Assembly (NCBI GenBank): GCA_028293625.1
Contig: JAQGOL010000034.1
Coordinates: 186,001 to 250,000, forward strand
Length of the DNA stretch: 64,000 nucleotides
Reading direction: 5' to 3'
DNA from: Chthoniobacteraceae bacterium
GTDB lineage: Bacteria; Verrucomicrobiota; Verrucomicrobiia; Chthoniobacterales; Chthoniobacteraceae
Part shown: one piece after another, positions 1 through 64,000 of the stretch
How positions within the stretch are numbered: the stretch's first letter is position 1
Layout: each line of letters starts with the position of its first letter
Notes under the pieces: model-generated
Database searches by the model: none
What the model saw: only the letters and a program-made list of their open reading frames with translations
Told to the model about the DNA's origin: nothing
Translations under genes and position numbers: made by a program

Positions 1-330
1 CGTCACCGCCTGCCCCTGCGCGAGGTTGCTGAAGGTGCCAGTGACGAACCCCAGGCCGGTATTATTTACCACCGTCAGGTTCGTGCCCGTCGGCGGGGCG
101 AAGTTAAGCGAGGCGCTGAACGTCGCTCCGGTGGCCGAGAAACTACCCTCAGTGATGGGCACATCGCCCGCCGAATTGTAGGTCGCGGCGACGTCGGCAT
201 CGCACGGTTGTACCCATAGGAAAAACAGTGCGAAAAGAAAGAAGATCCCTTTGATTGGACACAGCCGCGGCACGACGATTGTACGGGCACAAGGTGAGGG
301 GCGACACGCATCATGAGCTGGGATAATCAT
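1..330 (-). CDS. Exported repeat protein, N-terminal part only (truncated by window edge)
   Basis: An open frame runs off the left edge on the minus strand. It encodes a hydrophobic signal segment (IFFLFALFFLWV) followed by a small-residue-rich stretch with the motifs YNSAGDVPITEGSF, NLTVVNNTGLGF and FSNLAQGQAVT. This pattern is familiar to me from very large verrucomicrobial surface proteins, where it precedes RCC1-, delta-60- or immunoglobulin-type repeats. The start is uncertain: ATG at 330 gives a long n-region, while GTG at 273 puts the hydrophobic stretch only seven residues from the start and makes a better signal peptide. The missing remainder lies outside the window, so the repeat type cannot be assigned. 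Export is well supported; function is unknown. Confidence 0.6.
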   Translation of the reverse strand, partial: MIIPAHDACRPSPCARTIVVPRLCPIKGIFFLFALFFLWVQPCDADVAATYNSAGDVPITEGSFSATGATFSASLNFAPPTGTNLTVVNNTGLGFVTGTFSNLAQGQAVT

Positions 331-838
331 CGCAATGCAGGATACACAGGGGAGCTGAATTTGGGACACTTTGAGGAGATACGGTGGGGACGGCTAAGCC
401 GTTAGCACCCTGCGGTCAATAAGCAATCAGATGCGTAGTTTTGAGTTGAAAAACATCGTCCGCAGGACGGATTACTTTGGCGATGGATACCGCGTTCCGT
501 TAAATTTCAGTCCGAACGGGGCCTCTTTCCTCACGTTGATGTTCCATATAAATGATGCCCCTCCCCAGAGCCTCCCTTTCGTCTCAAGTCCAAATAATTG
601 CGGATCCACCTGCGTTGAAAGCAGCGTGTTACGTCCTGCGGCGGCGGGCCAAGAAACCATTCTACGTTTGGCTTCCCGCTTCCTCACGACATTGCGCAGC
701 AGTGAATCGAAAGTTCGATTCTTCCAGTTTGACATTCGCACGCAATTCCCCCTTTTTGCGCGTCGTATTTCCGGAAAATCCTGGTTTCCGGCAACGCGGA
801 TCAGCCTGGCTCTCTTCAACTAATAGAAACCCACCCCA
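331..838. other. Intergenic stretch without a convincing gene
   Basis: Two opposed open frames (431-823 plus, 472-819 minus) occupy this stretch, but neither has a signal peptide, recognisable motif, ribosome-binding site or operon partner, and they overlap almost completely. I see no RNA gene or clear repeat. It probably holds the promoters of the exported protein on the left and of the lipoprotein on the right. Confidence 0.5.
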
Positions 839-892
839 ATCAAACCAAATCTCATCGGAAGCACTGCAATAGCGCTCACTCTCCTAATTTCA

Positions 893-1258
893 ATGAACGG
901 CTGCGCATCAATCATGAGCGGGCCTCGGAAGAATATCACCATCAACTCGAATCCACCTGGAGCGCACGTTAGCGTCGCGGACAAGAAGGGACGCGAAGTA
1001 GCTGCTTTGACGACACCATGTGTTGCCAATCTGAAACGAAGCGCAGGATTTTTTGTCGGTGCAAGCTACGTCGCAACTGTCGAAAAACCCGGCTTTCAGA
1101 CTCAGCAATTCAAGATTGGTCCAACAGCCAATCCATGGACACTTGGCAACATACTTATCGGCGGTCTTGTCGGCATTCTGATCATTGATCCTGCGACCGG
1201 CGCTATGTTCGGGTTGACCCCCACCGAAATCACCGCGCAACTGGTGCCAAGCCGTTAG
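893..1258 (+). CDS. PEGA-like lipoprotein with glycine-rich C-terminal segment
   Basis: This small surface lipoprotein has a PEGA-like domain (ITINSNPPGAHVSV near the N-terminus; YVATVEKPGFQ further on), a beta-rich module often found in cell-surface proteins. A conserved-looking hydrophobic glycine-rich segment follows (GNILIGGLVGILI, then DPATGAMF). The first ATG (893) lies only three codons before a cysteine. Upstream in frame, codons 842-892 encode an ideal lipoprotein signal peptide: a lysine, then IGSTAIALTLLIS, then the lipobox-like SMNGC. The frame is open back to 827 but contains no ATG, GTG or TTG, so the natural start may be the ATC at 839. If so, translation begins at an unusual codon or the ATG has mutated. 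Function unknown. Confidence 0.6.
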   Translation: MNGCASIMSGPRKNITINSNPPGAHVSVADKKGREVAALTTPCVANLKRSAGFFVGASYVATVEKPGFQTQQFKIGPTANPWTLGNILIGGLVGILIIDPATGAMFGLTPTEITAQLVPSR

Positions 1259-1442
1259 AGGCGAGCTGATTCATTTCGACAAGAGCCGGGGCGTTTTTGA
1301 CAACCGGGCAAGATGATAGACTTCGAGGACTTGGTCCAACGCCGCTTCAATTAAGCCCCGGCGCACCATCCTTTCCGCCCAGGCTTCCGGTGCTGCGCGT
1401 AACGATGGCCTTACCCGTTTTCTACGCTCGTATCAGGTCAAT

Positions 1443-1458
1443 ATAGCTGGCCAGCTAT
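1443..1458. repeat. Perfect 16-bp palindrome upstream of a lipoprotein gene
   Basis: The sequence ATAGCTGGCCAGCTAT is its own reverse complement. It lies about 85 bases upstream of the lipoprotein start at 1543, where it could be an operator, but no regulator is linked to it. Confidence 0.4.
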
Positions 1459-1542
1459 TCATTTTCGCCCTTCACGGTGGCGCAAAAGCGGCCAATCCAA
1501 CCGGGCAACCGGCAGTTCTATTTCGATGGCGTTAACCACTTT

Positions 1543-2277
1543 ATGAAAAAACATTCTCCACCAATCAAGGCGTCAATAGCCGCGCTCCTCATGGCGGCCA
1601 GCTTTCCTGGCTGCAACAAACCTGCCGATCGGCCAATCTCCCAGGCGGCCCCGGAGCCGATCCCGGCATCTGAGCCGGCTCCTGCAGTGTTGACATCGCA
1701 ACCGTCTCCGCCCCTTGTTCCCTCCGCAACACCTCCACCGGCGACACCTGAACCCAATTACCTCGCCCCGGATGGCGTCTTTTTCGTAACAGCCGCGACA
1801 TCTGTCATGACCGACGACGGCATTACAGGTCTGCGTCCAGGAACGCGTGCAATCAAGCAGCCTGATGGCCGCTACCTGGCCGAAGGACATTTGATTGAGC
1901 TTCGACCTGACCAAATTACCAATGATTTGCGTGTCGCGGCTCGTGTCACGGGAGTTGACCAATCTGTTCAGGCAAAGATCAAGCAAGCGAGTGCGGTTCA
2001 AGCTCAGGCATTGGAGGCCCAGCAACGGGAACTCGCGCAGCAACACGCAGCCAGCCAACAAACGGTGGCGACTACCCAGGTTCAAGTCGGCGCTCAGCGA
2101 GCCCAGGAAATTGCCAATGTCCGTACCAAAATCGCCGCCGCTCGCCAAACCAAAGCACATTTACAGGCCACAAAATTCTACCAGTGGCAAGTCGAGTTCC
2201 GCAAACAAGAGGCCATTATTCGATCGTTACAACAGGAACTAAGCCGGTTGGGCGTTGGCGGCGCCATGCTTGAATAG
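1543..2277 (+). CDS. Proline-rich coiled-coil lipoprotein
   Basis: Translation from the ATG at 1543 gives a classic lipoprotein signal peptide (MKKHSPPIKASIAALLMAA, then SFPGC), so this start is preferred over an in-frame start 22 codons earlier. The mature protein has a Pro/Ala/Thr-rich linker for about 60 residues, then a small domain (GVFFVTAATSVMTDDGITGL, with PGTRAIKQPDGRY). A C-terminal half of about 110 residues is rich in Gln, Ala and charged residues and probably forms a coiled coil. The layout suggests an envelope-anchored spacer or scaffold protein. I do not recognise a family, and no neighbouring gene points to a role. Confidence 0.7.
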   Translation: MKKHSPPIKASIAALLMAASFPGCNKPADRPISQAAPEPIPASEPAPAVLTSQPSPPLVPSATPPPATPEPNYLAPDGVFFVTAATSVMTDDGITGLRPGTRAIKQPDGRYLAEGHLIELRPDQITNDLRVAARVTGVDQSVQAKIKQASAVQAQALEAQQRELAQQHAASQQTVATTQVQVGAQRAQEIANVRTKIAAARQTKAHLQATKFYQWQVEFRKQEAIIRSLQQELSRLGVGGAMLE

Positions 2278-2527
2278 ACTGGCTAAAAACAGATAGCTTC
2301 ACGTGGCAAAGGGAGGCTTGCGCGTTCATTGGCTTCGACGGCAGGCCAACGCTTCTTTGCGAGAAAGTGTCTGTCCCCTGGTCTCCTTTTCGTGACCTTG
2401 GTTTGAAGTCACGCCGCAGCGGCCGTAGTAATCGACCTTTCTGCCCGCCGGCTCAGCTAAGGGAGGAGAGGAAGCGACTGATGGTCAGTGCAGTTACTAC
2501 TGCGTGACTACTCTGCTGGCGACGCTT

Positions 2528-3430
2528 TCATGCCTTCCACAAACTGAGCGTTGCGGCAAAAGGGAGCATCGTCCAAGCGCCGCGAATCACTGCGCCAAGC
2601 GGGTCGTCAACGACACGGGTGTCGATCGCACTGGTTGCCACAGCATCGCGTACTCCCGGCAAAAGAGCACCGCCGCCAGTGAGGAAGATGCCGTCTTCGA
2701 TGATCTCCGCCCCAATCGAAGCCGGAATGTCGCGCAACAAAGCTTTGATCGGGGCGAGCATCCGGCCAATGACCGGTTGAAGCTCCGCGTGCAGCGGCGC
2801 GATAGAGAGAGGAAATTGCGCGGCCTTGCCGTCAATCGTTCCCCGGCAAAATTCCTCGCCTTGCCGCCGGAATCCGATTTTACGGAGCAGGCGCTCCGCT
2901 TCGGCCTCGGAGATGACAACGCCATAAGAGCTTTGGAGGAAACCTTGAATACTCCGGCGGAGATCGCTGCATCCGACGCGCTCGGCCAGCGAGGCAATGA
3001 TTCGCCCATCGCGAATGACTGCGCAATCGGTGACGCCGTCTCCGAAATCGACGAGGAACTTGGCATACTTGCAACCAATATCGATCCCTGAGCCGACGGC
3101 TGCAGCGAGCGGTTCCGGCACTACAATCACGGACGATGCGCCCGCTTCAAGAATGCATGCTCGGACGCTGGTTCGCTCCAGCGGAGTTACATCGCTGGGG
3201 GCGCACGCCAGCACGCGCAGACGCGTCAGGGAGGCGCGCAGCCGCTTTTGCATCATCGGTCGCAAAATCTCGGTCGCCGCACGGGCATCGACGATCACGC
3301 CGCGATTCAACGCCCGGCCGCTGTCGGAAGTTGAAGGCCGCAAATATATCCCTTCACGCCCTCGAGCGACGCGCGTGGTCGCGGTCCCGAGGTCGATCGC
3401 CAGGTCAGATGATCCAAACGCGTTCAACAT
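2528..3430 (-). CDS. Divergent MreB-like actin homologue
   Basis: MreB family proteins are bacterial actins that polymerise on ATP and guide wall growth at the inner membrane. The actin-fold signatures are visible in order: phosphate-1 (AIDLGTATTRVA), the CAPSDVTPLERTSVRACILEAGAS region with VVPEPLAAAVGSG, phosphate-2 (VDFGDGVTDCAVI) and the adenosine motif (LTGGGALLPG). At 300 residues it is shorter than typical MreB (about 335-345), and it departs from the canonical DLGTANT and DIGGGTTE motifs, so it is probably a paralogue rather than the main MreB. The ATG at 3430 follows a good GAGAGG ribosome site. An upstream gene overlaps it in an ATGTTGA junction. No mreC or mreD is adjacent. Confidence 0.8.
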   Translation of the reverse strand: MLNAFGSSDLAIDLGTATTRVARGREGIYLRPSTSDSGRALNRGVIVDARAATEILRPMMQKRLRASLTRLRVLACAPSDVTPLERTSVRACILEAGASSVIVVPEPLAAAVGSGIDIGCKYAKFLVDFGDGVTDCAVIRDGRIIASLAERVGCSDLRRSIQGFLQSSYGVVISEAEAERLLRKIGFRRQGEEFCRGTIDGKAAQFPLSIAPLHAELQPVIGRMLAPIKALLRDIPASIGAEIIEDGIFLTGGGALLPGVRDAVATSAIDTRVVDDPLGAVIRGAWTMLPFAATLSLWKA

Positions 3431-4161
3431 TTTTCCTCTCGGTTGCCAATGCAACTAAGGCTCTGCTCGTCGCCAAACGTCGTGCTTAATTCAGGCAAAT
3501 ATTGCGCAGCTTCTTCTGCGCTGTCGGAGGTCACGATCCGCACCTTGGGGCTACAGTAAAAATCCTCTGGAAACGCGTACCTAGTATCGCTGCGAGGCCC
3601 GATAGCGGGAACTCTGACCATGCGTTCGAGCCCTTTCGCTAAGCAAATTTCCATATTTTGTTCTACAGAAGGAGCCGCGGCCGCCGTCATGGACGTGATG
3701 CCGCTGAGATCCGCGAGAAGCCGGAACTCCGCTTCCATGCCAGCCGGAAGCGAATACTCCGGGCACGAACGCACGCCCTCAGGAACGACGTGATCGGCAA
3801 CGGTGATTCTCGGCAACCGTTGTGGGGAATCAAATTCAGCTGGAAACATGGATGGGTTCGTTCGGAGATGGGCACTCGATCGTCGGATCGGTCTTGCGGG
3901 AATGGTATTCGCAATGGGCGCTTGTTGCGAGGGATTGTGGCGCATGAAGAAAGCCGCCGCGTTCACTGCTTCGCTCAGCGCGACGACAGCGCCTCCATCG
4001 CTAAACGCCGGACAGAAAGAAAACTTGGAAATAGAGGTTAATGCCTCTTTCCGAGAAAGTGTCGGCCTATCGGGTCTTCGTCCCTGGGATCTTGCGCTTG
4101 GGTAGGCTTGGTCACGGGTAGCGCTCAGCGTGCTCAGACAGGGGTTATAGGGGAACTGCAA
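3424..4161 (-). CDS. Hypothetical protein translationally coupled to the MreB-like gene
   Basis: I do not recognise this protein. Its stop codon overlaps the start of the MreB-like gene by seven bases (ATGTTGA), a junction typical of co-translated pairs, and this is the main reason to call it real. The C-terminal half looks protein-like (RVPAIGPRSDTRYAFPEDFY, then PKVRIVTSDSAEEAAQYL). The N-terminal 70 residues are low-complexity and may be upstream non-coding sequence: a later start at the Met 73 codon (about position 3945) would give about 173 residues. There are no membrane segments. It could modulate the MreB-like partner, but that rests on context only. Confidence 0.45.
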   Translation of the reverse strand: MQFPYNPCLSTLSATRDQAYPSARSQGRRPDRPTLSRKEALTSISKFSFCPAFSDGGAVVALSEAVNAAAFFMRHNPSQQAPIANTIPARPIRRSSAHLRTNPSMFPAEFDSPQRLPRITVADHVVPEGVRSCPEYSLPAGMEAEFRLLADLSGITSMTAAAAPSVEQNMEICLAKGLERMVRVPAIGPRSDTRYAFPEDFYCSPKVRIVTSDSAEEAAQYLPELSTTFGDEQSLSCIGNREEKC

Positions 4162-4236
4162 TCATCTGTGGAATAAGCGAAGTTCACAGTAGCCCAAATT
4201 TATAGCAGCTGTTATTGTGCGCAATATTCGGCTACG

Positions 4237-4707
4237 TTGCCGCATACATCACTCAATATTAGCTTTTTCTCATCCCACACCGCCATAACACCCGACCAGC
4301 TTAAATCCCTTCACGAAGTCCTTGAAGGTGGGGTGGCGAGCGTTAACGCATACTGGACAATTTATTCAACAGTAGCACTTGCGATTTTGGGCTACGTCTT
4401 TGCGGCGAAAGAGGCCATCCAGTTTCGAGCGGTGCGCTTGATTCTTGCCTCTGTTTTTGCGGTTTTTGCCTTCTGCAACTGGCACGCCATGAGTAAACAG
4501 CAGAACAAGCTCGTCGCCCTGTCCCAGTATGTCATCTCGAAGTTGGATACGCTCGCCGAGACAAAACCACTCGCATTAGCGTATAAAAACAACATACCTG
4601 CAAACAGCATTAGCCTGCTGCATATTTGTTTAGATATTAGCGTGGTCACACTGGTCCTAGTTGCGCCAGCCATCAAGCAAGCAAAGCTCAATACAGGAAA
4701 TGGCTAA
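4237..4707 (+). CDS. Small three-helix membrane protein
   Basis: This frame starts with TTG at 4237 and encodes about 156 residues with three hydrophobic segments: TIYSTVALAILGYVFA, LILASVFAVFAFCNW and LDISVVTLVLVAPAI. A soluble linker containing SKQQNKLVALSQYVISKL separates the second and third. Base composition is less GC-rich than in neighbouring genes, which could mean horizontal acquisition. It stands alone, and I do not recognise a family. The start is uncertain because no ribosome site or ATG is present near the N-terminus. Confidence 0.6.
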   Translation: MPHTSLNISFFSSHTAITPDQLKSLHEVLEGGVASVNAYWTIYSTVALAILGYVFAAKEAIQFRAVRLILASVFAVFAFCNWHAMSKQQNKLVALSQYVISKLDTLAETKPLALAYKNNIPANSISLLHICLDISVVTLVLVAPAIKQAKLNTGNG

Positions 4708-5062
4708 TTTTTTAAATCTCCTCCTGCTGTCGCAGACGCAAGACCTCCGCTTTGAGGGCCAGGTTCTCGTTCTAAAAGAACTGCTGATCAGAGCGCATTA
4801 CAAGGATGCACGCTTTGAAGGACCGTCTATACGTATGGATGCTCGCCGCCATTCTCCGGGTGACGGCGGGTCCTGCCAAAGCGCCGCATTTTCGATCGGG
4901 CGAATAGTTTTCCAAGCAGCGATCGCCTTGGCTTTCATTACAAGCTGGAAAGATTTCCACCGGCTCGTCGAAAAAGCTCTCAGAGAGCGGCAGCGAGCCG
5001 ATTTACTGAATCTTGGGGAAGCACGCAGAATCGCGCTGATTCACCCGGCACCTTACCCCCTC
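4708..5062. other. Non-coding stretch upstream of the efflux operon
   Basis: The frame of the downstream efflux adaptor stays open through this stretch, but the lipoprotein signal peptide of the adaptor begins at 5063, so the open part is not expected to be coding. No RNA gene, operator or clear hairpin was recognised. The efflux promoter should be here. Confidence 0.5.
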
Positions 5063-6181
5063 ATGTTCAATCAATTCAACCGAAAGCGCCTCCTTGGGGT
5101 CGCAATCCTCTTGCTTACACTGATGGCCGGGTGCGGGAAAAAGCCCAATACAACCGGTGCGGCAGGCAAGAGCGCGCCGGTTCCCGTGAATGTCGGCAAG
5201 GCGATTAAAAAAGAAATGCCATTCGATTTGCGAGCGATCGGCAATGTGGAAGCTATTTCGACCGTTGATATCAAGGCGCAGGTGGGCGGCGAGCTGGTCG
5301 CGGTCAACTTTGCGGAAGGACAGGAAGTTAAAAAAGGCGACCTGCTTTTCAGCATTCAACCCAAGCTTTACGCCACGCAAATGGCCCAGGCCGAAGCGAA
5401 TCTCGCCCGGGACCGCGCCCAGGCAGCCAATGCGCGGCGCGAGGCAACGCGAAGCGTTGAGCTTGGGTCAAAGGGCGCGGTCTCAAAGGAACAGCTCGAA
5501 CAATCCCACGCGCAGGCCGAGGCGTTGGAGTCGACGGTGAAAGCGGATGAAGCAATGCTGGAGATAGCGAGGGTGCAACTTGGCTATACCTCGATCCGCT
5601 CGCCAATCGACGGCCGCACGGGCGCGTTACAAGTGCAGGCGGGGAACCTGATTAAAGCTTCGGCCGACACCGCGATGGTCACCGTCAACCAGATCGCGCC
5701 GATCTATGTAAGCTTTGCGCTGCCTGAACAATTTCTTACTGAACTGCGAAATGGCATGGCCGCCAGGGAGATCAAGGTCACGGCGCTTAATCCGCGGGAT
5801 AATACGCCGCTGGCGGAAGGGAGGCTTACGTTTATTAACAATAGCGTCGATATGGCCACTGGGACCATCGTGCTGAAAGCGACCTTCTCCAATGAAGACC
5901 ACGCGCTCTGGCCTGGAGCTTATGTCGACGCGGTGCTGCACCTTTCAATGGAGTCCGATGCGATTGTTGTTCCTACTTCGGCGATCAGTATTGGGCAGGC
6001 TGGACAGCAGATCTATGTAATCAAAGCCGATGGCACCGCGGAGCTGCGAAATGTGACGGTAACGCGCGCAGTTGGCCAGGAGTCGATCATCAAAACCGGC
6101 GTGCAGGCGGATGAAACCATTGTCGTCAACGGCCAGTCCCGTCTGGTCCCCGGCGCGAAAGTTGAAATCAAACCGGTATGA
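5063..6181 (+). CDS. RND efflux periplasmic adaptor (membrane fusion protein, lipoprotein)
   Basis: This is the adaptor subunit of a tripartite RND efflux pump, linking the inner-membrane transporter to an outer-membrane channel. The ATG at 5063 opens a lipoprotein signal (LLLTLMAGC, lipobox ending at Cys). It is followed by the barrel-sandwich/lipoyl half (VDIKAQVGGELVAVNFAEGQ, VKKGDLLFSIQP), an alpha-hairpin with Gln/Ala/Glu-rich helices, the second half (YTSIRSPIDGRTGALQVQAG) and the beta-barrel domain, as in the MexA/AcrA/MdtA family. Its stop overlaps the transporter ATG by four bases (ATGA), so the two are one operon. No outer-membrane factor gene is adjacent, so the pump must use one encoded elsewhere. 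Confidence 0.93.
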   Translation: MFNQFNRKRLLGVAILLLTLMAGCGKKPNTTGAAGKSAPVPVNVGKAIKKEMPFDLRAIGNVEAISTVDIKAQVGGELVAVNFAEGQEVKKGDLLFSIQPKLYATQMAQAEANLARDRAQAANARREATRSVELGSKGAVSKEQLEQSHAQAEALESTVKADEAMLEIARVQLGYTSIRSPIDGRTGALQVQAGNLIKASADTAMVTVNQIAPIYVSFALPEQFLTELRNGMAAREIKVTALNPRDNTPLAEGRLTFINNSVDMATGTIVLKATFSNEDHALWPGAYVDAVLHLSMESDAIVVPTSAISIGQAGQQIYVIKADGTAELRNVTVTRAVGQESIIKTGVQADETIVVNGQSRLVPGAKVEIKPV

Positions 6182-9100
6182 ACATTACCGATCCGTTCAT
6201 CCGGCGTCCGGTCATGACCACGCTGGTCATGCTTGGGCTGTTTGGGTTTGGGCTTTTTTCGTTCAAAAACCTCCCTGTCAGCGATCTGCCGAACGTCGAT
6301 TTTCCCACCCTGCAAATCAACGCCTCGGTACCGGGCGCCAGTCCGGAGACGATGGCGTCCTCGGTTGCCACGCCGCTTGAACAACAGTTCAGCACGATCG
6401 CAGGCATCGACTCGATGACTTCAAGCAGTGCGCTTGGGATCACCAACATTACCATCCAGTTTAATCTGAGCCGCAGCATCGATGCCGCCGCCCAGGATGT
6501 GCAGGCAGCCATCTCGGCCGCCCAACGATTGCTCCCGCGCGAAATGCCGAGTCCGCCTTCCTATAAAAAGGTGAACCCGGCCGACGCCCCGATTCTTTAC
6601 CTTGCACTGGTCTCCCCTACCCTGCGGCTTTCCGACGTCGACGAATTTGCCGAGACGCTGCTTGCCCAGCGGATTTCGACCACCCCGGGTGTCGCGCAGG
6701 TATCAGTATTCGGCTCGCAAAAATACGCGGTGCGCGCCCAGATCGATCCACGGCAACTTGCCACCCGCGGACTCGGCATTGATGAAGTCGTCAGCGCGAT
6801 CCAGGCCGGTAATGTTAATTTGCCGACCGGCACGCTATCCGGGCCGACCCAGGCCGCCACGGTGGAATCGAGCGGGCAACTGATGGACGCGGCCGATTAC
6901 CGCAAACTCATCGTCGCCTATCGCAACGGATCTCCCATCCGGCTTGAACAACTCGGACGGGTAATTGACAGCGTCGAGAACGACAGGATTGCAAGTTGGT
7001 ATCGCGATACCCGCGGCATCGTCCTGGCCATTCAACGCCAGCCCGGCACGAACACCGTGGCTGTCGTCGACGCGGTAAAAAAGCTGCTCCCGACTTTCCG
7101 CGCGCAGATCCCGCCTTCCGTGAAATTGGAAGTGCTTTTTGACCGATCTATTTCGATCCGTGAATCGGTGCATGACGTGCAGTTCACCCTTGTCCTGGCA
7201 ATCGCGCTGGTGGTGTTGGTTATCTTCATTTTCCTGCGCAACGTGCGGGCGACAATTATTCCAAGTATCGCCATGCCGCTTTCCGTCATCGGCACATTCA
7301 TGGCGATGTATCTGCTTGGATTTAGCGTCGATAACTTTTCCCTGCTCGCATTAACCCTGGCAGTCGGGTTTGTGGTCGATGACGCCATTGTGGTGCTTGA
7401 AAATATAGTGCGCCATATCGAGCTGGGTGAAACTCCGATGAATGCGGCGCTGAAAGGTTCGCGCGAGATCGGGTTCACCATCATCTCGATGACAATCTCC
7501 CTGGCAGCCGTTTTCATTCCGGTCTTGTTCATGGGCGGCATTCTTGGCCGTTTACTCAATGAATTCGCAGTCACCATCGGCGTCGCGATCCTGGTCTCGG
7601 GGTTCATTTCACTTTCCCTGACTCCGATGTTATGCAGCCGCTTTCTAAAGCCGCACGACAAACATTATAAACCGGGCCGGCTATACCAGGCATCCGAGCG
7701 GTTCTTTGATGGGATGCTGCACCTTTATGAGCGGACCTTGAAGGTTGCCATGCGACACCGCTTTATAGTCCTTCTCGTTTCGCTGGGCAGCGTGGCGGTC
7801 ACGGCCTGGTTCTTCATCCTGCTACCCAAAGGATTTATTCCAAATGAAGACACGGGCCAGATCTTCGCCTTTACCGAGGCAGCCCAGGGCGTTTCATTTG
7901 AGAAAATGAGCGAGCTCCAGCAGCAGGCCGCCGCGATCGTTTTAAAAAACCCTCATATCGAGGGGTTTATGTCGAGCATTGGAGCCGGCGGACCCAATGC
8001 CACAGGCAACACAGGCCGTCTTTTCATGAATCTGAAGCCGCGCCACGAGCGGCCTTCGGCCGACGCGATTATTGCCGAGCTGCGGCCTGCGCTTTCCAAA
8101 ATCGCGGGGCTGCGAGTATTCCCGCAGATTGTCCCGTCGATTCGGATTGGCGGAAGTCTAACGAAGAGCCTTTATCAATACACCTTGTTCGGTCCGAATC
8201 TGGAGGAGCTTTATAGCGTGGCGCCAAAGGTGGAAGCCAAGATGCGCCAGATCCCCGGATTAATTGATGTGAACAGCGACCTGCAAATCACCAATCCGCA
8301 GGTGAAGGTCAACATTCAACGCGACAAGGCATCCGCCCTGGGCGTCACGGCATCGCAGATCGAAACGGCACTTTCCAACGCGTATGGGAGCCGGCAGGTA
8401 TCTACAATCTATACCCCTACCAACCAATACTGGGTGGTAGTCGAGGTGCTTCCCAAATTCCAGGAGAGTTCAATTGATCTTACCTCGCTCTATATCCGCT
8501 CCACCTCGGGACGGCTGGTTCCACTCAGCGCCGTGAGCGAGATTGGACCGGGTATAGGACCGCTTACTGTGCAGCATCTGGGCCAGCTCCCGGCCGTCAC
8601 GCTTTCATTCAACCTTGCCAATGGCATGGCTCTGGGCGATGCGATCCCCAAAATTGAAGCGGCCGTACACGCGGATATCCCGCAAAGTATCAGCACCGGA
8701 TTTCAGGGCGCCGCGCAGGCATTCCAATCTTCGCTCCAGGGGCTCGGCCTTTTGCTGCTAATGGCGCTTTTGGTCATCTATCTGGTGCTCGGAATTTTGT
8801 ATGAGAGTTTCATTCATCCAATCACCATTCTCTCCGGGCTCCCCTCGGCCGGATTCGGCGCGTTGATCGCCCTCCAGCTTTTTGGGTATGAACTCAACGT
8901 CTATGGATTTGTCGGCATCCTGATGCTTATCGGGATCGTGAAGAAGAACGCCATCATGATGATCGACTTTGCCCTCGAATCGCAGCGAAACGATCATCGC
9001 GCCCCGGCCGATGCGATTTATGAAGCGTGCCTGGTCCGGTTCCGGCCCATCATGATGACGACCATGGCCGCGCTGATGGGCACGCTGCCGATCGCGCTTG

Positions 9101-9291
9101 GCTTCGGAGCCGGAGCGGAAGCGCGGCGGCCCCTGGGAATTGCCGTCGTCGGCGGCCTGCTGGTTTCCCAACTGCTGACTCTCTATATTACGCCTGTCAT
9201 CTACGTCTACATGGAGAAGCTCCGCACTCGAGGCCACTCTGATCAGAAAGTATCAACTCCTGCACCCAAGGCCTTTGTGACAGCAGCCTAA
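6178..9291 (+). CDS. RND multidrug efflux transporter (HAE1/MdtB-AcrB family)
   Basis: A 1037-residue inner-membrane proton antiporter of normal family length. It begins with the usual MNITDPFIRRPV helix and has large periplasmic loops after helices 1 and 7. The proton-relay aspartates lie in helix 4 (GFVVDDAIVVLENI) and the matching lysine in helix 10 (GIVKKNAIMMIDFALE). The LPKGFIPNEDTGQ motif after helix 7 and the FGYELNVYGFVGILMLIGIV segment are typical. Substrate class cannot be read from sequence, but the hydrophobe/amphiphile efflux (drug) branch fits better than heavy-metal efflux. It is co-transcribed with the adaptor, and transcription probably ends at the inverted repeat just downstream. 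Confidence 0.95.
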   Translation: MNITDPFIRRPVMTTLVMLGLFGFGLFSFKNLPVSDLPNVDFPTLQINASVPGASPETMASSVATPLEQQFSTIAGIDSMTSSSALGITNITIQFNLSRSIDAAAQDVQAAISAAQRLLPREMPSPPSYKKVNPADAPILYLALVSPTLRLSDVDEFAETLLAQRISTTPGVAQVSVFGSQKYAVRAQIDPRQLATRGLGIDEVVSAIQAGNVNLPTGTLSGPTQAATVESSGQLMDAADYRKLIVAYRNGSPIRLEQLGRVIDSVENDRIASWYRDTRGIVLAIQRQPGTNTVAVVDAVKKLLPTFRAQIPPSVKLEVLFDRSISIRESVHDVQFTLVLAIALVVLVIFIFLRNVRATIIPSIAMPLSVIGTFMAMYLLGFSVDNFSLLALTLAVGFVVDDAIVVLENIVRHIELGETPMNAALKGSREIGFTIISMTISLAAVFIPVLFMGGILGRLLNEFAVTIGVAILVSGFISLSLTPMLCSRFLKPHDKHYKPGRLYQASERFFDGMLHLYERTLKVAMRHRFIVLLVSLGSVAVTAWFFILLPKGFIPNEDTGQIFAFTEAAQGVSFEKMSELQQQAAAIVLKNPHIEGFMSSIGAGGPNATGNTGRLFMNLKPRHERPSADAIIAELRPALSKIAGLRVFPQIVPSIRIGGSLTKSLYQYTLFGPNLEELYSVAPKVEAKMRQIPGLIDVNSDLQITNPQVKVNIQRDKASALGVTASQIETALSNAYGSRQVSTIYTPTNQYWVVVEVLPKFQESSIDLTSLYIRSTSGRLVPLSAVSEIGPGIGPLTVQHLGQLPAVTLSFNLANGMALGDAIPKIEAAVHADIPQSISTGFQGAAQAFQSSLQGLGLLLLMALLVIYLVLGILYESFIHPITILSGLPSAGFGALIALQLFGYELNVYGFVGILMLIGIVKKNAIMMIDFALESQRNDHRAPADAIYEACLVRFRPIMMTTMAALMGTLPIALGFGAGAEARRPLGIAVVGGLLVSQLLTLYITPVIYVYMEKLRTRGHSDQKVSTPAPKAFVTAA

Positions 9292-9298
9292 CCTCTCT

Positions 9299-9356
9299 TC
9301 TTAATCGTAATCTTAATCTTCCTTCAGACGGACCGGGATTAAGATTACGATTAAGA
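9299..9356. repeat. 20-bp perfect inverted repeat built of a 12-bp TAATCTTAATCG-type unit
   Basis: The arms 9299-9318 and 9337-9356 are perfect reverse complements around an 18-base loop. They are composed of an AT-rich period-12 motif (AATCGTAATCTT). The element sits eight bases after the efflux transporter stop and before the convergent pnp gene, so as RNA it would form a strong hairpin and could end transcription from the plus strand. A related element occurs at 19441-19502, which marks it as a dispersed repeat. Confidence 0.75.
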
Positions 9357-9382
9357 TTAAGAAAAAGGCAGTATATGAAACG

Positions 9383-9411
9383 AAAAACGCCGCCCATTGC
9401 TGGGCGGCGTT
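9383..9411 (-). terminator. Rho-independent terminator of pnp
   Basis: Read on the minus strand, a ten-base-pair GC-rich stem (AACGCCGCCC pairing with GGGCGGCGTT, six-base loop) is followed at once by a run of five T. It lies 20 bases beyond the pnp stop codon. Confidence 0.85.
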
Positions 9412-9430
9412 TAAAGTAGAGACTACTCGG

Positions 9431-11686
9431 TTATGCTTCCGGAGTAGGCTCCGTCGGAGTGGATTCCGTCGGAGTTGCCTCAGCCTCAGGCACGGACTCG
9501 AACATCGGTTCAGGAGTGCGTTCCTGGCGCTCATTGGAGCGTCCACGCGGGGCGGCGGAAGCGGGTTTGGATTCGACTTCGTTGCGATCCTTCATCGCGG
9601 CCTTGCGGCTGAGCTTGATGCGGCCCTTGTCGTCAACGCCAATGCATTTGACCCAGATCATGTCGCCGACTTTCACCACGTCCTCGACGCGGTTGACGCG
9701 GAAATCAGCCAGTTCGCTGATGTGGCAAAGGCCATCCTTGCCGGGCATGATTTCAACAAAGCAGCCGAACTCTTTCACGGTCACGACGCGGCCCTGATAG
9801 ACTGCGTCGATCTCGATCTCGCGAGTCATCCCGCCGATGATCTGCTTTGCGCGTGCCATTCCCTCGGGGTTATTCGAGTAGATGCGCACGGTGCCGTCGT
9901 CTTCAATGTTAATCTCGCAACCGGTTTCAGCCACGATGCCCTTGATGGTTTTTCCACCAGGTCCAATCAGCATCCCGATCTTGTCCTGGCTGATGCGCAG
10001 GGTTTCGATACGAGGCGCGTACTGGCTCATCTCGGTGCGCGAGGCAGGCAGAGCAGAGAGCATGATCTCAAGGATCTGTCCGCGCAAATCGCGAGCCTGG
10101 AAGATCGCTTCAGCCATGATTTTATGGCTCACACCGGGAAGCTTAAGATCAAGCTGGAAACCGGTGACACCGGCGGACGTTCCACAGAGTTTGAAGTCCA
10201 TGTCGCCGTAATGATCTTCGCTGCCGAGAATGTCGGCGAGCGTCGTGTAACGATCGAGTTGGCCATCCGCGCCATATTCGGTTACCAGACCGACGCTGAT
10301 GCCGGCCACGGGCGCCTTGATTGGGACACCGGCGTCCATGAGGGCAAGAATGCCGCCGCAAACACTCGCCATCGAGCTGGAACCGTTGGATTCCATGATC
10401 TCGCTGCTGACGCGGATCGCGTACGGGAACTTGTCGACCGGAGGAATGACAGCGTCAATGGAACGTTCGGCCAATGCGCCATGCCCGATTTCGCGGCGGC
10501 CCGGGCTGCCTGTGCGGCCGGTTTCGCCAACGCTAAAGGGAGGGAAGTTGTAATGAAGGATGAAGCGTTTAACCGTTTCGCCGCCGGTATAACCGTCGAG
10601 GTTCTGAGCTTCTTCAGCCGGAGCCAAAGTGGCAAGAGCCAGCGATTGGGTTTCACCGCGCTGGAAGAGCGCGCTGCCGTGGGAGCGCGGCAACAATCCA
10701 ACTTCAGCGCTGATCGGACGGAGCTGACCGACGCCGCGTCCATCGCTGCGCACCTTCTTATCAAGGATGCTAATGCGGAAAGCTTTCTGCTGGATGTAAT
10801 CGAAAGCCTGGCTGATCTCGAACTTGGTCGCTTCAGGGAACTTGGAGATGATCGCGTCGGAGACTTCCTTTTTAAGGGCGTCAACGGCTTTGGCGCGTGC
10901 CATTTTGCCGGAAGTATAGATGGCGGCTTCAATCCGGTCGCCTGCCACGCTGTATGCAACTCCAAGGAGTTCTTCGCGAACGAGCATCAGGGTCGCATTG
11001 CGCTTGGTCTTGCCAACCTTGGCAGCCAGTTCCACCTGCGCATCGATGATGGCGCGGGCATGGATATGGGCGAAATCGAGCGCCTTGATGAACTCCTCTT
11101 CGGGAAGTTCAAGGGCGCTTCCTTCGATCATGATCACGTCGTCCTTGGTGCCGACATAAACGAGATCGAGGTCGCTGTTGACGCGCTCGTCGTGGGTGGG
11201 ATTGGCGATAAACTCGCCGCCGACCCGGCCGACACGAACGGCGCCGATCGGGCCCGCAAACGGGACATCGGAAACCATGAGCGCGGCGCTGGCTCCATTG
11301 ATGGAGAGCATGTCGGGATCGTTCTGGCCATCGGCGCTCAGAAGAACGGCAATGATCTGCGTGTCGTAAAGATAACCTTTTGGGAAAAGCGGGCGCAACG
11401 GACGATCGGTCATCCGGGCGGTGAGGATCTCTTTTTCAGTAGGACGGCCTTCGCGCTTGAAATAGCCACCGGGAAATTTACCAACCGCAGCCGCCTTCTC
11501 GCGGTAATCGACGGTGAGAGGAAACCAATCCTGGCCTTCCTTGAGAGTAGTCGCCGAGACGGCGGTAACCAACACGATGGTCTCTCCGCAACGGACCGTC
11601 ACGGCGCCGTCTGCGAGTTTGGCAAGCTTGCCGGTTTCAATGGAGATGCTGGTCGAACCGACCTGGCATGTAACTGTATGGATCAT
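9431..11686 (-). CDS. pnp: Polyribonucleotide nucleotidyltransferase (PNPase)
   Basis: PNPase degrades RNA 3'-to-5' with phosphate and is a core RNA-turnover enzyme. The protein has two RNase PH-like domains, the second with the conserved region RREIGHGALAERS. A KH domain follows (IGMLIGPGGKTIKGI), then an S1 RNA-binding domain (YQGRVVTVKEFGCFVEIMPG, DGLCHISELADFRV) and an acidic Pro/Thr/Glu-rich tail of about 35 residues. Length (751) is slightly above the usual 700-715 because of this tail. It lies downstream of rpsO, the common bacterial order, with a terminator after each gene. The 5' leader is highly structured, which suggests autoregulation as in Escherichia coli, where RNase III cuts the pnp leader. 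Confidence 0.97.
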   Translation of the reverse strand: MIHTVTCQVGSTSISIETGKLAKLADGAVTVRCGETIVLVTAVSATTLKEGQDWFPLTVDYREKAAAVGKFPGGYFKREGRPTEKEILTARMTDRPLRPLFPKGYLYDTQIIAVLLSADGQNDPDMLSINGASAALMVSDVPFAGPIGAVRVGRVGGEFIANPTHDERVNSDLDLVYVGTKDDVIMIEGSALELPEEEFIKALDFAHIHARAIIDAQVELAAKVGKTKRNATLMLVREELLGVAYSVAGDRIEAAIYTSGKMARAKAVDALKKEVSDAIISKFPEATKFEISQAFDYIQQKAFRISILDKKVRSDGRGVGQLRPISAEVGLLPRSHGSALFQRGETQSLALATLAPAEEAQNLDGYTGGETVKRFILHYNFPPFSVGETGRTGSPGRREIGHGALAERSIDAVIPPVDKFPYAIRVSSEIMESNGSSSMASVCGGILALMDAGVPIKAPVAGISVGLVTEYGADGQLDRYTTLADILGSEDHYGDMDFKLCGTSAGVTGFQLDLKLPGVSHKIMAEAIFQARDLRGQILEIMLSALPASRTEMSQYAPRIETLRISQDKIGMLIGPGGKTIKGIVAETGCEINIEDDGTVRIYSNNPEGMARAKQIIGGMTREIEIDAVYQGRVVTVKEFGCFVEIMPGKDGLCHISELADFRVNRVEDVVKVGDMIWVKCIGVDDKGRIKLSRKAAMKDRNEVESKPASAAPRGRSNERQERTPEPMFESVPEAEATPTESTPTEPTPEA

Positions 11687-11737
11687 AATTAAGTAGAAGT
11701 AGGAATCCGGCGGCGCCGTCTCCGAGTTCTAGCTCGT

Positions 11738-11828
11738 AGCCCGGACCTCTCCGTGAGCAACCAAGCGCCGCATTGGCCTAAAAGCCGGTAATGCGAAGGG
11801 ATGGGTCACTCTCTGAGAGGCCGGGGCT
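11738..11828 (-). promoter_or_regulatory. Structured leader RNA element of pnp
   Basis: Outer arms 11738-11751 and 11815-11828 pair over 14 positions with two mismatches. Inside, GTGA (11753-11756) pairs with TCAC (11806-11809), and a further hairpin closes at 11769-11795 (CGCATT with AATGCG, then GGC with GCC). On the minus strand this would fold in the pnp messenger, about 50 bases before its start codon. A long stem here fits an RNase III processing and autoregulation site as known for Escherichia coli pnp. It does not match a riboswitch class I know. Confidence 0.55.
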
Positions 11829-11931
11829 AAGTCCAGACCCGAAGGAAAAAACAGACGCGCCGGGGTTGCCTGCGTTGTTGGGGGAGATGCCGGCCGGCGG
11901 AAATGCCAGCGCGGCGGGTTAAACAGAAAGA

Positions 11932-11958
11932 GTTCGCCCCCGGGAGCCGGAGGCGAAC
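11932..11958 (-). terminator. Terminator or attenuator hairpin after rpsO
   Basis: On the minus strand GTTCGCC and GGGCGAAC pair with GC-rich inner bases, and the hairpin is followed by TCTTTCTGTTT. It lies about 25 bases beyond the rpsO stop codon. Termination is probably partial if pnp is also read from the rpsO promoter. Confidence 0.7.
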
Positions 11959-11983
11959 AAATCTCTGAAATCTTTTATTGGGA

Positions 11984-12238
11984 TTACTTCCGCAGATTTA
12001 GCTTTTCGATAACGCTCTTATAGCGATCGGAAGCGGTCCGCTTGAGATAATCGAGAAGCTTGCGGCGGCGTGCCACCATCTGAAGCAAACCACGGCGGGA
12101 ATGATGATCCTTGAGGTGGCTCTTGAGGTGATCGGTGAGTTGGTTGATCCGCTTGGAAAGGAGTGCAACCTGCACGTCTGCGCTGCCCGTGTCTTTGTCG
12201 TGCATCCGCAGCGCCTGAATGTCCTGAGTGTCAGTCAT
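11984..12238 (-). CDS. rpsO: Small ribosomal subunit protein uS15
   Basis: S15 binds 16S rRNA early in 30S assembly. The sequence shows the family core: [40 protein letters not shown] and [19 protein letters not shown]. The ATG at 12238 gives 84 residues, close to the usual 89, so the in-frame TTG 22 codons upstream is not preferred. No Shine-Dalgarno sequence is visible, as for many genes here. It precedes pnp in the common rpsO-pnp order. Confidence 0.96.
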
Positions 12239-12493
12239 ATCGAATTTTTTTGTAGGGCCGGGAGTATGCTCGCGAATGATGCCTTGGCAAGAACTTGTTC
12301 GCAAAATTGAAAACCACGCCTGGGCAGCTTTTTCAATCCTCTCTTAACTTTCAAAATCGAATCGATTTGATGCCGCCGGAATTGATCGATCCAGCGACTC
12401 TGCTAGCGACTTGGCGTTTTGTCCGGCAAGCTGTTGTGCGTGATGGCACTACGCTTGCTATCTATCGGCCAGCCCCCGTCCTTTTTATCGCTT

Positions 12494-13714
12494 ATGATGA
12501 CCTTTGCCTACCAAGCCCGTGACCCCGCTGGAAAAATGACTTCCGGCCTCCAGGAAGCCCTCAACGAAGAGAATGCCATCAACACGCTGATGAACCGCGG
12601 GTTGATGGTGCTTTCCATTCAGCAAAGGGCGGGAGGTAAAACAATGGCGCCGCGCGGCAAGGTGAGCGACACTGATCTTGTGCTCTTTACCCGGCAGCTG
12701 GCGACTATGGTGGACGCCGGTTTGCCTTTAGTTACCGGGCTCACGGCATTGTATGAACAAGCCGATCCCAAACGGCAGGCAGGACTGCGCCGCATCGTTG
12801 GGGAGGTCAGCGCGCTTGTTCAGCAAGGCGATTCATTCAACGAAGCAATCAGCAAGCATCCGCGCGTCTTTGCCCGGCTCTATATTGCCATGGTCAAAGC
12901 GGGTGAAACCGGCGGTATGCTCGCTGAAACGCTTGATCGGCTCGCGATGTTTCTTGAAGACGCGGCCCGGCTGCGCCGAAAAGTCAAATCGGCTATGACT
13001 TACCCGGTTATCGTCGTCACGATCGCATTCGCCATCACCACCTTCCTCATCGTCAAGATCGTCCCTGTGTTCGGATCGATCTTCGCCGATTTTGGCGCCA
13101 AACTGCCCGCGCCGACGCAGTTCCTGCTCGATCTGAGCGCGTTTATCACCAACCAGTGGTACTTCCTGATCGGCGGCATGCTTGCCGTATTTTTCGGGAC
13201 ACGAGCCGCGCTGCGCACCAATAAAGGCGCCCGGCTTTGGGACCAATGGAAACTGAAAATGCCGGTGTTTGGGCCGCTGGTTCACAAAATTGCGATGACC
13301 CGGTTTGCCCGCACATTTGCCCAGTTGATCCGAAGCGGCGTCCCGATCCTTGAGGTCATGGAAATCGTCGGCGAAACCGCCGGCAATCACATGGTTGAAG
13401 ATGCCATTAAAGGCGTTTCAAAAGATGTCGAAAAAGGCGAGCACCTTGCTGCCTCCATGGGCCGTCAGCCGATTTTCCCGCCGATGCTGGTCCGTATGGT
13501 GAGCGCCGGCGAAGCGACCGGTAAAATCGATGCGATGCTGGAAAAAATGGCCGACTTCTGGGACGAAGAGATTGAAGCCATGCTCGATGCGCTGACCTCG
13601 TTGATTGAGCCGATGCTGATCGTCTTCCTCGGCGTCATCGTTGGCGGCATCGTCGTTGCGATGTTCCTGCCGATCTTCAAGCTCAGCGATGTAGTGTCAG
13701 GGCAACAAAAATAA
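12494..13714 (+). CDS. gspF: Type II secretion / type IV pilus inner-membrane protein GspF/PilC
   Basis: GspF/PilC is the polytopic platform protein that couples the secretion ATPase to pseudopilus assembly. It has the usual opening (MTFAYQARDPAGKMTSG) and two repeated cytoplasmic T2SSF domains with the signatures FTRQLATMVDAGLPL and MTRFARTFAQLIRSGVPILE. Membrane helices are VIVVTIAFAITTFLIVKIV, a mid-protein helix and IEPMLIVFLGVIVGGIVVAMFL at the C-terminus. The ATG at 12494 is chosen over an upstream TTG because homologues begin at this motif. Its likely partners, the secretin and ATPase, are at 41-45 kb, not adjacent. The 3' end overlaps the convergent gene by about 30 bases. Confidence 0.93.
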   Translation: MMTFAYQARDPAGKMTSGLQEALNEENAINTLMNRGLMVLSIQQRAGGKTMAPRGKVSDTDLVLFTRQLATMVDAGLPLVTGLTALYEQADPKRQAGLRRIVGEVSALVQQGDSFNEAISKHPRVFARLYIAMVKAGETGGMLAETLDRLAMFLEDAARLRRKVKSAMTYPVIVVTIAFAITTFLIVKIVPVFGSIFADFGAKLPAPTQFLLDLSAFITNQWYFLIGGMLAVFFGTRAALRTNKGARLWDQWKLKMPVFGPLVHKIAMTRFARTFAQLIRSGVPILEVMEIVGETAGNHMVEDAIKGVSKDVEKGEHLAASMGRQPIFPPMLVRMVSAGEATGKIDAMLEKMADFWDEEIEAMLDALTSLIEPMLIVFLGVIVGGIVVAMFLPIFKLSDVVSGQQK

Positions 13715-14237
13715 GCGCGACGCCGTAAGCGATTCCCCCGAAAAGGGCGAGGTGCCAGCGCGATGCGGTTTTTGTCACCCAGGCGATCTGGTCCCGGAGC
13801 GTGTAAGGGGTGCCGATCCAGAACATTCCGAAGATAATCCAGGCGTAAGCCAGGACCACCAACAGGAGCCGGCCATTTTCCGGACGCAGCCACGCGGCTT
13901 CCAAAAGCGGTTCGGCGGCCAGCAAGGCCAGCATCCCCAAGGCGCGCGCGGCGAGAAATTCGTCGACGTATTTGAGAGTCAGCACGGCGACAATAGGGAT
14001 AATGATCAGCACCCGGGAGCGCCAGTTGCTGAATTCGCCGAGGTCGATTGTTTTAATCAGGAACCACGCCCAGATCGCCGCGATGATCAAAAGCACGAAG
14101 CCCGCCGTCTGCGACCGGGGCAGAAGGCGCAGCCATTGTTGAGCGGCCGCTCCTCGGATCAGCGCGAACAGATGCGCTGCTATCAAAAGTAATCCGGTAA
14201 AAAGCAGGGCGGTATAAAGATCGAACGAATAGATCAT
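13683..14237 (-). CDS. Polytopic membrane protein of unknown function
   Basis: The ATG at 14237 gives 184 residues with about five or six hydrophobic segments: ALLFTGLLLIAAHLFALI, AGFVLLIIAAIWAWFLI, VLIIIPIVAVLTL, LLLVVLAYAWIIFGMFWIG and FGGIAYGVALIFVAL. I do not recognise a family. It follows miaB in the same direction with a 94-base gap, so it may be co-transcribed. Its 3' end overlaps that of gspF on the other strand by 32 bases, so the last residues of both proteins are encoded by the same DNA. Confidence 0.75.
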   Translation of the reverse strand: MIYSFDLYTALLFTGLLLIAAHLFALIRGAAAQQWLRLLPRSQTAGFVLLIIAAIWAWFLIKTIDLGEFSNWRSRVLIIIPIVAVLTLKYVDEFLAARALGMLALLAAEPLLEAAWLRPENGRLLLVVLAYAWIIFGMFWIGTPYTLRDQIAWVTKTASRWHLALFGGIAYGVALIFVALTLHR

Positions 14238-14331
14238 GGGAACAAAGTGGCCGGAAGAGAACGCCCATTGGCTCCGTGGCTCAAGCGAAAAGAGGAGGCG
14301 TGTGACCCCCGTAAACTGCGCGCTTCCGCTT

Positions 14332-15699
14332 TTACAAGAGAGCGGGGTCGCCAAAAAGGCTGAATCCGCTCGAGCGCGTGATCGCCACGTCGAAGACCTG
14401 GCCGACGTGCCGGGCGCTTCCTTCAAAATTCACGACCTTATTCCCCGGTGAACGGCCCATCAGACGCTCGGCATTCGTTTTGCTGACTCCTTCGCACAAG
14501 ATTTGCACCCGCTGGCCGACAAGCGCCTCGCCCTTTTTTCGAGCCAGTGCATCGACCACCCGAAGCAAATCCTGGTTGCGCACTTCCTTGACGGATTCCT
14601 CCACCTGGTCCGGCATTTCGGCTGCGGGCGTATCGCGCCGCTTCGAATAACGAAAAACAAAAGCGTTATCGAACTCGATCCGTTCATACAGATCGCGGGT
14701 AGCCACGTAATCGTCATCGGTCTCGCCGGGGAACCCGACAATGATGTCCGTGGTCAGCGCGATATCGGGCCGGGCGGCGCGTAGCTGCTCAATCAAGGAG
14801 AAATACTTCTCAGCGGTGTAAGCGCGATGCATCGCCTTGAGGATGCGATTGCTCCCCGACTGCATTGGAAAATGGACGTGCGGCATCAACCTCGGCAGCT
14901 CGGCAAAGGCACGCACCAAGTCAGCCCGAAACCCGATCGGATGCGGTGAAGTAAAACGGAGGCGCTCCAGGCCGTCGACCGCGTGCACCGCTTCAAGCAA
15001 TTGCACAAAAGGACTTTTGCCTTCGTTTGCGGAAAACTCGTGGCGCCCAAAAAGATTAACGATCTGGCCCAGCAACGTGACTTCCTTTACGCCGCGCTCC
15101 ACCAAGCCGCGGACCTCGCTCACGATCTCTTCGATGCGCCGGGAGCGTTCCGCCCCGCGAGTTGCCGGCACGATGCAAAAGGTGCAATGCATATTGCACC
15201 CTTGCATGATGGAAACAAACGCCGTCACCTGCCGCTCGGCAAGCACGTGCTCGCGGATGGTTTCCTGTGAACCGCTCTCCTCTTCCACATCGACGATGGA
15301 GAAGCGCACATCATCCATGAGCTGCTCGCGGAGGGCGCGCTTGCGTTTAACCAGTTCATCGACGTATTCGGCGACTTTGTGGAATTTCTGGGTGCCAACC
15401 ACCAGATCGACGTGCTCCATGTCGCGCACCAGCTCCGCGCCGCGGCTTTGCGCCATGCAGCCAAGCAGACCGAAAACCATCTCCGGTTTGTTGGCGCGCA
15501 ACCGGCGCAACAATCCCATTTTCCCGAGCGCTTTTTGTTCGGCCATGTCGCGCACCGAGCAGGTGTTTAGCAGCACCACATCAGCCTCCTTTTCGCTTGA
15601 AGTCATTTCATAGCCGCGCTCGATGAGCATCCGCGATACCTGCTCGGAATCGCGTTCGTTCATCTGGCAACCGTATGTTCTAAGGAAAACTTTGGGCAT
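14332..15699 (-). CDS. miaB: tRNA-2-methylthio-N6-isopentenyladenosine37 synthase MiaB
   Basis: A radical-SAM methylthiotransferase that adds a methylthio group to i6A37 of tRNAs reading UNN codons. The N-terminal UPF0004 domain carries three conserved cysteines (TYGCQMN, LLNTCSVRD, GLLGCMAQ) for the auxiliary Fe-S cluster. The radical-SAM triad is CNMHCTFC followed by IVPATRG, and a C-terminal TRAM domain follows. The ATG at 15699 matches the usual N-terminus (MPKVFLRTYGCQMN). About 455 residues is normal for the family. It is distinguished from the mitochondrial-type homologues and RimO by the CQMN and SVRD motifs. Confidence 0.95.
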   Translation of the reverse strand: MPKVFLRTYGCQMNERDSEQVSRMLIERGYEMTSSEKEADVVLLNTCSVRDMAEQKALGKMGLLRRLRANKPEMVFGLLGCMAQSRGAELVRDMEHVDLVVGTQKFHKVAEYVDELVKRKRALREQLMDDVRFSIVDVEEESGSQETIREHVLAERQVTAFVSIMQGCNMHCTFCIVPATRGAERSRRIEEIVSEVRGLVERGVKEVTLLGQIVNLFGRHEFSANEGKSPFVQLLEAVHAVDGLERLRFTSPHPIGFRADLVRAFAELPRLMPHVHFPMQSGSNRILKAMHRAYTAEKYFSLIEQLRAARPDIALTTDIIVGFPGETDDDYVATRDLYERIEFDNAFVFRYSKRRDTPAAEMPDQVEESVKEVRNQDLLRVVDALARKKGEALVGQRVQILCEGVSKTNAERLMGRSPGNKVVNFEGSARHVGQVFDVAITRSSGFSLFGDPALL

Positions 15700-15750
15700 G
15701 AGGAGGCGCAAAGTAGCGCATCAGTTCCCCACGGCAAAATAAAAGCCGCG

Positions 15751-16461
15751 TTACCCGGATTTCAATTCCACACCGGCCATTCCACGCGCTTCATTCAGCA
15801 TCCGGTTGATGGTCGCCGCGGCGTAAGCGGCGCCAAACCCGTTGTCGATATTCACGACCGTTACCCCGCTGCCGCAACTATTGAGCATGCCAAGGAGCGC
15901 GGCCATCCCGCCGAAGCTCGCGCCGTATCCCACGCTGGTTGGAACTGCGATCACAGGCTTGCTCACGAGGCCCGCCACCGCGCTTGGAAGCGCCCCCTCC
16001 ATTCCCGCCACCACGATCAACGCATTGCACGATTCAAGGCGGTCGCGTTCGGCCAGCAATCGATGGATTCCCGCCACACCCACATCGGTAATCCGCTCAA
16101 CCACGTTGCCGAAAATCTCGAGCGTCACCGCGGCTTCATCCGCGACCGGCAAATCCGAGGTGCCTGCGCAAACCACTCCGATCGTCCCGGCTTTTTTAGG
16201 CAACGGCCGGCGTTCCACTGTCACGCACCGGGCCCGGGAATGCCAGATTGCATCGGGAAACTCGGCGGCGACTGCCTGATAATGGGCTTCCTGAATACGG
16301 GTCACCAGAAGCACGCCTTCATGGAGGATAATTGTGCGGCCGATCGCGGCAACTTCCTGCGGCGTCTTCCCCTCCCCATAAACCACTTCCGGGAAGCCGC
16401 ACCGGCGCGGCCGGTCTGTATCGACCCGCGCAAAACCGAGGTCAACAAAACGCTCCGCCAT
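15751..16461 (-). CDS. larB: Nickel-pincer cofactor biosynthesis protein LarB
   Basis: LarB carboxylates and hydrolyses nicotinic acid adenine dinucleotide to start synthesis of the nickel-pincer nucleotide cofactor used by lactate racemase and other LarA-like enzymes. The C-terminal half is PurE-like, with GTIGVVCAGTSDLPVADEAA, TDVGVAGIHRLL, VAGMEGALPSAVAGLV, KPVIAVPTSVGYGASFGG and NIDNGFGAAYAA. The N-terminus has the typical GFPEVVYGEGKTPQEV. The ATG at 16461 shares one base with the stop of the upstream acetyltransferase gene (TAATG), so the two are coupled. No larC, larE or larA lies nearby in this window. Confidence 0.92.
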   Translation of the reverse strand: MAERFVDLGFARVDTDRPRRCGFPEVVYGEGKTPQEVAAIGRTIILHEGVLLVTRIQEAHYQAVAAEFPDAIWHSRARCVTVERRPLPKKAGTIGVVCAGTSDLPVADEAAVTLEIFGNVVERITDVGVAGIHRLLAERDRLESCNALIVVAGMEGALPSAVAGLVSKPVIAVPTSVGYGASFGGMAALLGMLNSCGSGVTVVNIDNGFGAAYAAATINRMLNEARGMAGVELKSG

Positions 16462-16937
16462 TACGCCTGCCCCTCGCAATCACCAGATAAAATCAGGCGC
16501 ATCGGAATCATCGCCGATTCAGTGAACCCGTGGCCCATGAAGAATCTGCGCCCCTCATCGTTAATCCGGTCCGTCAGCAAAGTGATCCGGCAGAAATCTT
16601 TCTTTTTCGCGTAATCGATCGCGTGCAGGAGAAGCTTGCGCCCGAAGCCTTTGCCGCGGTAATCGCGATGAATAATCACATCTTCAAGCAGGATCACAAA
16701 GCCGCCTTCCGCGGTGCTGATCGTAAAAAGAAGGTTTATCATCCCTACGATCATCCCTTGATGCCGCAGCACAAAAATACGACCCCGGCTCGGTTGCTCG
16801 AGAATCAGCCGAAGGCCGCGCATCTGTTTTGAGCGATCGGGTGTAAAATCGCCTTCCTGCGTAAAAAGCTCAAAGAGCAGATCGGTCAGTTGAGGAAGAT
16901 CCTCGATGGTTCCTTGCTCGATGTGCGATTCGTCCAT
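16461..16937 (-). CDS. GNAT family N-acetyltransferase
   Basis: A 158-residue acetyl-CoA-dependent transferase. The cofactor-binding motif A is clear: LLEDVIIHRDYRGKGFGRKLL (R-x-x-G-x-G followed by K/R) at about residues 85-105, and the C-terminal motif FCRITLLTDRINDEGRRFF is typical. Substrate is not predictable. Its stop overlaps the larB start by one base, suggesting co-translation, but a functional link to nickel-cofactor synthesis is not established. Confidence 0.88.
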   Translation of the reverse strand: MDESHIEQGTIEDLPQLTDLLFELFTQEGDFTPDRSKQMRGLRLILEQPSRGRIFVLRHQGMIVGMINLLFTISTAEGGFVILLEDVIIHRDYRGKGFGRKLLLHAIDYAKKKDFCRITLLTDRINDEGRRFFMGHGFTESAMIPMRLILSGDCEGQA

Positions 16938-17500
16938 TGGTAATTAGAAAGTGCGGATCAGGCGAAATCAGTGCCGCATTAAGCGAAACCGTTTCCCCTT
17001 TGTTTCTCCTACGGGAAAAACGAGCACTTTGTCAGCCACCGATCGTCTGAAACCGGCAAAATCCCTCAAAAAGCTGCCATTCCTCCGGAGAAGGCCTTGA
17101 GCCGTGCGTGTCAGGCTGACAAAGCGGCCAATGAAAATACCGTTCAGTCGCTCAATTCACTGCTATTACCTTAGTTAGCAGTCTGCACACGATTCGCGCC
17201 CTTTGTTTATGACATCAAACTGCAACGCTTAAACATCCCGCATTTTTGCCGGCGATGCTTTTTGTATTTGCCCTTTATTTATCCATTCTCCCTGCGCGCA
17301 TAATTTCAAAATGAGATTAATAAGACGCCGGTTTCAGGCTTGGCCAAACCGTTTGGGACGCCTGCTTATTATGCGTATGGCTGCTATTCGGATTTCTTTA
17401 AGTCCGTTAAAGACAAAGCTAACCAAGGGGGGCTGTAAGAAAATTTTCGAGGTATCTTGATGCACTCCGAAAAACGGTCTACCACATTGTTCCTCCCCCA
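16938..17500. other. AT-richer intergenic region between divergent genes
   Basis: No coding frame is convincing across these 560 bases. They are noticeably less GC-rich than the flanking genes and should carry the promoters of the acetyltransferase-larB pair and of the PEP-CTERM gene. A short stem (CTGCTA with TAGCAG near 17160-17181) is present, but no operator or riboswitch was recognised. Confidence 0.5.
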
Positions 17501-18283
17501 ATGAAACTTCCCCTCCCCCTCCTCATTCTCGCCTGCCATCTCACCTGGTCCCTCACAACCTCCGAAGCGGCGCTCGTCGCGGGCTGGGATTTCCAGGGAA
17601 CGACGGCCGCCGTCCCGATCGGCACGGCGATCTCGATGCCGCCAAACACCCCGCGCGATTTCACGGCCAATGCCGGCGTTTTCCAGGCGACCTCGCATCT
17701 CTTTTTTGATGGCACCAACGGGTCATCGAGCTTTTTTGTCGGCACGGCCAATGACAACTCCGAACTTGGCGCCCTTAACGGGATCACTGCCAATACGGAC
17801 GGCACAACCTTCTCCCAGGCGGTCAACACGCCAGCCGGGGCTGGGTCTGTGGCGCTTTTTAATCGCGGCAGCATTGACGGCAAGAGCGCGGTTTTCCGCC
17901 TCGCAATGACAGGGTATCAGGATCTGCAGTTTTCCTTCGCCGTGCAACGGCCCGCCAGCGCAGCTGGCGACTACGGTGTGAGCCTTTTTAGCTTTAGCTA
18001 CAGCACCGACGGAAACACTTTCCTCCCATGGGGCAGCATCGACACCGGCAAAGGCATCTCCATCAGCAACACCGCTTTCAGCATGCCCACGACGCTCTCG
18101 GCCGTGAATGACGCGCCCACCGTCTTTCTTAAGATGACCGTCAGCGATTCGACCGGCGGTAAGAACTCAACCCGAATTGACAACATCCAGCTAAACGCAG
18201 CCGCCATACCCGAGCCGAGCGTGGTTTGCAGCGTCCTTCTGGGAGCAGGAATGCTCGCCTGCCGCCGCGGATCACGGCGCTGA
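17501..18283 (+). CDS. PEP-CTERM exported protein
   Basis: The N-terminus is a signal peptide (MKLPLPLLILACHLTW, cleavage after about residue 23). The C-terminus is a PEP-CTERM sorting signal: IPEPS, a hydrophobic helix (VVCSVLLGAGMLAC) and an Arg-rich tail (RRGSRR). Such proteins are processed by exosortase (EpsH) and usually end up in the envelope or exopolysaccharide matrix. The body of about 210 residues is rich in Gly, Ser, Thr and Asn and beta-like (GWDFQGTTAAVP, DLQFSFAVQR, FSYSTDGNTFLPWG), resembling 'choice of anchor' or lectin-like domains. No exosortase gene is in the window. Confidence 0.85.
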   Translation: MKLPLPLLILACHLTWSLTTSEAALVAGWDFQGTTAAVPIGTAISMPPNTPRDFTANAGVFQATSHLFFDGTNGSSSFFVGTANDNSELGALNGITANTDGTTFSQAVNTPAGAGSVALFNRGSIDGKSAVFRLAMTGYQDLQFSFAVQRPASAAGDYGVSLFSFSYSTDGNTFLPWGSIDTGKGISISNTAFSMPTTLSAVNDAPTVFLKMTVSDSTGGKNSTRIDNIQLNAAAIPEPSVVCSVLLGAGMLACRRGSRR

Positions 18284-18355
18284 TTTGATACCAGATAACG
18301 CCGGCGGCTCTGCAATAGAGTGTGCGCGCCGATAAAGGGGCGCAGGAAGAGCAGC

Positions 18356-18378
18356 CGCGGCAGTATCAAACTGCCGCG
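18356..18378 (+). terminator. Strong hairpin downstream of the PEP-CTERM gene
   Basis: CGCGGCAGT pairs perfectly with ACTGCCGCG around a five-base loop, about 73 bases beyond the stop. There is no T-run on either side, so it may be a 3'-end stabilising structure rather than a true intrinsic terminator. Confidence 0.5.
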
Positions 18379-18631
18379 TTCGGAAGCTTGGGCCCGGTGG
18401 CACTGCTGACATCCATGCCAGTGAGATGTTCAGGACCTGCGCGGCAGACGCCATCGGATTAGAGGAGTAGAGCCAATCAGGCTGACTGAAGAAAAACGGC
18501 GACCTGCCAAGTAGGGAAGGCACGAAGTCATTCGCGGCAATGGAGGCAATCGGTGCTTAAACACTCTTCTGCGGATGAGTTGCGGCCGGAGGCGGGGACA
18601 ACCGCGTTTTTAACTCACCTACCTAATTACT

Positions 18632-19204
18632 ATGCCTACCTCTGAAACTCACTCCGAAAACCTGAGCATGTATGTCAACGACATGGCAGCGCTCGAGCGC
18701 CATCTTCACGAGGCGATTGTCACCCAGAACGCCGACGAGCGCGTAAAGGCCGACCCCGGCGTGGCCGCGCTGCTCGCGCGTATTCATACAGCCAGCCATC
18801 GCCGTATGACCGTGATGGAAACGCACGCCGCAACATTGCAGGGCGGCGGCGCCGGAGCCGCGCTAAAAGAAGCGGTGACATCTGTTGCCGGCACCTTGGC
18901 CGGCCTATACGGCAAAGTCCGCAAGCATCCCATCTCGCGGATGCTTCGTGACGATTACGTGGCGCTCAGCCTGACTGCGACGGCTTACTCGATGCTTTAT
19001 ACCACGGCTCTCGCAGTCCGCGACGTTAAGATAGCTGTCGCCGCGCTTGAAAACCTGGAAAACGTGACGCCATTGATCATGGAACTGACCAGGATGATCC
19101 CACGTGTTGTTCTTAAGGAACTCGCCGAGGACGATCCCAATGTTGATCATAGCGCGGCTGAAACTGCCGTTAGCGCTACAATCGCGGCGTGGACAGTACG
19201 ATAA
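18632..19204 (+). CDS. Helical-bundle protein, ferritin-like, unknown function
   Basis: This 190-residue protein is almost entirely helical, with no membrane or signal segments. It begins ENLSMYVNDMAALERHLHEA and contains HTASHRRMTVMETHAATL and LTATAYSMLYTTALAVRD, a pattern like the ferritin-like four-helix bundle proteins of the YciE/DUF892 type. The two-Glu-x-x-His metal motif of true ferritins is not obvious, so metal binding is uncertain. It stands alone, with a weak stem and T-rich run after the stop (19239-19265). The start codon is directly preceded by AT-rich sequence without a ribosome site. Confidence 0.65.
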   Translation: MPTSETHSENLSMYVNDMAALERHLHEAIVTQNADERVKADPGVAALLARIHTASHRRMTVMETHAATLQGGGAGAALKEAVTSVAGTLAGLYGKVRKHPISRMLRDDYVALSLTATAYSMLYTTALAVRDVKIAVAALENLENVTPLIMELTRMIPRVVLKELAEDDPNVDHSAAETAVSATIAAWTVR

Positions 19205-19725
19205 GGCCAGGAGTTGACAGCGATCCGCGTAAGCCGCTGATAGCTGGCGACTATCCTGTCTTTATTTGTTAGCTTATTTCCAGCGAGACGGCCTTCGCTG
19301 GATCCCGGAATAGTCTTGGCTCTGGCGCTGCAAGACTGCTACGGCTATTGAGGCGAGCTTCTCTGATGGGGCGCGGAGTTGATTCGGGGTAGAACGAAGC
19401 CATAACATCGAGAACACCTCCCCCGCTCCCTCTTAGTCATAATCGTAATCTTAATCGTAATCTTAATCCTCCGGACACATGGAGATTACGCTTACGATTA
19501 AGTGCGCGCTTTCAGTGTGCACTTCTTCCAGATGACCGGCCGCGAGCGCCGCTGCGATGGAGTCCGCAACCATTGCGGTGCTCAAAAGCGCCAATTTGCC
19601 ATTCCACACACGAATCCTCCCGTCGGGACGATTCATCCTGCATAGGCGTGAGGACGCGTCCTGGCATGAATCCGGACCCGTGGAAAATCAGTCGGACGAA
19701 GATTTATGCGATTACGCGGCGCATT
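19205..19725. other. Intergenic region carrying a dispersed repeat
   Basis: It contains the period-12 repeat (19441-19502) and leads into the ECF41-type promoter. A frame from 19557 (start of a possible 136-residue protein) overlaps the following gene by about 200 bases, crosses the promoter and shows no motif, so I do not call it. The rest shows nothing recognisable. Confidence 0.5.
19441..19502. repeat. Dispersed period-12 repeat with imperfect inverted symmetry
   Basis: The left part is two full and one partial copies of AATCGTAATCTT. The right part (GGAGATTACGCTTACGATTAAG) is an imperfect reverse complement of it. The same unit makes up the inverted repeat at 9299-9356, about 10 kb away. 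Both copies lie between genes. Confidence 0.7.
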
Positions 19726-19752
19726 TGTCACAGGAGCGGGTCGTCAATCGTC
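19726..19752 (+). promoter_or_regulatory. Predicted ECF41 sigma-factor promoter
   Basis: TGTCACA (19726-19732), a 16-base spacer and CGTC (19749-19752) match the published ECF41 promoter pattern (TGTCACA-N16-CGTC) as I recall it. It lies directly before the NmrA-like gene of the three-gene module whose last gene encodes an ECF41 sigma factor, so the module is probably autoregulated. Transcription should begin some six to nine bases after CGTC, that is, at or just before the ATG at 19762. Confidence 0.75.
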
Positions 19753-19761
19753 TGGACTGGT

Positions 19762-20556
19762 ATGAATACAAACTCCATAGCAACAGACGCAGCCGAATCT
19801 TGGAAAATCGTCGTAATCGGCGGCAGCGGGCTCATTGGAAGCAAGCTCGTGCGGAATCTGCGCAAACTTGGTCACGAAGTCGTCTCTGCTTCACCTTCCT
19901 CGGGCGTCAATACGCTTACCGGCGAAGGATTGGCCGCGGCGCTCGCGGGCGCGCGAGTCGTCGTTGATGTGGCGAATTCGCCTTCGTTCGAGGACAAGGC
20001 GGTGCTGGAGTTTTTCGAAACGGCAGGGCGCAATATTCTCGCGGCAGAAGCGGTGGCGGGTGTAACTCATCACATCGCGCTCTCGGTGGTGGGCACGGAT
20101 CGGATGCTGGCCAGCGGATATTTCCGGGCGAAAATGGCGCAGGAAACTTTGATCAAGGCCGCCACGATTCCCTACACGATCGTGCGCGCGACGCAGTTCT
20201 TTGAGTTCATCGGTGCAATCGCGCAGGCAGCGACGGATGGGCAGACGGTGCGGGTCTCTCCCGCGATGATGCAGCCAATCGTGTCGGATGACGTCGCTGC
20301 GGCATTAACCGATATCGCCATCGCGGCGCCCCTCAATGGGATCGTCGAGTTGGCTGGCCCCGAGCCGATCCGCATGAATGAATTGGTTTGCCAATTCCTC
20401 ACAGTGCAGGGCGATTCACGCGAACTGATCACCGACGCCGGCGCGGGATACTTCGGCACCGAAGTAAACGACCAAAGCCTTACGCCCGGCGAGAACCCGA
20501 TTCTGGGCCCGACGCATTTTGCCGATTGGCTCCGCCAACCCGTAACAGCGAAGTAA
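19762..20556 (+). CDS. NmrA-like NAD(P)-binding atypical SDR
   Basis: An atypical short-chain dehydrogenase/NmrA-type protein with the N-terminal Rossmann motif KIVVIGGSGLIGSKLV (GxxGxxG) and typical later segments (VGVTHHIALSVVGTDR-like region, YFRAKMAQETLIKA, PYTIVRATQFFEF). Such oxidoreductases or epimerase-like proteins are the common partners of ECF41 sigma factors. The ATG at 19762 is chosen because it follows the predicted ECF41 promoter and precedes the Rossmann strand by 15 residues. Upstream in-frame starts would cross that promoter. Substrate unknown. Confidence 0.85.
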   Translation: MNTNSIATDAAESWKIVVIGGSGLIGSKLVRNLRKLGHEVVSASPSSGVNTLTGEGLAAALAGARVVVDVANSPSFEDKAVLEFFETAGRNILAAEAVAGVTHHIALSVVGTDRMLASGYFRAKMAQETLIKAATIPYTIVRATQFFEFIGAIAQAATDGQTVRVSPAMMQPIVSDDVAAALTDIAIAAPLNGIVELAGPEPIRMNELVCQFLTVQGDSRELITDAGAGYFGTEVNDQSLTPGENPILGPTHFADWLRQPVTAK

Positions 20557-20606
20557 GAAAACGCCGACTCCAGACAAACCACTTTCATTACCGAACTAAC
20601 GCCACC

Positions 20607-21017
20607 ATGAAAATCGACCTTCGGATCACCATCCTGTCACTTGCCCTTGCCTCCCTCTCCGCCATGGCGGATGACGCGCCGGTAAAAATTACTGAGCTCT
20701 TCAAGCGCGACCATCCCGAGCTTGCCGGCAAGGAGATCCTTGTCAAACGGATCGAACTTGGACCAGGCGCTTCTGCGCCACCCCATGCCCATCCAGGCAT
20801 GGTTACTGGTTATATCGAGACGGGCTCTCTCGAGTTTCAACTGAAGGGCGGCCCGCTTTTGAAACTCAAGGCGGGCGACACGTTTTTTGAACCGGCGGGC
20901 AGCCATCACATGGTCGCCAAAAATACCGATCCCGCGGCGAAGGTGGTCATCATCGCGTTTGTTGTGAATCCCAAAGGCGCGCCGCTCTCGACACCGATCG
21001 ACGAGCAGACACCATGA
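20607..21017 (+). CDS. Periplasmic cupin-domain protein
   Basis: The ATG at 20607 opens a signal peptide (LRITILSLALASLSAMA, cut before DDAP). The mature protein of about 115 residues is a single cupin barrel: motif 1 is GPGASAPPHAHPGMVTGYIETG with histidines and a glutamate for metal binding, motif 2 is AGDTFFEPAGSHHMV. It lies 50 bases after the NmrA-like gene and 20 bases before the ECF41 sigma gene, so it is part of the same operon. Cupins and carboxymuconolactone-decarboxylase-like proteins often accompany ECF41 factors. The substrate is unknown. Confidence 0.87.
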   Translation: MKIDLRITILSLALASLSAMADDAPVKITELFKRDHPELAGKEILVKRIELGPGASAPPHAHPGMVTGYIETGSLEFQLKGGPLLKLKAGDTFFEPAGSHHMVAKNTDPAAKVVIIAFVVNPKGAPLSTPIDEQTP

Positions 21018-21036
21018 CGCTTCTTTAGCGGCGCGC

Positions 21037-21939
21037 TTGCCAACGCGGCCGTTGGCGAACGATGTTCTGCCGCGCATCGTGATTGAGATCTTCAACGAAC
21101 ATCGGAAAACGCTCTTCGGCATTGCCTACCGCATGTTGGGCCGCGTATCAGATGCGGACGACATGCTGCAGGAGGCGTGGATGCGCTGGCAAAAGCAGGA
21201 TGTCGCCACGGTCCAATCGCCAAAGGCCTGGCTTGTCTCCACAATGACGCGGCTTTGTATCGACCAATTGCGGTCCGCGCGAAGGGAGCGAGAGGATTAC
21301 TACGGGGTCTGGCTGCCGGAGCCGCTCATTGCCGCAACGGACACCGGGGCCGGTGAAACAGGGCTCTCGGATTCACTAACCATGGCGTTTATGCTCATGC
21401 TCGAATCGCTTGGTCCGGTGGAACGCGCCGCATTCCTGCTGCGTGAGGTCTTCGAATATGCCTACGCAGACGCCGCGCTCATCGTTAATAAAAGCGAGGT
21501 GAATTGCCGGCAGATCGTGCGGCGCGCCCGCGAGCAGTTGCAGGCGAATCCGAGAACATCGCCTCCGCCGAGCGCGCAGGCCGAGCGCCTGGCGGAACAG
21601 TTTCTTGCCGCCGCGGAGACGGGTGAAGTGAAGAAATTGCTGGCGCTGCTCGCCGAGGATGCCACGGTTTACAGCGATGGCGGTGGACGCGTGAAGGCGG
21701 CGGGCCGCCCCATTTACAGCGCCGACCACGTCAGCCGTTTTCTCACCGGTATCTGGCCACGCCTTCCTTCCGATACTGACTGGCGTCCCGCCAGCATCAA
21801 CGAACGCTCCGGATTTCTGATGCACTCGAAAGGTGTGATCTACGGCGCGCTTTCGTTTGATCTGGCAAACCAGCGAGTGCGGAACATCTACCTGATCCTT
21901 AACCCGGACAAGTTGCGGCATCTTACTCCGGGCGTGTAG
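21037..21939 (+). CDS. sigJ: ECF41-group RNA polymerase sigma factor (SigJ-like)
   Basis: An extracytoplasmic-function sigma factor with sigma-2 (TLFGIAYRMLGRVSDADDMLQEAWMRW) and sigma-4 regions, fused to a C-terminal SnoaL-like domain of about 100 residues. The group signatures are all present: WLPEPL in the inter-domain linker near residue 92, DGGG in the C-terminal domain near residue 217 and NPDKL close to the end. In ECF41 factors this extra domain regulates activity in place of an anti-sigma factor. It starts with TTG at 21037; other non-ATG starts nearby cannot be excluded. It probably drives its own operon through the promoter at 19726. Confidence 0.93.
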   Translation: MPTRPLANDVLPRIVIEIFNEHRKTLFGIAYRMLGRVSDADDMLQEAWMRWQKQDVATVQSPKAWLVSTMTRLCIDQLRSARREREDYYGVWLPEPLIAATDTGAGETGLSDSLTMAFMLMLESLGPVERAAFLLREVFEYAYADAALIVNKSEVNCRQIVRRAREQLQANPRTSPPPSAQAERLAEQFLAAAETGEVKKLLALLAEDATVYSDGGGRVKAAGRPIYSADHVSRFLTGIWPRLPSDTDWRPASINERSGFLMHSKGVIYGALSFDLANQRVRNIYLILNPDKLRHLTPGV

Positions 21940-22009
21940 CCACAGGCCTGCGAAATAACCGGAACTGATTCATGGCGGGATGCTGCAACGCGCGTACCTG
22001 ATTAAAGAG

Positions 22010-22690
22010 TTATTCCTCGTGCAACCGCGCGACGGAGACAACCAGCGTATAGACCACGAGTGAGAAAAAGAAAAACGTGACAGAAAACGCAGTGACCTCC
22101 CTCAGGCTCTGAGGCTCGATCAGTGCGGAGATGTCGCCTACAAGCTTAAAGGGACGAGCCACCACGTCCCAACTATTGAGCCGCAGGGTGCGGCCGAGAT
22201 AGATGCCAAACGAGCCGAGCGCCAGCATTCCACCGGCGAAAAGCCAGCCTGCGCGCGCCCCAAAACGCCCGTCGACAAACAGGTGCATCAAGTAGAGTGA
22301 GAGCGAGCCCAGGAAGATGCCGCCGCAGGCAAAACAGGTGGTCATTAACATATCAAACCAGCGGAAAATGTGATCAGTCCCAAACTTCTTGGTATGGATC
22401 AAGTCGGTGACCAGATAGAAGGCATTGGGGAAGAAAAGTATCCAGAGAATCAATGCACTCCAGAACCGGAGACGGTTGCCGCCGGAAGGCATCCGGCGAA
22501 TCAAAAGTGCCAGCACAAACGGGATCCAGGCAAGGAGCAGGTTCCCGATGAGCCCGGAGAATCGGAAGTTCCACGCGCAAATGAAGCGCGCCCCGAGCAT
22601 CCCAACGCAGACCAGCGTGGCGAAAAGGAGCGTATAAATGGCATGGCGCGCCCGATTGGCCGAGACAACGCGATCATTGGAGAGGTTCAC
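22010..22690 (-). CDS. DUF1361 membrane protein
   Basis: A 226-residue integral membrane protein with about six helices (TLLFATLVCVGMLGARFI, NLLLAWIPFVLALLI and a C-terminal FSVTFFFFSLVVYTLVV). It has the family hallmark WILFFPNAFYLVTDLIHT and RFGARAGWLFAGGMLALGSFGIYLGR. DUF1361 proteins are conserved in many bacteria, and their function is unknown. It sits downstream of the carboxylase gene in the same direction with an 85-base gap; a functional link is not evident. Confidence 0.85.
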   Translation of the reverse strand: MNLSNDRVVSANRARHAIYTLLFATLVCVGMLGARFICAWNFRFSGLIGNLLLAWIPFVLALLIRRMPSGGNRLRFWSALILWILFFPNAFYLVTDLIHTKKFGTDHIFRWFDMLMTTCFACGGIFLGSLSLYLMHLFVDGRFGARAGWLFAGGMLALGSFGIYLGRTLRLNSWDVVARPFKLVGDISALIEPQSLREVTAFSVTFFFFSLVVYTLVVSVARLHEE

Positions 22691-22775
22691 TCACGGAGTC
22701 TGCTTAACTGCCACGAGAGGAAAAGGTATTTTGATCCCCCCTTTTTTTGTGATCCTTCAAATAATTTCGATAGGC

Positions 22776-25700
22776 TCATTCAACGACAATGACGAGCGCC
22801 TGACCTACTTCAACGATTGAACCTGGCCGGCAAAGAATGCTTGTTACCTTGCCGCTGACAGGCGCGGTGATTGCAGTCTCCATCTTCATCGATTCAAGAA
22901 TAAGCAGTTTGTCGCCTTCGCTCACCTGATCGCCTTCCTTTACCAATACCTGCCAGACGCTCCCCGGCAAATGCGCGCTTACGAGCAAACCACCGGCGGG
23001 CAATTCAACCGCCGGCGACTCGATTGCAGCGAGCTCCGGCTCGGCGGATGACACAAGCTGGCCCGCCGCCGCCCAGCGATCCCGCTCCTCGGAGAAAGCG
23101 GTGCGTTGCGTCGCGCGAAACGCATCGATGGGAGCGGCGTTCTGATCGAGGAAACACTGGTAATCCTTGAGCTTGAAAGTTTGCTCCTCCACGCGGATCT
23201 GAAACTTGCCTGTTAGAAAATCCTTACGATGCTGGAGCAGTTCCTCCGCCGTGACCGGGTAGAAACGGATTTGGTCAAAGAAGCGAAGCAGCCACGGCTT
23301 GCCTTTTTCAAAATCGCGCGTGTTACGGTGGGTATTCCAAACCTGCACGGTACGGCCGACGAACTGATAGCCGCCCGGTCCTTCCATTCCATAGATGCAC
23401 ATGTAAGCGCCACCGATGCCTACCGCGTTCTCCGGAGTCCAGGTGCGGGCCGGATTATACTTGGTAGTAACCAGCCGATGCCGTGGATCAAGCGGTGTTG
23501 CCACCGGCGCGCCGAGGTAAACGTCGCCGAGGCCAAGAACCAGATAACTGGCGTCAAAAACGATGCGCCGGACTTCCTCCTGGCTTTCAAGGCCGTTGAT
23601 TCGCCGGATAAACTCAAGATTACTCGGGCACCATGGCGCGTCGGCACGGACCGATTGCATGTATTTCTCGATCGCAACTCGAGTTGAAGGGTCGTCCCAG
23701 GAAAGCGGCAGGTGGACAATACGCGAGGGAACTTCGATCTCCTCAAGCGCGGGCAATTCCGATTCCGCGTGAAGAAGTGCTGCCATAAGCTTCTTGATCG
23801 GAAGAACCCGGCAATCGTAATGAATCTGCAGGGAGCGAATGCCCGGAGTAAGGTCGACAATGCCGGGAATGTGGTTTAGTTCAAGCCATTGCATGAGAGC
23901 ATGCACGCGGAACCGAAGCGTTAGATCGAGTACAAGCGGTCCGTATTCGACCAAAAGATACTTATCCCCTGCCCTGCGGTAGCAAACGTCCGGATGCCCG
24001 GGCTCAGCGCAAGTGCGGTGCTCGATAGCGCTTTCCTTTGATACTTCAGCCAGTCGCCGTGAGGGAGCTTCAACAAGCGTGGCAATTTCGCGATCCTGGT
24101 CGAGTTCCCGCATGTTAACTTCCGCAATCGACATCGGGCGGAAATGAACAGTGTCGCCGGGCTTGAGCTGGCCTATCTTCCATAGTTCGCTCTGCACAAT
24201 ACACGCCGGACAGACAAAGCCACCCAGACTCGGGCCGTCGGGTCCAAGGATGATCGGCATATCGCCCGTAAAATCAATCGTCCCGATCGCATATGCGTTG
24301 TCGTGAATATTGGACGGATGCAGCCCCGCCTCGCCCCCATCGGCACGCGCCCATTGCGGCCTGGGCCCGATCAGCCGGACACCGGTCCGGCTCGAATTAT
24401 AATGGATCTTCCAATCCGCGGAAAAAAGCGTCGCGATGTCTTCGTCGGTAAAAAAATCGGGCGCGCCATGCGGTCCATAGAGGACGCCGATTTCCCAGGC
24501 ATTGGTGTAAACGGGAACAAGGTCCTGGGGCAGCGTAAGTTCAGCGGCCGAGCTCGTTTCGGCGAGGTTGCCAAGATGCAGCACATCCCCTATTCGAAGC
24601 GCGCGTCCGGCATGGCCACCAAAATTGCCGAGCGTAAAGGTGCTGCTGCTACCGAGGTAAGCCGGCACCTGTAGTCCGCCGGCGATTGCCAGATAAGCAC
24701 GGCAACCGGGACCGGAAACCGCGCGCATCCGCAGCACGTCGCCGGCTTTGACTGCAATGGAACACCAGCGCCGCACCCGAACGCCATTGAGTTCGGCCTG
24801 CAAATCCGCGCCGGTGATCGCAATCCGGGCCGCCGTATTAAAGCGGAGCGTTGGGCCGGTCATCATGATCTCCAAGCCCGCCGCGGACTCCGGATTGCAT
24901 AAAAGCCGGTTGGCGTATCGAAAAGCCAGATGATCCATTGGTCCCGAAGGCGGCACACCGATGGCCCAGAAACCGGTGCGGCCGGGATAATCCTGGATGG
25001 TAGTCTGCGTGCCTGCTTCAAGCAGATCAATAGTCCGCGGCAAGTAATCAAAATCGCCGAGGTAACGGGTGGTTACCTGGCCTGCGGCAAACGTCGGTGA
25101 AGCAATTACCTGACGCAGATAGACAAGATTGGATTCAATTCCGCCAAAAACAGTTTGATTTAAGGCGGCGCTCATCCGGGCAAGCGCGGCCCGCCGGCTC
25201 TCGGCGTGAACAATGATCTTGGCTAGCATCGGATCATAGAAAGGCGTCACCTCGCTGCCGGCCGCAACCCACGTCTCACTGCGTGTCCCGGGATCAAAAG
25301 AGACTTCGCTCAGAACGCCGCAGCTTGGCTGAAAACCTTTGTGCGGATCCTCGGCGTAAATACGGACCTGAATGGAATGGCCTCGTGGATGATGAACATA
25401 GTCATCAAGGAAACTGGCGTCGCCGGCTGCAAGGCGCACCATCCACTCGACCAAGTCAACGCCGGTTACTTCCTCAGTGACGCCATGTTCCACCTGAAGC
25501 CGCGTATTAACCTCAAGAAAATAAAACTCGCCGCTGGCTGCATCAAAAACAAACTCCACGGTGCCGGCCGACCGGTAGTTGACGGCGCGGCCGAGTTTTA
25601 CCGCGGCGTCGCAGAGGAGGCTGCGTTGCGCATCGCTAAGTCCCGGCGCCGGCGTCTCCTCAATGACTTTTTGATTGCGGCGCTGCGCGGAACAATCGCG

Positions 25701-26375
25701 TTCGCCAAGTGACACGACGCGTCCTGCGCCATCGCCAAAGATCTGCACTTCGATGTGCCGCGCCTGGGCGACGAACTTTTCGAGAAAAATGCCGGAATCT
25801 TTGAAGTTACTGGCGCCAAGCCGCTTTACCGACTCGAATGCTTCCTCCAATTGCTCCGCGCTCCAACAAACGCGCATCCCGATTCCGCCGCCACCAGCCG
25901 TGCTCTTCAGCATAACGGGAAAACCGATCCGCGCCGCCTCGCGCTCCGCCTCGCCGCTATCGGCCAGCAGGCCGCTTCCCGGCAACAACGGCACACCATG
26001 ATGCCGGGCCAGCTCCCGGGCCGTATGCTTTAATCCAAACGCGCGCATCTGATCCGGAGTCGGCCCGACGAATGCAAGCCCGGCGCGCTCACACGCTTCG
26101 GCGAACTCGGCATTTTCGCTTAGGAATCCGTATCCGGGATGGATGGCCTGCGCGCCGGTTAACCTGGCGGCCGCAAGAATCCGGTCGATTTGCAAATAAC
26201 TCTCGGCAACCGGCGCGGGCCCAAGAAGAACCGATTCATCGGCGTCGGTCACATGAAGCGAATTGGCGTCGGCCTCGGAATAGACAGCCACAGCGCCAAC
26301 CCCAAGCCGTTTTAAAGTGCGCGTGATCCGGCGTGAAATGACGCCGCGATTGGCGATAAGTAGTTTGGAAAACAT
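22776..26375 (-). CDS. Urea/guanidine carboxylase (biotin-dependent)
   Basis: A 1199-residue biotin-dependent carboxylase. In order it has the biotin carboxylase and ATP-grasp part ([46 protein letters not shown]), a KipA/AHS2 half ([20 protein letters not shown]), a KipI/AHS1 half ([16 protein letters not shown]), and a C-terminal biotinyl domain with the acceptor lysine in LESMKMETA. The ATG at 26375 matches family N-termini. Proteins of this architecture that travel with DUF1989 partners are now known to prefer guanidine over urea, giving carboxyguanidine. I infer that activity here from context; the distinguishing active-site residue was not mapped. The gene begins two bases after the stop of the DUF1989 gene. 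No allophanate hydrolase is fused or adjacent. Confidence 0.9.
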
Positions 26376-26377
26376 GG

Positions 26378-27019
26378 CTATTTCCAGATCAGCAGGCGCA
26401 CCGGCGTTGGATTGTATCCATTGCACGGGTTATTCAATTGGGGACAATTGGAAATCAGGCAGATGACATCCATCTCGGCGCGCAACTCGACATAGCGGCC
26501 TCGCGCGGAAATTCCGTCCTCGAACGTCAACCTGCCCTCCGGCGTAACAGGCACATTCATGAAGAAGTTGATGTTACAGGTGATATCTTCCTTGGCCCAC
26601 CCTTCGCCCTTCTCTTGGATGGCTTGCATGAAGCTGTCGCGGCATGCATGCATGTGGCGTTTGCTGGTTGAATAGCGCACCATGTTGCTTTCACAGGAGC
26701 AGGCGCCACCAAGGGTGTCATGCCGGCCGCAAGTATCGGCGGTGATGGTTAGCAAGAGATTGTCCTCGCTTGAAATAAGGCGGGTGCCGGCGGTCAGGTA
26801 AATATTTCCCTGGCCTCGGATTGTATCCTGAGCGCTATAACGATCAGTGCGGTCATGGGCATTATAGAAGAGCGTGTCAACGGCCTGGTTCCCTTCCATA
26901 TCAATAATCCGGAAGGTTTGTCCTTGTTCGATCAAATGCATCCAGGACTCGCCTGCGGGCAGGATGCAATCATAGATGGCGTGCGCGGGGTCCAATGCGC
27001 TTTCAGTTAGAACACTCAT
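26378..27019 (-). CDS. Carboxyguanidine deiminase-type subunit (DUF1989, urea carboxylase-associated protein)
   Basis: One of two DUF1989 proteins of the locus (213 residues). It shares with its neighbour the motif D-T-C-G-x-H-D-x-L-G-G followed by Cys (residues near 95-107), and [29 protein letters not shown] and [13 protein letters not shown]. Pairs of such proteins, formerly called urea carboxylase-associated proteins 1 and 2, were shown to form a carboxyguanidine deiminase that yields allophanate and ammonia. Its start overlaps the stop of the other DUF1989 gene by four bases. Which of the two subunit types it is cannot be settled by eye. Confidence 0.88.
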
Positions 27020-27741
27020 AAAAAGTAACGCTCGGTCATCAGGAAGCCGCGTTCATTCTCAGGCCGCGATGCGCGGCATAGATCATCGGGACCCGGAGTC
27101 GGCGACGAGCGGACAATGAGATGGGCCGGTTTTGGCGAGTAGGACGGCGAAGGATCAAGCGGGTGCGGACAAGTATTAAGGACGATCAACGTATTCATTT
27201 CCGCGCGCAGATCGACAAATGCGCCGGGCGCACAATGGTCTTTGTGAAAGGTCATTGCGCCGGAATCGTCAACGGTCACCTTGCTGAAAAAGTTCACATT
27301 AGGCACCAGGTCGGCCTTCCCCATTCCATATTTGCCTAGCTCCACGAGGAAGCTGTCGTGCCCGTTCTTAAAACAGTCATTTCGGGCGGATTGATAAGTC
27401 AGTTCGCCATACTTTGTTCTGATGATCCGCGCGTTGGAACAGCCGCCGATCGGGTCATGCCATCCGCAGCTATCCTCGGTGATCGAGGCAAGCACGCGCC
27501 CCATGTCCGAGTAGAGGCAGAACCCCTTGGTCAGCTTCGCTGTATGCTGCGCCTTGAGCGTATCGGGCATGTTATAACGTTCAGAGCGCAACTCGAAGTT
27601 ATAGAAGAGCGCAGAGACATTCGCGCCGCCTTCCACGTCGGTAATACGCAAGGTTGTGCCGCGCTTAAGAACGTGCGACCAGTTTGAGGCGGGCGGCACA
27701 GTTTCCTCAAAGCGAATCAGTGTCGGATCAATGGAATGCAT
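27016..27741 (-). CDS. Second carboxyguanidine deiminase-type subunit (DUF1989)
   Basis: The longer DUF1989 partner (241 residues), with the matching motif [12 protein letters not shown], plus [17 protein letters not shown] and [22 protein letters not shown]-terminal extension of about 30 residues follows [12 protein letters not shown]. It overlaps the next gene by four bases and begins 17 bases after the stop of the NikR-like gene, so regulator, both DUF1989 proteins and carboxylase form one minus-strand operon. It is expected to act as a hetero-oligomer with the 213-residue protein in the cytoplasm. Confidence 0.88.
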
Positions 27742-27758
27742 GGAGAAAAGGACCTTGG

Positions 27759-28199
27759 TTAATAGATCGGCGGCAAAATGGTGGAAGTTACATTAAGGTA
27801 ACCGTGCTTGACCCCTTTACAGGTGATCAGCTCGTCCGCGATCCGCTTCAGCCGGATGCCCGGCCCCTGGACAAGCAATACTTCGAGGCTGTGATGGTTC
27901 TCCAAATGCACATGCTGCGAGGAGATGATTTCCTTTAGAAACTTATGCTGGATCTTCATCAGACGGCTCTGAAGGCCGCTCTTGGAATGATCAAATATAA
28001 GCGTGATTGTCCCGGCCATCACCTGGCGCCCAAGCTGCTGTTGATGCTCAACGAGTTGTTCGCTGATCATTTTTGAAATCGCTTCCGAACGGCTGGCATG
28101 GCCGCGTGCCACCACCATCGCGTCAAGCTGATCGCAGAGCGGTGCCGGCAGCGAAATGCTGATGCGGCTTGCAGTCGATTTTTTTTGTGTAGATGACAT
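27759..28199 (-). CDS. NikR-like ribbon-helix-helix regulator with altered metal site
   Basis: A 146-residue repressor of NikR architecture: a ribbon-helix-helix DNA-binding domain (SRISISLPAPLCDQLDAM, GHASRSEAISKMISEQL, residues 11-50) and an ACT-like ligand domain (residues 60-140). Aligning with Escherichia coli NikR, His85, His96 and His98 match the nickel ligands His76, His87 and His89, but the cysteine ligand (Cys95) is replaced by Ser104 in ENHHSLEVLL. It may therefore sense another metal or the pathway substrate. The ATG at 28199 is chosen by family fit. The operator-like palindrome lies 52-85 bases upstream. It is first in the carboxylase operon. Confidence 0.88.
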   Translation of the reverse strand: MSSTQKKSTASRISISLPAPLCDQLDAMVVARGHASRSEAISKMISEQLVEHQQQLGRQVMAGTITLIFDHSKSGLQSRLMKIQHKFLKEIISSQHVHLENHHSLEVLLVQGPGIRLKRIADELITCKGVKHGYLNVTSTILPPIY

Positions 28200-28566
28200 T
28201 GAGTGATGCGGTTTCCAAGCAGCTACCGTGCAAACCCGCATGCTGTCGAGGAAGTATTACTCTTTTCTGGTTTCGTAATACTTCAGCAGCGGCTGGGAGT
28301 GGAAATTCGCCCATTAGGGCTGCGGCATTTTGCGCATCGTGTGAAGAATCGAGCGAATCGTACTACGCCAAATGAGGCGTGAATGTGCCGGTTTTGGCGG
28401 CAAATGGGATATTGCGATCTGATTTTGAAGAAGTTTGGCGGCGCCGGCCTCGGTGGCATGCGCTTGGCTAATGGAGCTGCGGTCGATCGTTTTGCACCGG
28501 AACTTGATTCCGCTTTTGCCCCTTTTTAAAAGCGAAGAGAAGCCGCCGCGCTCCAAAAGACTTCCG
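28200..28566. other. Divergent regulatory region of the carboxylase and transporter operons
   Basis: This region separates two divergent operons. It contains the NikR-like operator (28251-28284) and, just before the amidotransferase gene, an inverted repeat CGCTTTT / AAAAGCG (28511-28517 and 28528-28534) that would fold as a hairpin in the leader. A TTGATT-N16-TTAAAA arrangement overlaps it and may be a promoter. I looked for guanidine-I, -II and -III riboswitch signatures and found none. Confidence 0.55.
28251..28284. promoter_or_regulatory. NikR-type operator palindrome
   Basis: GAAGTATTAC (28251-28260) and GTAATACTTC (28275-28284) form a perfect inverted repeat with a 14-base spacer. Written as NikR half-sites this is GTATTA-N16-TAATAC, the same spacing as the Escherichia coli NikR site GTATGA-N16-TCATAC and four of six bases per half-site. 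It lies between the divergent operons, 52 bases from the regulator start, and is the likely target of the NikR-like protein. Confidence 0.8.
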
Positions 28567-29280
28567 ATGAATCGCATTCTATACATTCAACACGGCCCGT
28601 TTGACGGTCCAGGACTCCTATCGCAGACGATGGGCGAGTGCGGGGTCGAACTGGAAACCGTGCATCTCTGGCGCGGCGAAAACCTGCCATCTACCCTTGA
28701 TCGATTTGACGGATTGGCCGTGGGCGGCGGCGAAATGAGCGCCTATGAGACCGAGCGCTACCCGTTTTTAAAAGAAGAGCTTACGCTGATCCAGGCGGCA
28801 CGAAGCGCGGATAAGCCTATATTGGGCATTTGCCTCGGTGCGCAATTGATGGCCGCGGCTTTTGGAGGCGCTGTTTTTCCAAACAAGGGAAAAGAGATCG
28901 GGCTTTTTGATCTGAGCTTCACGAGTGCCGCGAATGACGATCCGCTTTGGAAAGGGTTCACGACTGCGTTCGCGCCGGTGCATTGGCATGGCGACACGTT
29001 TTCGCTCCCTCCGGGTGCTGAACTTCTGGCCTCTTCTACGCTGACCCCGAATCAGCTTTTCCATGTCGATCATCGCCATTACGGACTGCAATTTCATCTC
29101 GAAATCGATCGCGTATCGCTTCGCGAAATGATCGCAGCTGATGCCGAGCCGTTGCGTGCCAGCGGAGTCGATCCCGAGGCGTTCCTGCGCGCCGGGGAAT
29201 CGCTCCTACCTTCAGTCGAACCGATCGGCCGCGCGATTTTTGCGCGCTGGGCAACCCTTCTCCACAACTCCATACCATGA
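28567..29280 (+). CDS. Class-I glutamine amidotransferase-like protein
   Basis: A 237-residue protein with a full class-I amidotransferase triad: the nucleophile Cys in GICLGAQLMA (residues about 85-94) and His-x-Glu in GLQFHLEID. The oxyanion-region motif GLAVGGGEMSAYE is also present. It resembles stand-alone GMP synthase-like amidotransferases, which act on gamma-glutamyl compounds or supply ammonia to a partner. The ATG at 28567 begins MNRILYIQHGPFDGPG, a usual N-terminus. Its stop overlaps the transporter binding-protein ATG by four bases, so it is first in the importer operon. Its role in guanidine or urea use is not known. Confidence 0.88.
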   Translation: MNRILYIQHGPFDGPGLLSQTMGECGVELETVHLWRGENLPSTLDRFDGLAVGGGEMSAYETERYPFLKEELTLIQAARSADKPILGICLGAQLMAAAFGGAVFPNKGKEIGLFDLSFTSAANDDPLWKGFTTAFAPVHWHGDTFSLPPGAELLASSTLTPNQLFHVDHRHYGLQFHLEIDRVSLREMIAADAEPLRASGVDPEAFLRAGESLLPSVEPIGRAIFARWATLLHNSIP

Positions 29281-30245
29281 AACTAAAGACCGTTTTAACC
29301 ACCGCGCTTGGACTCGTCCTCGCGGCATCGTTGCAAGCTGAGCCACTCAAGATCGCTTACTCCGATTGGCCGGGTTTTACCTTGCTTGAAGTCGCAAAAC
29401 AAAAAGGTTGGTTTAAGGAAGCAGGAGTCGATGTGGACCTGCTCTGGTTTGATTACCTGCCATCCCTGGATGCTTTTGCCGCGGGGAAAGTAGACTCGGT
29501 AGTCTGTGTTCATACCGATGCACTGGTTTCGGGGGCCAACGGAGCCAAGAGTAAAATCATCGCGCCGATTGATTTCAGCGAAGGCAACGACATGATCATC
29601 GGCAAGCCCGGGATTGAATCGATCAAGGATCTCAAAGGCCAGCAGCTTGGATTGGAGCTGACCCTGGTTGAGCATTTGCTTTTGCTAAAGGCGCTGGAAG
29701 CAAACGGCATGAAGATTTCGGACGTCAAATTGGTAAACACCGCAACGAATGAAACCCCGCAGACTCTCGCGTCCGGCAAGGTAGCCGCCATCGGAGCGTG
29801 GTATCCGGTTTCGGGTCAGGCTCTCAAACAAGTAGCCGGCTCAAAGGCACTCTTCAGCAGTGCTGACGCCAAAGGGCTCATCTATGATGTGATCGCAGTC
29901 AACCCGACCAGCTTCGCCAAACACAAGGAGGAGTGGACCAAGATCGTCCAGATTTACTATAAGTGCGTCGATTACGTGAAAGATCCGGCGACTCAGGCGG
30001 ACGCCATCAAGATCATGGCGGCGAAGGTCGGCGCGAATGAAGCGGACTACGCTAAAAACATCCCCGGCACGCATTTCCTAACATTGGCTGAGGCGAAGGA
30101 TGTGCTTAAGAAAGGCGACGGACTCGACTCGCTGTATGGTTCAATGGCGATTGGCAACAAATTCAACGTCACGAACAAGGTCTACAAGGTTTCCCAGAAA
30201 CCGGAGTCGTATATCGTCCCAAGCGTCGTGCTCGGGTTGAAGTAA
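29277..30245 (+). CDS. ABC transporter substrate-binding protein (NMT1/SsuA-like)
   Basis: A periplasmic solute receptor with a signal peptide (VLTTALGLVLAASLQA) and the family pattern IAYSDWPGFTLLEVAKQKGWF, DAFAAGKVDSVVC and SFAKHKEEWTKIVQIYYK. It belongs to the NitT/TauT-type family (taurine, nitrate, thiamine precursor). Proteins annotated 'urea carboxylase-related ABC transporter' accompany the carboxylase in many genomes; the ligand is therefore probably guanidine or a related cation, an inference from context. The start overlaps the amidotransferase stop and the stop overlaps the permease ATG (TAATG). Confidence 0.9.
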   Translation: MKLKTVLTTALGLVLAASLQAEPLKIAYSDWPGFTLLEVAKQKGWFKEAGVDVDLLWFDYLPSLDAFAAGKVDSVVCVHTDALVSGANGAKSKIIAPIDFSEGNDMIIGKPGIESIKDLKGQQLGLELTLVEHLLLLKALEANGMKISDVKLVNTATNETPQTLASGKVAAIGAWYPVSGQALKQVAGSKALFSSADAKGLIYDVIAVNPTSFAKHKEEWTKIVQIYYKCVDYVKDPATQADAIKIMAAKVGANEADYAKNIPGTHFLTLAEAKDVLKKGDGLDSLYGSMAIGNKFNVTNKVYKVSQKPESYIVPSVVLGLK

Positions 30246-31261
30246 TGGCACACCGCGACTGGCTGGGACTGAAGATGGAGCTGCCGCGGGCGAGGCGCCT
30301 TCAGCTAACCTTGCTGTCGTTTTTGTTGCCGCTCCTGATCTGGTCGGCCATCAGCTATATCCCGTGGTTATGGCATCCGTCGATCCGGGTTACTGCCACG
30401 GGCGATGTCGACTATTTCACCGAGGAGATGGAGCTCCCCAGGGCCGACTTTGAAAGTGAAGCAGCCAAAATGCGCGCCCAGGGGCTCGCCGTGCCGGAAG
30501 GTTACCGGGTCAACCCGCTCTATCTTCCCGCCCCGCATCAGGTAGCCCGCGCTTTTTATACAGGATTTACAACCGAACCGCGGCTGCCCGGGGAACCGTG
30601 GTTGCATGAAAGCCTTGGCCATAGCATTCGGACGATTTTCTGGGGCTTTTTCATCTCATCGATCTTCGGCCTTCCATTGGGAATCCTTTGCGGCACCTAT
30701 CGCTTCTTTTCCCGGCTGCAGGAGCCGTTCATCGAATTTTTCCGATACCTGCCGGCGCCGGCTTTCGGAGCGTTGGCAGTCGCCGTGCTGGGGATTGATG
30801 ATGGCCCAAAAATTGCCATCATCTTTATAGGGACATTTTTCCAACAGGTTCTGGTGATCTCCAATACGGTGCGCAAGGTAGATCCCGCGTTGATTGAAGC
30901 CTCGCAGACCCTCGGCGCCAAAGGATGGAACCTCGTGCGGCGCGTGATCATCCCGGCCTCCATCACCGATGTTTATAACGACATGCGCATTTTGCTCGGC
31001 TGGGCGTGGACTTACCTGATCGTGGCGGAGGTCGTCGGCACAATGTCCGGGATTACTTATTCCATCAACCAACAGGCACGGTATCGAAACTTTGATAACG
31101 TCTATGCGGAGATCATGATGATCGGCATCATTGGATTTTCCTCGGATCTCTTTCTTGCATGGATCGGGCGGCTGATTTTTCCGTGGAAACGCACCGCGCG
31201 GACCGCTTCACCATCAGGAGCTTCAAAACCAACACTCGCCGCGGCCGCCGTTCGAGCCTAA
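30245..31261 (+). CDS. ABC transporter permease (NitT/TauT-like)
   Basis: A 338-residue inner-membrane permease. The BPD_transp_1 domain contains [20 protein letters not shown], the coupling EAA loop ([20 protein letters not shown]) and later helices. Between the first helix ([15 protein letters not shown]) and the core domain lies an extra periplasmic segment of about 75 residues ([20 protein letters not shown] and following), as is known for the urea carboxylase-linked permeases. It is translationally coupled to the binding protein, and the ATPase gene follows after 25 bases. Confidence 0.93.
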
Positions 31262-31286
31262 GCGCGCCGCCTCACTTATTTACCGC

Positions 31287-32183
31287 ATGCCGACTCCCCT
31301 CGATTCACTTCCCGATTACCGCAAACTTGCCCGGGAAGTGAAAGCGCGTTTTGAGCGGATCCGCCAACGCCCGGTGATCCTGAGTGTGCGCAATCTTGAA
31401 AAGAGCTTTGGGGCGGAAATGCACACGGCGCTCGATCATGTCTCCCTGGAAATCCATCGACGCGAGTTTATCTGCGTAATCGGCCCCTCCGGATGCGGGA
31501 AATCAACCCTGATCCGGATTATTGCCGGACTGGACCAGGCAACGAGTGGCGAGGTGTTGCTCGATGGAAAAGCCGTCACCGGCCCCGGCCCGGATCGCGG
31601 AATGGTGTTTCAGGGTTACACGCTCTTCCCGTGGCGCACCGTCAAAGCCAACGTCATGTTCGGGCTCGAAATGCGAGGCAAAGACAAGTCGACCGCGGAG
31701 ATCGAAGCGCGGCAGTGGCTCGACATGGTCGGGCTGGGCAAATTTGAGAACTCGTATCCGCACGAGCTTTCCGGAGGAATGAAACAGCGGGTGGCTATTG
31801 CGCGGGCCCTGGCCAATGAACCGCGGATCCTGATCATGGACGAGCCGTTTGCGGCGCTTGATGCCCAGACCCGATGCCAGATGCAAAACTACCTTTTGCA
31901 AATCTGGCGCAAGGTCGACGTGACCATCCTTTTTATCACGCACGACCTGGAGGAAGCCGCTTACCTTTCCGATCGCATCCTTGTGATGGGCGCCAATCCC
32001 GGACGCGTCGTGGAGTTCATTGACAACCCGGTGCCGCGTCCCCGCAACGTGGCGCAGTTTGTCAGCCCGGAATTTCTGGCGTTAAAATTGCGGCTCGAGG
32101 AGCTGATCCATCCGCCGATGGAAATTGAGGAGGAACGTTTGCCGATGGTAAAACTGACCAACGCCGGTGACGACGTGGAATAA
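31287..32183 (+). CDS. ABC transporter ATP-binding protein (NitT/TauT-like)
   Basis: The ATPase of the importer, with Walker [11 protein letters not shown]-loop [17 protein letters not shown], signature [16 protein letters not shown], Walker [15 protein letters not shown] and switch histidine in FITHDLEEA. An N-terminal extension of about 40 residues ([19 protein letters not shown]) precedes the nucleotide-binding fold. It ends 27 bases before the convergent FabZ-like gene and closes the plus-strand operon (amidotransferase, binding protein, permease, ATPase). Confidence 0.95.
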
Positions 32184-32210
32184 GGCGCGGCGGGATTGGC
32201 CGGCCATGGC

Positions 32211-32621
32211 TTACGCTTCGGAAAGCACCACAATTCCTTCCGCGACCGATTGCCCGCCCACGCGCGCGATTACTTCAAACTGCCAAAGCCCGCCGATAGC
32301 GCCCACTTTGCGGGCACTGAGCCGGATCTCCTGGTTGGGCAGAACTGCGCCGGGAAATTTCATTCCCTTAATCGCACTAAGCCGGAAGCCGCGTCCTGGC
32401 TGTCCGGCGGCGATACCGGCCGTTTGAGCAAGTGCTTCCACCAGTAAAACTCCGGGAACAATTGGGTTGCCGGGGAAATGCCCGCGGAAAAACGGTTCCT
32501 CCGAAGGGAACATTTTAGAGCAAATCGCCGATTCGCCCGGAATATTTTCAAGAACCGCGTCGACAAAAATGAAAGGCTCGCGATGCGGCAACCCAAGCGC
32601 CACGGGATCAAGTGAGCTCAT
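32211..32621 (-). CDS. fabZ: FabZ-like 3-hydroxyacyl-ACP dehydratase
   Basis: A 136-residue hot-dog-fold protein matching FabZ: LPHREPFIFVDAV at the start, the catalytic His in FFRGHFPGNPIVPGVLLVEALAQ (His at about residue 48, Glu in the following helix), and the strand RLSAIKGMKFPGAVLPNQEI. It dehydrates 3-hydroxyacyl-ACP in fatty acid synthesis or in a specialised acyl-chain pathway. The absence of fatty-acid neighbours and the link to a lipoprotein gene leave open that it is a paralogue rather than the housekeeping FabZ. Its start overlaps the upstream lipoprotein gene by four bases. Confidence 0.88.
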   Translation of the reverse strand: MSSLDPVALGLPHREPFIFVDAVLENIPGESAICSKMFPSEEPFFRGHFPGNPIVPGVLLVEALAQTAGIAAGQPGRGFRLSAIKGMKFPGAVLPNQEIRLSARKVGAIGGLWQFEVIARVGGQSVAEGIVVLSEA

Positions 32622-33055
32622 TCCTTGGGAAGAAAATAGGCGAATCTCCAGCTCCCGCCAACCAGCGCCATGCCGACGACGCGGCCACTATAAGATGGAT
32701 CGCTGGCGATGCGCGCCGGGGCCACCATGACCTGGCCGTTGGGAATGAATCCTTCACTTAAAAGCGCCTTGAGTTCCGGCCAAAGATTGTTGGTATCCCA
32801 ATACGCAAAGATGCTTTCAGGCTCAACCGGGGAATCGAGCCGGTAGGCAAAGTCAGGGACCATCATCGAGCGGATGACGGGCAAATCCTTTTTTGCCACG
32901 GCAATCCGCAAACGTCCCACAAACGCAAGAAAGGTGGTATCGCCAGCCTGATGTTTCAGCGGCTGGGCCTCCTCTTTGTCCTTCTTTTTGTAAGGCGATT
33001 GACAGCTGGAAAAAACTGTGACGAGCAGAACGCAAAGCAAAATGCGGCAAATCAT
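32618..33055 (-). CDS. Lipoprotein of unknown function
   Basis: A 145-residue protein with a lipoprotein signal (ILLCVLLVTVFSSC) and a lysine-rich linker. A small domain follows, with FLAFVGRLRIAVAKKDLPVI, FAYWDTNNLWPELKALL and a C-terminal GMALVGGSWRFAYFLP, which has a SnoaL/NTF2-like feel (DUF4440 type) but is not securely assigned. It overlaps the FabZ-like gene by four bases (ATGA), so the pair is co-translated. Confidence 0.75.
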   Translation of the reverse strand: MICRILLCVLLVTVFSSCQSPYKKKDKEEAQPLKHQAGDTTFLAFVGRLRIAVAKKDLPVIRSMMVPDFAYRLDSPVEPESIFAYWDTNNLWPELKALLSEGFIPNGQVMVAPARIASDPSYSGRVVGMALVGGSWRFAYFLPKE

Positions 33056-33152
33056 GGCGGGAACCTAAAAGAAGCGCCCGTGAAGGCGAAGCGATTTTAA
33101 TGGCGCACTTCCAACCGCAGATAACGCTTTGGAGATCTCGTGCACCTGAAGA

Positions 33153-33842
33153 TTACCGTTCCGGCCTGATCCGGATCCGGAGCTGGCGGGAGAGCATCCA
33201 GCGGACGGCGAACATGTCCATTGTTGCTTTAAAAGCGCGATTGCCGAAGCCATATTTACTGACCCCGGCTACGCGCGGCCGATGGTTAACTGGGAGTTCG
33301 ACAAGCTTGTAACCCATCCCCTTTACAAGGGCCGGAATGAACCGGTGCATTCCATAAAAAGGAACGAGCGCCTCGCGGCATTCTTTTCGCATCGCCTTGA
33401 GGGTGCAACCCGTGTCACGGACACCATCCCCCGTGAAACGGCTGCGAACGAAATTTGCGACCCGGCTGGTAAGACGTTTTGAAAGCGTGTCCTTGCGATT
33501 GGCCCGGTAGCCGCATACGAGGTCGGCGCCGCGCTCAATTTCCGCCAGGAGGCGGGGAATATCGGCCGGATCATTTTGCAAATCGCCATCAAGCAACACG
33601 ATCACCTCGCCAATGGCCGCATGGATTCCGGCAAACATCGCGGCGCTTTGGCCGGTGTTTTTTTCAAACTCCAAAACGCGCACTTCGGGCCGGCGCTCAA
33701 TGAGAGCGAGCGTTTGGTCACTGGAAAAATCGTCGATGAGAATCAGCTCATGCTCGATTCCCGCCAGCGCGGCGGCGACTTCTTTTTGAAGTGCATGAAT
33801 ATTGCCTTCCTCATTAAAGAGCGGGATTACAACGGAAATCAT
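33153..33842 (-). CDS. Family 2 glycosyltransferase (dolichol-phosphate mannosyltransferase-like)
   Basis: The ATG at 33842 gives 229 residues of GT-A fold: MISVVIPLFNEEGNIHALQ, LILIDDFSSDQT, GQSAAMFAGIHAAIGEVIV and the metal-binding LLDGDLQNDP. It then has GADLVCGYRANR and KGMGYKLVELPVNHRPR. Members transfer sugars to polyprenyl phosphate. There are no C-terminal membrane helices, so it is the short DPM1-like type. The next gene upstream encodes a GT39-like membrane transferase that would use such lipid-linked sugars, which makes a two-step pathway plausible. Confidence 0.93.
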   Translation of the reverse strand: MISVVIPLFNEEGNIHALQKEVAAALAGIEHELILIDDFSSDQTLALIERRPEVRVLEFEKNTGQSAAMFAGIHAAIGEVIVLLDGDLQNDPADIPRLLAEIERGADLVCGYRANRKDTLSKRLTSRVANFVRSRFTGDGVRDTGCTLKAMRKECREALVPFYGMHRFIPALVKGMGYKLVELPVNHRPRVAGVSKYGFGNRAFKATMDMFAVRWMLSRQLRIRIRPER

Positions 33843-33965
33843 TGAGCGGTCTGGGTCTGGCAGGGGGTGACGATTTAAGAAAGCAGGAGGGAGCCGGGAC
33901 ACGCAAGCCCAAGCCGCACGAGCTTCTTCGTGCCATGCAATCGTGCAAGGGGAGAGTTTGGGTTT

Positions 33966-35702
33966 CTAGAGTTGGGCACCGCGGTAATTTGAGCAGGCAA
34001 AAATTCGCCATTGCCGCAACGGAAGTCCGCGGCGGACCTGGTCGATGCAGGAAATCATTTCCACTTTCTCAAACCCGCTTTTGATCGAGGAAGGGGCGTG
34101 TTCCTCGGCGCGATCGGTAATGTAAAGGGCGCTGCGTCCGGCAAAAAGACTTACGCCCCCTTCCTTGCTGGCGTACTCATCGATTGGCAGATCCGGAGCC
34201 ACGGCGATCAACGCGCGGACAAAATTATGCCAATGCTGATCAGCTTCATCGCCGGTGGCGGTCGGGACCGGCAACGCGGCGAGGGCGCTTTGAAGCGGAG
34301 CGAAGCGTTGCGCTTGTTCCGGCCCATCATTTTTTTTCAGAAGCGTGCGAGCATGTTCGCGAAGATCAATCAGCTCATCGTACCGGGGCCAGAATGAGAA
34401 CTGGTTTTCAATCGCCTGGGACTCAGGAATGTAGATGGCAGGATGTCCCTCGCCCTCTTTGCGTTTATCGTTTAAATAGAATGCCAGATCAGCTGCCACG
34501 CCGTAACTGCTTCCAATGAGAAACACCGGCTGGCCGAGCTTGGATTCAAAACCAACGCGCGCATTCTCCAGGCTTTCAGCGGAGGTGCGCCAGCCGCGGA
34601 GCCGTTTGCTTGGATCAAGATTATAAGAAAGGGGGATGCCAGCGCGCCGGATCAAATCAAGATCAAGGGTCAGAAGGCTCATGCCGGCGCCAACGACGAG
34701 CGCAGCGATAGCAAACCGGCGTTTCCAAAGCGATAATCTGGCCGCCTCATGCCAGAGAGCCACCGACAAAACCGCCAGGCTGATCATGGCCGGCGCCGTC
34801 CAATTGGCCTCGCCGGATTGTTTAAGGGAAAGCCAGAGATAGAGCCCCCAAAGCGGCAGGGTGAATGCCAGCAAGAACCGTGGTTTAAAATGATTATGCG
34901 CCAGCGGAAACGCCCACCAAAGCGCCACGAGCATGCCGCCGAAAATCAGCGGTGAGTAGACGCCAAAATGTTGTGCGATGAATTCGAGAAACCCGGGAAA
35001 ATCAAGGTGGAACGCCTTCTGCAAACCGCCGCGCGCGCTGAGATGAGCCAGGGTGATCCAGTCATGCTGTGCGTTCCAGATGACCGGCGGCAAAGTGAAT
35101 GGGATGAAGGCGGCCAGCATGAGGTAAAAGCCGCGGCGCTGAAGTTCCCTGCGATATTTTCGGGTAAAAAGAAGGAGCAGCAGGATGGAAAGCAGCTCCA
35201 TGGCGTTGGTGTATTTGCAAACAAACCCCATCCCGATCAACGCCCCGGTCAGCGGCCACCAGCGGCTGAATTGCGGGCTTTTTTCAAGCGCCAGCCAGAA
35301 TGTGTAGAGCGCGGCTGTCCAAAAAAAGATGGAGAGCGGATCAATCGTCATCAAAAGGCTGCCGACATTGAAGATCGGCACCACATTAATCATGATTCCG
35401 GTCCAGATGCCGACCGATTCGCCATAAAGCCGGCGCGCCAGGGAGAACATCAAGAGCGTGGTTCCCAAAGAGAGCAACGGACTGAGAAAGCGGATGCCGA
35501 ATTCGTTCACTCCGAAAAGATGGGTGCCAAGCCAGAGCGCGGCCGCGACACCCGGTCCCTTGCTGTAATAGCAAACGTCCATGCGTTCGCTCCAAAGGTA
35601 ATAATACGACTCGTCGGGAGTGAGCTCAGGCTGGGCAATAAAAAAAAGCCGCAACAGTGTGAGCGTTCCCAGGAACAGGTAAAAATATCGGCGCGGCGTC
35701 AT
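33966..35702 (-). CDS. GT39/ArnT-like membrane glycosyltransferase
   Basis: A 578-residue protein with an N-terminal helix, the catalytic-loop acidic motif ELTPDESYYYLWSE and the following YYSKGPGVAAAL. About ten to twelve membrane segments follow, then a C-terminal soluble region with GSSYGVAADLAFYLNDKR. The pattern fits the PMT/ArnT family (transfer from polyprenyl-phosphate sugars to protein or lipid A) on the periplasmic side. It is probably co-transcribed with the downstream GT2 gene. The acceptor cannot be predicted. Confidence 0.9.
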   Translation of the reverse strand: MTPRRYFYLFLGTLTLLRLFFIAQPELTPDESYYYLWSERMDVCYYSKGPGVAAALWLGTHLFGVNEFGIRFLSPLLSLGTTLLMFSLARRLYGESVGIWTGIMINVVPIFNVGSLLMTIDPLSIFFWTAALYTFWLALEKSPQFSRWWPLTGALIGMGFVCKYTNAMELLSILLLLLFTRKYRRELQRRGFYLMLAAFIPFTLPPVIWNAQHDWITLAHLSARGGLQKAFHLDFPGFLEFIAQHFGVYSPLIFGGMLVALWWAFPLAHNHFKPRFLLAFTLPLWGLYLWLSLKQSGEANWTAPAMISLAVLSVALWHEAARLSLWKRRFAIAALVVGAGMSLLTLDLDLIRRAGIPLSYNLDPSKRLRGWRTSAESLENARVGFESKLGQPVFLIGSSYGVAADLAFYLNDKRKEGEGHPAIYIPESQAIENQFSFWPRYDELIDLREHARTLLKKNDGPEQAQRFAPLQSALAALPVPTATGDEADQHWHNFVRALIAVAPDLPIDEYASKEGGVSLFAGRSALYITDRAEEHAPSSIKSGFEKVEMISCIDQVRRGLPLRQWRIFACSNYRGAQL

Positions 35703-35790
35703 GCGCGCTTATGCCTTGCGCAAAGCGTCCAAGCCGCCAAGGGCAAAATGCGGCGGGAACATTCCACCGGTCGTGGCCGGCTCTGATTTT

Positions 35791-36441
35791 TCAGAAGGAT
35801 TCAAAAAGACGCGGGTATTGAGCAAACACGTCCGGCAGAACCCGTTTTCCGACTTTCCTCCAAAGCCATCCCGCCAATACGAGCAGCAACAAGGTGGAGC
35901 CAAGACCGAGGAAAATAGTGGTGATCACGTCACTGGGCCAATGCGACCCGGTGTAAATGCGAGAATAACCAACCAGCAATGCCGGGCCGAATGCGAGCCA
36001 GCCGAACCGCCGATAGAAAACGGCGCAGACCAGCGCCACGGAAATCATGTTGATGGTATGCGAGGAGGGAAATGAACGGCCCTCGACATCCTGAAGACTG
36101 CTGCGCGATAGCTTGACCTTGAGCGGCTGGCCGATTGCCAGAATGCGGGGCCGCGCCTTTGCCAAGGCGAGCTGGCGCACATCGTTATGCGACTGGAATG
36201 GGCGGGGCCGGTCAACGAGATGCTTGATTGGATTGGAAACCAATCCGTCGTTGATGCCGACAATGCAGACCGCGGTCAGCAGGCAGGCGCGCCCGGTGAA
36301 TCTGCCAAACACTACGACCAGTAAAATAAGCGCGAGAATCGGGAATAACCAAACGTCGAAGGCCGAGGCGAGCGTCATCACCCAATCGAGCGCCGGGCTG
36401 GTCCATTCCCGATTGATAAGAAAAAGAAGCTTTTGGTCCAT
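35791..36441 (-). CDS. PAP2-family membrane phosphatase
   Basis: A 216-residue type-2 phosphatidic acid phosphatase with all three catalytic motifs: KHLVDRPRP, PSSH (in RSFPSSHTI) and SRIYTGSHWPSD. Four or five hydrophobic helices are visible. Candidate substrates are undecaprenyl pyrophosphate, phosphatidate or a lipid A phosphate. Given the adjacent polyprenyl-sugar glycosyltransferases, a lipid-carrier phosphatase is a reasonable guess. The start is 28 bases from the divergent LolA-like gene. Confidence 0.92.
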   Translation of the reverse strand: MDQKLLFLINREWTSPALDWVMTLASAFDVWLFPILALILLVVVFGRFTGRACLLTAVCIVGINDGLVSNPIKHLVDRPRPFQSHNDVRQLALAKARPRILAIGQPLKVKLSRSSLQDVEGRSFPSSHTINMISVALVCAVFYRRFGWLAFGPALLVGYSRIYTGSHWPSDVITTIFLGLGSTLLLLVLAGWLWRKVGKRVLPDVFAQYPRLFESF

Positions 36442-36469
36442 TCAGCGATGGCGGAGGGTGCGCGAGGTT

Positions 36470-37180
36470 ATGTTCAAGTTCCGCGCTGTAAAGACACGAT
36501 TGATTCTCCTCACAACCCTTTGCCTGGGCCGCTTCGCCATCGCTGCGCCGCCTCCCGATGCACATGAAATCCTGCGCGTCGTCCGCCAGGCTCAAAGCTC
36601 GCAGCATCAAACACTCCTCGGCCAGTTGCGCAACGGCCCCAAGGTCGTCCCTTTCCGGCTGATTATCGATGGCGGCGTGATCCGCTACCAGTTTGCCGCT
36701 CCGGCCGAAACGCTTCAGCTACGTCTTCTGGAGAAAGATTCGCGTCTCGATGAGATTACTAAAGGGGGAACTGAGAAAATCACGGCTGCGCATTTTGATG
36801 ACAAGGTGCGCGACACCGACATCAGCTACGAGGATCTGGCGCTCAAATTTCTTTACTGGTCGAATGCAGCGGTCGAAGGCGAGCAAACCCTGTTGCTTCA
36901 AAAGTGCTGGATTGTCCGCACGGAACCATCCGGCAAAAATGATTCCCAATACAGCCGGGTCATGCTCTGGATCGAGCAAAAGGGCGGCGCGCTGCTTCAG
37001 GCCGAAGCGTACGATCGCACCGGTGCACTCTCCAAACGCTTCAAGGTTGTCAGCGGACAGAAAATCGACGGTTTCTGGACGCTTAAACAGATGCGGATCG
37101 AGACGCTTGGCACCGGCGCATCCAAGGATCGCACTCCCACCTATCTGGAAATCAGCGGCAGCGAAAAAGCGGCGCGTTGA
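36470..37180 (+). CDS. LolA-like outer-membrane lipoprotein-sorting protein
   Basis: The ATG at 36470 gives a signal peptide (RLILLTTLCLGRFAIA, cut before APPPDAHE). The mature protein, about 210 residues, has the LolA-like beta pattern LRNGPKVVPFRLIIDGGVIRYQF, EDLALKFLYW, LLLQKCWIVRTEP, SRVMLWIEQKGGALLQAEAYD and DGFWTLKQMRIET. This is the 'outer membrane lipoprotein-sorting protein' family (LolA fold, not classic LolA), common in Verrucomicrobiota. Function is lipoprotein or lipid binding in the periplasm, unproven. An upstream in-frame extension of 119 codons is antisense to the PAP2 gene and is not used. Confidence 0.83.
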   Translation: MFKFRAVKTRLILLTTLCLGRFAIAAPPPDAHEILRVVRQAQSSQHQTLLGQLRNGPKVVPFRLIIDGGVIRYQFAAPAETLQLRLLEKDSRLDEITKGGTEKITAAHFDDKVRDTDISYEDLALKFLYWSNAAVEGEQTLLLQKCWIVRTEPSGKNDSQYSRVMLWIEQKGGALLQAEAYDRTGALSKRFKVVSGQKIDGFWTLKQMRIETLGTGASKDRTPTYLEISGSEKAAR

Positions 37181-37232
37181 CGGGCTGAATAAGAAGAGGA
37201 GCCAGCGATTTAAAAACCGCCGTTTCCCAAGA

Positions 37233-37970
37233 CTACAGGCGGCTGGTCGACAGGAACTCTTTGCGCTCGGGCACGACACTTAAAAACCGCCGCTTTCCCA
37301 CCACGCCGCCAAAGCTGGCCGCTCCCGCTCCAAGAATCAGCGCCAGCGCCGCTCCAAAGGAACCCATCGCACTTCCCTTGGCTGCTTTTTGGGCCAGATC
37401 ACGGGTTTGCTCTTCGGTGCGGGCGCGAGTGGCAGGATCGGCCGCCGCCCCTTCAAGGCGATCCATTGCCCCCTGGGCGGAATCGCGCAGCGGGGCAACC
37501 AGGCCCGGCATCATGCTCGGCGCACGGACGGCAAACTGGGCGAGGCCGCTGGCGCCGGCAAAGATCCGGCCTGCCGCACTGCTTAAAAGCACGACAGTCA
37601 GGAGCGAAACCACCGACCACGTTACCAGGCCGTGAAGATAGCCGTTGAAATTGCCGGCCATCCGGCCCGCCACATACCCTCCAATAAAGAGTGAGATAAG
37701 ACTGCTGACCACCCACCAGATCACGGCCCCGATTCCAATGGCGTCGCCGGAAGGAGTCGAGCCTCCGACAGGATCCAATGTGCTTAAACCGATTCCGAGT
37801 CCGAGCAAACTCAGTACAAGCAAACAGCTTAGCGCGGTCAAAGCGCCGGCGAAGATCGCGCCCCAGGAAACACGTGCAAATGGCTTGTCGACGGTGGCGC
37901 GAAACATTTCGGGCTCACGTATCGAGCCGGCACGGGTCTCGGTTCCAATTCCTTCATTTGGTGTAATCAT
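37233..37970 (-). CDS. Multi-pass membrane protein (YrzE/PhnA-like type)
   Basis: The ATG at 37970 follows a GGGAGG ribosome site at 12 bases, so it is preferred to the ATG nine codons earlier, which would overlap that site. The protein (245 residues) has VSWGAIFAGALTALSCLLVL, AVIWWVVSSLISLFIGGYVAGR and three more helices, the last in a C-terminal glycine-rich segment (GAALALILGAGAASFGG). I recognise the GGYVAGR-containing pattern of uncharacterised membrane proteins sometimes labelled PhnA-like. An acid-rich loop of about 45 residues (AADPATRARTEEQTRD) precedes the last helix. Function unknown. Confidence 0.78.
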   Translation of the reverse strand: MITPNEGIGTETRAGSIREPEMFRATVDKPFARVSWGAIFAGALTALSCLLVLSLLGLGIGLSTLDPVGGSTPSGDAIGIGAVIWWVVSSLISLFIGGYVAGRMAGNFNGYLHGLVTWSVVSLLTVVLLSSAAGRIFAGASGLAQFAVRAPSMMPGLVAPLRDSAQGAMDRLEGAAADPATRARTEEQTRDLAQKAAKGSAMGSFGAALALILGAGAASFGGVVGKRRFLSVVPERKEFLSTSRL

Positions 37971-38197
37971 AATAAGATTTTTCCTCCCTAAATTCATCGA
38001 CTTGAAAGCACGATTAGGGCGTGTGACCGGCAGTCTATTTGCCTGGCCGGCTGAGCGATACAGCGCCCCGGAGCGAGGGTGAGGCCGATGATTGACGGCT
38101 CCTTTCCGCCCTCGATTTCGCCCCTAGACTTCCCGCCTGCGCGGCGACTACCCTGGCAACTTCGAACGTTTTAACAACCTTCTTGTCTCACGCCGCC

Positions 38198-39604
38198 ATG
38201 ACTTCACCAATCGCCGCCTTAGCCTGCCTGATTGCCCTGCCATTTTCAGTCGTTCTCGCGCAGGAAAAGGCCGATCCGGCGCCGCTTTCCTCCGTGGCCC
38301 ACAAGTCGATTTTAAAACCAATCCAATATGTGGAGTATGACCTGCCCAACGGCCTGCACGTCATCCTTCACGAAAACCACGGGGTGCCGGTGATTGCAAG
38401 TTATGTGCTTTATCATGTGGGAAGCAAAAACGAGCGGCCGGACCGGACCGGGTTCGCCCATTTTTTCGAGCATTTGATGTTTGAAGGCTCCGATAACATC
38501 CCTCGGGGCACGATCGACAAATATATTTCCGGCGCAGGCGGCAATCTGAATGCGAGCACTTCCTTTGATCAGACCGACTATTATCTGAATCTGCCTGCCA
38601 ATCAGCTCAAACTTGCCCTTTGGATTGAGAGCGAAAGGATGATGCACGCCAAGATCGACGAGGCCGGAGTGGAAACGCAACGCCAGGTCGTTAAGGAAGA
38701 AAAAAGGCGCGGCGTCGACAATCAGCCTTACGGCACGCTTTTTGAAAATCTGGCGGCGTTGGTTTTTAAAAACACGCCGTATTCCTGGGTGCCAATCGGC
38801 TCCTTCCAATACATCGACCAGGCGTCGATCCAGGAATTCCGCGATTTCTATAAAACCCATTACGTTCCAAACAACGCGACGCTCTCAATCGCGGGCGATT
38901 TTAATTTGGAAGAGACAAAGAAGCTTGTCGCGGAGTTCTTCGGCCCGATCCCGCGCGGTCCGGAATTGGAACGGCCCAAGGTGGAATTGCCGCCGCAGAA
39001 AGAGTTGCAAAAACTCGATGTTTTAAAGGAGAACACGCCGCTTCCCGCCACGCTGCATGCCTGGCGCGCGCCCAAGGAAACTGACCCGGACGCGTATCCG
39101 ATCGAGTTGCTTGGAAGCATCCTTTCTGAAGGCCGCAGCTCGCGGCTTTACAAACGCCTGGTTGAAAAGGAGCAGGCCGCCCTGGACGTCGAAGCGTTTC
39201 CTTATCTCCTGGAAAACGCGGGTATGCTCGGCGTGTTCGCGACCGGCCAGCGCGATGTCACCCTGGATCAGCTGGATACGATGATCACCGAGGAAGTTGA
39301 TCGGGTGAAATCCGAAGGCGTCACACAGGAAGAACTTCAAAAGGCGCTCAACCAGAAGGAAACCGAGCTTGCGAGCGCATTTGGGACCATGAACAGCCGG
39401 GCCAAAAACCTGGCGCGGTATCATGTTTTTTATGGAGACACAAATCTGATTAACACCGAACTGGACCGGTACCTGGCGGTTAAACGCGACGATCTCCAGC
39501 GCGTGGCCAACAAATATCTGACCCCGGAAGGGCTCAATCTTTTGCGCTACCCGGTGCCTGCCGTCACCGAAGCGCCCGCCCAGGTTCCCTTGCAGAAAAA
39601 GTAA
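38198..39604 (+). CDS. M16 zinc metallopeptidase (active member)
   Basis: An exported inverzincin. The ATG at 38198 starts a signal peptide (IAALACLIALPFSVVLA), followed by GLHVILHENHGVPV and the zinc motif HFFEH (in GFAHFFEHLMFEG), with the downstream glutamate in the EKRRG segment (about 75 residues later). The C-terminal M16 domain carries LPATLHAWRAP and SRLYKRLVE. Two-domain M16 proteins act as peptidases, often in pairs with an inactive partner. The partner is the next gene, 30 bases downstream, so they are one operon. Confidence 0.94.
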   Translation: MTSPIAALACLIALPFSVVLAQEKADPAPLSSVAHKSILKPIQYVEYDLPNGLHVILHENHGVPVIASYVLYHVGSKNERPDRTGFAHFFEHLMFEGSDNIPRGTIDKYISGAGGNLNASTSFDQTDYYLNLPANQLKLALWIESERMMHAKIDEAGVETQRQVVKEEKRRGVDNQPYGTLFENLAALVFKNTPYSWVPIGSFQYIDQASIQEFRDFYKTHYVPNNATLSIAGDFNLEETKKLVAEFFGPIPRGPELERPKVELPPQKELQKLDVLKENTPLPATLHAWRAPKETDPDAYPIELLGSILSEGRSSRLYKRLVEKEQAALDVEAFPYLLENAGMLGVFATGQRDVTLDQLDTMITEEVDRVKSEGVTQEELQKALNQKETELASAFGTMNSRAKNLARYHVFYGDTNLINTELDRYLAVKRDDLQRVANKYLTPEGLNLLRYPVPAVTEAPAQVPLQKK

Positions 39605-39634
39605 CCCGCTTTGAAACCCATTTTTACGCCACCG

Positions 39635-41038
39635 ATGAAACCTTTTCTCTGCGCCTTCCTTCTCTCACTGGCCGCCGCTTCCGCCGATATCGACCGGACA
39701 AAAAAACCGGAACCGGGACCCGCGCCGGTTTCCTCATTCCCGGCTTATGCTTTAAAAACGCTTCCGAGCGGACTGAAGGTTTTTGTCATTGAAGACGACC
39801 GTAAACCGACCCTTACATTGCGGCTCCTGATCAAATCGGGATCCGCTTCCGATGCTGAAAAAAGCGGGCTGGCCGGGTTTGTCGCCAGCCTTCTGAATCG
39901 GGGGACGGCAAAACGCGACGCCGCCACATTTGCAAGCGAGAGCGACTTTATTGGAATGCATGTGGAAGCGGTTGCCGGCGCGGATGCCATAGCCGTCAGC
40001 GCCAGCGGGCTGACCAAGTATACGGACAAGATCCTCGATCTTTTTAGCGACGCGGTTCTGCATCCGGCGTATCCGGCCGAGCAATTTGCGAAAGAACAAC
40101 GCAAGACCCTTTCTGCGCTCGCGGCGGAAAAACAGGAGCCTTCGCGTCTGGCTGAGAAGCTTGCGGGGAAAGTGCTTTACGGGGCGAAAAACCCTTATGG
40201 AGCTTATCGCACGCCGGAAACTGTCCAGGCAATCACCCGGGATGATCTTGTGCAGTTTCACAAAACCTATTTTGTTCCGAACAACGCCACGCTTGCGATC
40301 GTGGGTGACGTGAAAACGGCGGACATCGTGGCCTTGGTGGAGAAAGCAATGGAGGATTGGAAACCGGGCGACTTGCCAGCTTTTAAAATGCCCGCGCCTG
40401 CTGAGATCAAAGGAGTGAATATTCATTTGGTCAACCGGCCCGGTTCGGTGCAATCCAACATCGTGCTCGGTGAAGCGGGGCCTGCGCGCAACAGCCCCAA
40501 TGTGCCGGAACTGAATGTGCTTAACGCGACGCTGGGAGGTGGTTTTTCGGGACGCCTCTTCCAGAACCTGCGCGAAAAACACGGTTGGACCTATGGAGCT
40601 TATTCCGCGTTTGACCTTCGCAAATACGCGGGCGCGTTCCAAGCCAATGCGGAAACCCGGAATGCCGTCACACATCTTGCGATCGCGGAAACACTGAAGG
40701 AAATCGCCCGGTTGCGGGACGAGCCGGTGCCCGAAGCCGAGCTTGAACTTCAGCGCCAGTACAATGTCGGCAATTATCTTTTAAGCCTCGAAAACACCAG
40801 CCGCACCGCCCAGCGTGTTCAGGATATCGATCTCTACGGATTGCCGGCTGATTTTTACAAGACTTACGCCACACGGATGGAAAGCGTGACTCCGGCCGTG
40901 ATCCAGGATCTGGCCAAAACCCATCTAAGCACTGAAAACGTCGCCATCACGGTTGTTGGCGAAGCAAAAGAAATTCAGCCTGAGCTTGAAAAGATTGGCA
41001 AAGTGTTCGTTTACGATACGGAATTAAAACTGCAATAA
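39635..41038 (+). CDS. M16 peptidase-like protein (probably inactive partner)
   Basis: Paralogue of the preceding gene, with signal peptide FLCAFLLSLAAASA and the M16 fold (KTLPSGLKVFVIEDDRKP; LAIVGDVKTADIVALVEKAM; SGRLFQNLREKHGWTYGAYSAF). The zinc motif is missing: the equivalent helix reads AGFVASLLNRGTA instead of HxxEH. The Arg-Tyr pair of the C-terminal domain (LREKHGWTYGAYS) is kept. This is the classic alpha/beta pair pattern of mitochondrial processing peptidase and its bacterial relatives. The ATG at 39635 is chosen over a TTG eight codons upstream because it begins the signal peptide. Confidence 0.93.
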   Translation: MKPFLCAFLLSLAAASADIDRTKKPEPGPAPVSSFPAYALKTLPSGLKVFVIEDDRKPTLTLRLLIKSGSASDAEKSGLAGFVASLLNRGTAKRDAATFASESDFIGMHVEAVAGADAIAVSASGLTKYTDKILDLFSDAVLHPAYPAEQFAKEQRKTLSALAAEKQEPSRLAEKLAGKVLYGAKNPYGAYRTPETVQAITRDDLVQFHKTYFVPNNATLAIVGDVKTADIVALVEKAMEDWKPGDLPAFKMPAPAEIKGVNIHLVNRPGSVQSNIVLGEAGPARNSPNVPELNVLNATLGGGFSGRLFQNLREKHGWTYGAYSAFDLRKYAGAFQANAETRNAVTHLAIAETLKEIARLRDEPVPEAELELQRQYNVGNYLLSLENTSRTAQRVQDIDLYGLPADFYKTYATRMESVTPAVIQDLAKTHLSTENVAITVVGEAKEIQPELEKIGKVFVYDTELKLQ

Positions 41039-41065
41039 AAGCTCCCGGCCATTCACACGGCGCTT

Positions 41066-41083
41066 CCTTTGCGGCCGCAAAGG
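41066..41083. repeat. Perfect 18-bp palindrome before the secretin gene
   Basis: CCTTTGCGGCCGCAAAGG is fully self-complementary. It lies 28 bases after the stop of the peptidase gene and 115 bases before the secretin start. It could form a loopless hairpin only weakly and is more likely a protein-binding site, though nothing links it to a regulator. Confidence 0.4.
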
Positions 41084-41198
41084 CGGGGCAATGAGCGATC
41101 TGATGTCGATCGCCGCTCGTGTCTGTTACTTTGACCCGTTCTTTCCGAGTGCCCCCTGGCCATTGACCTTGCCGCCCGCCCCCATTAGATAACGCCCC

Positions 41199-43649
41199 GT
41201 GTTCCGCCTCACCCTTGCACTGTTGCTCCTGGCATCTGCCTCCAGGGCTCTCGCTCAAATTACGCCGCCCTTGCCCCAGGGTGCGCCGTTGACACAACCC
41301 GTTTCATTTGGAAACAACACGCCGCTGCCGGCCACTGTTCGTCTCCAATATCCAAACGGAGATATCCAGACCATCCTCGATCTTTACGAGCAGCTTACCC
41401 GTAAACGGCTGATCCGCCCCAATAACAGCCTTATAGGATCGGTTTATATCGTGGTTAACGATGAGGTGACGCGTGAGGAAGCCATCAAAATCATCGAAGT
41501 CACGCTTCTCGTAAACGGTTTCGCCCTGATTCCGACAGAGGATCCGACCATCATGAAGGTCTTCGGGAACGGTGCCAACCCGCGCGCGGTGGTGCCGATC
41601 ATCTCCGATGAGGAACTGCTTCCGGAGCGGGAAGAGGTGGTCACATTTCTTTTTAAACTGGCCAATGCCGACCCGGCCGACATCCAGGCGACTGTTACGC
41701 AGTATATTGCAGGCTCATCCCAGGGCGGCACATACAGTTCAGTGATCTCGCTGCCCAAATCGCAATCGTTGTTGGTTACTGAAACAACACCGATTATCCG
41801 GACGCTGATCAAAATGATCAGGCAGATCGATCTTCCAGCGGCGGAGGTTAAAAGCTATTTCATCAAGCTGGAACGCGCGGACGCCAAGGAGGTGCTTGAT
41901 AAGCTGGAGAAGATTTTTGACAAGCAGCCTAACAGCACCGGTGCGCCCACCGGCGGCACAGCGCCACGCGTTGTCCGTCCGGCCACCACACCCGATGGGA
42001 CGCCGTTGCCTCCCGGGACGACGGCCGAAGCGACCGGCAACAATTCCATTGAAATCAATGCCGGCCCGACCCTGACCGAGGACTCGATTATTGTCGGTAA
42101 AATCAAAATGTCGGCCGATATCCGCACCAACCGCATTCATGTGGTCACGCGGCAACGCAACATTGAATTTATCCGGACGCTCATTGCCGAGTTTGACAAG
42201 GACGTCCCGTTTGGCGAACCGACGGAACGCTCCTTAAAATTCGTCACGGCGTCGGACATGCTCGAGCCGGTCATCAAAGCGATCCAGGATCCCGGCTCCA
42301 AGGACGACGGCGGCGCATCGGGAGGACAAGGCACGCGAGGAAGTCAGAATTCCGCAAACCGCTCCACCGGCAGCCAGGGTGGTTTTGGAAGTAACAATTT
42401 CGGAGGAAGCAACGGCGGTTTCGGCGGCAGCAGTGGTGGCAGCGGTTCGGGAGGGTTTTCCGAGGAACTTCAGGCCAAGGAAGTCGATACGGTGCCAAAA
42501 GCGGTCACGGTCGGCAACACGCGGATCATCGCCGATACGCAGGCCAACAAGATCATTGTGATCGGCAACAAAGAGGTGAAAGAGAAGATCTTCAAACTGC
42601 TTGATCTGCTCGATGTGCGTCCGCCGCAGGTGATGATTCACGCCGTCATTGGTCAGCTTGATTTGACTGATAAAGACACTTTCGGCCTCGATTACATCCT
42701 CCATAAAGGGGGCGGACGGCTCGGCTCCAACTCGACGATCACCAGCACCGATAACGGGACTGGGACTGGCACCGGCACCGGCACGACGACGACAGTCAAC
42801 AATCCGGTCACGTTCTCGGGCAATTCGCCGGTGCTAAACTTTGGTTCCCTGCTTAATCAGCGAGCCATCACGCAAATCGCCACGGCCGGCGCGGGCGGGC
42901 TCAGTGGATTTGTCGCCGCGGGCAACTCGCTCGATATCGTGGTCAACGCGCTCCAGTCCACCAATCGCTTTCACGTCGTGGCGCGGCCTATTATTTTTGC
43001 CAGCAACAACAAAAAAGCGACCATCGCCTCGGGCCAGGAAATCGCCGTCCCAACGCAGACGCTCAGTTCGCTGACCACGGGCGGCGTCAACACTGACAAC
43101 GCAGCGGTCAGTTCCTCGGTTGGATTCAAACGGGTGCAGCTCAAGCTGGAAGTCGTGCCTCTTATCAATTCGGATCGCGAAGTGACGCTTGATATCGTCC
43201 AGGTCATTGACGAGATCGTGCCGGGAGCCGACCAGACCGTTGGTGGCAACAAGATCCCGACCATCGCCAATCGTTACGTTAAATCGACAGTCTCCATGCC
43301 CAATGAATCAACCCTGGTTCTTGGCGGTCTGGTCCGGCAGGCCAACACCAAAGCTAACGGTGGCATTCCTTATCTGAGCAAGATTCCCGTTGTCGGAGCG
43401 CTTTTCCGTTCGCATTCAAAAGACAACTCGCGCAGTGAGCTTGTCGTTCTTATCCGCCCCGTGGTGAGCACCAATCCGGGGGAAATCATTCAAACCCGCG
43501 AGCGCGAACAAGAGTTCATGGCGATCGAACCCGACCTTGAAGCTTCCATTTATCCCAAAGGCATTCGCAAGCGCTCTGATCCGCTTTTCCGTGCGCCGAC
43601 TGCTCCGATCCTTCGGGAAAAACCAGCCCCGAGCACCTATCGGAAATGA
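41199..43649 (+). CDS. gspD: Type II secretion outer-membrane secretin GspD
   Basis: The secretin forms the outer-membrane gate. It starts with GTG at 41199, giving a signal peptide (LTLALLLLASASRALA). N1-type domains follow (LANADPADIQATVTQYI, SLLVTETTPIIRTLIKMIRQ), then N3-like repeats, and the secretin domain with VGFKRVQLKLEVVPLINSDREVTLDI and TLVLGGLVRQ, then IPVVGALFRSHSKDNSRSEL. The protein (816 residues) has an unusually Gly/Ser/Asn-rich linker of about 70 residues (GSQGGFGSNNFGGSNGG) before the final repeats. The stop overlaps the gspE ATG by four bases. The gspF homologue is at 12.5 kb. Confidence 0.94.
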   Translation: MFRLTLALLLLASASRALAQITPPLPQGAPLTQPVSFGNNTPLPATVRLQYPNGDIQTILDLYEQLTRKRLIRPNNSLIGSVYIVVNDEVTREEAIKIIEVTLLVNGFALIPTEDPTIMKVFGNGANPRAVVPIISDEELLPEREEVVTFLFKLANADPADIQATVTQYIAGSSQGGTYSSVISLPKSQSLLVTETTPIIRTLIKMIRQIDLPAAEVKSYFIKLERADAKEVLDKLEKIFDKQPNSTGAPTGGTAPRVVRPATTPDGTPLPPGTTAEATGNNSIEINAGPTLTEDSIIVGKIKMSADIRTNRIHVVTRQRNIEFIRTLIAEFDKDVPFGEPTERSLKFVTASDMLEPVIKAIQDPGSKDDGGASGGQGTRGSQNSANRSTGSQGGFGSNNFGGSNGGFGGSSGGSGSGGFSEELQAKEVDTVPKAVTVGNTRIIADTQANKIIVIGNKEVKEKIFKLLDLLDVRPPQVMIHAVIGQLDLTDKDTFGLDYILHKGGGRLGSNSTITSTDNGTGTGTGTGTTTTVNNPVTFSGNSPVLNFGSLLNQRAITQIATAGAGGLSGFVAAGNSLDIVVNALQSTNRFHVVARPIIFASNNKKATIASGQEIAVPTQTLSSLTTGGVNTDNAAVSSSVGFKRVQLKLEVVPLINSDREVTLDIVQVIDEIVPGADQTVGGNKIPTIANRYVKSTVSMPNESTLVLGGLVRQANTKANGGIPYLSKIPVVGALFRSHSKDNSRSELVVLIRPVVSTNPGEIIQTREREQEFMAIEPDLEASIYPKGIRKRSDPLFRAPTAPILREKPAPSTYRK

Positions 43650-45364
43650 TTTCACGCAAGCCGCTTATTGAAATCCTGCGGGCCAGCGGCGTGACCGACG
43701 AGGACGCAGAGCAACTTGTCACTCTTGCCGCGCCGACGGGGAGCACGTGGACTGTCGAAGTTCTCAACACGGGCAAGGTCGATGAAACGCGCTTTGCCGC
43801 CGAGCTGGCCCGGGTGTTTAAATCGAGCACGGAAACGATCGATCCGGCAAAAGTGGAACGGAGCGCGCTCGCTTTATTACCGAGCCGGTTTGTTTTCAAG
43901 CACCACATCCTGCCGCTCTCCTCGAAGGAAAACACGGTGCGTCTCGCCACGTACGATGTCTTCAATAACGTCGCCCGCCGGCTTGCCGCCCAGCAGCTAA
44001 ACGGGAAAAAAATCGAATGGGTCCTCTCCGGACGCACCCAATTGCTGCGCGCCATCAAGACGGTCTATGGCGTCGGCGCGGAAACGTTTGAGGAAATCCT
44101 GCTTACGAGCCGGACCTACGATACGGTCGACGACCGGGAACAGGCGCAGGACATCACTTCCGATGATCCCGAGGCGAGCGTCGTCAAGTTCGTCAACCAG
44201 GTCATCAGGGAAGCCATTTTCGAGCGTGCAACCGACATCCACGTTGAGCCGCTGGAAAACGACCTGCGTATTCGGTATCGGATCGATGGAATCCTGCATG
44301 AAGTCGCCGTGCCGCCCCAATTGCGTGTGCTTCAGAGCGCCATTATTTCACGCCTGAAAGTCATGGCGCACATGGACATCGCCGAGCGGCGTTTGCCTCA
44401 GGATGGCCGGATCAATCTGACGACGAATTCAGGGGCGATCGACGTGCGCGTCTCGACCATTCCGACGGTGAACGGGGAAAGCATCTCGCTCCGTTTATTA
44501 AGCCGAAGCGATTCGCTCAGCTTCGGCCTTGACCGGCTCGACATGACGAGCAAACAGGTCGACATCGCCAAGCGGCTCCTGGCCCAGCCCAATGGGATCA
44601 TCCTCGTTACCGGGCCGACCGGTTCCGGTAAATCGACGACTCTTTATTCGTTTCTTTCGAGCATCAACGCCGTGTCGCGCCGGATCATCACGGTGGAGGA
44701 ACCGGTGGAATATCGGCTTCCCGGTGTCTCCCAGATCGACGTGAAACCCGAAATCGGACTCACCTTTGCCAACGGCCTGCGCGCCATTCTTCGGCAGGAT
44801 CCCAATATCGTGATGGTGGGAGAAATCCGCGATTTCGAGACCGCTGAAATTTCCATCCGCGCGGCGATGACGGGTCACCTCGTCTTTTCGACCCTTCATA
44901 CCAATGACGCGGTGAGCGGCATCACGCGTCTGCTCGACATGGGGATTGAACCGTTTCTTCTGGCAAGCGTCGTACGGGCATTCATCGCCCAGCGCCTGGT
45001 GCGGACCATCTGCACCGACTGCAAGGAAATCACGGGATATCCGGTCGATTACCTTCGCGAAATTGGCGCGCCGATGCCGGCCGATATGAAGTTTTACCAT
45101 GGCGCCGGATGCGATCACTGCCGCCAGACCGGTTACCGGGGCCGGGCCGCCATTTACGAGATCGTGCCGGTGAACGAAAACCTGCGCCGGATGGTGATTC
45201 GAAAAGAGACTGGCAGCGCAATGAAAGCGCGTGCCATCGCCGATGGCATGGATTCGCTCCGCCAGGACGGATGGCGCCGTGTTCTCGAAGGCAAAACGAC
45301 AGTCGAGGAAGTCGTCCGCGCCACCCAGCAGGATGAAGCGCTTTCCGAGACGGACGCCGGTTAG
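43646..45364 (+). CDS. gspE: Type II secretion / pilus assembly ATPase GspE
   Basis: A 572-residue hexameric ATPase that powers pseudopilus assembly. It has an N-terminal domain, then NQVIREAIFERATDIHVEPLE, Walker A GPTGSGKST near residue 325, the Asp box and Walker B in RQDPNIVMVGEIRD, and the His box HLVFSTLHTNDAV. The C-terminal zinc motif is CTDC and CDHC (in GAGCDHCRQTGY). Translation is coupled to gspD. The stop codon overlaps the stop of the convergent gene (45361-45364). No pseudopilin gene is adjacent. Confidence 0.95.
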   Translation: MISRKPLIEILRASGVTDEDAEQLVTLAAPTGSTWTVEVLNTGKVDETRFAAELARVFKSSTETIDPAKVERSALALLPSRFVFKHHILPLSSKENTVRLATYDVFNNVARRLAAQQLNGKKIEWVLSGRTQLLRAIKTVYGVGAETFEEILLTSRTYDTVDDREQAQDITSDDPEASVVKFVNQVIREAIFERATDIHVEPLENDLRIRYRIDGILHEVAVPPQLRVLQSAIISRLKVMAHMDIAERRLPQDGRINLTTNSGAIDVRVSTIPTVNGESISLRLLSRSDSLSFGLDRLDMTSKQVDIAKRLLAQPNGIILVTGPTGSGKSTTLYSFLSSINAVSRRIITVEEPVEYRLPGVSQIDVKPEIGLTFANGLRAILRQDPNIVMVGEIRDFETAEISIRAAMTGHLVFSTLHTNDAVSGITRLLDMGIEPFLLASVVRAFIAQRLVRTICTDCKEITGYPVDYLREIGAPMPADMKFYHGAGCDHCRQTGYRGRAAIYEIVPVNENLRRMVIRKETGSAMKARAIADGMDSLRQDGWRRVLEGKTTVEEVVRATQQDEALSETDAG

Positions 45365-48219
45365 TCGATAAAGACAAACTCGTTGGTCTGAAGAATCGCC
45401 TGCGCGTATTTCTCCCAGGCGGTGAGCGGTGCGCCCTGCGGCGGAGTCGGACCGGCGAATCCTTCGTTCGCAGCCCATCGAGTCAGATCGCCGTTGACCG
45501 ACGGGATCCATGCGAACGAATCCGAATTATCGCTGGCGCCAGGTTCAACGATAAAATCGAGCGTCTCGCCAGCGCGCACGTCGACTTTCGCGACTGCCAT
45601 TTGGACTGTGGCACCCGGTGCCGCGACCACTTTAAGAAGTTCCCCTGCCCGGCTGGAAATGACCCGGCCAATCACGCCATCGCCCTCTTTGCTCGGGCGC
45701 GCAAGCTCGCCGCTGATTGAGACGCTTCCATCCCGTGGAGCCGTCCAGCGCCGGATCACCGCGTGCTGCATATCGGTGCCCGGATGTCCGCCACCGGCAT
45801 TCAGCGATGCAAAGACGAGCGTCTTATCCGGCAGCTTTTTAGCCCCCTGCCATGCGCTTCCGGTCCAGACCGGCAACGGATGAAACTCCACCTTTTTACC
45901 AGTCTCATCGCAACTCCCATAGCCGTATTGCCAGATCGGAGTTTCCTGCGCTTCAGGCGCCTGCTCTGCCTGGGCGGCCAGATACCGGAGTCCGGCATCG
46001 ACTTCGGCCGGCTCGGCGCGGCGGGCCAAAACGCGTTTATAAAGATCCTGAATCTGCCATTCCGACGCGTCCGGCTTGGCAAAATCGGGCTTTGCAACCA
46101 ATGCGCGTGCCTGAGCGAGCACAAAGGGGCTGTTCATCATGAAAAGCGCCTGTTGCGGCACGGTCGTCACATGCCGCTGCGGCACGGTCGCATCCGGGCT
46201 GGCGAAATCGAATGTGCGGAAGATACCCGGCAGATTTTGCCGGTCGATAAACCCATAGACTGTGCGGCGCCTGGCCGGGTCAGCCCCGGTAATCTCCACG
46301 GGACGCCCGCCCATGGCCGGGTCAAGCTGGCCGGAGACAAAAAGAAGCGAGTCGCGCATCGCTTCAAAGTCGAGCCGCTGTCTGTGCATGTGAGAAACCA
46401 GGCGGTTTTCGGGATCGCTCTGGGCGACCTTTGCATCAACGTCGCTCGCCTGCCGGTAGGTGTTGGAAAGCAGGATAAGCCGTTGAAGTTTTTTGATCGA
46501 CCAGCCTTCTTCCATAAAGGTCGATGCAAGCCAGTCGAGAAGTTCCGGATGCGTGGGCGCCTCGCCTTTTGCCCCAAAATCCCCAGGCGTGCGAACCAGT
46601 CCACTGCCAAAATGATGTGCCCAGACGCGGTTGACGAAGACGCGCGACGTCAATGGGTTATCCTTGCTGGCGATCGCCCTGGCCAATTCCAGCCGGCCGC
46701 TTCCTTTGACAAACGGCTTCGGATCCCCGCCGCTCAGCACTGAAATAAAGCGCCTCGGCACCTCGTCCCCGGGCCGGCCCGGATTTCCACGAATAAAGAC
46801 CCGCGGCGTTACCGGCTGCGGTTTATCGACAAGCGCCATCGCGCGGCCCGGTGCATTGGAACCGATCTCCACGCCCAGCAGTTTGTTACGCAATTCCCGC
46901 ATCTCATCCTTGGCCTGGCGGGTGAAGAGGCCGGTTGAAAATATCGGTTCGATGGCGGCTGCGGGCAGAATTACCGGCGCACCCTGGAGCTGGCTGATCA
47001 GGAGTCCGAGTTCATCACCCCGTTTGGCCAGGTAATTGCGAATCTCCCCTTCCCGTTCACCTCGCTCGCGAAGATAATCGGCATTTGGCGCCGCCTGGGA
47101 AGTCAGCAGGGGAAGATCCTTTGCTTCAGGTTCCACCGAGGAAGCGAACACCCCGTAAAGCGCGTAATAATCCTTCTGGCTGATCGGATCAAATTTGTGA
47201 TCGTGGCAGCGGGCGCAAACCGTTGTCAGCCCCATGGTGCCGCGGCAAATCACATCAATACGATCGTCGATAATGTCGTTGATATTATTGATAAAACGGC
47301 GGCCCAGCGTCAGGAACCCGAGGGCGGCCTGGGAGTCGGGGCCTTCGTCGAGCTGATCGGCCGCAATCTGGCGGATCAGAAACTGGTCATACGGCATGTC
47401 GCTGTTAAAGGCGCCAATGACCCAATCGCGGTAGGTGTAGGAAAACGGATAACGCCGTTCCTCCTGGAAAACATATCCCTTGGTGTCCGCATACCGTGCC
47501 ACATCGAGCCAGTAACGGCCCCAGCGTTCCCCATAACGCGGCGATGCCAGGAGCCGGTCAACCACCCGTGCAAATGCATCCGGCGCCGTGTCGCTTTCAA
47601 ATGCCGCGATCTCTTCGGTTGTCGGCGGCAACCCCGTCAAATCATACGTGGCGCGGCGAATCAACGCGCCGGGCGTGGCGGCGGCGGCGGGCGCCATCTC
47701 TGCAGCCACCAGGCGCGCGCCAATAAACGCATCGATCGGATTGCTGATTCGGAGGGTCGGCACCGCCGGGGGCTCCGGTTTGCGGATCGGTTGAAATGAC
47801 CAGTGGTTCTTTGCCGCCAGCTCAATGGCGGTCGGTGGCCGAACCTCCCCTTCCGGCCAGGGAACCCCCATTTTAACCCACTCCGCCAGCGCGGCGATCT
47901 GGTCCTCGGGAAGTTTATCGGATTTTTCCGGCATCTTCGAATCGCCCTGATGACGGATTGACTTGATCAGCGAGCTTTCGTCCGGTTTGCCGGGAATGGC
48001 CACCGGCCCGTTATCGCCGCCTTTGAGCAGCGCCGCGCGCGAATCGAGACGCAGTTCGGCTTTTTGCTTTTCAGCTCCGTGACATTTGTAACAACGCTCG
48101 GCGAGGACCGGCCGCACCTGCTTTTCGAAAAACTCGGTCTCCTGGGGAGTCATGGCGCCTGCCGAGAGCATTCCAAAGAGAGCAGTAATGGCAAAAAAAG
48201 AGGCGGAAGAAGTAGGCAT
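45361..48219 (-). CDS. PSD1-type surface protein with cytochrome c (DUF1549/DUF1553)
   Basis: A large exported protein typical of Planctomycetes and Verrucomicrobiota. After a signal peptide (ASFFAITALFGMLSAGA) comes a heme-c motif CYKCH in ERCYKCHGAEKQKAELRLDS, then DUF1549 (NPIDAFIGARLVAAEM, ARYADTKGYVFQEE) and DUF1553 (ELARAIASKDNPLTSRVFVN, RVWAHHFGSGLVRTPGDFG, YGFIDRQNLPGIFRTFDFA). A C-terminal beta-rich domain of about 140 residues follows, with carbohydrate-binding-like motifs. In this superphylum the family is usually paired with a DUF1501 gene, which is absent here. It begins with ATG at 48219 rather than the TTG three codons earlier. It ends in overlap with gspE. Confidence 0.93.
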   Translation of the reverse strand: MPTSSASFFAITALFGMLSAGAMTPQETEFFEKQVRPVLAERCYKCHGAEKQKAELRLDSRAALLKGGDNGPVAIPGKPDESSLIKSIRHQGDSKMPEKSDKLPEDQIAALAEWVKMGVPWPEGEVRPPTAIELAAKNHWSFQPIRKPEPPAVPTLRISNPIDAFIGARLVAAEMAPAAAATPGALIRRATYDLTGLPPTTEEIAAFESDTAPDAFARVVDRLLASPRYGERWGRYWLDVARYADTKGYVFQEERRYPFSYTYRDWVIGAFNSDMPYDQFLIRQIAADQLDEGPDSQAALGFLTLGRRFINNINDIIDDRIDVICRGTMGLTTVCARCHDHKFDPISQKDYYALYGVFASSVEPEAKDLPLLTSQAAPNADYLRERGEREGEIRNYLAKRGDELGLLISQLQGAPVILPAAAIEPIFSTGLFTRQAKDEMRELRNKLLGVEIGSNAPGRAMALVDKPQPVTPRVFIRGNPGRPGDEVPRRFISVLSGGDPKPFVKGSGRLELARAIASKDNPLTSRVFVNRVWAHHFGSGLVRTPGDFGAKGEAPTHPELLDWLASTFMEEGWSIKKLQRLILLSNTYRQASDVDAKVAQSDPENRLVSHMHRQRLDFEAMRDSLLFVSGQLDPAMGGRPVEITGADPARRRTVYGFIDRQNLPGIFRTFDFASPDATVPQRHVTTVPQQALFMMNSPFVLAQARALVAKPDFAKPDASEWQIQDLYKRVLARRAEPAEVDAGLRYLAAQAEQAPEAQETPIWQYGYGSCDETGKKVEFHPLPVWTGSAWQGAKKLPDKTLVFASLNAGGGHPGTDMQHAVIRRWTAPRDGSVSISGELARPSKEGDGVIGRVISSRAGELLKVVAAPGATVQMAVAKVDVRAGETLDFIVEPGASDNSDSFAWIPSVNGDLTRWAANEGFAGPTPPQGAPLTAWEKYAQAILQTNEFVFID

Positions 48220-48423
48220 ACGGGACAAGGGAGCTAACCCGCAGGCAGCTTGGGCATTAGAAGCGGCGTATTTGGATAAGACAAATTTTGATTCGAAAAT
48301 TTAGTTCCAACTCCCGTTGACCGGCCGTTCGAGCCGTTCGAAGGTTGAAAGAACCAATCGAGTGATGGTTGGAAAATTTGAATTGGAAGCCCCCCGGAGC
48401 TGTCGCGCAGCCACGCTCATTTT

Positions 48424-50688
48424 ATGCGGGAGGAAACCATTCTGATTCTTGCGCCTTCGGGAAAACGAACCGAGTCGGTGGCGGCTGCGCTTGCAACAGC
48501 AGGCCTCCATTCCGAGTTTTGCGCAGACATTGTGCAGCTGGTCAGAAAAGTAGGAGACCGTTGCGGCGCGCTGCTTGTCGCCGGCGAGTTTTTGCACAAT
48601 GGCGCCAGCGCGGCTTTGAAAGCAGCCCTCGATCAGCAAGATACATGGTCGGACCTCCCCCTGGTCGTTCTGGGCGAGCCCGGCGGCAGAGGGCATCACA
48701 TTCTCGAATTGTTCGGGCAGGACGCCAACGTGACGCTTCTGGCGAATCCCGTCCAGACAACCACCTTAGTCAGCACCCTTCAGCTCGCATTGAGGGCGCG
48801 GCGCAGACAGTTCGAATTCAAAAACCTGGTCCGGGAGCGGGACAGGGTGCTGGCGAGCATCGGCGACGCTTTTGCCATGATTGACCGGGAATGGCGCTTT
48901 GTTTACGCGAACGAAAAAATCGGTAAAATCTGCGGCCTGCTTCCCAAAGAGCTCACGGGAAGAAATGTCTGGGAAATCCTACCAAACAGTGCCGGCACCG
49001 ACATTGAAAGCCAGCTGCGTGCGGCCATGGAAAGCTGTTCCAATGTTGAATTTGAATGGCTTTCCCACGGTCCAATTGACCGCTGGTTCTCCTTTCACGC
49101 TTATCCATGCCATGCCGGGCTTTCAGTCTATATCGTGGAAACCACCGAGGAGAAACGCCTCAAGAGCATCTTGGAAGAAAGCGAGAGACGCCTGCATCTC
49201 GCCCTTGATAGCTCCAATCTGGGGATGTGGTTTTGCGATGTGCCGTTGAAAAATATCGCCTGGGACGCCAATTGCCGGCGCCATTTTGGCGTGGCGCACG
49301 AGGAGAAAGTGAGCTTTAAACGCTTTTTCGCCCTGCTCCATCCCGATGACCGTGCCCGGGTCCAAAGGGCGGTGACGGCATCCATGAACGAATGCCGGCC
49401 TTACGACATTGAATACCGAGTCGTTCATCCCGATGGAAAAATCATCTGGATCCATGCCATAGGACGCACTTACCGCGACGAGAGCGGCCAGCCATGGCGC
49501 TTTGATGGAGTGACCATCAATATCTCGGCGCACAAGGAAGCCGAACTTGAAATGATCCGCGCTCAAAGCGAAGCGATTCGGGCCAACCGCACCAAGGACC
49601 AATTTTTGGCCACGCTCAGCCACGAACTGCGCACCCCGTTAACTCCTGTTTTGATGACGGTTAGCGCCCTGCGGGATGAGCCGGAAATTTCCTGCGAACT
49701 CAAAGACGACCTCGATCTGATTCATCGCAACATCAAACTCGAAGCGCATCTCATTGACGACTTGCTTGATCTGACGCGGATCAGCCGCGGCAAACTCGTT
49801 TTGCACCGGGAAACCTTTGATCTCCACGAGCTGCTCGAATATGCCATCGACGCAAGTTGCACGAAGGGAATCGATTCAAAGCGGCTCCGGATCGAGTTCC
49901 GTGCCGAGGCGTCGCGATATTACGTTTTTGCCGATTCATCGCGCATTCAGCAGGTCTTCACCAATCTGCTAAACAATGCGGTAAAATTCACACCGGACGG
50001 AGGGAAAATCACGATCACCACCCGCAACCCTGTATCCGGCCAGATCGAAATTTCAGTTCAAGACAGCGGCATCGGCATTGCACCGCCTTCCCTGGCACGT
50101 CTTTTTGACGCGTTTGAACAGGCCGACGACTCCATCACCCGCCGCTTTGGAGGACTTGGCCTGGGATTGGCAATCAGCAAAGTGCTCATTGATTTGCATG
50201 GAGGCTCAATCCGGGCCGAAAGTCAGGGCCATGGCACGGGAGCCGTCTTTACGGTTGGTTTGCGCGTGGCGCCGGTACGCAAAATCGTGCAAAAAGGCCG
50301 CAGGCCAAGCGCGGAAAGCTGCACCCGTTCATTGCGTATCCTTCTCACTGAGGATCACCAGCCCACGCGCGAAACGCTTACCAAGCTCCTGACGCGCGCC
50401 GGGCATGAGGTGCATTCCGCAGGTACCGTCGCCGACGCCTTGCAGATCGCCGGTGAACATCCGTTTGATCTCCTGCTGAGCGATGTCGGTTTGCCCGACG
50501 CAAGCGGCAATGAACTCATGCGTCAAATCCATGAATCTTATCATTTGCCTGGAATCGCCCTCACCGGCTTTGGAATGGAAGACGACATTGCGGCAAGCCG
50601 CGCCGCCGGATTCAGCATCCACCTTACAAAGCCGGTCGACTGGAAGCAGCTCCAGCGCGCCCTGATCAATGTAAGCGCGTTGGCCTGA
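48424..50688 (+). CDS. Hybrid sensor histidine kinase with N-terminal pseudo-receiver
   Basis: A 754-residue cytoplasmic kinase. Residues 1-120 resemble a receiver domain without the phosphoacceptor Asp (GALLVAGEFLHNG at the usual position). Two PAS domains follow (IDREWRFVYANEKIGKICG; GMWFCDVPLKNIAWDANCRR, with YRVVHPDGKIIWIHAIGRTY). The HisKA domain has its His in ATLSHELRTPLTP (about residue 400) and the HATPase_c domain contains LNNAVKFTPDGG and GGLGLGLAISKVLIDLHGG. A C-terminal receiver has its Asp in LLLSDVGLPDASG (about residue 687) and Lys in HLTKPV. There is no membrane segment, so it senses internal signals. No partner regulator is adjacent. Confidence 0.95.
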   Translation: MREETILILAPSGKRTESVAAALATAGLHSEFCADIVQLVRKVGDRCGALLVAGEFLHNGASAALKAALDQQDTWSDLPLVVLGEPGGRGHHILELFGQDANVTLLANPVQTTTLVSTLQLALRARRRQFEFKNLVRERDRVLASIGDAFAMIDREWRFVYANEKIGKICGLLPKELTGRNVWEILPNSAGTDIESQLRAAMESCSNVEFEWLSHGPIDRWFSFHAYPCHAGLSVYIVETTEEKRLKSILEESERRLHLALDSSNLGMWFCDVPLKNIAWDANCRRHFGVAHEEKVSFKRFFALLHPDDRARVQRAVTASMNECRPYDIEYRVVHPDGKIIWIHAIGRTYRDESGQPWRFDGVTINISAHKEAELEMIRAQSEAIRANRTKDQFLATLSHELRTPLTPVLMTVSALRDEPEISCELKDDLDLIHRNIKLEAHLIDDLLDLTRISRGKLVLHRETFDLHELLEYAIDASCTKGIDSKRLRIEFRAEASRYYVFADSSRIQQVFTNLLNNAVKFTPDGGKITITTRNPVSGQIEISVQDSGIGIAPPSLARLFDAFEQADDSITRRFGGLGLGLAISKVLIDLHGGSIRAESQGHGTGAVFTVGLRVAPVRKIVQKGRRPSAESCTRSLRILLTEDHQPTRETLTKLLTRAGHEVHSAGTVADALQIAGEHPFDLLLSDVGLPDASGNELMRQIHESYHLPGIALTGFGMEDDIAASRAAGFSIHLTKPVDWKQLQRALINVSALA

Positions 50689-50710
50689 ACCGCCTCCTTC
50701 GACCGCCGCC

Positions 50711-51286
50711 CTACGGCTGGAGCTTCGCGAGAAGTTCAGCAAGGCTTTTGCCCAGCGCTGCCACCTGCTTTTGCTTGCGCGGGTCTTTTAGCGCTCCGCT
50801 TTCTTCAAACGCTTCGTATGCGCTGGAAATGGAAACCTGGTCAGGCAGCACCAGCACGCCGATATTGCCCAAAATCGAACGCAAATGCACGAGGGCGCGC
50901 AATCCGCCCAACCCGCCGGGCGATGCGCTGCAAATCGCGGCCACTTTGCCGGTATAGGCTACCAGGGAAGGCTCGTTTTCTTCCTCGACGCGCGAAGCCC
51001 AATCGATTGCGTTTTTCAACACCCCCGTCACGGAGCTGTTATATTCGGGAGAAGCAATCAGGAAGCCGTCGTGAGCCCGAAGCAGCGCTTTGAATTTCTT
51101 CGCATTTTCCGGCAAGCCCGATGCCGCTTCCAGATCCTGATCAAAAAGCGGCATTGGAAAATCACGCAGGTTGATCTCCGTCACTTCGGCCCCGGCCGCG
51201 CGCGCGCCGGCGGCTGCGATTGTTACCAAAAGGCGATTAAACGAACCGGCGCGCGTGCTGCCGGCAAAAGCAAGAATCTTTCTCAT
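50711..51286 (-). CDS. NADPH-dependent FMN reductase
   Basis: A 191-residue flavodoxin-fold quinone/FMN reductase. The FMN phosphate loop is ILAFAGSTRAGSFNRLL, followed by INLRDFPMPLFDQDLE, the active-site turn HDGFLIASPEYNSSVTGVLKNAIDW and the GGLGGLRALVHLRSIL region. Such enzymes reduce FMN, quinones, azo dyes or metals such as chromate. The physiological substrate is unknown. It converges with the kinase gene with a 22-base gap and stands apart from the arginine decarboxylase gene upstream. Confidence 0.92.
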   Translation of the reverse strand: MRKILAFAGSTRAGSFNRLLVTIAAAGARAAGAEVTEINLRDFPMPLFDQDLEAASGLPENAKKFKALLRAHDGFLIASPEYNSSVTGVLKNAIDWASRVEEENEPSLVAYTGKVAAICSASPGGLGGLRALVHLRSILGNIGVLVLPDQVSISSAYEAFEESGALKDPRKQKQVAALGKSLAELLAKLQP

Positions 51287-51361
51287 GCGCGGGAGCAGAA
51301 CGGTTTAAAGCGCTTGCAGACAAGAAGCTTTTACAAAAACGCCAACTCGCCCTTTTTGGAG

Positions 51362-53350
51362 CTACTTCGCCGAATTGCCTGGGAATGTGAGGTAAGTGTA
51401 GCCCTTGAGGCCGCGCTCGTAATTGGCGAGCAGCTTCATCGCCTCATTCGGCTTGAGCCGGTCGGTCTTGATCGCCGCATCGACCTGGGCTTTGACCTGG
51501 CGGGTCAGCTCATTTTTATCCCACTGCGTCATGCTCAAAACATCGGCAATCGTGGAACCCTCAATGGTTTCCTCGATATACCAGCCGCTCTCTTCATCTT
51601 CATCGAGGAACACATGCGCCTCATTCACCCGGCCAAAAAGATTGTGCAGATCGCCCATGATGTCCTGGTAGGCGCCCATGATAAAGAACCCGATGTAGTA
51701 CGGTTCGCCCGGTTTGAGCTTATGCAGGGGCAACGTTTCGCGCACGTCGTTGAGGTCAATGAACTGATCGACCTTGCCGTCGGAGTCGCACGTAATATCG
51801 ACCAGCGTCGTGTTGCGTTCCGGAAACTCATTGAGCCGATGGATCGGCATCACGGGAAAAAGCTGGCCTAGCGCCCAGTGATCGAGCAGCGACTGAAACA
51901 CCGAGAAGTTGCAGACGTATTGATCGCACAAGGCGATCTCGAGTTGTTTGACTTCTTCGGGAACATATTTCATTCCGGCGCAAAACTCGACGATGGTGCG
52001 CGCGATCTGCCAGTAGATGGTTTCGATCTTGGCTTTGCTTTCAAGCTCCAGCAAACCGAGGTCGAACATCGACTGCGATTGTTCCTTGATCTGCTGGGCG
52101 TCGTGCAACGATTCCATCCGGTTTTGCCGGGAAAGCAGCCGGAGCACATCCAGGATGTCGGCCAGCAACTTCGGATCGCTCTCGCTCGGCACCACCACGG
52201 TTGAACCGCTGTCTTTTTCAATCGCCCCAAAGGCTTCGACAATCAGCATGGAATGATGCGCCACCAATGCCCGGCCGCTCTCACTCACAATGGTTGGATG
52301 CGCGACTTTTTCCGAATCGCAGACATCCATGATGTTCCAAACGATGTCGCGCGCGTATTCGTGAAGTGAATAGTTGGTCGAACTCTCAAACGCGGTGCGC
52401 GATCCATCGTAATCGACACCCAGACCGCCGCCGACATCGAGATATTCAAGCGCGTGCCCCATCTTGGCGATCTTGGTGTAAAAACGGGCTGCCTCGCGCA
52501 CGGCACGTTTGATCGTTCCAATGTCGGGCACCTGTGAGCCGACATGGAAGTGGACCAGCTTAAGGCAATGCGCCAGGCCGGCCGCCTTGAGCGCCGTGCT
52601 CGCGGCTACCAGGTCGGCCGTGCTCAGGCCGAACTTGGCGTTTTCTCCACCGCTCGTGGCCCATTTGCCGGCCCCCTTTGCCGCAAGCCGCACGCGGACA
52701 CCGATCATCGGTTCCACGCCGACTTCCTTGGAGACCGCGAGGATCTGAAAAAGTTCCTCCAGCTTTTCAACAACCAGAATGACCCGTTTGCCGAGCTTGC
52801 GTCCAAGCAACGCGTTCTGGATGAAAAGCGGATCTTTGTATCCGTTGCAGATAATAAGTGAATCGGCGTCCTTGTGGATGGCCAGGGCCGCGAGCAACTC
52901 CGGCTTGCTTCCTGCCTCGATGCCAAAATGATACGGCGCGCCGGCATCCATGATCTCCTCGACCACCTCGCGCAACTGATTGACTTTGATCGGAAAAACG
53001 CCGCGATACACGTTTTTATACGACGCTTCTTCAATCGCGGCGATAAACGCTTTGTTAATCGTTTCCACACGATGCCGAAGCAGATCCTGAAACCGGATCA
53101 CCATCGGAAAATCGAGCCCATACTCCGTTCGCGCTTCGGCGACCAGTTCCATGATGTCGATCGGCGTGGCCGGATTTTGGGTCGGGCAGATCGAGATATT
53201 ACCTCGCTCGTTGATCGTAAAGTACCCAAGACCCCATCGATCGATATTGTAGAGAGAAATGGCGGAAGGAATATCCCAAGGCTGCTGCATGGCGGGCGAA
53301 ATATGGAAGCGCAAGCGCCCCTGTCGAGAGTCGATACGTAAAAAGTGCAT
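51362..53350 (-). CDS. speA: Biosynthetic arginine decarboxylase SpeA
   Basis: A PLP enzyme that makes agmatine for polyamine synthesis. The PLP lysine is Lys122 in RGVFPIKVNQLREVVEE. Later motifs are HFHVGSQVPDIGTIKRAVRE, YLDVGGGLGVDYDGS, ESGRALVAHHSML and the C-terminal TLVDITCDSDGKVDQFI with YYIGFFIMGAYQDIMGDLHN. At about 660 residues it has normal family length, with the helical insert and C-terminal barrel domain of SpeA. The start is uncertain: the ATG at 53350 has a weak AGGA upstream, whereas the ATG at 53290 begins MQQPWDIPSAISLYNIDRWG, closer to known N-termini. No speB is adjacent. Confidence 0.95.
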   Translation of the reverse strand: MHFLRIDSRQGRLRFHISPAMQQPWDIPSAISLYNIDRWGLGYFTINERGNISICPTQNPATPIDIMELVAEARTEYGLDFPMVIRFQDLLRHRVETINKAFIAAIEEASYKNVYRGVFPIKVNQLREVVEEIMDAGAPYHFGIEAGSKPELLAALAIHKDADSLIICNGYKDPLFIQNALLGRKLGKRVILVVEKLEELFQILAVSKEVGVEPMIGVRVRLAAKGAGKWATSGGENAKFGLSTADLVAASTALKAAGLAHCLKLVHFHVGSQVPDIGTIKRAVREAARFYTKIAKMGHALEYLDVGGGLGVDYDGSRTAFESSTNYSLHEYARDIVWNIMDVCDSEKVAHPTIVSESGRALVAHHSMLIVEAFGAIEKDSGSTVVVPSESDPKLLADILDVLRLLSRQNRMESLHDAQQIKEQSQSMFDLGLLELESKAKIETIYWQIARTIVEFCAGMKYVPEEVKQLEIALCDQYVCNFSVFQSLLDHWALGQLFPVMPIHRLNEFPERNTTLVDITCDSDGKVDQFIDLNDVRETLPLHKLKPGEPYYIGFFIMGAYQDIMGDLHNLFGRVNEAHVFLDEDEESGWYIEETIEGSTIADVLSMTQWDKNELTRQVKAQVDAAIKTDRLKPNEAMKLLANYERGLKGYTYLTFPGNSAK

Positions 53351-53514
53351 TCTTCCTACGATGACTTGCTTTTTTTCCTCCCCTCTTTCTGCCAGTTCCG
53401 CCGCCTCCGGAAATGCGCGGACTCAAAAAATGCGCTTAAAAACATCCTTTCCGCTGTTGCTCACACCTTCCGCACCTTGTCATTGCCATCGAAGCCGGTT
53501 AGCCTTGCCCCGCA

Positions 53515-53979
53515 ATGAATAAAGCCGTCGTCCAAGTGCAAGTGCGTGCCGTGTTGCCCTTCAATTCCGGACGCGCCGTTTTTGTGGGAAATGAGGAAAA
53601 GGTGTTTGTCATTTACGTGGATGAAAGCGTGGGGGCCGCCATCACCATGTTCATGAACGGAACTCCCAAAGAACGGCCGCTCACCCATGATCTCATGGGG
53701 CATCTGATGGCCGCCCTTGGAGCCAAAGTCGACCGCGTCATCATCAACGATCTCAAGAGCGAGACCTACTTCGCCAGGCTCATTATCAGCGCCGCCAACG
53801 AGCTTTTTGAAAAAAAGATCATCGAGCTCGACGGGCGTCCCAGCGATTGCCTGGCATTGGCCATTCAGCAAAGCGCCCCGGTCTACGTCAGCCGCGACGT
53901 ATGGGAGGAAGTCGAAGACCGCAGCGACGTCTTGCGCAGCCTCGAAGAAGGCGGCCAGCGCGGCGAAGCCGAAGGTTGA
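53515..53979 (+). CDS. Bifunctional nuclease family protein (DUF151/BFN)
   Basis: A 154-residue cytoplasmic protein of the BFN/DUF151 family: VFVIYVDESVGAAITMFMNG, RPLTHDLMGHLMAALGAKV, VIINDLKSETYFARLII and the signature VDRVI...ELDGRPSDCLALAIQQSAPVYVS. Some members have RNase and DNase activity; others may act as regulatory or UVR-related proteins. The catalytic residues are not well defined. It is monocistronic, with the SDR gene 78 bases downstream. Confidence 0.9.
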   Translation: MNKAVVQVQVRAVLPFNSGRAVFVGNEEKVFVIYVDESVGAAITMFMNGTPKERPLTHDLMGHLMAALGAKVDRVIINDLKSETYFARLIISAANELFEKKIIELDGRPSDCLALAIQQSAPVYVSRDVWEEVEDRSDVLRSLEEGGQRGEAEG

Positions 53980-54057
53980 TTTTCGCCATTCCGCGATGCC
54001 GACTCATCCCTCACCTGAGCCAAGCACCTTCTAATTTATTCGCCTCTTTTTTAACCA

Positions 54058-54789
54058 ATGTCTACCATCACCAAGATTGCTCTGGTCACCGGTGCCAATA
54101 AAGGGATCGGATTTGAAATCGCCCGGCGCCTCGGCCAGCAAGGCGTCACAGTCATTCTGGCAGCGCGGAACAAAAATCGCGGCCTCGCGGCGGCCGATCA
54201 ATTAAAGGCCGAAAACATCGACGTTCATCCGCTCATTCTCGATGTGACCCACATCCCGTCGATTGCACGCGCCAGTGAATATCTGGAGTCCGAGTTTGGC
54301 CGGCTCGACATTCTCGTCAACAACGCGGGGATCAGCCACGACATAAGCCTTAAACCAAGCGAGACCCCGATAGAGACGATCCGGGACGTGTTTGAAACCA
54401 ACTTCTTTGGCACGATCGCCGTCACGCAAGGCCTCCTCTCGCTGCTCCATAAAAGCCCCGCCGGACGCATCGTAAATCTTTCCAGCGGCCTGGGATCGCT
54501 TTCGGAAGGGAGCAACCCGGCCTCGCCTTTTTACAACGTCAAGCCGCTTGGATACAACGCATCCAAAACCGCCCTGAACGCTTTTACGGTGATTTTGGCC
54601 CATGAGCTCAGGAACACTCCGATCAAGGTCAACAGCGCCGATCCGGATTGGTGCCGCACGGACCTCGGAGGGGAAGCCGCTCCGCACACTGCGGCCGACG
54701 GCGCTGAAACTGCGCTTTGGCTAGCAACCCTGGAGGCCGATGGTCCGACCGGCGGTTTCTTCAATGGCCGCCTGCCCGTTGCGTGGTAG
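54058..54789 (+). CDS. Short-chain dehydrogenase/reductase
   Basis: A 243-residue classical SDR: cofactor motif VTGANKGIGFEIARRLG (TGxxxGIG), NNAG in DILVNNAGISHD, catalytic Ser in NLSSGLGSLSEG and YNASK (YxxxK) at the active site. The sequence most resembles carbonyl-reductase-like SDRs of plants and bacteria (LDVTHIPSIARASEYLESEFG and NSADPDWCRTDLGGEAAPHT). Coenzyme preference is probably NADP, since an Arg (AARNKNRG) follows the second strand. The substrate is unknown. It abuts the convergent mutY gene directly, at 54789/54790. Confidence 0.93.
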   Translation: MSTITKIALVTGANKGIGFEIARRLGQQGVTVILAARNKNRGLAAADQLKAENIDVHPLILDVTHIPSIARASEYLESEFGRLDILVNNAGISHDISLKPSETPIETIRDVFETNFFGTIAVTQGLLSLLHKSPAGRIVNLSSGLGSLSEGSNPASPFYNVKPLGYNASKTALNAFTVILAHELRNTPIKVNSADPDWCRTDLGGEAAPHTAADGAETALWLATLEADGPTGGFFNGRLPVAW

Positions 54790-55827
54790 CTAGGAATCGA
54801 GCAGCGAGGCCGGCAACCCGTGCAACGGCAGCAGGGCAACGAGCGCCCGGCGATGCGCAGCGGCGAATGCAGCCCCCGCCAGCTCTTTGAACGCGAACCA
54901 GCGCTGACCCGGCATCAGTTCCGCCTCCGCGCTTTTACCGTAAACCCGGAGCGTCACCACATGATGCGTGAACGGGTATTCAATTTTAAAAAGCGGTTCC
55001 CCCAGCGATTCACCGTTTAGGGCGGGCAATTTCCATAAACCGCGCCATCGCGTGCCGCTCTGTTGTTCAAGCAATAGCGCGCCCGCTTCCACAATCCAGG
55101 CGCAGTTCTCGTCAATGCGAACGCTGGCACGGCGTGGCTTTTTTACCGGCAGGAGTTCCGGATCCGGCGCCGCGCAATAGTCGCGCACCGGACAAAGCGC
55201 ACAGTGCGGTTTGCGCGGCAGGCAAACGAGGGCGCCAAGCTCCATCAACGCCGAAGTATGTTCGCGTCCTCCTGATTCGGGCAGAAGATCGGATGCCATC
55301 GCCCAAAGCGCGTCGGAACCGGCCCGCGCATCGATCGGTTCGCGCAGATTGCCCAATCGCGCCAGCACCCGCGCGATATTGGCATCGACTGCGGCCGCCG
55401 CCTGATCAAATCCGAAACTCGCGATGGCTCCCGCCGTGTAACGGCCGACGCCGGGCAACCGCGCGATCGCCGCCGGATCGTCGGGCAATTGGCCTCCATG
55501 CTCGTCGACCACGCATTTTGCCGCGCGATGCAGGTTTCTCGCCCTCGAATAATAACCGAGTCCCTGCCACACATGCATCACCTCCTCCTCGCTCGCGGCG
55601 GCAAGTGTATTGAAATCGGGAAAGCGTTTAAGCCAGCGCTCAAAATAGGCAATCACGGTCACCACCTGCGTTTGTTGCAGCATGAACTCGGAGACCATCA
55701 CCGCGTATGGATCCGGACTCCGGCGCCACGGAAGATCGCGTCCATTGAGGCGAAACCATTGCGCGAGCTTGAAGCGTAATTCGGCGGCGTGCGCTTTTTG
55801 ATCGCGAAAGGAAGCAGGGATCTTCAT
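54790..55827 (-). CDS. mutY: A/G-specific adenine glycosylase MutY
   Basis: The enzyme removes adenine mispaired with 8-oxoguanine. The ATG at 55827 starts MKIPASFRDQKAHAAELRFK and avoids overlap with the divergent rnhC gene at 55858. Seen motifs are the Gln region (EFMLQQTQVVTVIAYFERWL), the helix-hairpin-helix (LPGVGRYTAGAIASFGFDQ) and the catalytic Asp in AAAVDANIARVLARLGN. The 4Fe-4S ligands are CLPRKPHCALCPVRDYC with C-x6-C-x2-C-x5-C spacing, and a C-terminal NUDIX-like 8-oxoG recognition domain follows. Length of about 345 residues is normal. Confidence 0.95.
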   Translation of the reverse strand: MKIPASFRDQKAHAAELRFKLAQWFRLNGRDLPWRRSPDPYAVMVSEFMLQQTQVVTVIAYFERWLKRFPDFNTLAAASEEEVMHVWQGLGYYSRARNLHRAAKCVVDEHGGQLPDDPAAIARLPGVGRYTAGAIASFGFDQAAAAVDANIARVLARLGNLREPIDARAGSDALWAMASDLLPESGGREHTSALMELGALVCLPRKPHCALCPVRDYCAAPDPELLPVKKPRRASVRIDENCAWIVEAGALLLEQQSGTRWRGLWKLPALNGESLGEPLFKIEYPFTHHVVTLRVYGKSAEAELMPGQRWFAFKELAGAAFAAAHRRALVALLPLHGLPASLLDS

Positions 55828-55857
55828 CAAAGGCAGCAATGATACCGTTCCCGTCTC

Positions 55858-56832
55858 ATGACAAGTCCGCAACTGCCGCCTAAAACCATCCACACGGCGC
55901 CGCTCACCGCCGCGCAGGCCACCCATTTACGAGCCCTTCTCACCGAGCGCGGCTGGAAGTTTGATACCCGGCCCTACATGCTTTATTTCGCCCAACACGA
56001 AAAGCTGACCGTCGCGGTTTACGAAAAAGGCCCCAAGATTGTCGTCCAGGGAAAAGGGACCGCCGAATTTGTCCAATTCATCCTCGAACCCGAAATCATC
56101 GGGGAAGCCAAACTCGGCTATGAAGAAATCAGCGATCCGGCCATGTTCGAACCGCATTTCGGGATCGATGAGAGCGGCAAAGGCGATTTTTTCGGCCCGC
56201 TGGTGATCGCCGGCGCTTATGTCGATCGAGGGATCGCGCGCACTTTCCTGCAGGCCGGCATCCAGGATAGCAAACGAATCGGGAGCGACAAAAAGATTCG
56301 CGATTTTGCCGAACTGATCCGGCATACGCCAGGCTCGATTCCCACCGTCGTGGTCATCGGCCCGGAACGTTACAACCAGCTTTACGAAAAATTCGGCAAC
56401 CTCAACCGGCTCCTGGCCTGGGGCCACGCGCGCGTCATTGAAAACCTGCTTGAGCGCCGGCCCGATTGTCCCCGGGCGTTGAGCGATCAATTCGCCAATC
56501 CCAAATTGATCGAGCGGGCCCTTCTTGAAAAAGGACGCGGCATCACGCTCGACCAACGCACCAAGGCGGAAAGCGATCTGGCCGTCGCCGCCGCATCGAT
56601 CCTCGCCCGCGAAGGCTTTATCGACTGGCTTCAAAAGAACGGGCGCACTTTCCAGCGCGAATTTCCACGAGGCGCTTCAGCCGCAGTCAAAACCACGGCC
56701 AGGGAATTGGCCGGCGCCCATGGACCCGAAATCCTGCATCGCCTGGCCAAAACCCACTTTAAAACGGCCGCGGAGGTGGCGCCTGAATATTTCGGCAGAC
56801 CATCCTTGCCCGGTGCGGATGACGTTGTTTAA
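55858..56832 (+). CDS. rnhC: Ribonuclease HIII
   Basis: RNase HIII cleaves RNA in RNA/DNA hybrids. The N-terminal TBP-like substrate-binding domain (residues 1-100, GWKFDTRPYMLYFAQHEKLTVA) is followed by the RNase H fold: FGIDESGKGDFFGPLVIAGA with the catalytic Asp-Glu, IQDSKRIGSDKKIRDFA, and the later acidic KAESDLAVAAASILAR. The SGKGD rather than RGAGP motif places it in type HIII, not HII. At 324 residues its size is typical. It is divergent from mutY with a 30-base gap, and the DNA-binding protein gene follows after 12 bases. Confidence 0.95.
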   Translation: MTSPQLPPKTIHTAPLTAAQATHLRALLTERGWKFDTRPYMLYFAQHEKLTVAVYEKGPKIVVQGKGTAEFVQFILEPEIIGEAKLGYEEISDPAMFEPHFGIDESGKGDFFGPLVIAGAYVDRGIARTFLQAGIQDSKRIGSDKKIRDFAELIRHTPGSIPTVVVIGPERYNQLYEKFGNLNRLLAWGHARVIENLLERRPDCPRALSDQFANPKLIERALLEKGRGITLDQRTKAESDLAVAAASILAREGFIDWLQKNGRTFQREFPRGASAAVKTTARELAGAHGPEILHRLAKTHFKTAAEVAPEYFGRPSLPGADDVV

Positions 56833-56844
56833 ATCGGCTTTTTT

Positions 56845-57261
56845 ATGGGCACACTAACCAAACGGGAACTGGTCGTTCAGATCAGCAACGAGACAGGCTT
56901 GGTACAACATCAGGTATTCGATGTTATTCAAAGGACCCTTGATCTCATTACCGACGCACTCGCTAAGGGGAATAACGTGGAACTCCGAAACTTCGGCATC
57001 ATGGAGGTCCGCCTCACCAAGCCGCGCGTTGGCCGCAATCCCAACCAGCCCGGCAGCAGCTTTGTGATCCCCGCGCGCGCCACCGTCAAGTTCAAGGCTG
57101 GCAAAGTAATGCGCCAGCTTGTCTCCGAGCGTTCAGCAGGCATGCAAACCGTCGCGGCCGAACTCAACGCGGCCAAACAAAAAACCGCCACTCCCAAGGC
57201 AGCCAGATTAGTTGAGCCGGTGCCGGTTAAAAAACGCGTCGCTAAAAAAGTATTGCAGTAG
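56845..57261 (+). CDS. HU/IHF-family DNA-binding protein with basic tail
   Basis: A nucleoid protein with the complete HU fold in the first 90 residues: TKRELVVQISNETGLVQHQV, VFDVIQRTLDLITDALAKG, NNVELRNFGIMEVRLTKPRV and the DNA-contacting arm with GRNPNQPGSSFVIPARATVKFKAG. A C-terminal extension of about 45 residues, rich in Ala, Lys and Pro (LNAAKQKTATPKAARLVEPV, then KKRVAKKV), is absent from classical HU and likely adds DNA affinity, as in some histone-like proteins. It starts 12 bases after rnhC and is probably in the same transcript. Confidence 0.92.
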   Translation: MGTLTKRELVVQISNETGLVQHQVFDVIQRTLDLITDALAKGNNVELRNFGIMEVRLTKPRVGRNPNQPGSSFVIPARATVKFKAGKVMRQLVSERSAGMQTVAAELNAAKQKTATPKAARLVEPVPVKKRVAKKVLQ

Positions 57262-57269
57262 CGGTATGC

Positions 57270-57632
57270 TCAGGCGATCGGGCGCTTTTGCCCGTCGACA
57301 TCGACATTCACCATCACCGCTGTGGTCCGGAAAACCTCGCGGCCATCCCGCGCGTTTTCGCACCAGACCGTGACCTGGCAGGAAGTGATCCCGATTTTTT
57401 TTACCTGGGCAAAGATCTTGATGATATCGCCATTGCGCACCGGCGCTGTGAAATCAAACGACTCAAAACGCCGGGTCACAAACGCCGCATCGGGAAAAGT
57501 CAGCGACGCCGCGTTATAAGCCATGTCATCGGCCCAGAGCATCAGGTAACCGCCAAAGGCCGTCCCGATGTGGTTTAAAAACTCCGGACGGATAACCAGC
57601 GTTTTTTCGTGGATGGAATAATCGGCGGGCAT
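57270..57632 (-). CDS. Hot-dog acyl-CoA thioesterase
   Basis: The ATG at 57632 gives 120 residues of a hot-dog fold: LVIRPEFLNHIGTAFGGYLM, LWADDMAYNAASLTF, SFDFTAPVRNGDIIKIFAQV and TAVMVNVDVDGQK. The pattern (N-H-x-G-T-x-F-G-G near the start, Asp in WADDMA) is that of YciA/YbgC-like acyl-CoA thioesterases. A longer in-frame upstream extension from 57752 lacks similarity and is not used. Substrate chain length is unknown. Confidence 0.88.
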   Translation of the reverse strand: MPADYSIHEKTLVIRPEFLNHIGTAFGGYLMLWADDMAYNAASLTFPDAAFVTRRFESFDFTAPVRNGDIIKIFAQVKKIGITSCQVTVWCENARDGREVFRTTAVMVNVDVDGQKRPIA

Positions 57633-57755
57633 GATGGCAGACCGAAATGCAATAGCAGGAATTACAAAGCTCTGGTGTGCGGCATCGCCTGGAGCCTGGG
57701 AGAAGACGGAGCTCAGAGCTCGCAATGCTCCAATGACATCGTTTCCTGGCATTGA

Positions 57756-59039
57756 TTATTTAAGCCATTTATCGGCGTAATCGAGCCATGCGCTCCAATC
57801 GACGCCGCTCATTGAGTGTTTGCCGGGCCGCATGAAATAACCGAGCCGGCTGTCGATCAGCTTGCCGATTTCAGGAAACGTTTTTGTCGCGATGCCATCT
57901 CCGCTCACCAGGCGGTAAACCGGGTCGGCCGCGCAGAGCATATCGAACTGGCCGCTTGGGTTGGCCCATAAATCCTCGGCCGCGGTGGAAAAGAGGACCG
58001 GACGTGGCGCGCAGAGAGCCACCAGCGCATGCTGATCAAACGGGAGCTTATCGACGGCGGTATTGAAAGCCTTGAAGTTCGCGCAAAACCAGTGCGGGAA
58101 GTTTTTGTTAATCACCGCCACCGTCTCGGCGGTCGGCCTGCCGTTTGTCCCTTGCGGTGCGGCCAGCTCGGGGACCATGCGGCACGGCGCGGACCCGCCG
58201 CATCCGGCCTGGCTTGGAATGGCGAGAGCAACGCGGGTATCCATGGCGGCAGCCAGCAGAGCGGTCTTGCCGTTGCGCGAATGGCCCACCACGGCGATCC
58301 GTTTCCCATCAATATCGGCATCGGTCACAAGGTAATCGATCACCCGCGAAAACCCCCAGGACCAGGTGCCGATCGTGGCGGGCGCGTCGGCATCATCGGC
58401 CGATTTACCGGGCGGCACGAATTGTTTGAGCTTTTCCCTGGCGACCTCCGCCTTATCCAAAAGCACGTCGCCGCTATAAAAGGTGGCAACGGCATATCCG
58501 CGGTCGATCGTTTTTTCGATGTTCCACGATTCCACCTCCTTGCCACGCACCACCTCGGGCGATCCGGCGGGAGGCGGTGTCCAGTTAAAGGGCATCTGCA
58601 CGAGCGGATCGTTTACCAAGGCATAGTTGCCGTTGAAATTCATTCCGAGAAAACAGGCGGCCGGTTTGCCTGCTTTGTTTGGCACCACCACCATCAGATG
58701 CACGCGGGCATCGGGTTTTGTGCAGCGGATCTCAAGTTCTTTTAACGTCGCCTTGCCGCCGAATGCATTTTTATCGACCCGCAAAACCTTGGATTCGAAT
58801 TGCTCGGGTTTGGCCGGCAGCACTCCGTATTCGTAATTGAGCAGCAGCCGCCTCAACTCCGGGGCGCGCCCGGTAGTCCATTGCTCCTTGGTTTCAACCC
58901 GTTTGCCATCCTGGCTTGTAAGCAGGTCAGGCAATTCAGGATGGACCGGCAATTGAGAGGGTTCAGGCAATGAAGGCTCTGCGGCAAAACCGAGCCCGGC
59001 CATGGCAAGAAAGAGGGGAAACGTGTGTTTGGGGAACAT
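57756..59039 (-). CDS. Exported CE15-like glucuronoyl esterase
   Basis: A 427-residue secreted alpha/beta hydrolase with signal peptide FPLFLAMAGLGFAA. The serine nucleophile lies in the CE15-like motif VVGHSRNGKTALLAAAMD (around residue 275), and the other acid and His are probably in AAEDLWANPSGQFDM and MRPGKHSMSG. Conserved segments include VMVVVPNKAGKPAACFLGMN, WSWGFSRVIDYLVTDADIDG and GCGGSAPCRMVPEL. Carbohydrate esterase family 15 members cleave ester bonds between lignin alcohols and glucuronic acid of xylan, consistent with a soil saprotroph. No other polysaccharide genes are adjacent. Confidence 0.87.
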   Translation of the reverse strand: MFPKHTFPLFLAMAGLGFAAEPSLPEPSQLPVHPELPDLLTSQDGKRVETKEQWTTGRAPELRRLLLNYEYGVLPAKPEQFESKVLRVDKNAFGGKATLKELEIRCTKPDARVHLMVVVPNKAGKPAACFLGMNFNGNYALVNDPLVQMPFNWTPPPAGSPEVVRGKEVESWNIEKTIDRGYAVATFYSGDVLLDKAEVAREKLKQFVPPGKSADDADAPATIGTWSWGFSRVIDYLVTDADIDGKRIAVVGHSRNGKTALLAAAMDTRVALAIPSQAGCGGSAPCRMVPELAAPQGTNGRPTAETVAVINKNFPHWFCANFKAFNTAVDKLPFDQHALVALCAPRPVLFSTAAEDLWANPSGQFDMLCAADPVYRLVSGDGIATKTFPEIGKLIDSRLGYFMRPGKHSMSGVDWSAWLDYADKWLK

Positions 59040-59315
59040 GCTCGCGGAGGCTATCCAGACGGCGCGTTTTCGACAACAAATCCATTCACTCGCTGCATGT
59101 GCGATGGAAGCCGGTTTCCACCGCGACGGGAACTGAATCCGGCACCTTCAACGACTCCTTACTTGTGAAAAGACGTCACCCGGGGCAAAGTCCGGCCAAG
59201 CTTGACACCCCAGACACGCCCATTCTCCGCCGCGAATTTTCCACGCGAAAGCCATGGCCGGATTCGGCAACTCCACCGGCTTGAGACAAACAAAAGCAGA
59301 CCGACAAAACACCTT

Positions 59316-60164
59316 ATGAGATTCATCCCGTTCCTGGCGCTCGTCGCATTGATCCACACCAATGCATCAGCCGAAGATTTCATAACCAATAGCGGAGTGG
59401 AATATATCGACGCGACTTTGAACCGGGTTGAGCCGGACGGACTCGTGCTCAATACAAGCGATGGCGTCGTGAAGTTGAACTTCGCGGATCTGTCGGCTGA
59501 CGATCGGGAAAAATACGGGTTCGATGAGAAAAAAGCCCGCGAATACGCGGCGGAGATGGCGGTGGGGAAAGCGGAAAACAGGCAGCGCGCGCAGGCGGGC
59601 ATGGCGGCGGAGCTCGTTCTGAAAACCGGTGTTCCCGCCGCTGCCGCCAAACCGGAGGCCATCATTGAATCTGCTCCGGCGACTTCGCCAGCCATCCCCT
59701 CCCCGGCCAGCGTGGAGCAGCCGGTGGCACAGCCCAAGCCGCGAACGATTCACGGCACCGTCAAGCAGCGTACCGAGACCGGCCTTCTGGTGAGCGGCGT
59801 GAAACTCAATCCCAACGACAAAAACGCGCGCCCAATCGACGTCTGGCTTACCGGCTACGATGCAAAAGCGGGAACAAAAATTTCGGTGACTTCGTTCAGC
59901 ACCGGCCGCTTGAACTTCCGCACCGCGGACGGCGACATCCGCGTGCTCGAATCCTTTGAAAAGAGCACCGTTCCCTCGGTTTCAATCAAAACTGAGCCGC
60001 AAACCTCCAAATACCTGACAAATATCGAAGCGGCGCAACTCCTCGGGATTTCCCGCTTTGCCTTCCTCAAGCTCGGAATCACGCAGGTCCGCATTGGGAA
60101 AGCGATTCGCTACGACCTGGCTGATATCAAAGCTTACGTCAACGATCAAAAGGTCAAACCATAG
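59316..60164 (+). CDS. Exported protein with C-terminal excisionase-like helix-turn-helix
   Basis: The ATG at 59316 starts a signal peptide (MRFIPFLALVALIHTNASA, cut before EDFITN). Residues 20-65 form a small strand-rich module (EYIDATLNRVEPDGLVLNTS), then an Ala/Glu/Gln-rich helix and a Pro-rich linker follow. Residues 145-220 are another strand-rich module (RTIHGTVKQRTETGLLVSGV; RPIDVWLTGYDAKAGTKI). The last 55 residues (KYLTNIEAAQLLGISRFAFL, then RIGKAIRYDLADIKAYV) match the excisionase/MerR-type HTH_17 DNA-binding domain. A signal peptide and a DNA-binding domain on one chain is odd: either the HTH is a non-DNA role or the signal is not used. Function unknown. Confidence 0.72.
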   Translation: MRFIPFLALVALIHTNASAEDFITNSGVEYIDATLNRVEPDGLVLNTSDGVVKLNFADLSADDREKYGFDEKKAREYAAEMAVGKAENRQRAQAGMAAELVLKTGVPAAAAKPEAIIESAPATSPAIPSPASVEQPVAQPKPRTIHGTVKQRTETGLLVSGVKLNPNDKNARPIDVWLTGYDAKAGTKISVTSFSTGRLNFRTADGDIRVLESFEKSTVPSVSIKTEPQTSKYLTNIEAAQLLGISRFAFLKLGITQVRIGKAIRYDLADIKAYVNDQKVKP

Positions 60165-60187
60165 CCATTCCCCGGCCGATCCGTGAA

Positions 60188-60261
60188 TGGCTACCCGACA
60201 AGGATTTGAACCTTGACTAGAGGCGTCAAAGGCCACTGTGCTACCGTTACACCATCGGGTA
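60188..60261 (-). tRNA. tRNA-Gln (anticodon TTG)
   Basis: Read on the minus strand, the acceptor stem TACCCGA pairs fully with TCGGGTA. The D arm GTGT/GCAC follows the TG at positions 8-9. The anticodon stem encloses loop CTTTGAC, giving anticodon TTG (Gln). The T arm is CAAGG with loop TTCAAAT and CCTTG. The discriminator base G is followed by an encoded CCA. One T-T mismatch is seen in the anticodon stem. Confidence 0.93.
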
Positions 60262-60339
60262 AGAGGTGGGCGGAAAAGAAACCATCTTCCGGCGCGTGAG
60301 GCAATCGTAAAAACGCGCATTTTTTCACCGCCCGGCCGG

Positions 60340-61875
60340 TCAGCGCGGCACGACCCGGGTGGTCCCGGTCATCTCCGGCGGCAACGCCACGCCGAGCAAC
60401 CCGAGCAGCGTAGGCGATACGTCGGCCAGGATCCCGTCTTCGACTTTGAAGTTCGGCGCGTCTTCAGCCACGTAAAGAAAATGGACGAGGTTGGTCGTGT
60501 GGGCCGTGTTGGGAGATCCATCAGCATTGCGCATCTGCTCGCAGTTGCCGTGATCGGCGGTAATCAGGAGCTTACCCCCAAGGGAGAGCGTCTTTTCCAC
60601 CACTTGGCGGACCGCGTCGTCGATGGTTTCCACCGCCACGATACCGGCCTCCACCACACCCGTATGGCCAACCATATCAGGGTTGGCGAAATTCAGGATC
60701 ACGAGGTCGTACTTTGGCAGGAGCTCCACCACGTTGCGCGTCACTTCCGGAGCGCTCATCTGCGGTTTTAGGTCATAGGTCGCCACGTCCTTGGGCGATT
60801 GCACAATGACGCGGTCTTCCCCGGGGAACTGCTTTTCGACACCGCCGTTAAAAAAGTAAGTGACGTGCGGGTATTTTTCCGTCTCGGCGATTCGCAATTG
60901 TTTTAAGCCCGCCTGGCTGACCACTTCGCCAAGGATGTTCGCAAGCGACTGCTGCTGGAACGCTATCGGGCAGCCGTAGGTCTTGTCGTACTCGGTCAGC
61001 GTCACGTAATGGACCGCGGGCATCGCCTCGCGATCGAACCCGGTGAATTCAGGCCTCAGAAACGCCTCGCTCAGCTGCCGGGTGCGATCGGCGCGGAAGT
61101 TGAAGAAAATAATGACATCGCCATCGCGAATGCGCTGCTCATTGCCGTGGGAGAAAATGAGCGGTTGAAGGAACTCATCGGTTTCGCCTTTCGCGTAACT
61201 GGCGGAGATCGCGGCGCTGGGCATTCCCTCGCACTGCTGGCCGCGACCAAGCACGATGGCATCCCACGAAAGTTTGGTGCGCTCCCAGCGTTTATCGCGA
61301 TCCATCGCGAAATAGCGGCCGATGACCGTGGCGATCTTCGCGTTGGAAGGAACCAAGCCGGCCTGCACGGTGGTAAGAAAATCGGCGCCGCCCGTGGGCG
61401 ACGTATCGCGTCCATCGGTGATCGCGTGAACCAGGATATCGGTCACCCCGGCGTCGTGTGCCGCCTTGGCGAGCGCAATAAGATGATTCTGGTGGCTGTG
61501 CACACCGCCATTGGAGACCAGGCCCAGAAAGTGCAATCTGCCCCCTTTTGCCTTCTCATACGCTGCTTTTAAAACGGCATTGGTGGCGAACTCGCCATCG
61601 ATGACCGCTTTATTGATCCGCGTAAGGTCCTGGTAAACAATCCGGCCGGCGCCCAGGTTGAGATGGCCAACTTCCGAGTTGCCCATTTGTCCCTCCGGCA
61701 GCCCGACATCCATGCCGCTCGCGCTGAGCCGGCCCTGAGGATAAGTCGCGTAGAGGTGATCGTGAAACGGGGTCTTCGCAAGAAGCGTCGCGTCGCCGTT
61801 AAATTCGGCCATATCCCGGCCACCGGCATTGATTCCCCAACCGTCACGAATGATGAGCACTACGGGCTTTGACAT
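60340..61875 (-). CDS. gpmI: 2,3-bisphosphoglycerate-independent phosphoglycerate mutase
   Basis: A manganese-dependent glycolytic enzyme of the alkaline phosphatase superfamily interconverting 3- and 2-phosphoglycerate. It opens with SKPVVLIIRDGWGINAGG (first metal Asp). The active-site Ser lies in MPEGQMGNSEVGHLNLGAG-like sequence (GQMGNSEVGHLN). Later come VHAITDGRDTSP and the second metal site DHGNCEQMRNADG with NPDMVGHTG. Length of 511 residues is normal. It is followed by the tRNA-Gln gene 78 bases downstream on the same strand. Confidence 0.97.
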   Translation of the reverse strand: MSKPVVLIIRDGWGINAGGRDMAEFNGDATLLAKTPFHDHLYATYPQGRLSASGMDVGLPEGQMGNSEVGHLNLGAGRIVYQDLTRINKAVIDGEFATNAVLKAAYEKAKGGRLHFLGLVSNGGVHSHQNHLIALAKAAHDAGVTDILVHAITDGRDTSPTGGADFLTTVQAGLVPSNAKIATVIGRYFAMDRDKRWERTKLSWDAIVLGRGQQCEGMPSAAISASYAKGETDEFLQPLIFSHGNEQRIRDGDVIIFFNFRADRTRQLSEAFLRPEFTGFDREAMPAVHYVTLTEYDKTYGCPIAFQQQSLANILGEVVSQAGLKQLRIAETEKYPHVTYFFNGGVEKQFPGEDRVIVQSPKDVATYDLKPQMSAPEVTRNVVELLPKYDLVILNFANPDMVGHTGVVEAGIVAVETIDDAVRQVVEKTLSLGGKLLITADHGNCEQMRNADGSPNTAHTTNLVHFLYVAEDAPNFKVEDGILADVSPTLLGLLGVALPPEMTGTTRVVPR

Positions 61876-61963
61876 AGGGCGAAAATCAAGCAGCCGAATG
61901 ACGGCGCGGCCAGCTTGATTTACGTCCCAACGTCAACCCGGGCAGCCGGAAGGAGAAGCGCGT

Positions 61964-62512
61964 TTAAATCAGCCCCAGCTTCATCTGGCCCGCTTCGCTG
62001 ATCATCGCCTGGTTCCAGGCCGGATCCCAAACGAGCTCCACCTCGGCATCGGCCACGCCCGGCACACTAAGCACCTTTTGCCTCGCTTCCGCCGCGATCG
62101 TCGGTCCCATGCCGCAGCCCGGCGCCGTCAGGGTCATCTTCACATCGACCCGCGCCCCCTGCCCTTCCCTCGGCGTAATGATGCAGTCATACACGAGCCC
62201 AAGGTCGACAATGTTCACGGGAATTTCCGGATCGTAACAGGTCTTCAACTGCGCCCAGACCGCTTTCTCATCCACAGGGACATTCGATTCCGCGACCGGC
62301 GCGGATTCCGCGGCAACCGGCACCAGGCCGAGGGCATCCGCGTTGGCATCGGTAATCCGTGCCAATCCGATATCGATGGCCACCGTGTAACTGCCGCCAA
62401 GCGCCTGCGTGATCAGGACCTGCGTTCCTTTCGGAATCGTGATGGCTTCACCGCTTGGAATTCGGATTGCTTCGCAGTCGCGAAGAAGGGTGCGTTCAGT
62501 CTGTTCGTGCAT
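61964..62512 (-). CDS. sufT: SufT-type Fe-S cluster assembly protein (MIP18/DUF59)
   Basis: A 182-residue protein with a C-terminal MIP18/DUF59 domain (YDPEIPVNIVDLGLVYDCII, MTLTAPGCGMGPTIAAEARQ, AEVELVWDPAWNQAMISEAG) and an N-terminal extension typical of the SufT subgroup. These proteins help maturation of iron-sulfur proteins. It lies downstream of the NifU-like and rhodanese-like genes on the same strand, 56 bases after the NifU-like stop, which forms a small Fe-S module. Confidence 0.92.
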   Translation of the reverse strand: MHEQTERTLLRDCEAIRIPSGEAITIPKGTQVLITQALGGSYTVAIDIGLARITDANADALGLVPVAAESAPVAESNVPVDEKAVWAQLKTCYDPEIPVNIVDLGLVYDCIITPREGQGARVDVKMTLTAPGCGMGPTIAAEARQKVLSVPGVADAEVELVWDPAWNQAMISEAGQMKLGLI

Positions 62513-62568
62513 AAAAAAAGGAAGTAACGGGCTTTTGCGGCAAACTGCCAGAAGCCCTGCGGATTTGT

Positions 62569-63045
62569 TTACGGTTTAAGAACCACTTTGACTTTCCCGG
62601 CAGGCGCGCCGGCAAAGCTCTCAATCAAGCTGCCCGTTTTCTGCGCGGGAACGCTCGGAGCCGCGGCGGGCGTGGGAACCAAGGCGGAACGGAGCGCGCC
62701 TTCAACGAGCTGGGCGCAATGAATTTTCATCGGCGGCAGCGCGCCGAGCGGGGCGGCGAGATCGCTCCCCGACATCGAGAGCGCTTCCTCCACCGTCTTT
62801 CCCGCGATCAATTCCGTCGCAACGCTCGCCACGGCGATGGCGGTCTCGCAGCCAAATGTCTGGAAGGTCGCGCGGTCGATTACTTTCCGGCCATTTGCGT
62901 CCTCCTTGAATTTCACCCACATCCGCAGCATGTCGCCGCACTCGGGGCTGCCGACGGTGCCCACCGAGTCGGCGTTTTCCATCTCGCCGATATTTTGCGG
63001 ATTTTTAATCGCGTTCTGGATGCGCTGTTGAAGATCGTCACTCAT
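62569..63045 (-). CDS. NifU-like Fe-S scaffold protein
   Basis: The ATG at 63045 gives about 158 residues of IscU/NifU N-terminal fold: GTVGSPECGDMLRMWVKFKE, ATFQTFGCETAIAVASVATEL and MKIHCAQLVEGALRSAL. They carry the three scaffold cysteines (C in PECGD, FGCE and IHCAQ). A Pro/Ala-rich C-terminal tail follows. It provides the scaffold for cluster assembly. No NifS/SufS desulfurase is in this window. The gene lies between the rhodanese and SufT genes and is likely in one operon with them. Confidence 0.93.
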   Translation of the reverse strand: MSDDLQQRIQNAIKNPQNIGEMENADSVGTVGSPECGDMLRMWVKFKEDANGRKVIDRATFQTFGCETAIAVASVATELIAGKTVEEALSMSGSDLAAPLGALPPMKIHCAQLVEGALRSALVPTPAAAPSVPAQKTGSLIESFAGAPAGKVKVVLKP

Positions 63046-63058
63046 AAAAAAAATAGAA

Positions 63059-63601
63059 TTATTCGAGGCTGTAGCGGGGCAGGGAGGAATCAACTTCCTG
63101 CACGTAGGCATCGATGCCGCCGCGCACGCTTTTGACGTTCTCAAAACCGTGCCCGGCAAAATAAGCCGCGGCGTCAATGCTGCGGGCGCCGAGATGGTCG
63201 ATGATGGCCAGCAACGCGTTGCGATCCCAGTTTCCGAGCGCTTCCTGCATAAGCTCCTGGGTGAAAAAAATCGCCCCCTCGATATGCACGGCATCAAACT
63301 CCTCACGCGTTCGCACATCGATCAGACGCGCATTGGGATCGGACTTGAGGGCCTCGGCGAGATCGGCCGGGGCGATCTGCAACTTCAAATCGCCCTCGTG
63401 ACTGGTCACGATATGCTCGACGACTTCTTCCACGGGGAGGTTTTCGTTTCGGGCACAAACTTCAGCAAGAGTTTCCTCGGGACGAAATCCGCAGCTGGAG
63501 CAGCCGCCAATATGGTAGCGGCGAAATAAAGCCCGTTGCGCGCCGGGAAACTGCACCAGAAGATCGCGCATGGTCACGTTTGGATCGATTAAAGCGGTCA
63601 T
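63059..63601 (-). CDS. DUF1858-rhodanese fusion protein with altered active site
   Basis: The ATG at 63601 starts a DUF1858-type helical N-terminus (VTMRDLLVQFPGAQRALFRR with the CxxC-like GGCSSCGF) followed by a rhodanese domain (DPNARLIDVRTREEFDAVHI). The catalytic loop reads IIDHLGARSIDAAAYF: the sulfur-accepting cysteine is replaced by Asp, so classical sulfurtransferase activity is unlikely. The rest of the fold is intact. It stands first in the Fe-S module, 13 bases before the NifU-like start, so it may have a binding role in cluster assembly. An in-frame upstream stretch to 63733 is not used. Confidence 0.9.
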   Translation of the reverse strand: MTALIDPNVTMRDLLVQFPGAQRALFRRYHIGGCSSCGFRPEETLAEVCARNENLPVEEVVEHIVTSHEGDLKLQIAPADLAEALKSDPNARLIDVRTREEFDAVHIEGAIFFTQELMQEALGNWDRNALLAIIDHLGARSIDAAAYFAGHGFENVKSVRGGIDAYVQEVDSSLPRYSLE

Positions 63602-63687
63602 GGATAGGGGCAGACCGTAGCCTGCCCTTTGCAAGCTGACAACGCCCGCGCTTGACGCCTTGAGTTTGGCACTGACTATACGCTCCG

Positions 63688-64000
63688 ATGCGTTTTCAAA
63701 CTCTTTATGAAGGCCGCGCGATTTTCGCGGCACTCCTCGTCCTAGCCGTTGTCGCCACCCTACTGCATTGGACGTGGTTGTTGGTCATTGCCGGTCTGCT
63801 TTTTATCTTCTGCATCAACTTCTTCCGCGATCCGGATCGGGTGAGCCCCTCGCAGCCGGATCTTGTAGTCGCTGCGGCCGACGGCACCGTGGCCGACATC
63901 ATTGAGATCGAGGAAAATGAAGTGCTGAATACTCGCTGCAAACGCGTTGGCATCTTCCTCTCCGTCTTCGATGTCCACGTCAACCGGGCGCCGATCGAGG
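63688..64000 (+). CDS. psd: Phosphatidylserine decarboxylase, N-terminal part (truncated by window edge)
   Basis: The gene runs off the right edge. About 104 residues are visible: TLYEGRAIFAALLVLAVVAT (hydrophobic N-terminus), FFRDPDRVSPSQPDLVVAAADG, then VGIFLSVFDVHVNRAPIE. The FFRDP, AADG and DVHVNR motifs identify the phosphatidylserine decarboxylase (short PSD) family, which makes phosphatidylethanolamine. The ATG at 63688 is divergent from the rhodanese gene. The autocatalytic serine lies outside the window. Confidence 0.92.
   Translation, partial: MRFQTLYEGRAIFAALLVLAVVATLLHWTWLLVIAGLLFIFCINFFRDPDRVSPSQPDLVVAAADGTVADIIEIEENEVLNTRCKRVGIFLSVFDVHVNRAPIE

Follow-up and report, generated by a model that had tools for sequence, protein, structure and literature searches.

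The nickel ligands of Escherichia coli NikR are His87, His89 and Cys95, together with His76 of the neighbouring subunit, and its DNA target is GTATGA-N16-TCATAC (PMC7055735). For guanidine, no protein sensor is known according to a 2025 review, and guanidine sensing has so far been found for RNA switches only. Guanidine carboxylases are marked by an Asp, urea carboxylases by an Asn (PMC12186494), and the urea carboxylase genes of B. cenocepacia are NtrC-dependent (PMC5491218). The NikR fold and the N16 operator are already known; in the literature that we searched, which took in few of the subscription journals, we found no NikR clade without a nickel site tied to guanidine/urea amidolyase genes. 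Here we describe such a clade, starting from a window of 64 kb (the term denotes the whole stretch of DNA that was analysed) in which a NikR-like gene lies next to a palindrome. We consider it probable that the NikR-family protein encoded next to this palindrome uses it as its operator and acts, independently of nickel, as a local regulator of how guanidine is imported and broken down.

The guanidine locus and its candidate operators

The locus contains the following features, given with their positions in the window:

22776..26426, minus strand: urea/guanidine carboxylase, biotin-dependent (TIGR02712, 1884 bits; Asp718, guanidine type)
26378..27019, minus strand: UAAP2 / DUF1989, second subunit (TIGR03424, 336 bits, cut-off 285)
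27016..27741, minus strand: UAAP1 / DUF1989, carboxyguanidine deiminase-type subunit (TIGR03425, 340 bits, cut-off 206)
27759..28199, minus strand: NikR-family regulator (Pfam RHH_1 and NikR_C); likely start ATG at 28199, 28241 also possible
28218..28233, minus strand: sigma-54-like element of the NikR-like operon, weak prediction (TTGCACG-GTAG-CTGCT, 9/11)
28251..28284, no strand: operator A (candidate), palindrome GAAGTATTAC-N14-GTAATACTTC, which reads GTATTA-N16-TAATAC at 28254-28281
28339..28366, no strand: operator B (candidate), GTGTGA-N16-TACTAC, 11/12, 85 bp from operator A
28454..28469, plus strand: predicted sigma-54 -24/-12 element of the importer operon (TGGCATG-CGCT-TGGCT, 10/11)
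28567..29280, plus strand: class-I glutamine amidotransferase-like (GATase-like) gene (Pfam GATase; PRK07053-like below cut-off)
29277..30245, plus strand: ABC importer substrate-binding protein, NMT1 type, urea-carboxylase-associated (Pfam NMT1; TIGR03427, SsuA family below cut-off)
30245..31261, plus strand: ABC importer permease (BPD_transp_1)
31287..32183, plus strand: ABC importer ATPase (ABC_tran)

The left operon runs on the minus strand in the order NikR-like gene, UAAP1, UAAP2 and carboxylase, while the right operon is headed by the GATase-like gene, which overlaps the next gene by 4 bases, followed by the genes for the substrate-binding protein, the permease and the ATPase. The sequence-only reading that preceded this analysis had thus described the gene arrangement correctly, with one exception: in the right operon the importer genes come after the GATase-like gene (28567-29280). 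A GATase-like gene in this position was seen in the window only and is absent from the other loci in which a NikR gene is linked to DUF1989/carboxylase genes (termed linked loci in the following).

Both candidate operators are located between the two operons, A being 55 bp upstream of the likely start codon of the NikR-like gene (28199, chosen by comparison with relatives). The palindrome reported in the earlier reading is found on direct inspection at 28251-28284, with the arms GAAGTATTAC (28251-28260) and GTAATACTTC (28275-28284) and a spacer of 14 bases. Its half-sites are indeed separated by exactly the N16 of the E. coli NikR site (PMC7055735), and by sequence comparison it has the form GTATxA-N16-TxATAC of NikR family operators. 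Operator B, overlooked at first, is weaker than A; in three relatives (L033, L035 and L036) the two sites are 87-88 bp apart. As a perfect inverted repeat of 10 bp with a loop of at most 30 is only mildly rare by itself (our estimate for chance occurrences is about 2 per 64 kb and about 0.01 for the intergenic stretch), what counts is spacing, place and conservation. GTATTA-N16-TAATAC matches once in the 64-kb window (expectation from shuffling 0.00) and at 2 places in the whole genome (6.83 Mb); the broader pattern GTRTKA-N16-TMAYAC is found 4 times, and the reversed-pattern control once. No recognisable guanidine gene was present in the ORF lists alongside the three other genomic matches (L192, L193 and L002); we therefore rejected a wider regulon, and the regulon looks local.

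Asp718 of the window carboxylase aligns with Asn1330 of the K. lactis urea amidolyase (alignment to 5i8i), marking it as a guanidine carboxylase, and the guanidine-type Asp occurs in all 46 linked carboxylases read. The window genome contains urease and no allophanate hydrolase above cut-off. Three linked loci (L034, L052 and L087) have no full allophanate hydrolase gene nearby and urease genes in its stead, so that allophanate might decay to urea and urease might act next; Rfam 5_ureB_sRNA matches in these loci coincide with the urease genes and were not accepted as RNA genes. In an Acinetobacter guanidine locus (L065, 12658-14546) we noted a 2OG-Fe(II) oxygenase gene next to a hypothetical gene, resembling the methylguanidine demethylation pair of PMC12508155.

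A NikR clade without the nickel-binding cysteine

Structurally, the window protein is a member of the NikR family. Its N-terminal ribbon-helix-helix and C-terminal NikR_C domains both score above the Pfam cut-offs, and so does the whole protein with the NikR model PRK04460; the C-terminal domain of the AlphaFold model fits that of H. pylori NikR at 0.9 A, and the top Foldseek matches are all NikR (the model was used for the fold only, because its mean pLDDT is 69 and the N-terminal 18 residues are unreliable). The positions R3, T5 and T7, which contact the DNA in E. coli NikR, are retained as R, S/T and S/T. The high-affinity nickel site His76/His87/His89/Cys95, in contrast, is incomplete: the ligands read H-H-H-S, with the equivalents of H76, H87 and H89 present and the Cys lost. 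Residue numbers follow the E. coli NikR sequence; independently of it, the change is seen in the alignment with the closest solved relative, P. horikoshii NikR (phmmer 3.8e-33), whose Cys aligns with a Ser of the window protein.

We searched 388 genomes of Verrucomicrobiota for homologues and obtained matches in 135; together with named relatives and plasmids, 153 NikR loci were classified, 52 of them linked to DUF1989/carboxylase genes and 101 unlinked. Cys95 is present in 95 of the 101 unlinked NikRs and in none of the 52 linked ones, which stem from Verrucomicrobiota, Alpha- and Gammaproteobacteria and carry S, T, V, Y, I, N, R or G in its place; H76 is kept in 18/52 and H89 in 16/52. In a tree with 22 canonical rows, calculated with the ligand columns left out, the linked NikRs form a single clade (support 100/98). 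Judged from the tree, Cys95 was lost once, after which the column drifted and His ligands disappeared repeatedly; the 52 linked loci are therefore not independent. The clade has also gained near-invariant residues, i.e. Gln at E. coli position 102 (51/51), Glu/Asp at position 91 and a C-terminal proline motif.

Of the six unlinked NikRs without Cys95, one (L082) is a broken gene and five are distant proteins. In a larger tree L082 joins the linked clade; it is interrupted by a stop and stands apart from any carboxylase genes, which looks like a loss of the pathway. The five distant NikR-like proteins (L175, L176, L179, L181 and L182) make up another set, found in one family of the phylum, whose nickel ligands are degenerate (e.g. 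D-R-A-S).

Linkage is to guanidine carboxylase genes (52 loci) and not to genes of nickel enzymes; urease genes are near 6 of the 52. Since the Cys ligand is gone from the window protein and from the whole clade, 'NikR-like' does not equal nickel-responsive here, and the regulator probably does not sense nickel. We reject nickel sensing for the clade on the loss of Cys95 (52/52), and less firmly for the window member, which may have residual metal binding because three His ligands are kept. The label 'nickel-responsive NikR' supplied by the family models would mislead for this protein.

Conservation of candidate operators and predicted promoters across loci

Scored with the pairs GTRTKA/TMAYAC, a pattern chosen partly after some of the scored loci had been seen, the promoter regions of the first 46 linked loci contain 45 sites of at least 11/12 with N16 and at most 4 with any other spacing from 4 to 30. 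Perfect sites number 23 with N16 and at most 1 at another spacing; this spacing control is independent of base composition. A site of at least 10/12 occurs in 44 of the 46 loci, across Verrucomicrobiota, Alpha- and Gammaproteobacteria, so that the palindrome recurs in the homologous loci. Within tighter regions of all 52 linked loci we found 44 N16 sites in 32 loci (mean of 2.0 for other spacings); about a third of the loci have no 11/12 site with this stricter choice of pattern and regions. Variant half-sites account for some of these cases, and the truncation of sites near the start codon for others. Promoter regions contain 0.86 sites per kb, against 0.01 per kb in the rest of the loci, an 86-fold difference. 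Unlinked NikR genes show no N16 excess (5 sites; other spacings average 1.3 and reach 6 at most).

Of 45 sampled genomes over the UAAP1 cut-off, 38 contain a linked NikR and the other 7 lack any match to NikR. None of the six NikR-less guanidine loci with a readable importer promoter contains an N16 operator, and all six carry a sigma-54 element at 10/11 or 11/11. A third DUF1989 copy is seen in six of the seven NikR-less loci (L196-L201, all but L195). The proposal of the sequence-only reading that a NikR-type protein would control the locus through this operator is supported by the conservation of the site (44/46) together with its absence from the six NikR-less loci, and we regard the comparative support for the pairing of regulator and operator as strong.

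The pattern TGGCAY-N5-TTGCW was searched on the sense strand ahead of the substrate-binding gene. Elements of at least 10/11 were found 27 times with N5, at most 4 times with another spacing and twice on the antisense strand, a strong enrichment across the family; the two matches in the window itself are imperfect (10/11 and 9/11). The window genome possesses rpoN, and no sigma-70 promoters were found in the intergenic stretch of the window. With the predicted start site set 26 bases from the first T of the element, the first base of the operator falls between -9 and +8 in 20 loci; because it covers the predicted start site there, repression is likely. Relative to the importer start, the two sites of L033, L035 and L036 are near -131 to -143 and -218 to -231; relative to the NikR start, they are near -71 and -159. 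The window shares this layout, its operators being at about -140 (-141 by coordinates) and -226 on the importer side and at -74 and -159 on the NikR side. These positions, upstream of both predicted promoters, are at odds with simple occlusion of the start site in the window's family.

It had further been suggested that a NikR-type protein takes the place of a guanidine riboswitch. This agrees with the window, where Rfam at gathering score gave only a tRNA, and with 15 other verrucomicrobial NikR-linked loci, none of which has a guanidine riboswitch above gathering score; riboswitch control was rejected for these loci. It does not apply everywhere: in Acinetobacter, operator and riboswitch are arranged in series, the operators (L064 1851-1878 and L202 2260-2287) lying 34-35 bp upstream of a guanidine-I riboswitch. 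This neighbourhood also ties the target operon of the regulator to guanidine independently.

Proposed regulation and comparison with known systems

Starting from the sites, the gene co-occurrence, the ligand loss, the guanidine-type carboxylase and the sigma-54 elements, all established by sequence and comparison, we infer DNA binding by the NikR-like protein, a direction of control and a ligand (guanidine or a pathway metabolite). The protein would retain the DNA-reading domain of NikR and read GTRTKA-N16-TMAYAC, while its sensory domain, devoid of the nickel site, would probably bind guanidine or a pathway product. Transcription would proceed from sigma-54 promoters, which would make the guanidine operons dependent on nitrogen limitation. 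In the absence of inducer the regulator would repress, to be released by guanidine or a pathway product. In most relatives it would occupy the start site (occlusion); in the window's family it would bind upstream, blocking or competing with the sigma-54 activator, which is the likelier form there. Going further, we suggest with somewhat less than even confidence that the clade is a dedicated guanidine sensor, in which the nickel domain of NikR was rebuilt for guanidinium or a direct pathway product, yielding a repressor that replaces riboswitches or works in series with them.

Other readings have to be weighed against this. A local non-nickel regulator might respond to nitrogen status in general, through a signal such as glutamine or 2-oxoglutarate, or might have no small-molecule ligand, in keeping with the predicted sigma-54-type promoters, which would tie the operon to nitrogen status, and with the NtrC-dependence in B. 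cenocepacia (PMC5491218). This is possible but doubtful: sigma-54 would already supply the nitrogen input, such a signal needs no dedicated gene within the operon of one pathway, and the genes of the clade occur only with guanidine loci, bar one broken copy. That the protein is still a sensor of nickel or another metal, used to switch nitrogen assimilation from nickel urease to the carboxylase route, which needs no nickel, and back, appears quite improbable given the loss of Cys95 in 52/52 linked NikRs, the retention of H76 in only 18/52 and of H89 in only 16/52, the presence of urease near only 6/52 loci and the guanidine type of the carboxylase, even though the window protein has the equivalents of H76, H87 and H89, its genome has urease and urease genes are near six linked loci.

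For the window's family, activation or DNA shaping at the sigma-54 promoters could be envisaged in place of repression, as in the window, L033, L035 and L036 both divergent sigma-54 elements are preceded by a pair of sites spaced 85-88 bp, in the usual zone of activators. We consider this unlikely, because ribbon-helix-helix proteins lack the AAA+ ATPase required by sigma-54 and the operator covers the predicted start site in 20 relatives. The location of the palindrome within the sigma-54 activator-binding zone would equally suit another factor (NtrC type or other), with the NikR gene adjacent by coincidence; this is hardly credible, as NikR-less loci keep the sigma-54 element and have no N16 site, the half-site spacing matches that of NikR exactly, and the protein retains the residues for DNA contact.

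As a possible guanidine-responsive repressor, the clade offers a specific candidate for a protein guanidine sensor, whose gene, candidate operator and predicted promoter have been located in dozens of genomes from two phyla. If true, a metal sensor can lose its metal, adopt a metabolite and keep its DNA code.

Compared to NikR of E. coli, H. pylori and P. horikoshii, the clade has the ribbon-helix-helix and NikR_C domains and the GTATxA-N16 operator geometry in common, but is without Cys95, has often lost His ligands, accompanies guanidine and not nickel genes, and shows new invariant residues. The riboswitch-controlled guanidine carboxylase operons contain the same importer, DUF1989 pair and carboxylase, often with allophanate hydrolase; the scanned verrucomicrobial loci, however, have a DNA-binding-type protein and a predicted operator without a riboswitch, whereas Acinetobacter has both. 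With the sigma-54/NtrC-controlled urea carboxylase genes of proteobacteria (PMC5491218, PMC12316311) the loci share a predicted sigma-54 promoter upstream of the importer genes, onto which, in the present case, a pathway-specific NikR-family regulator would be layered.
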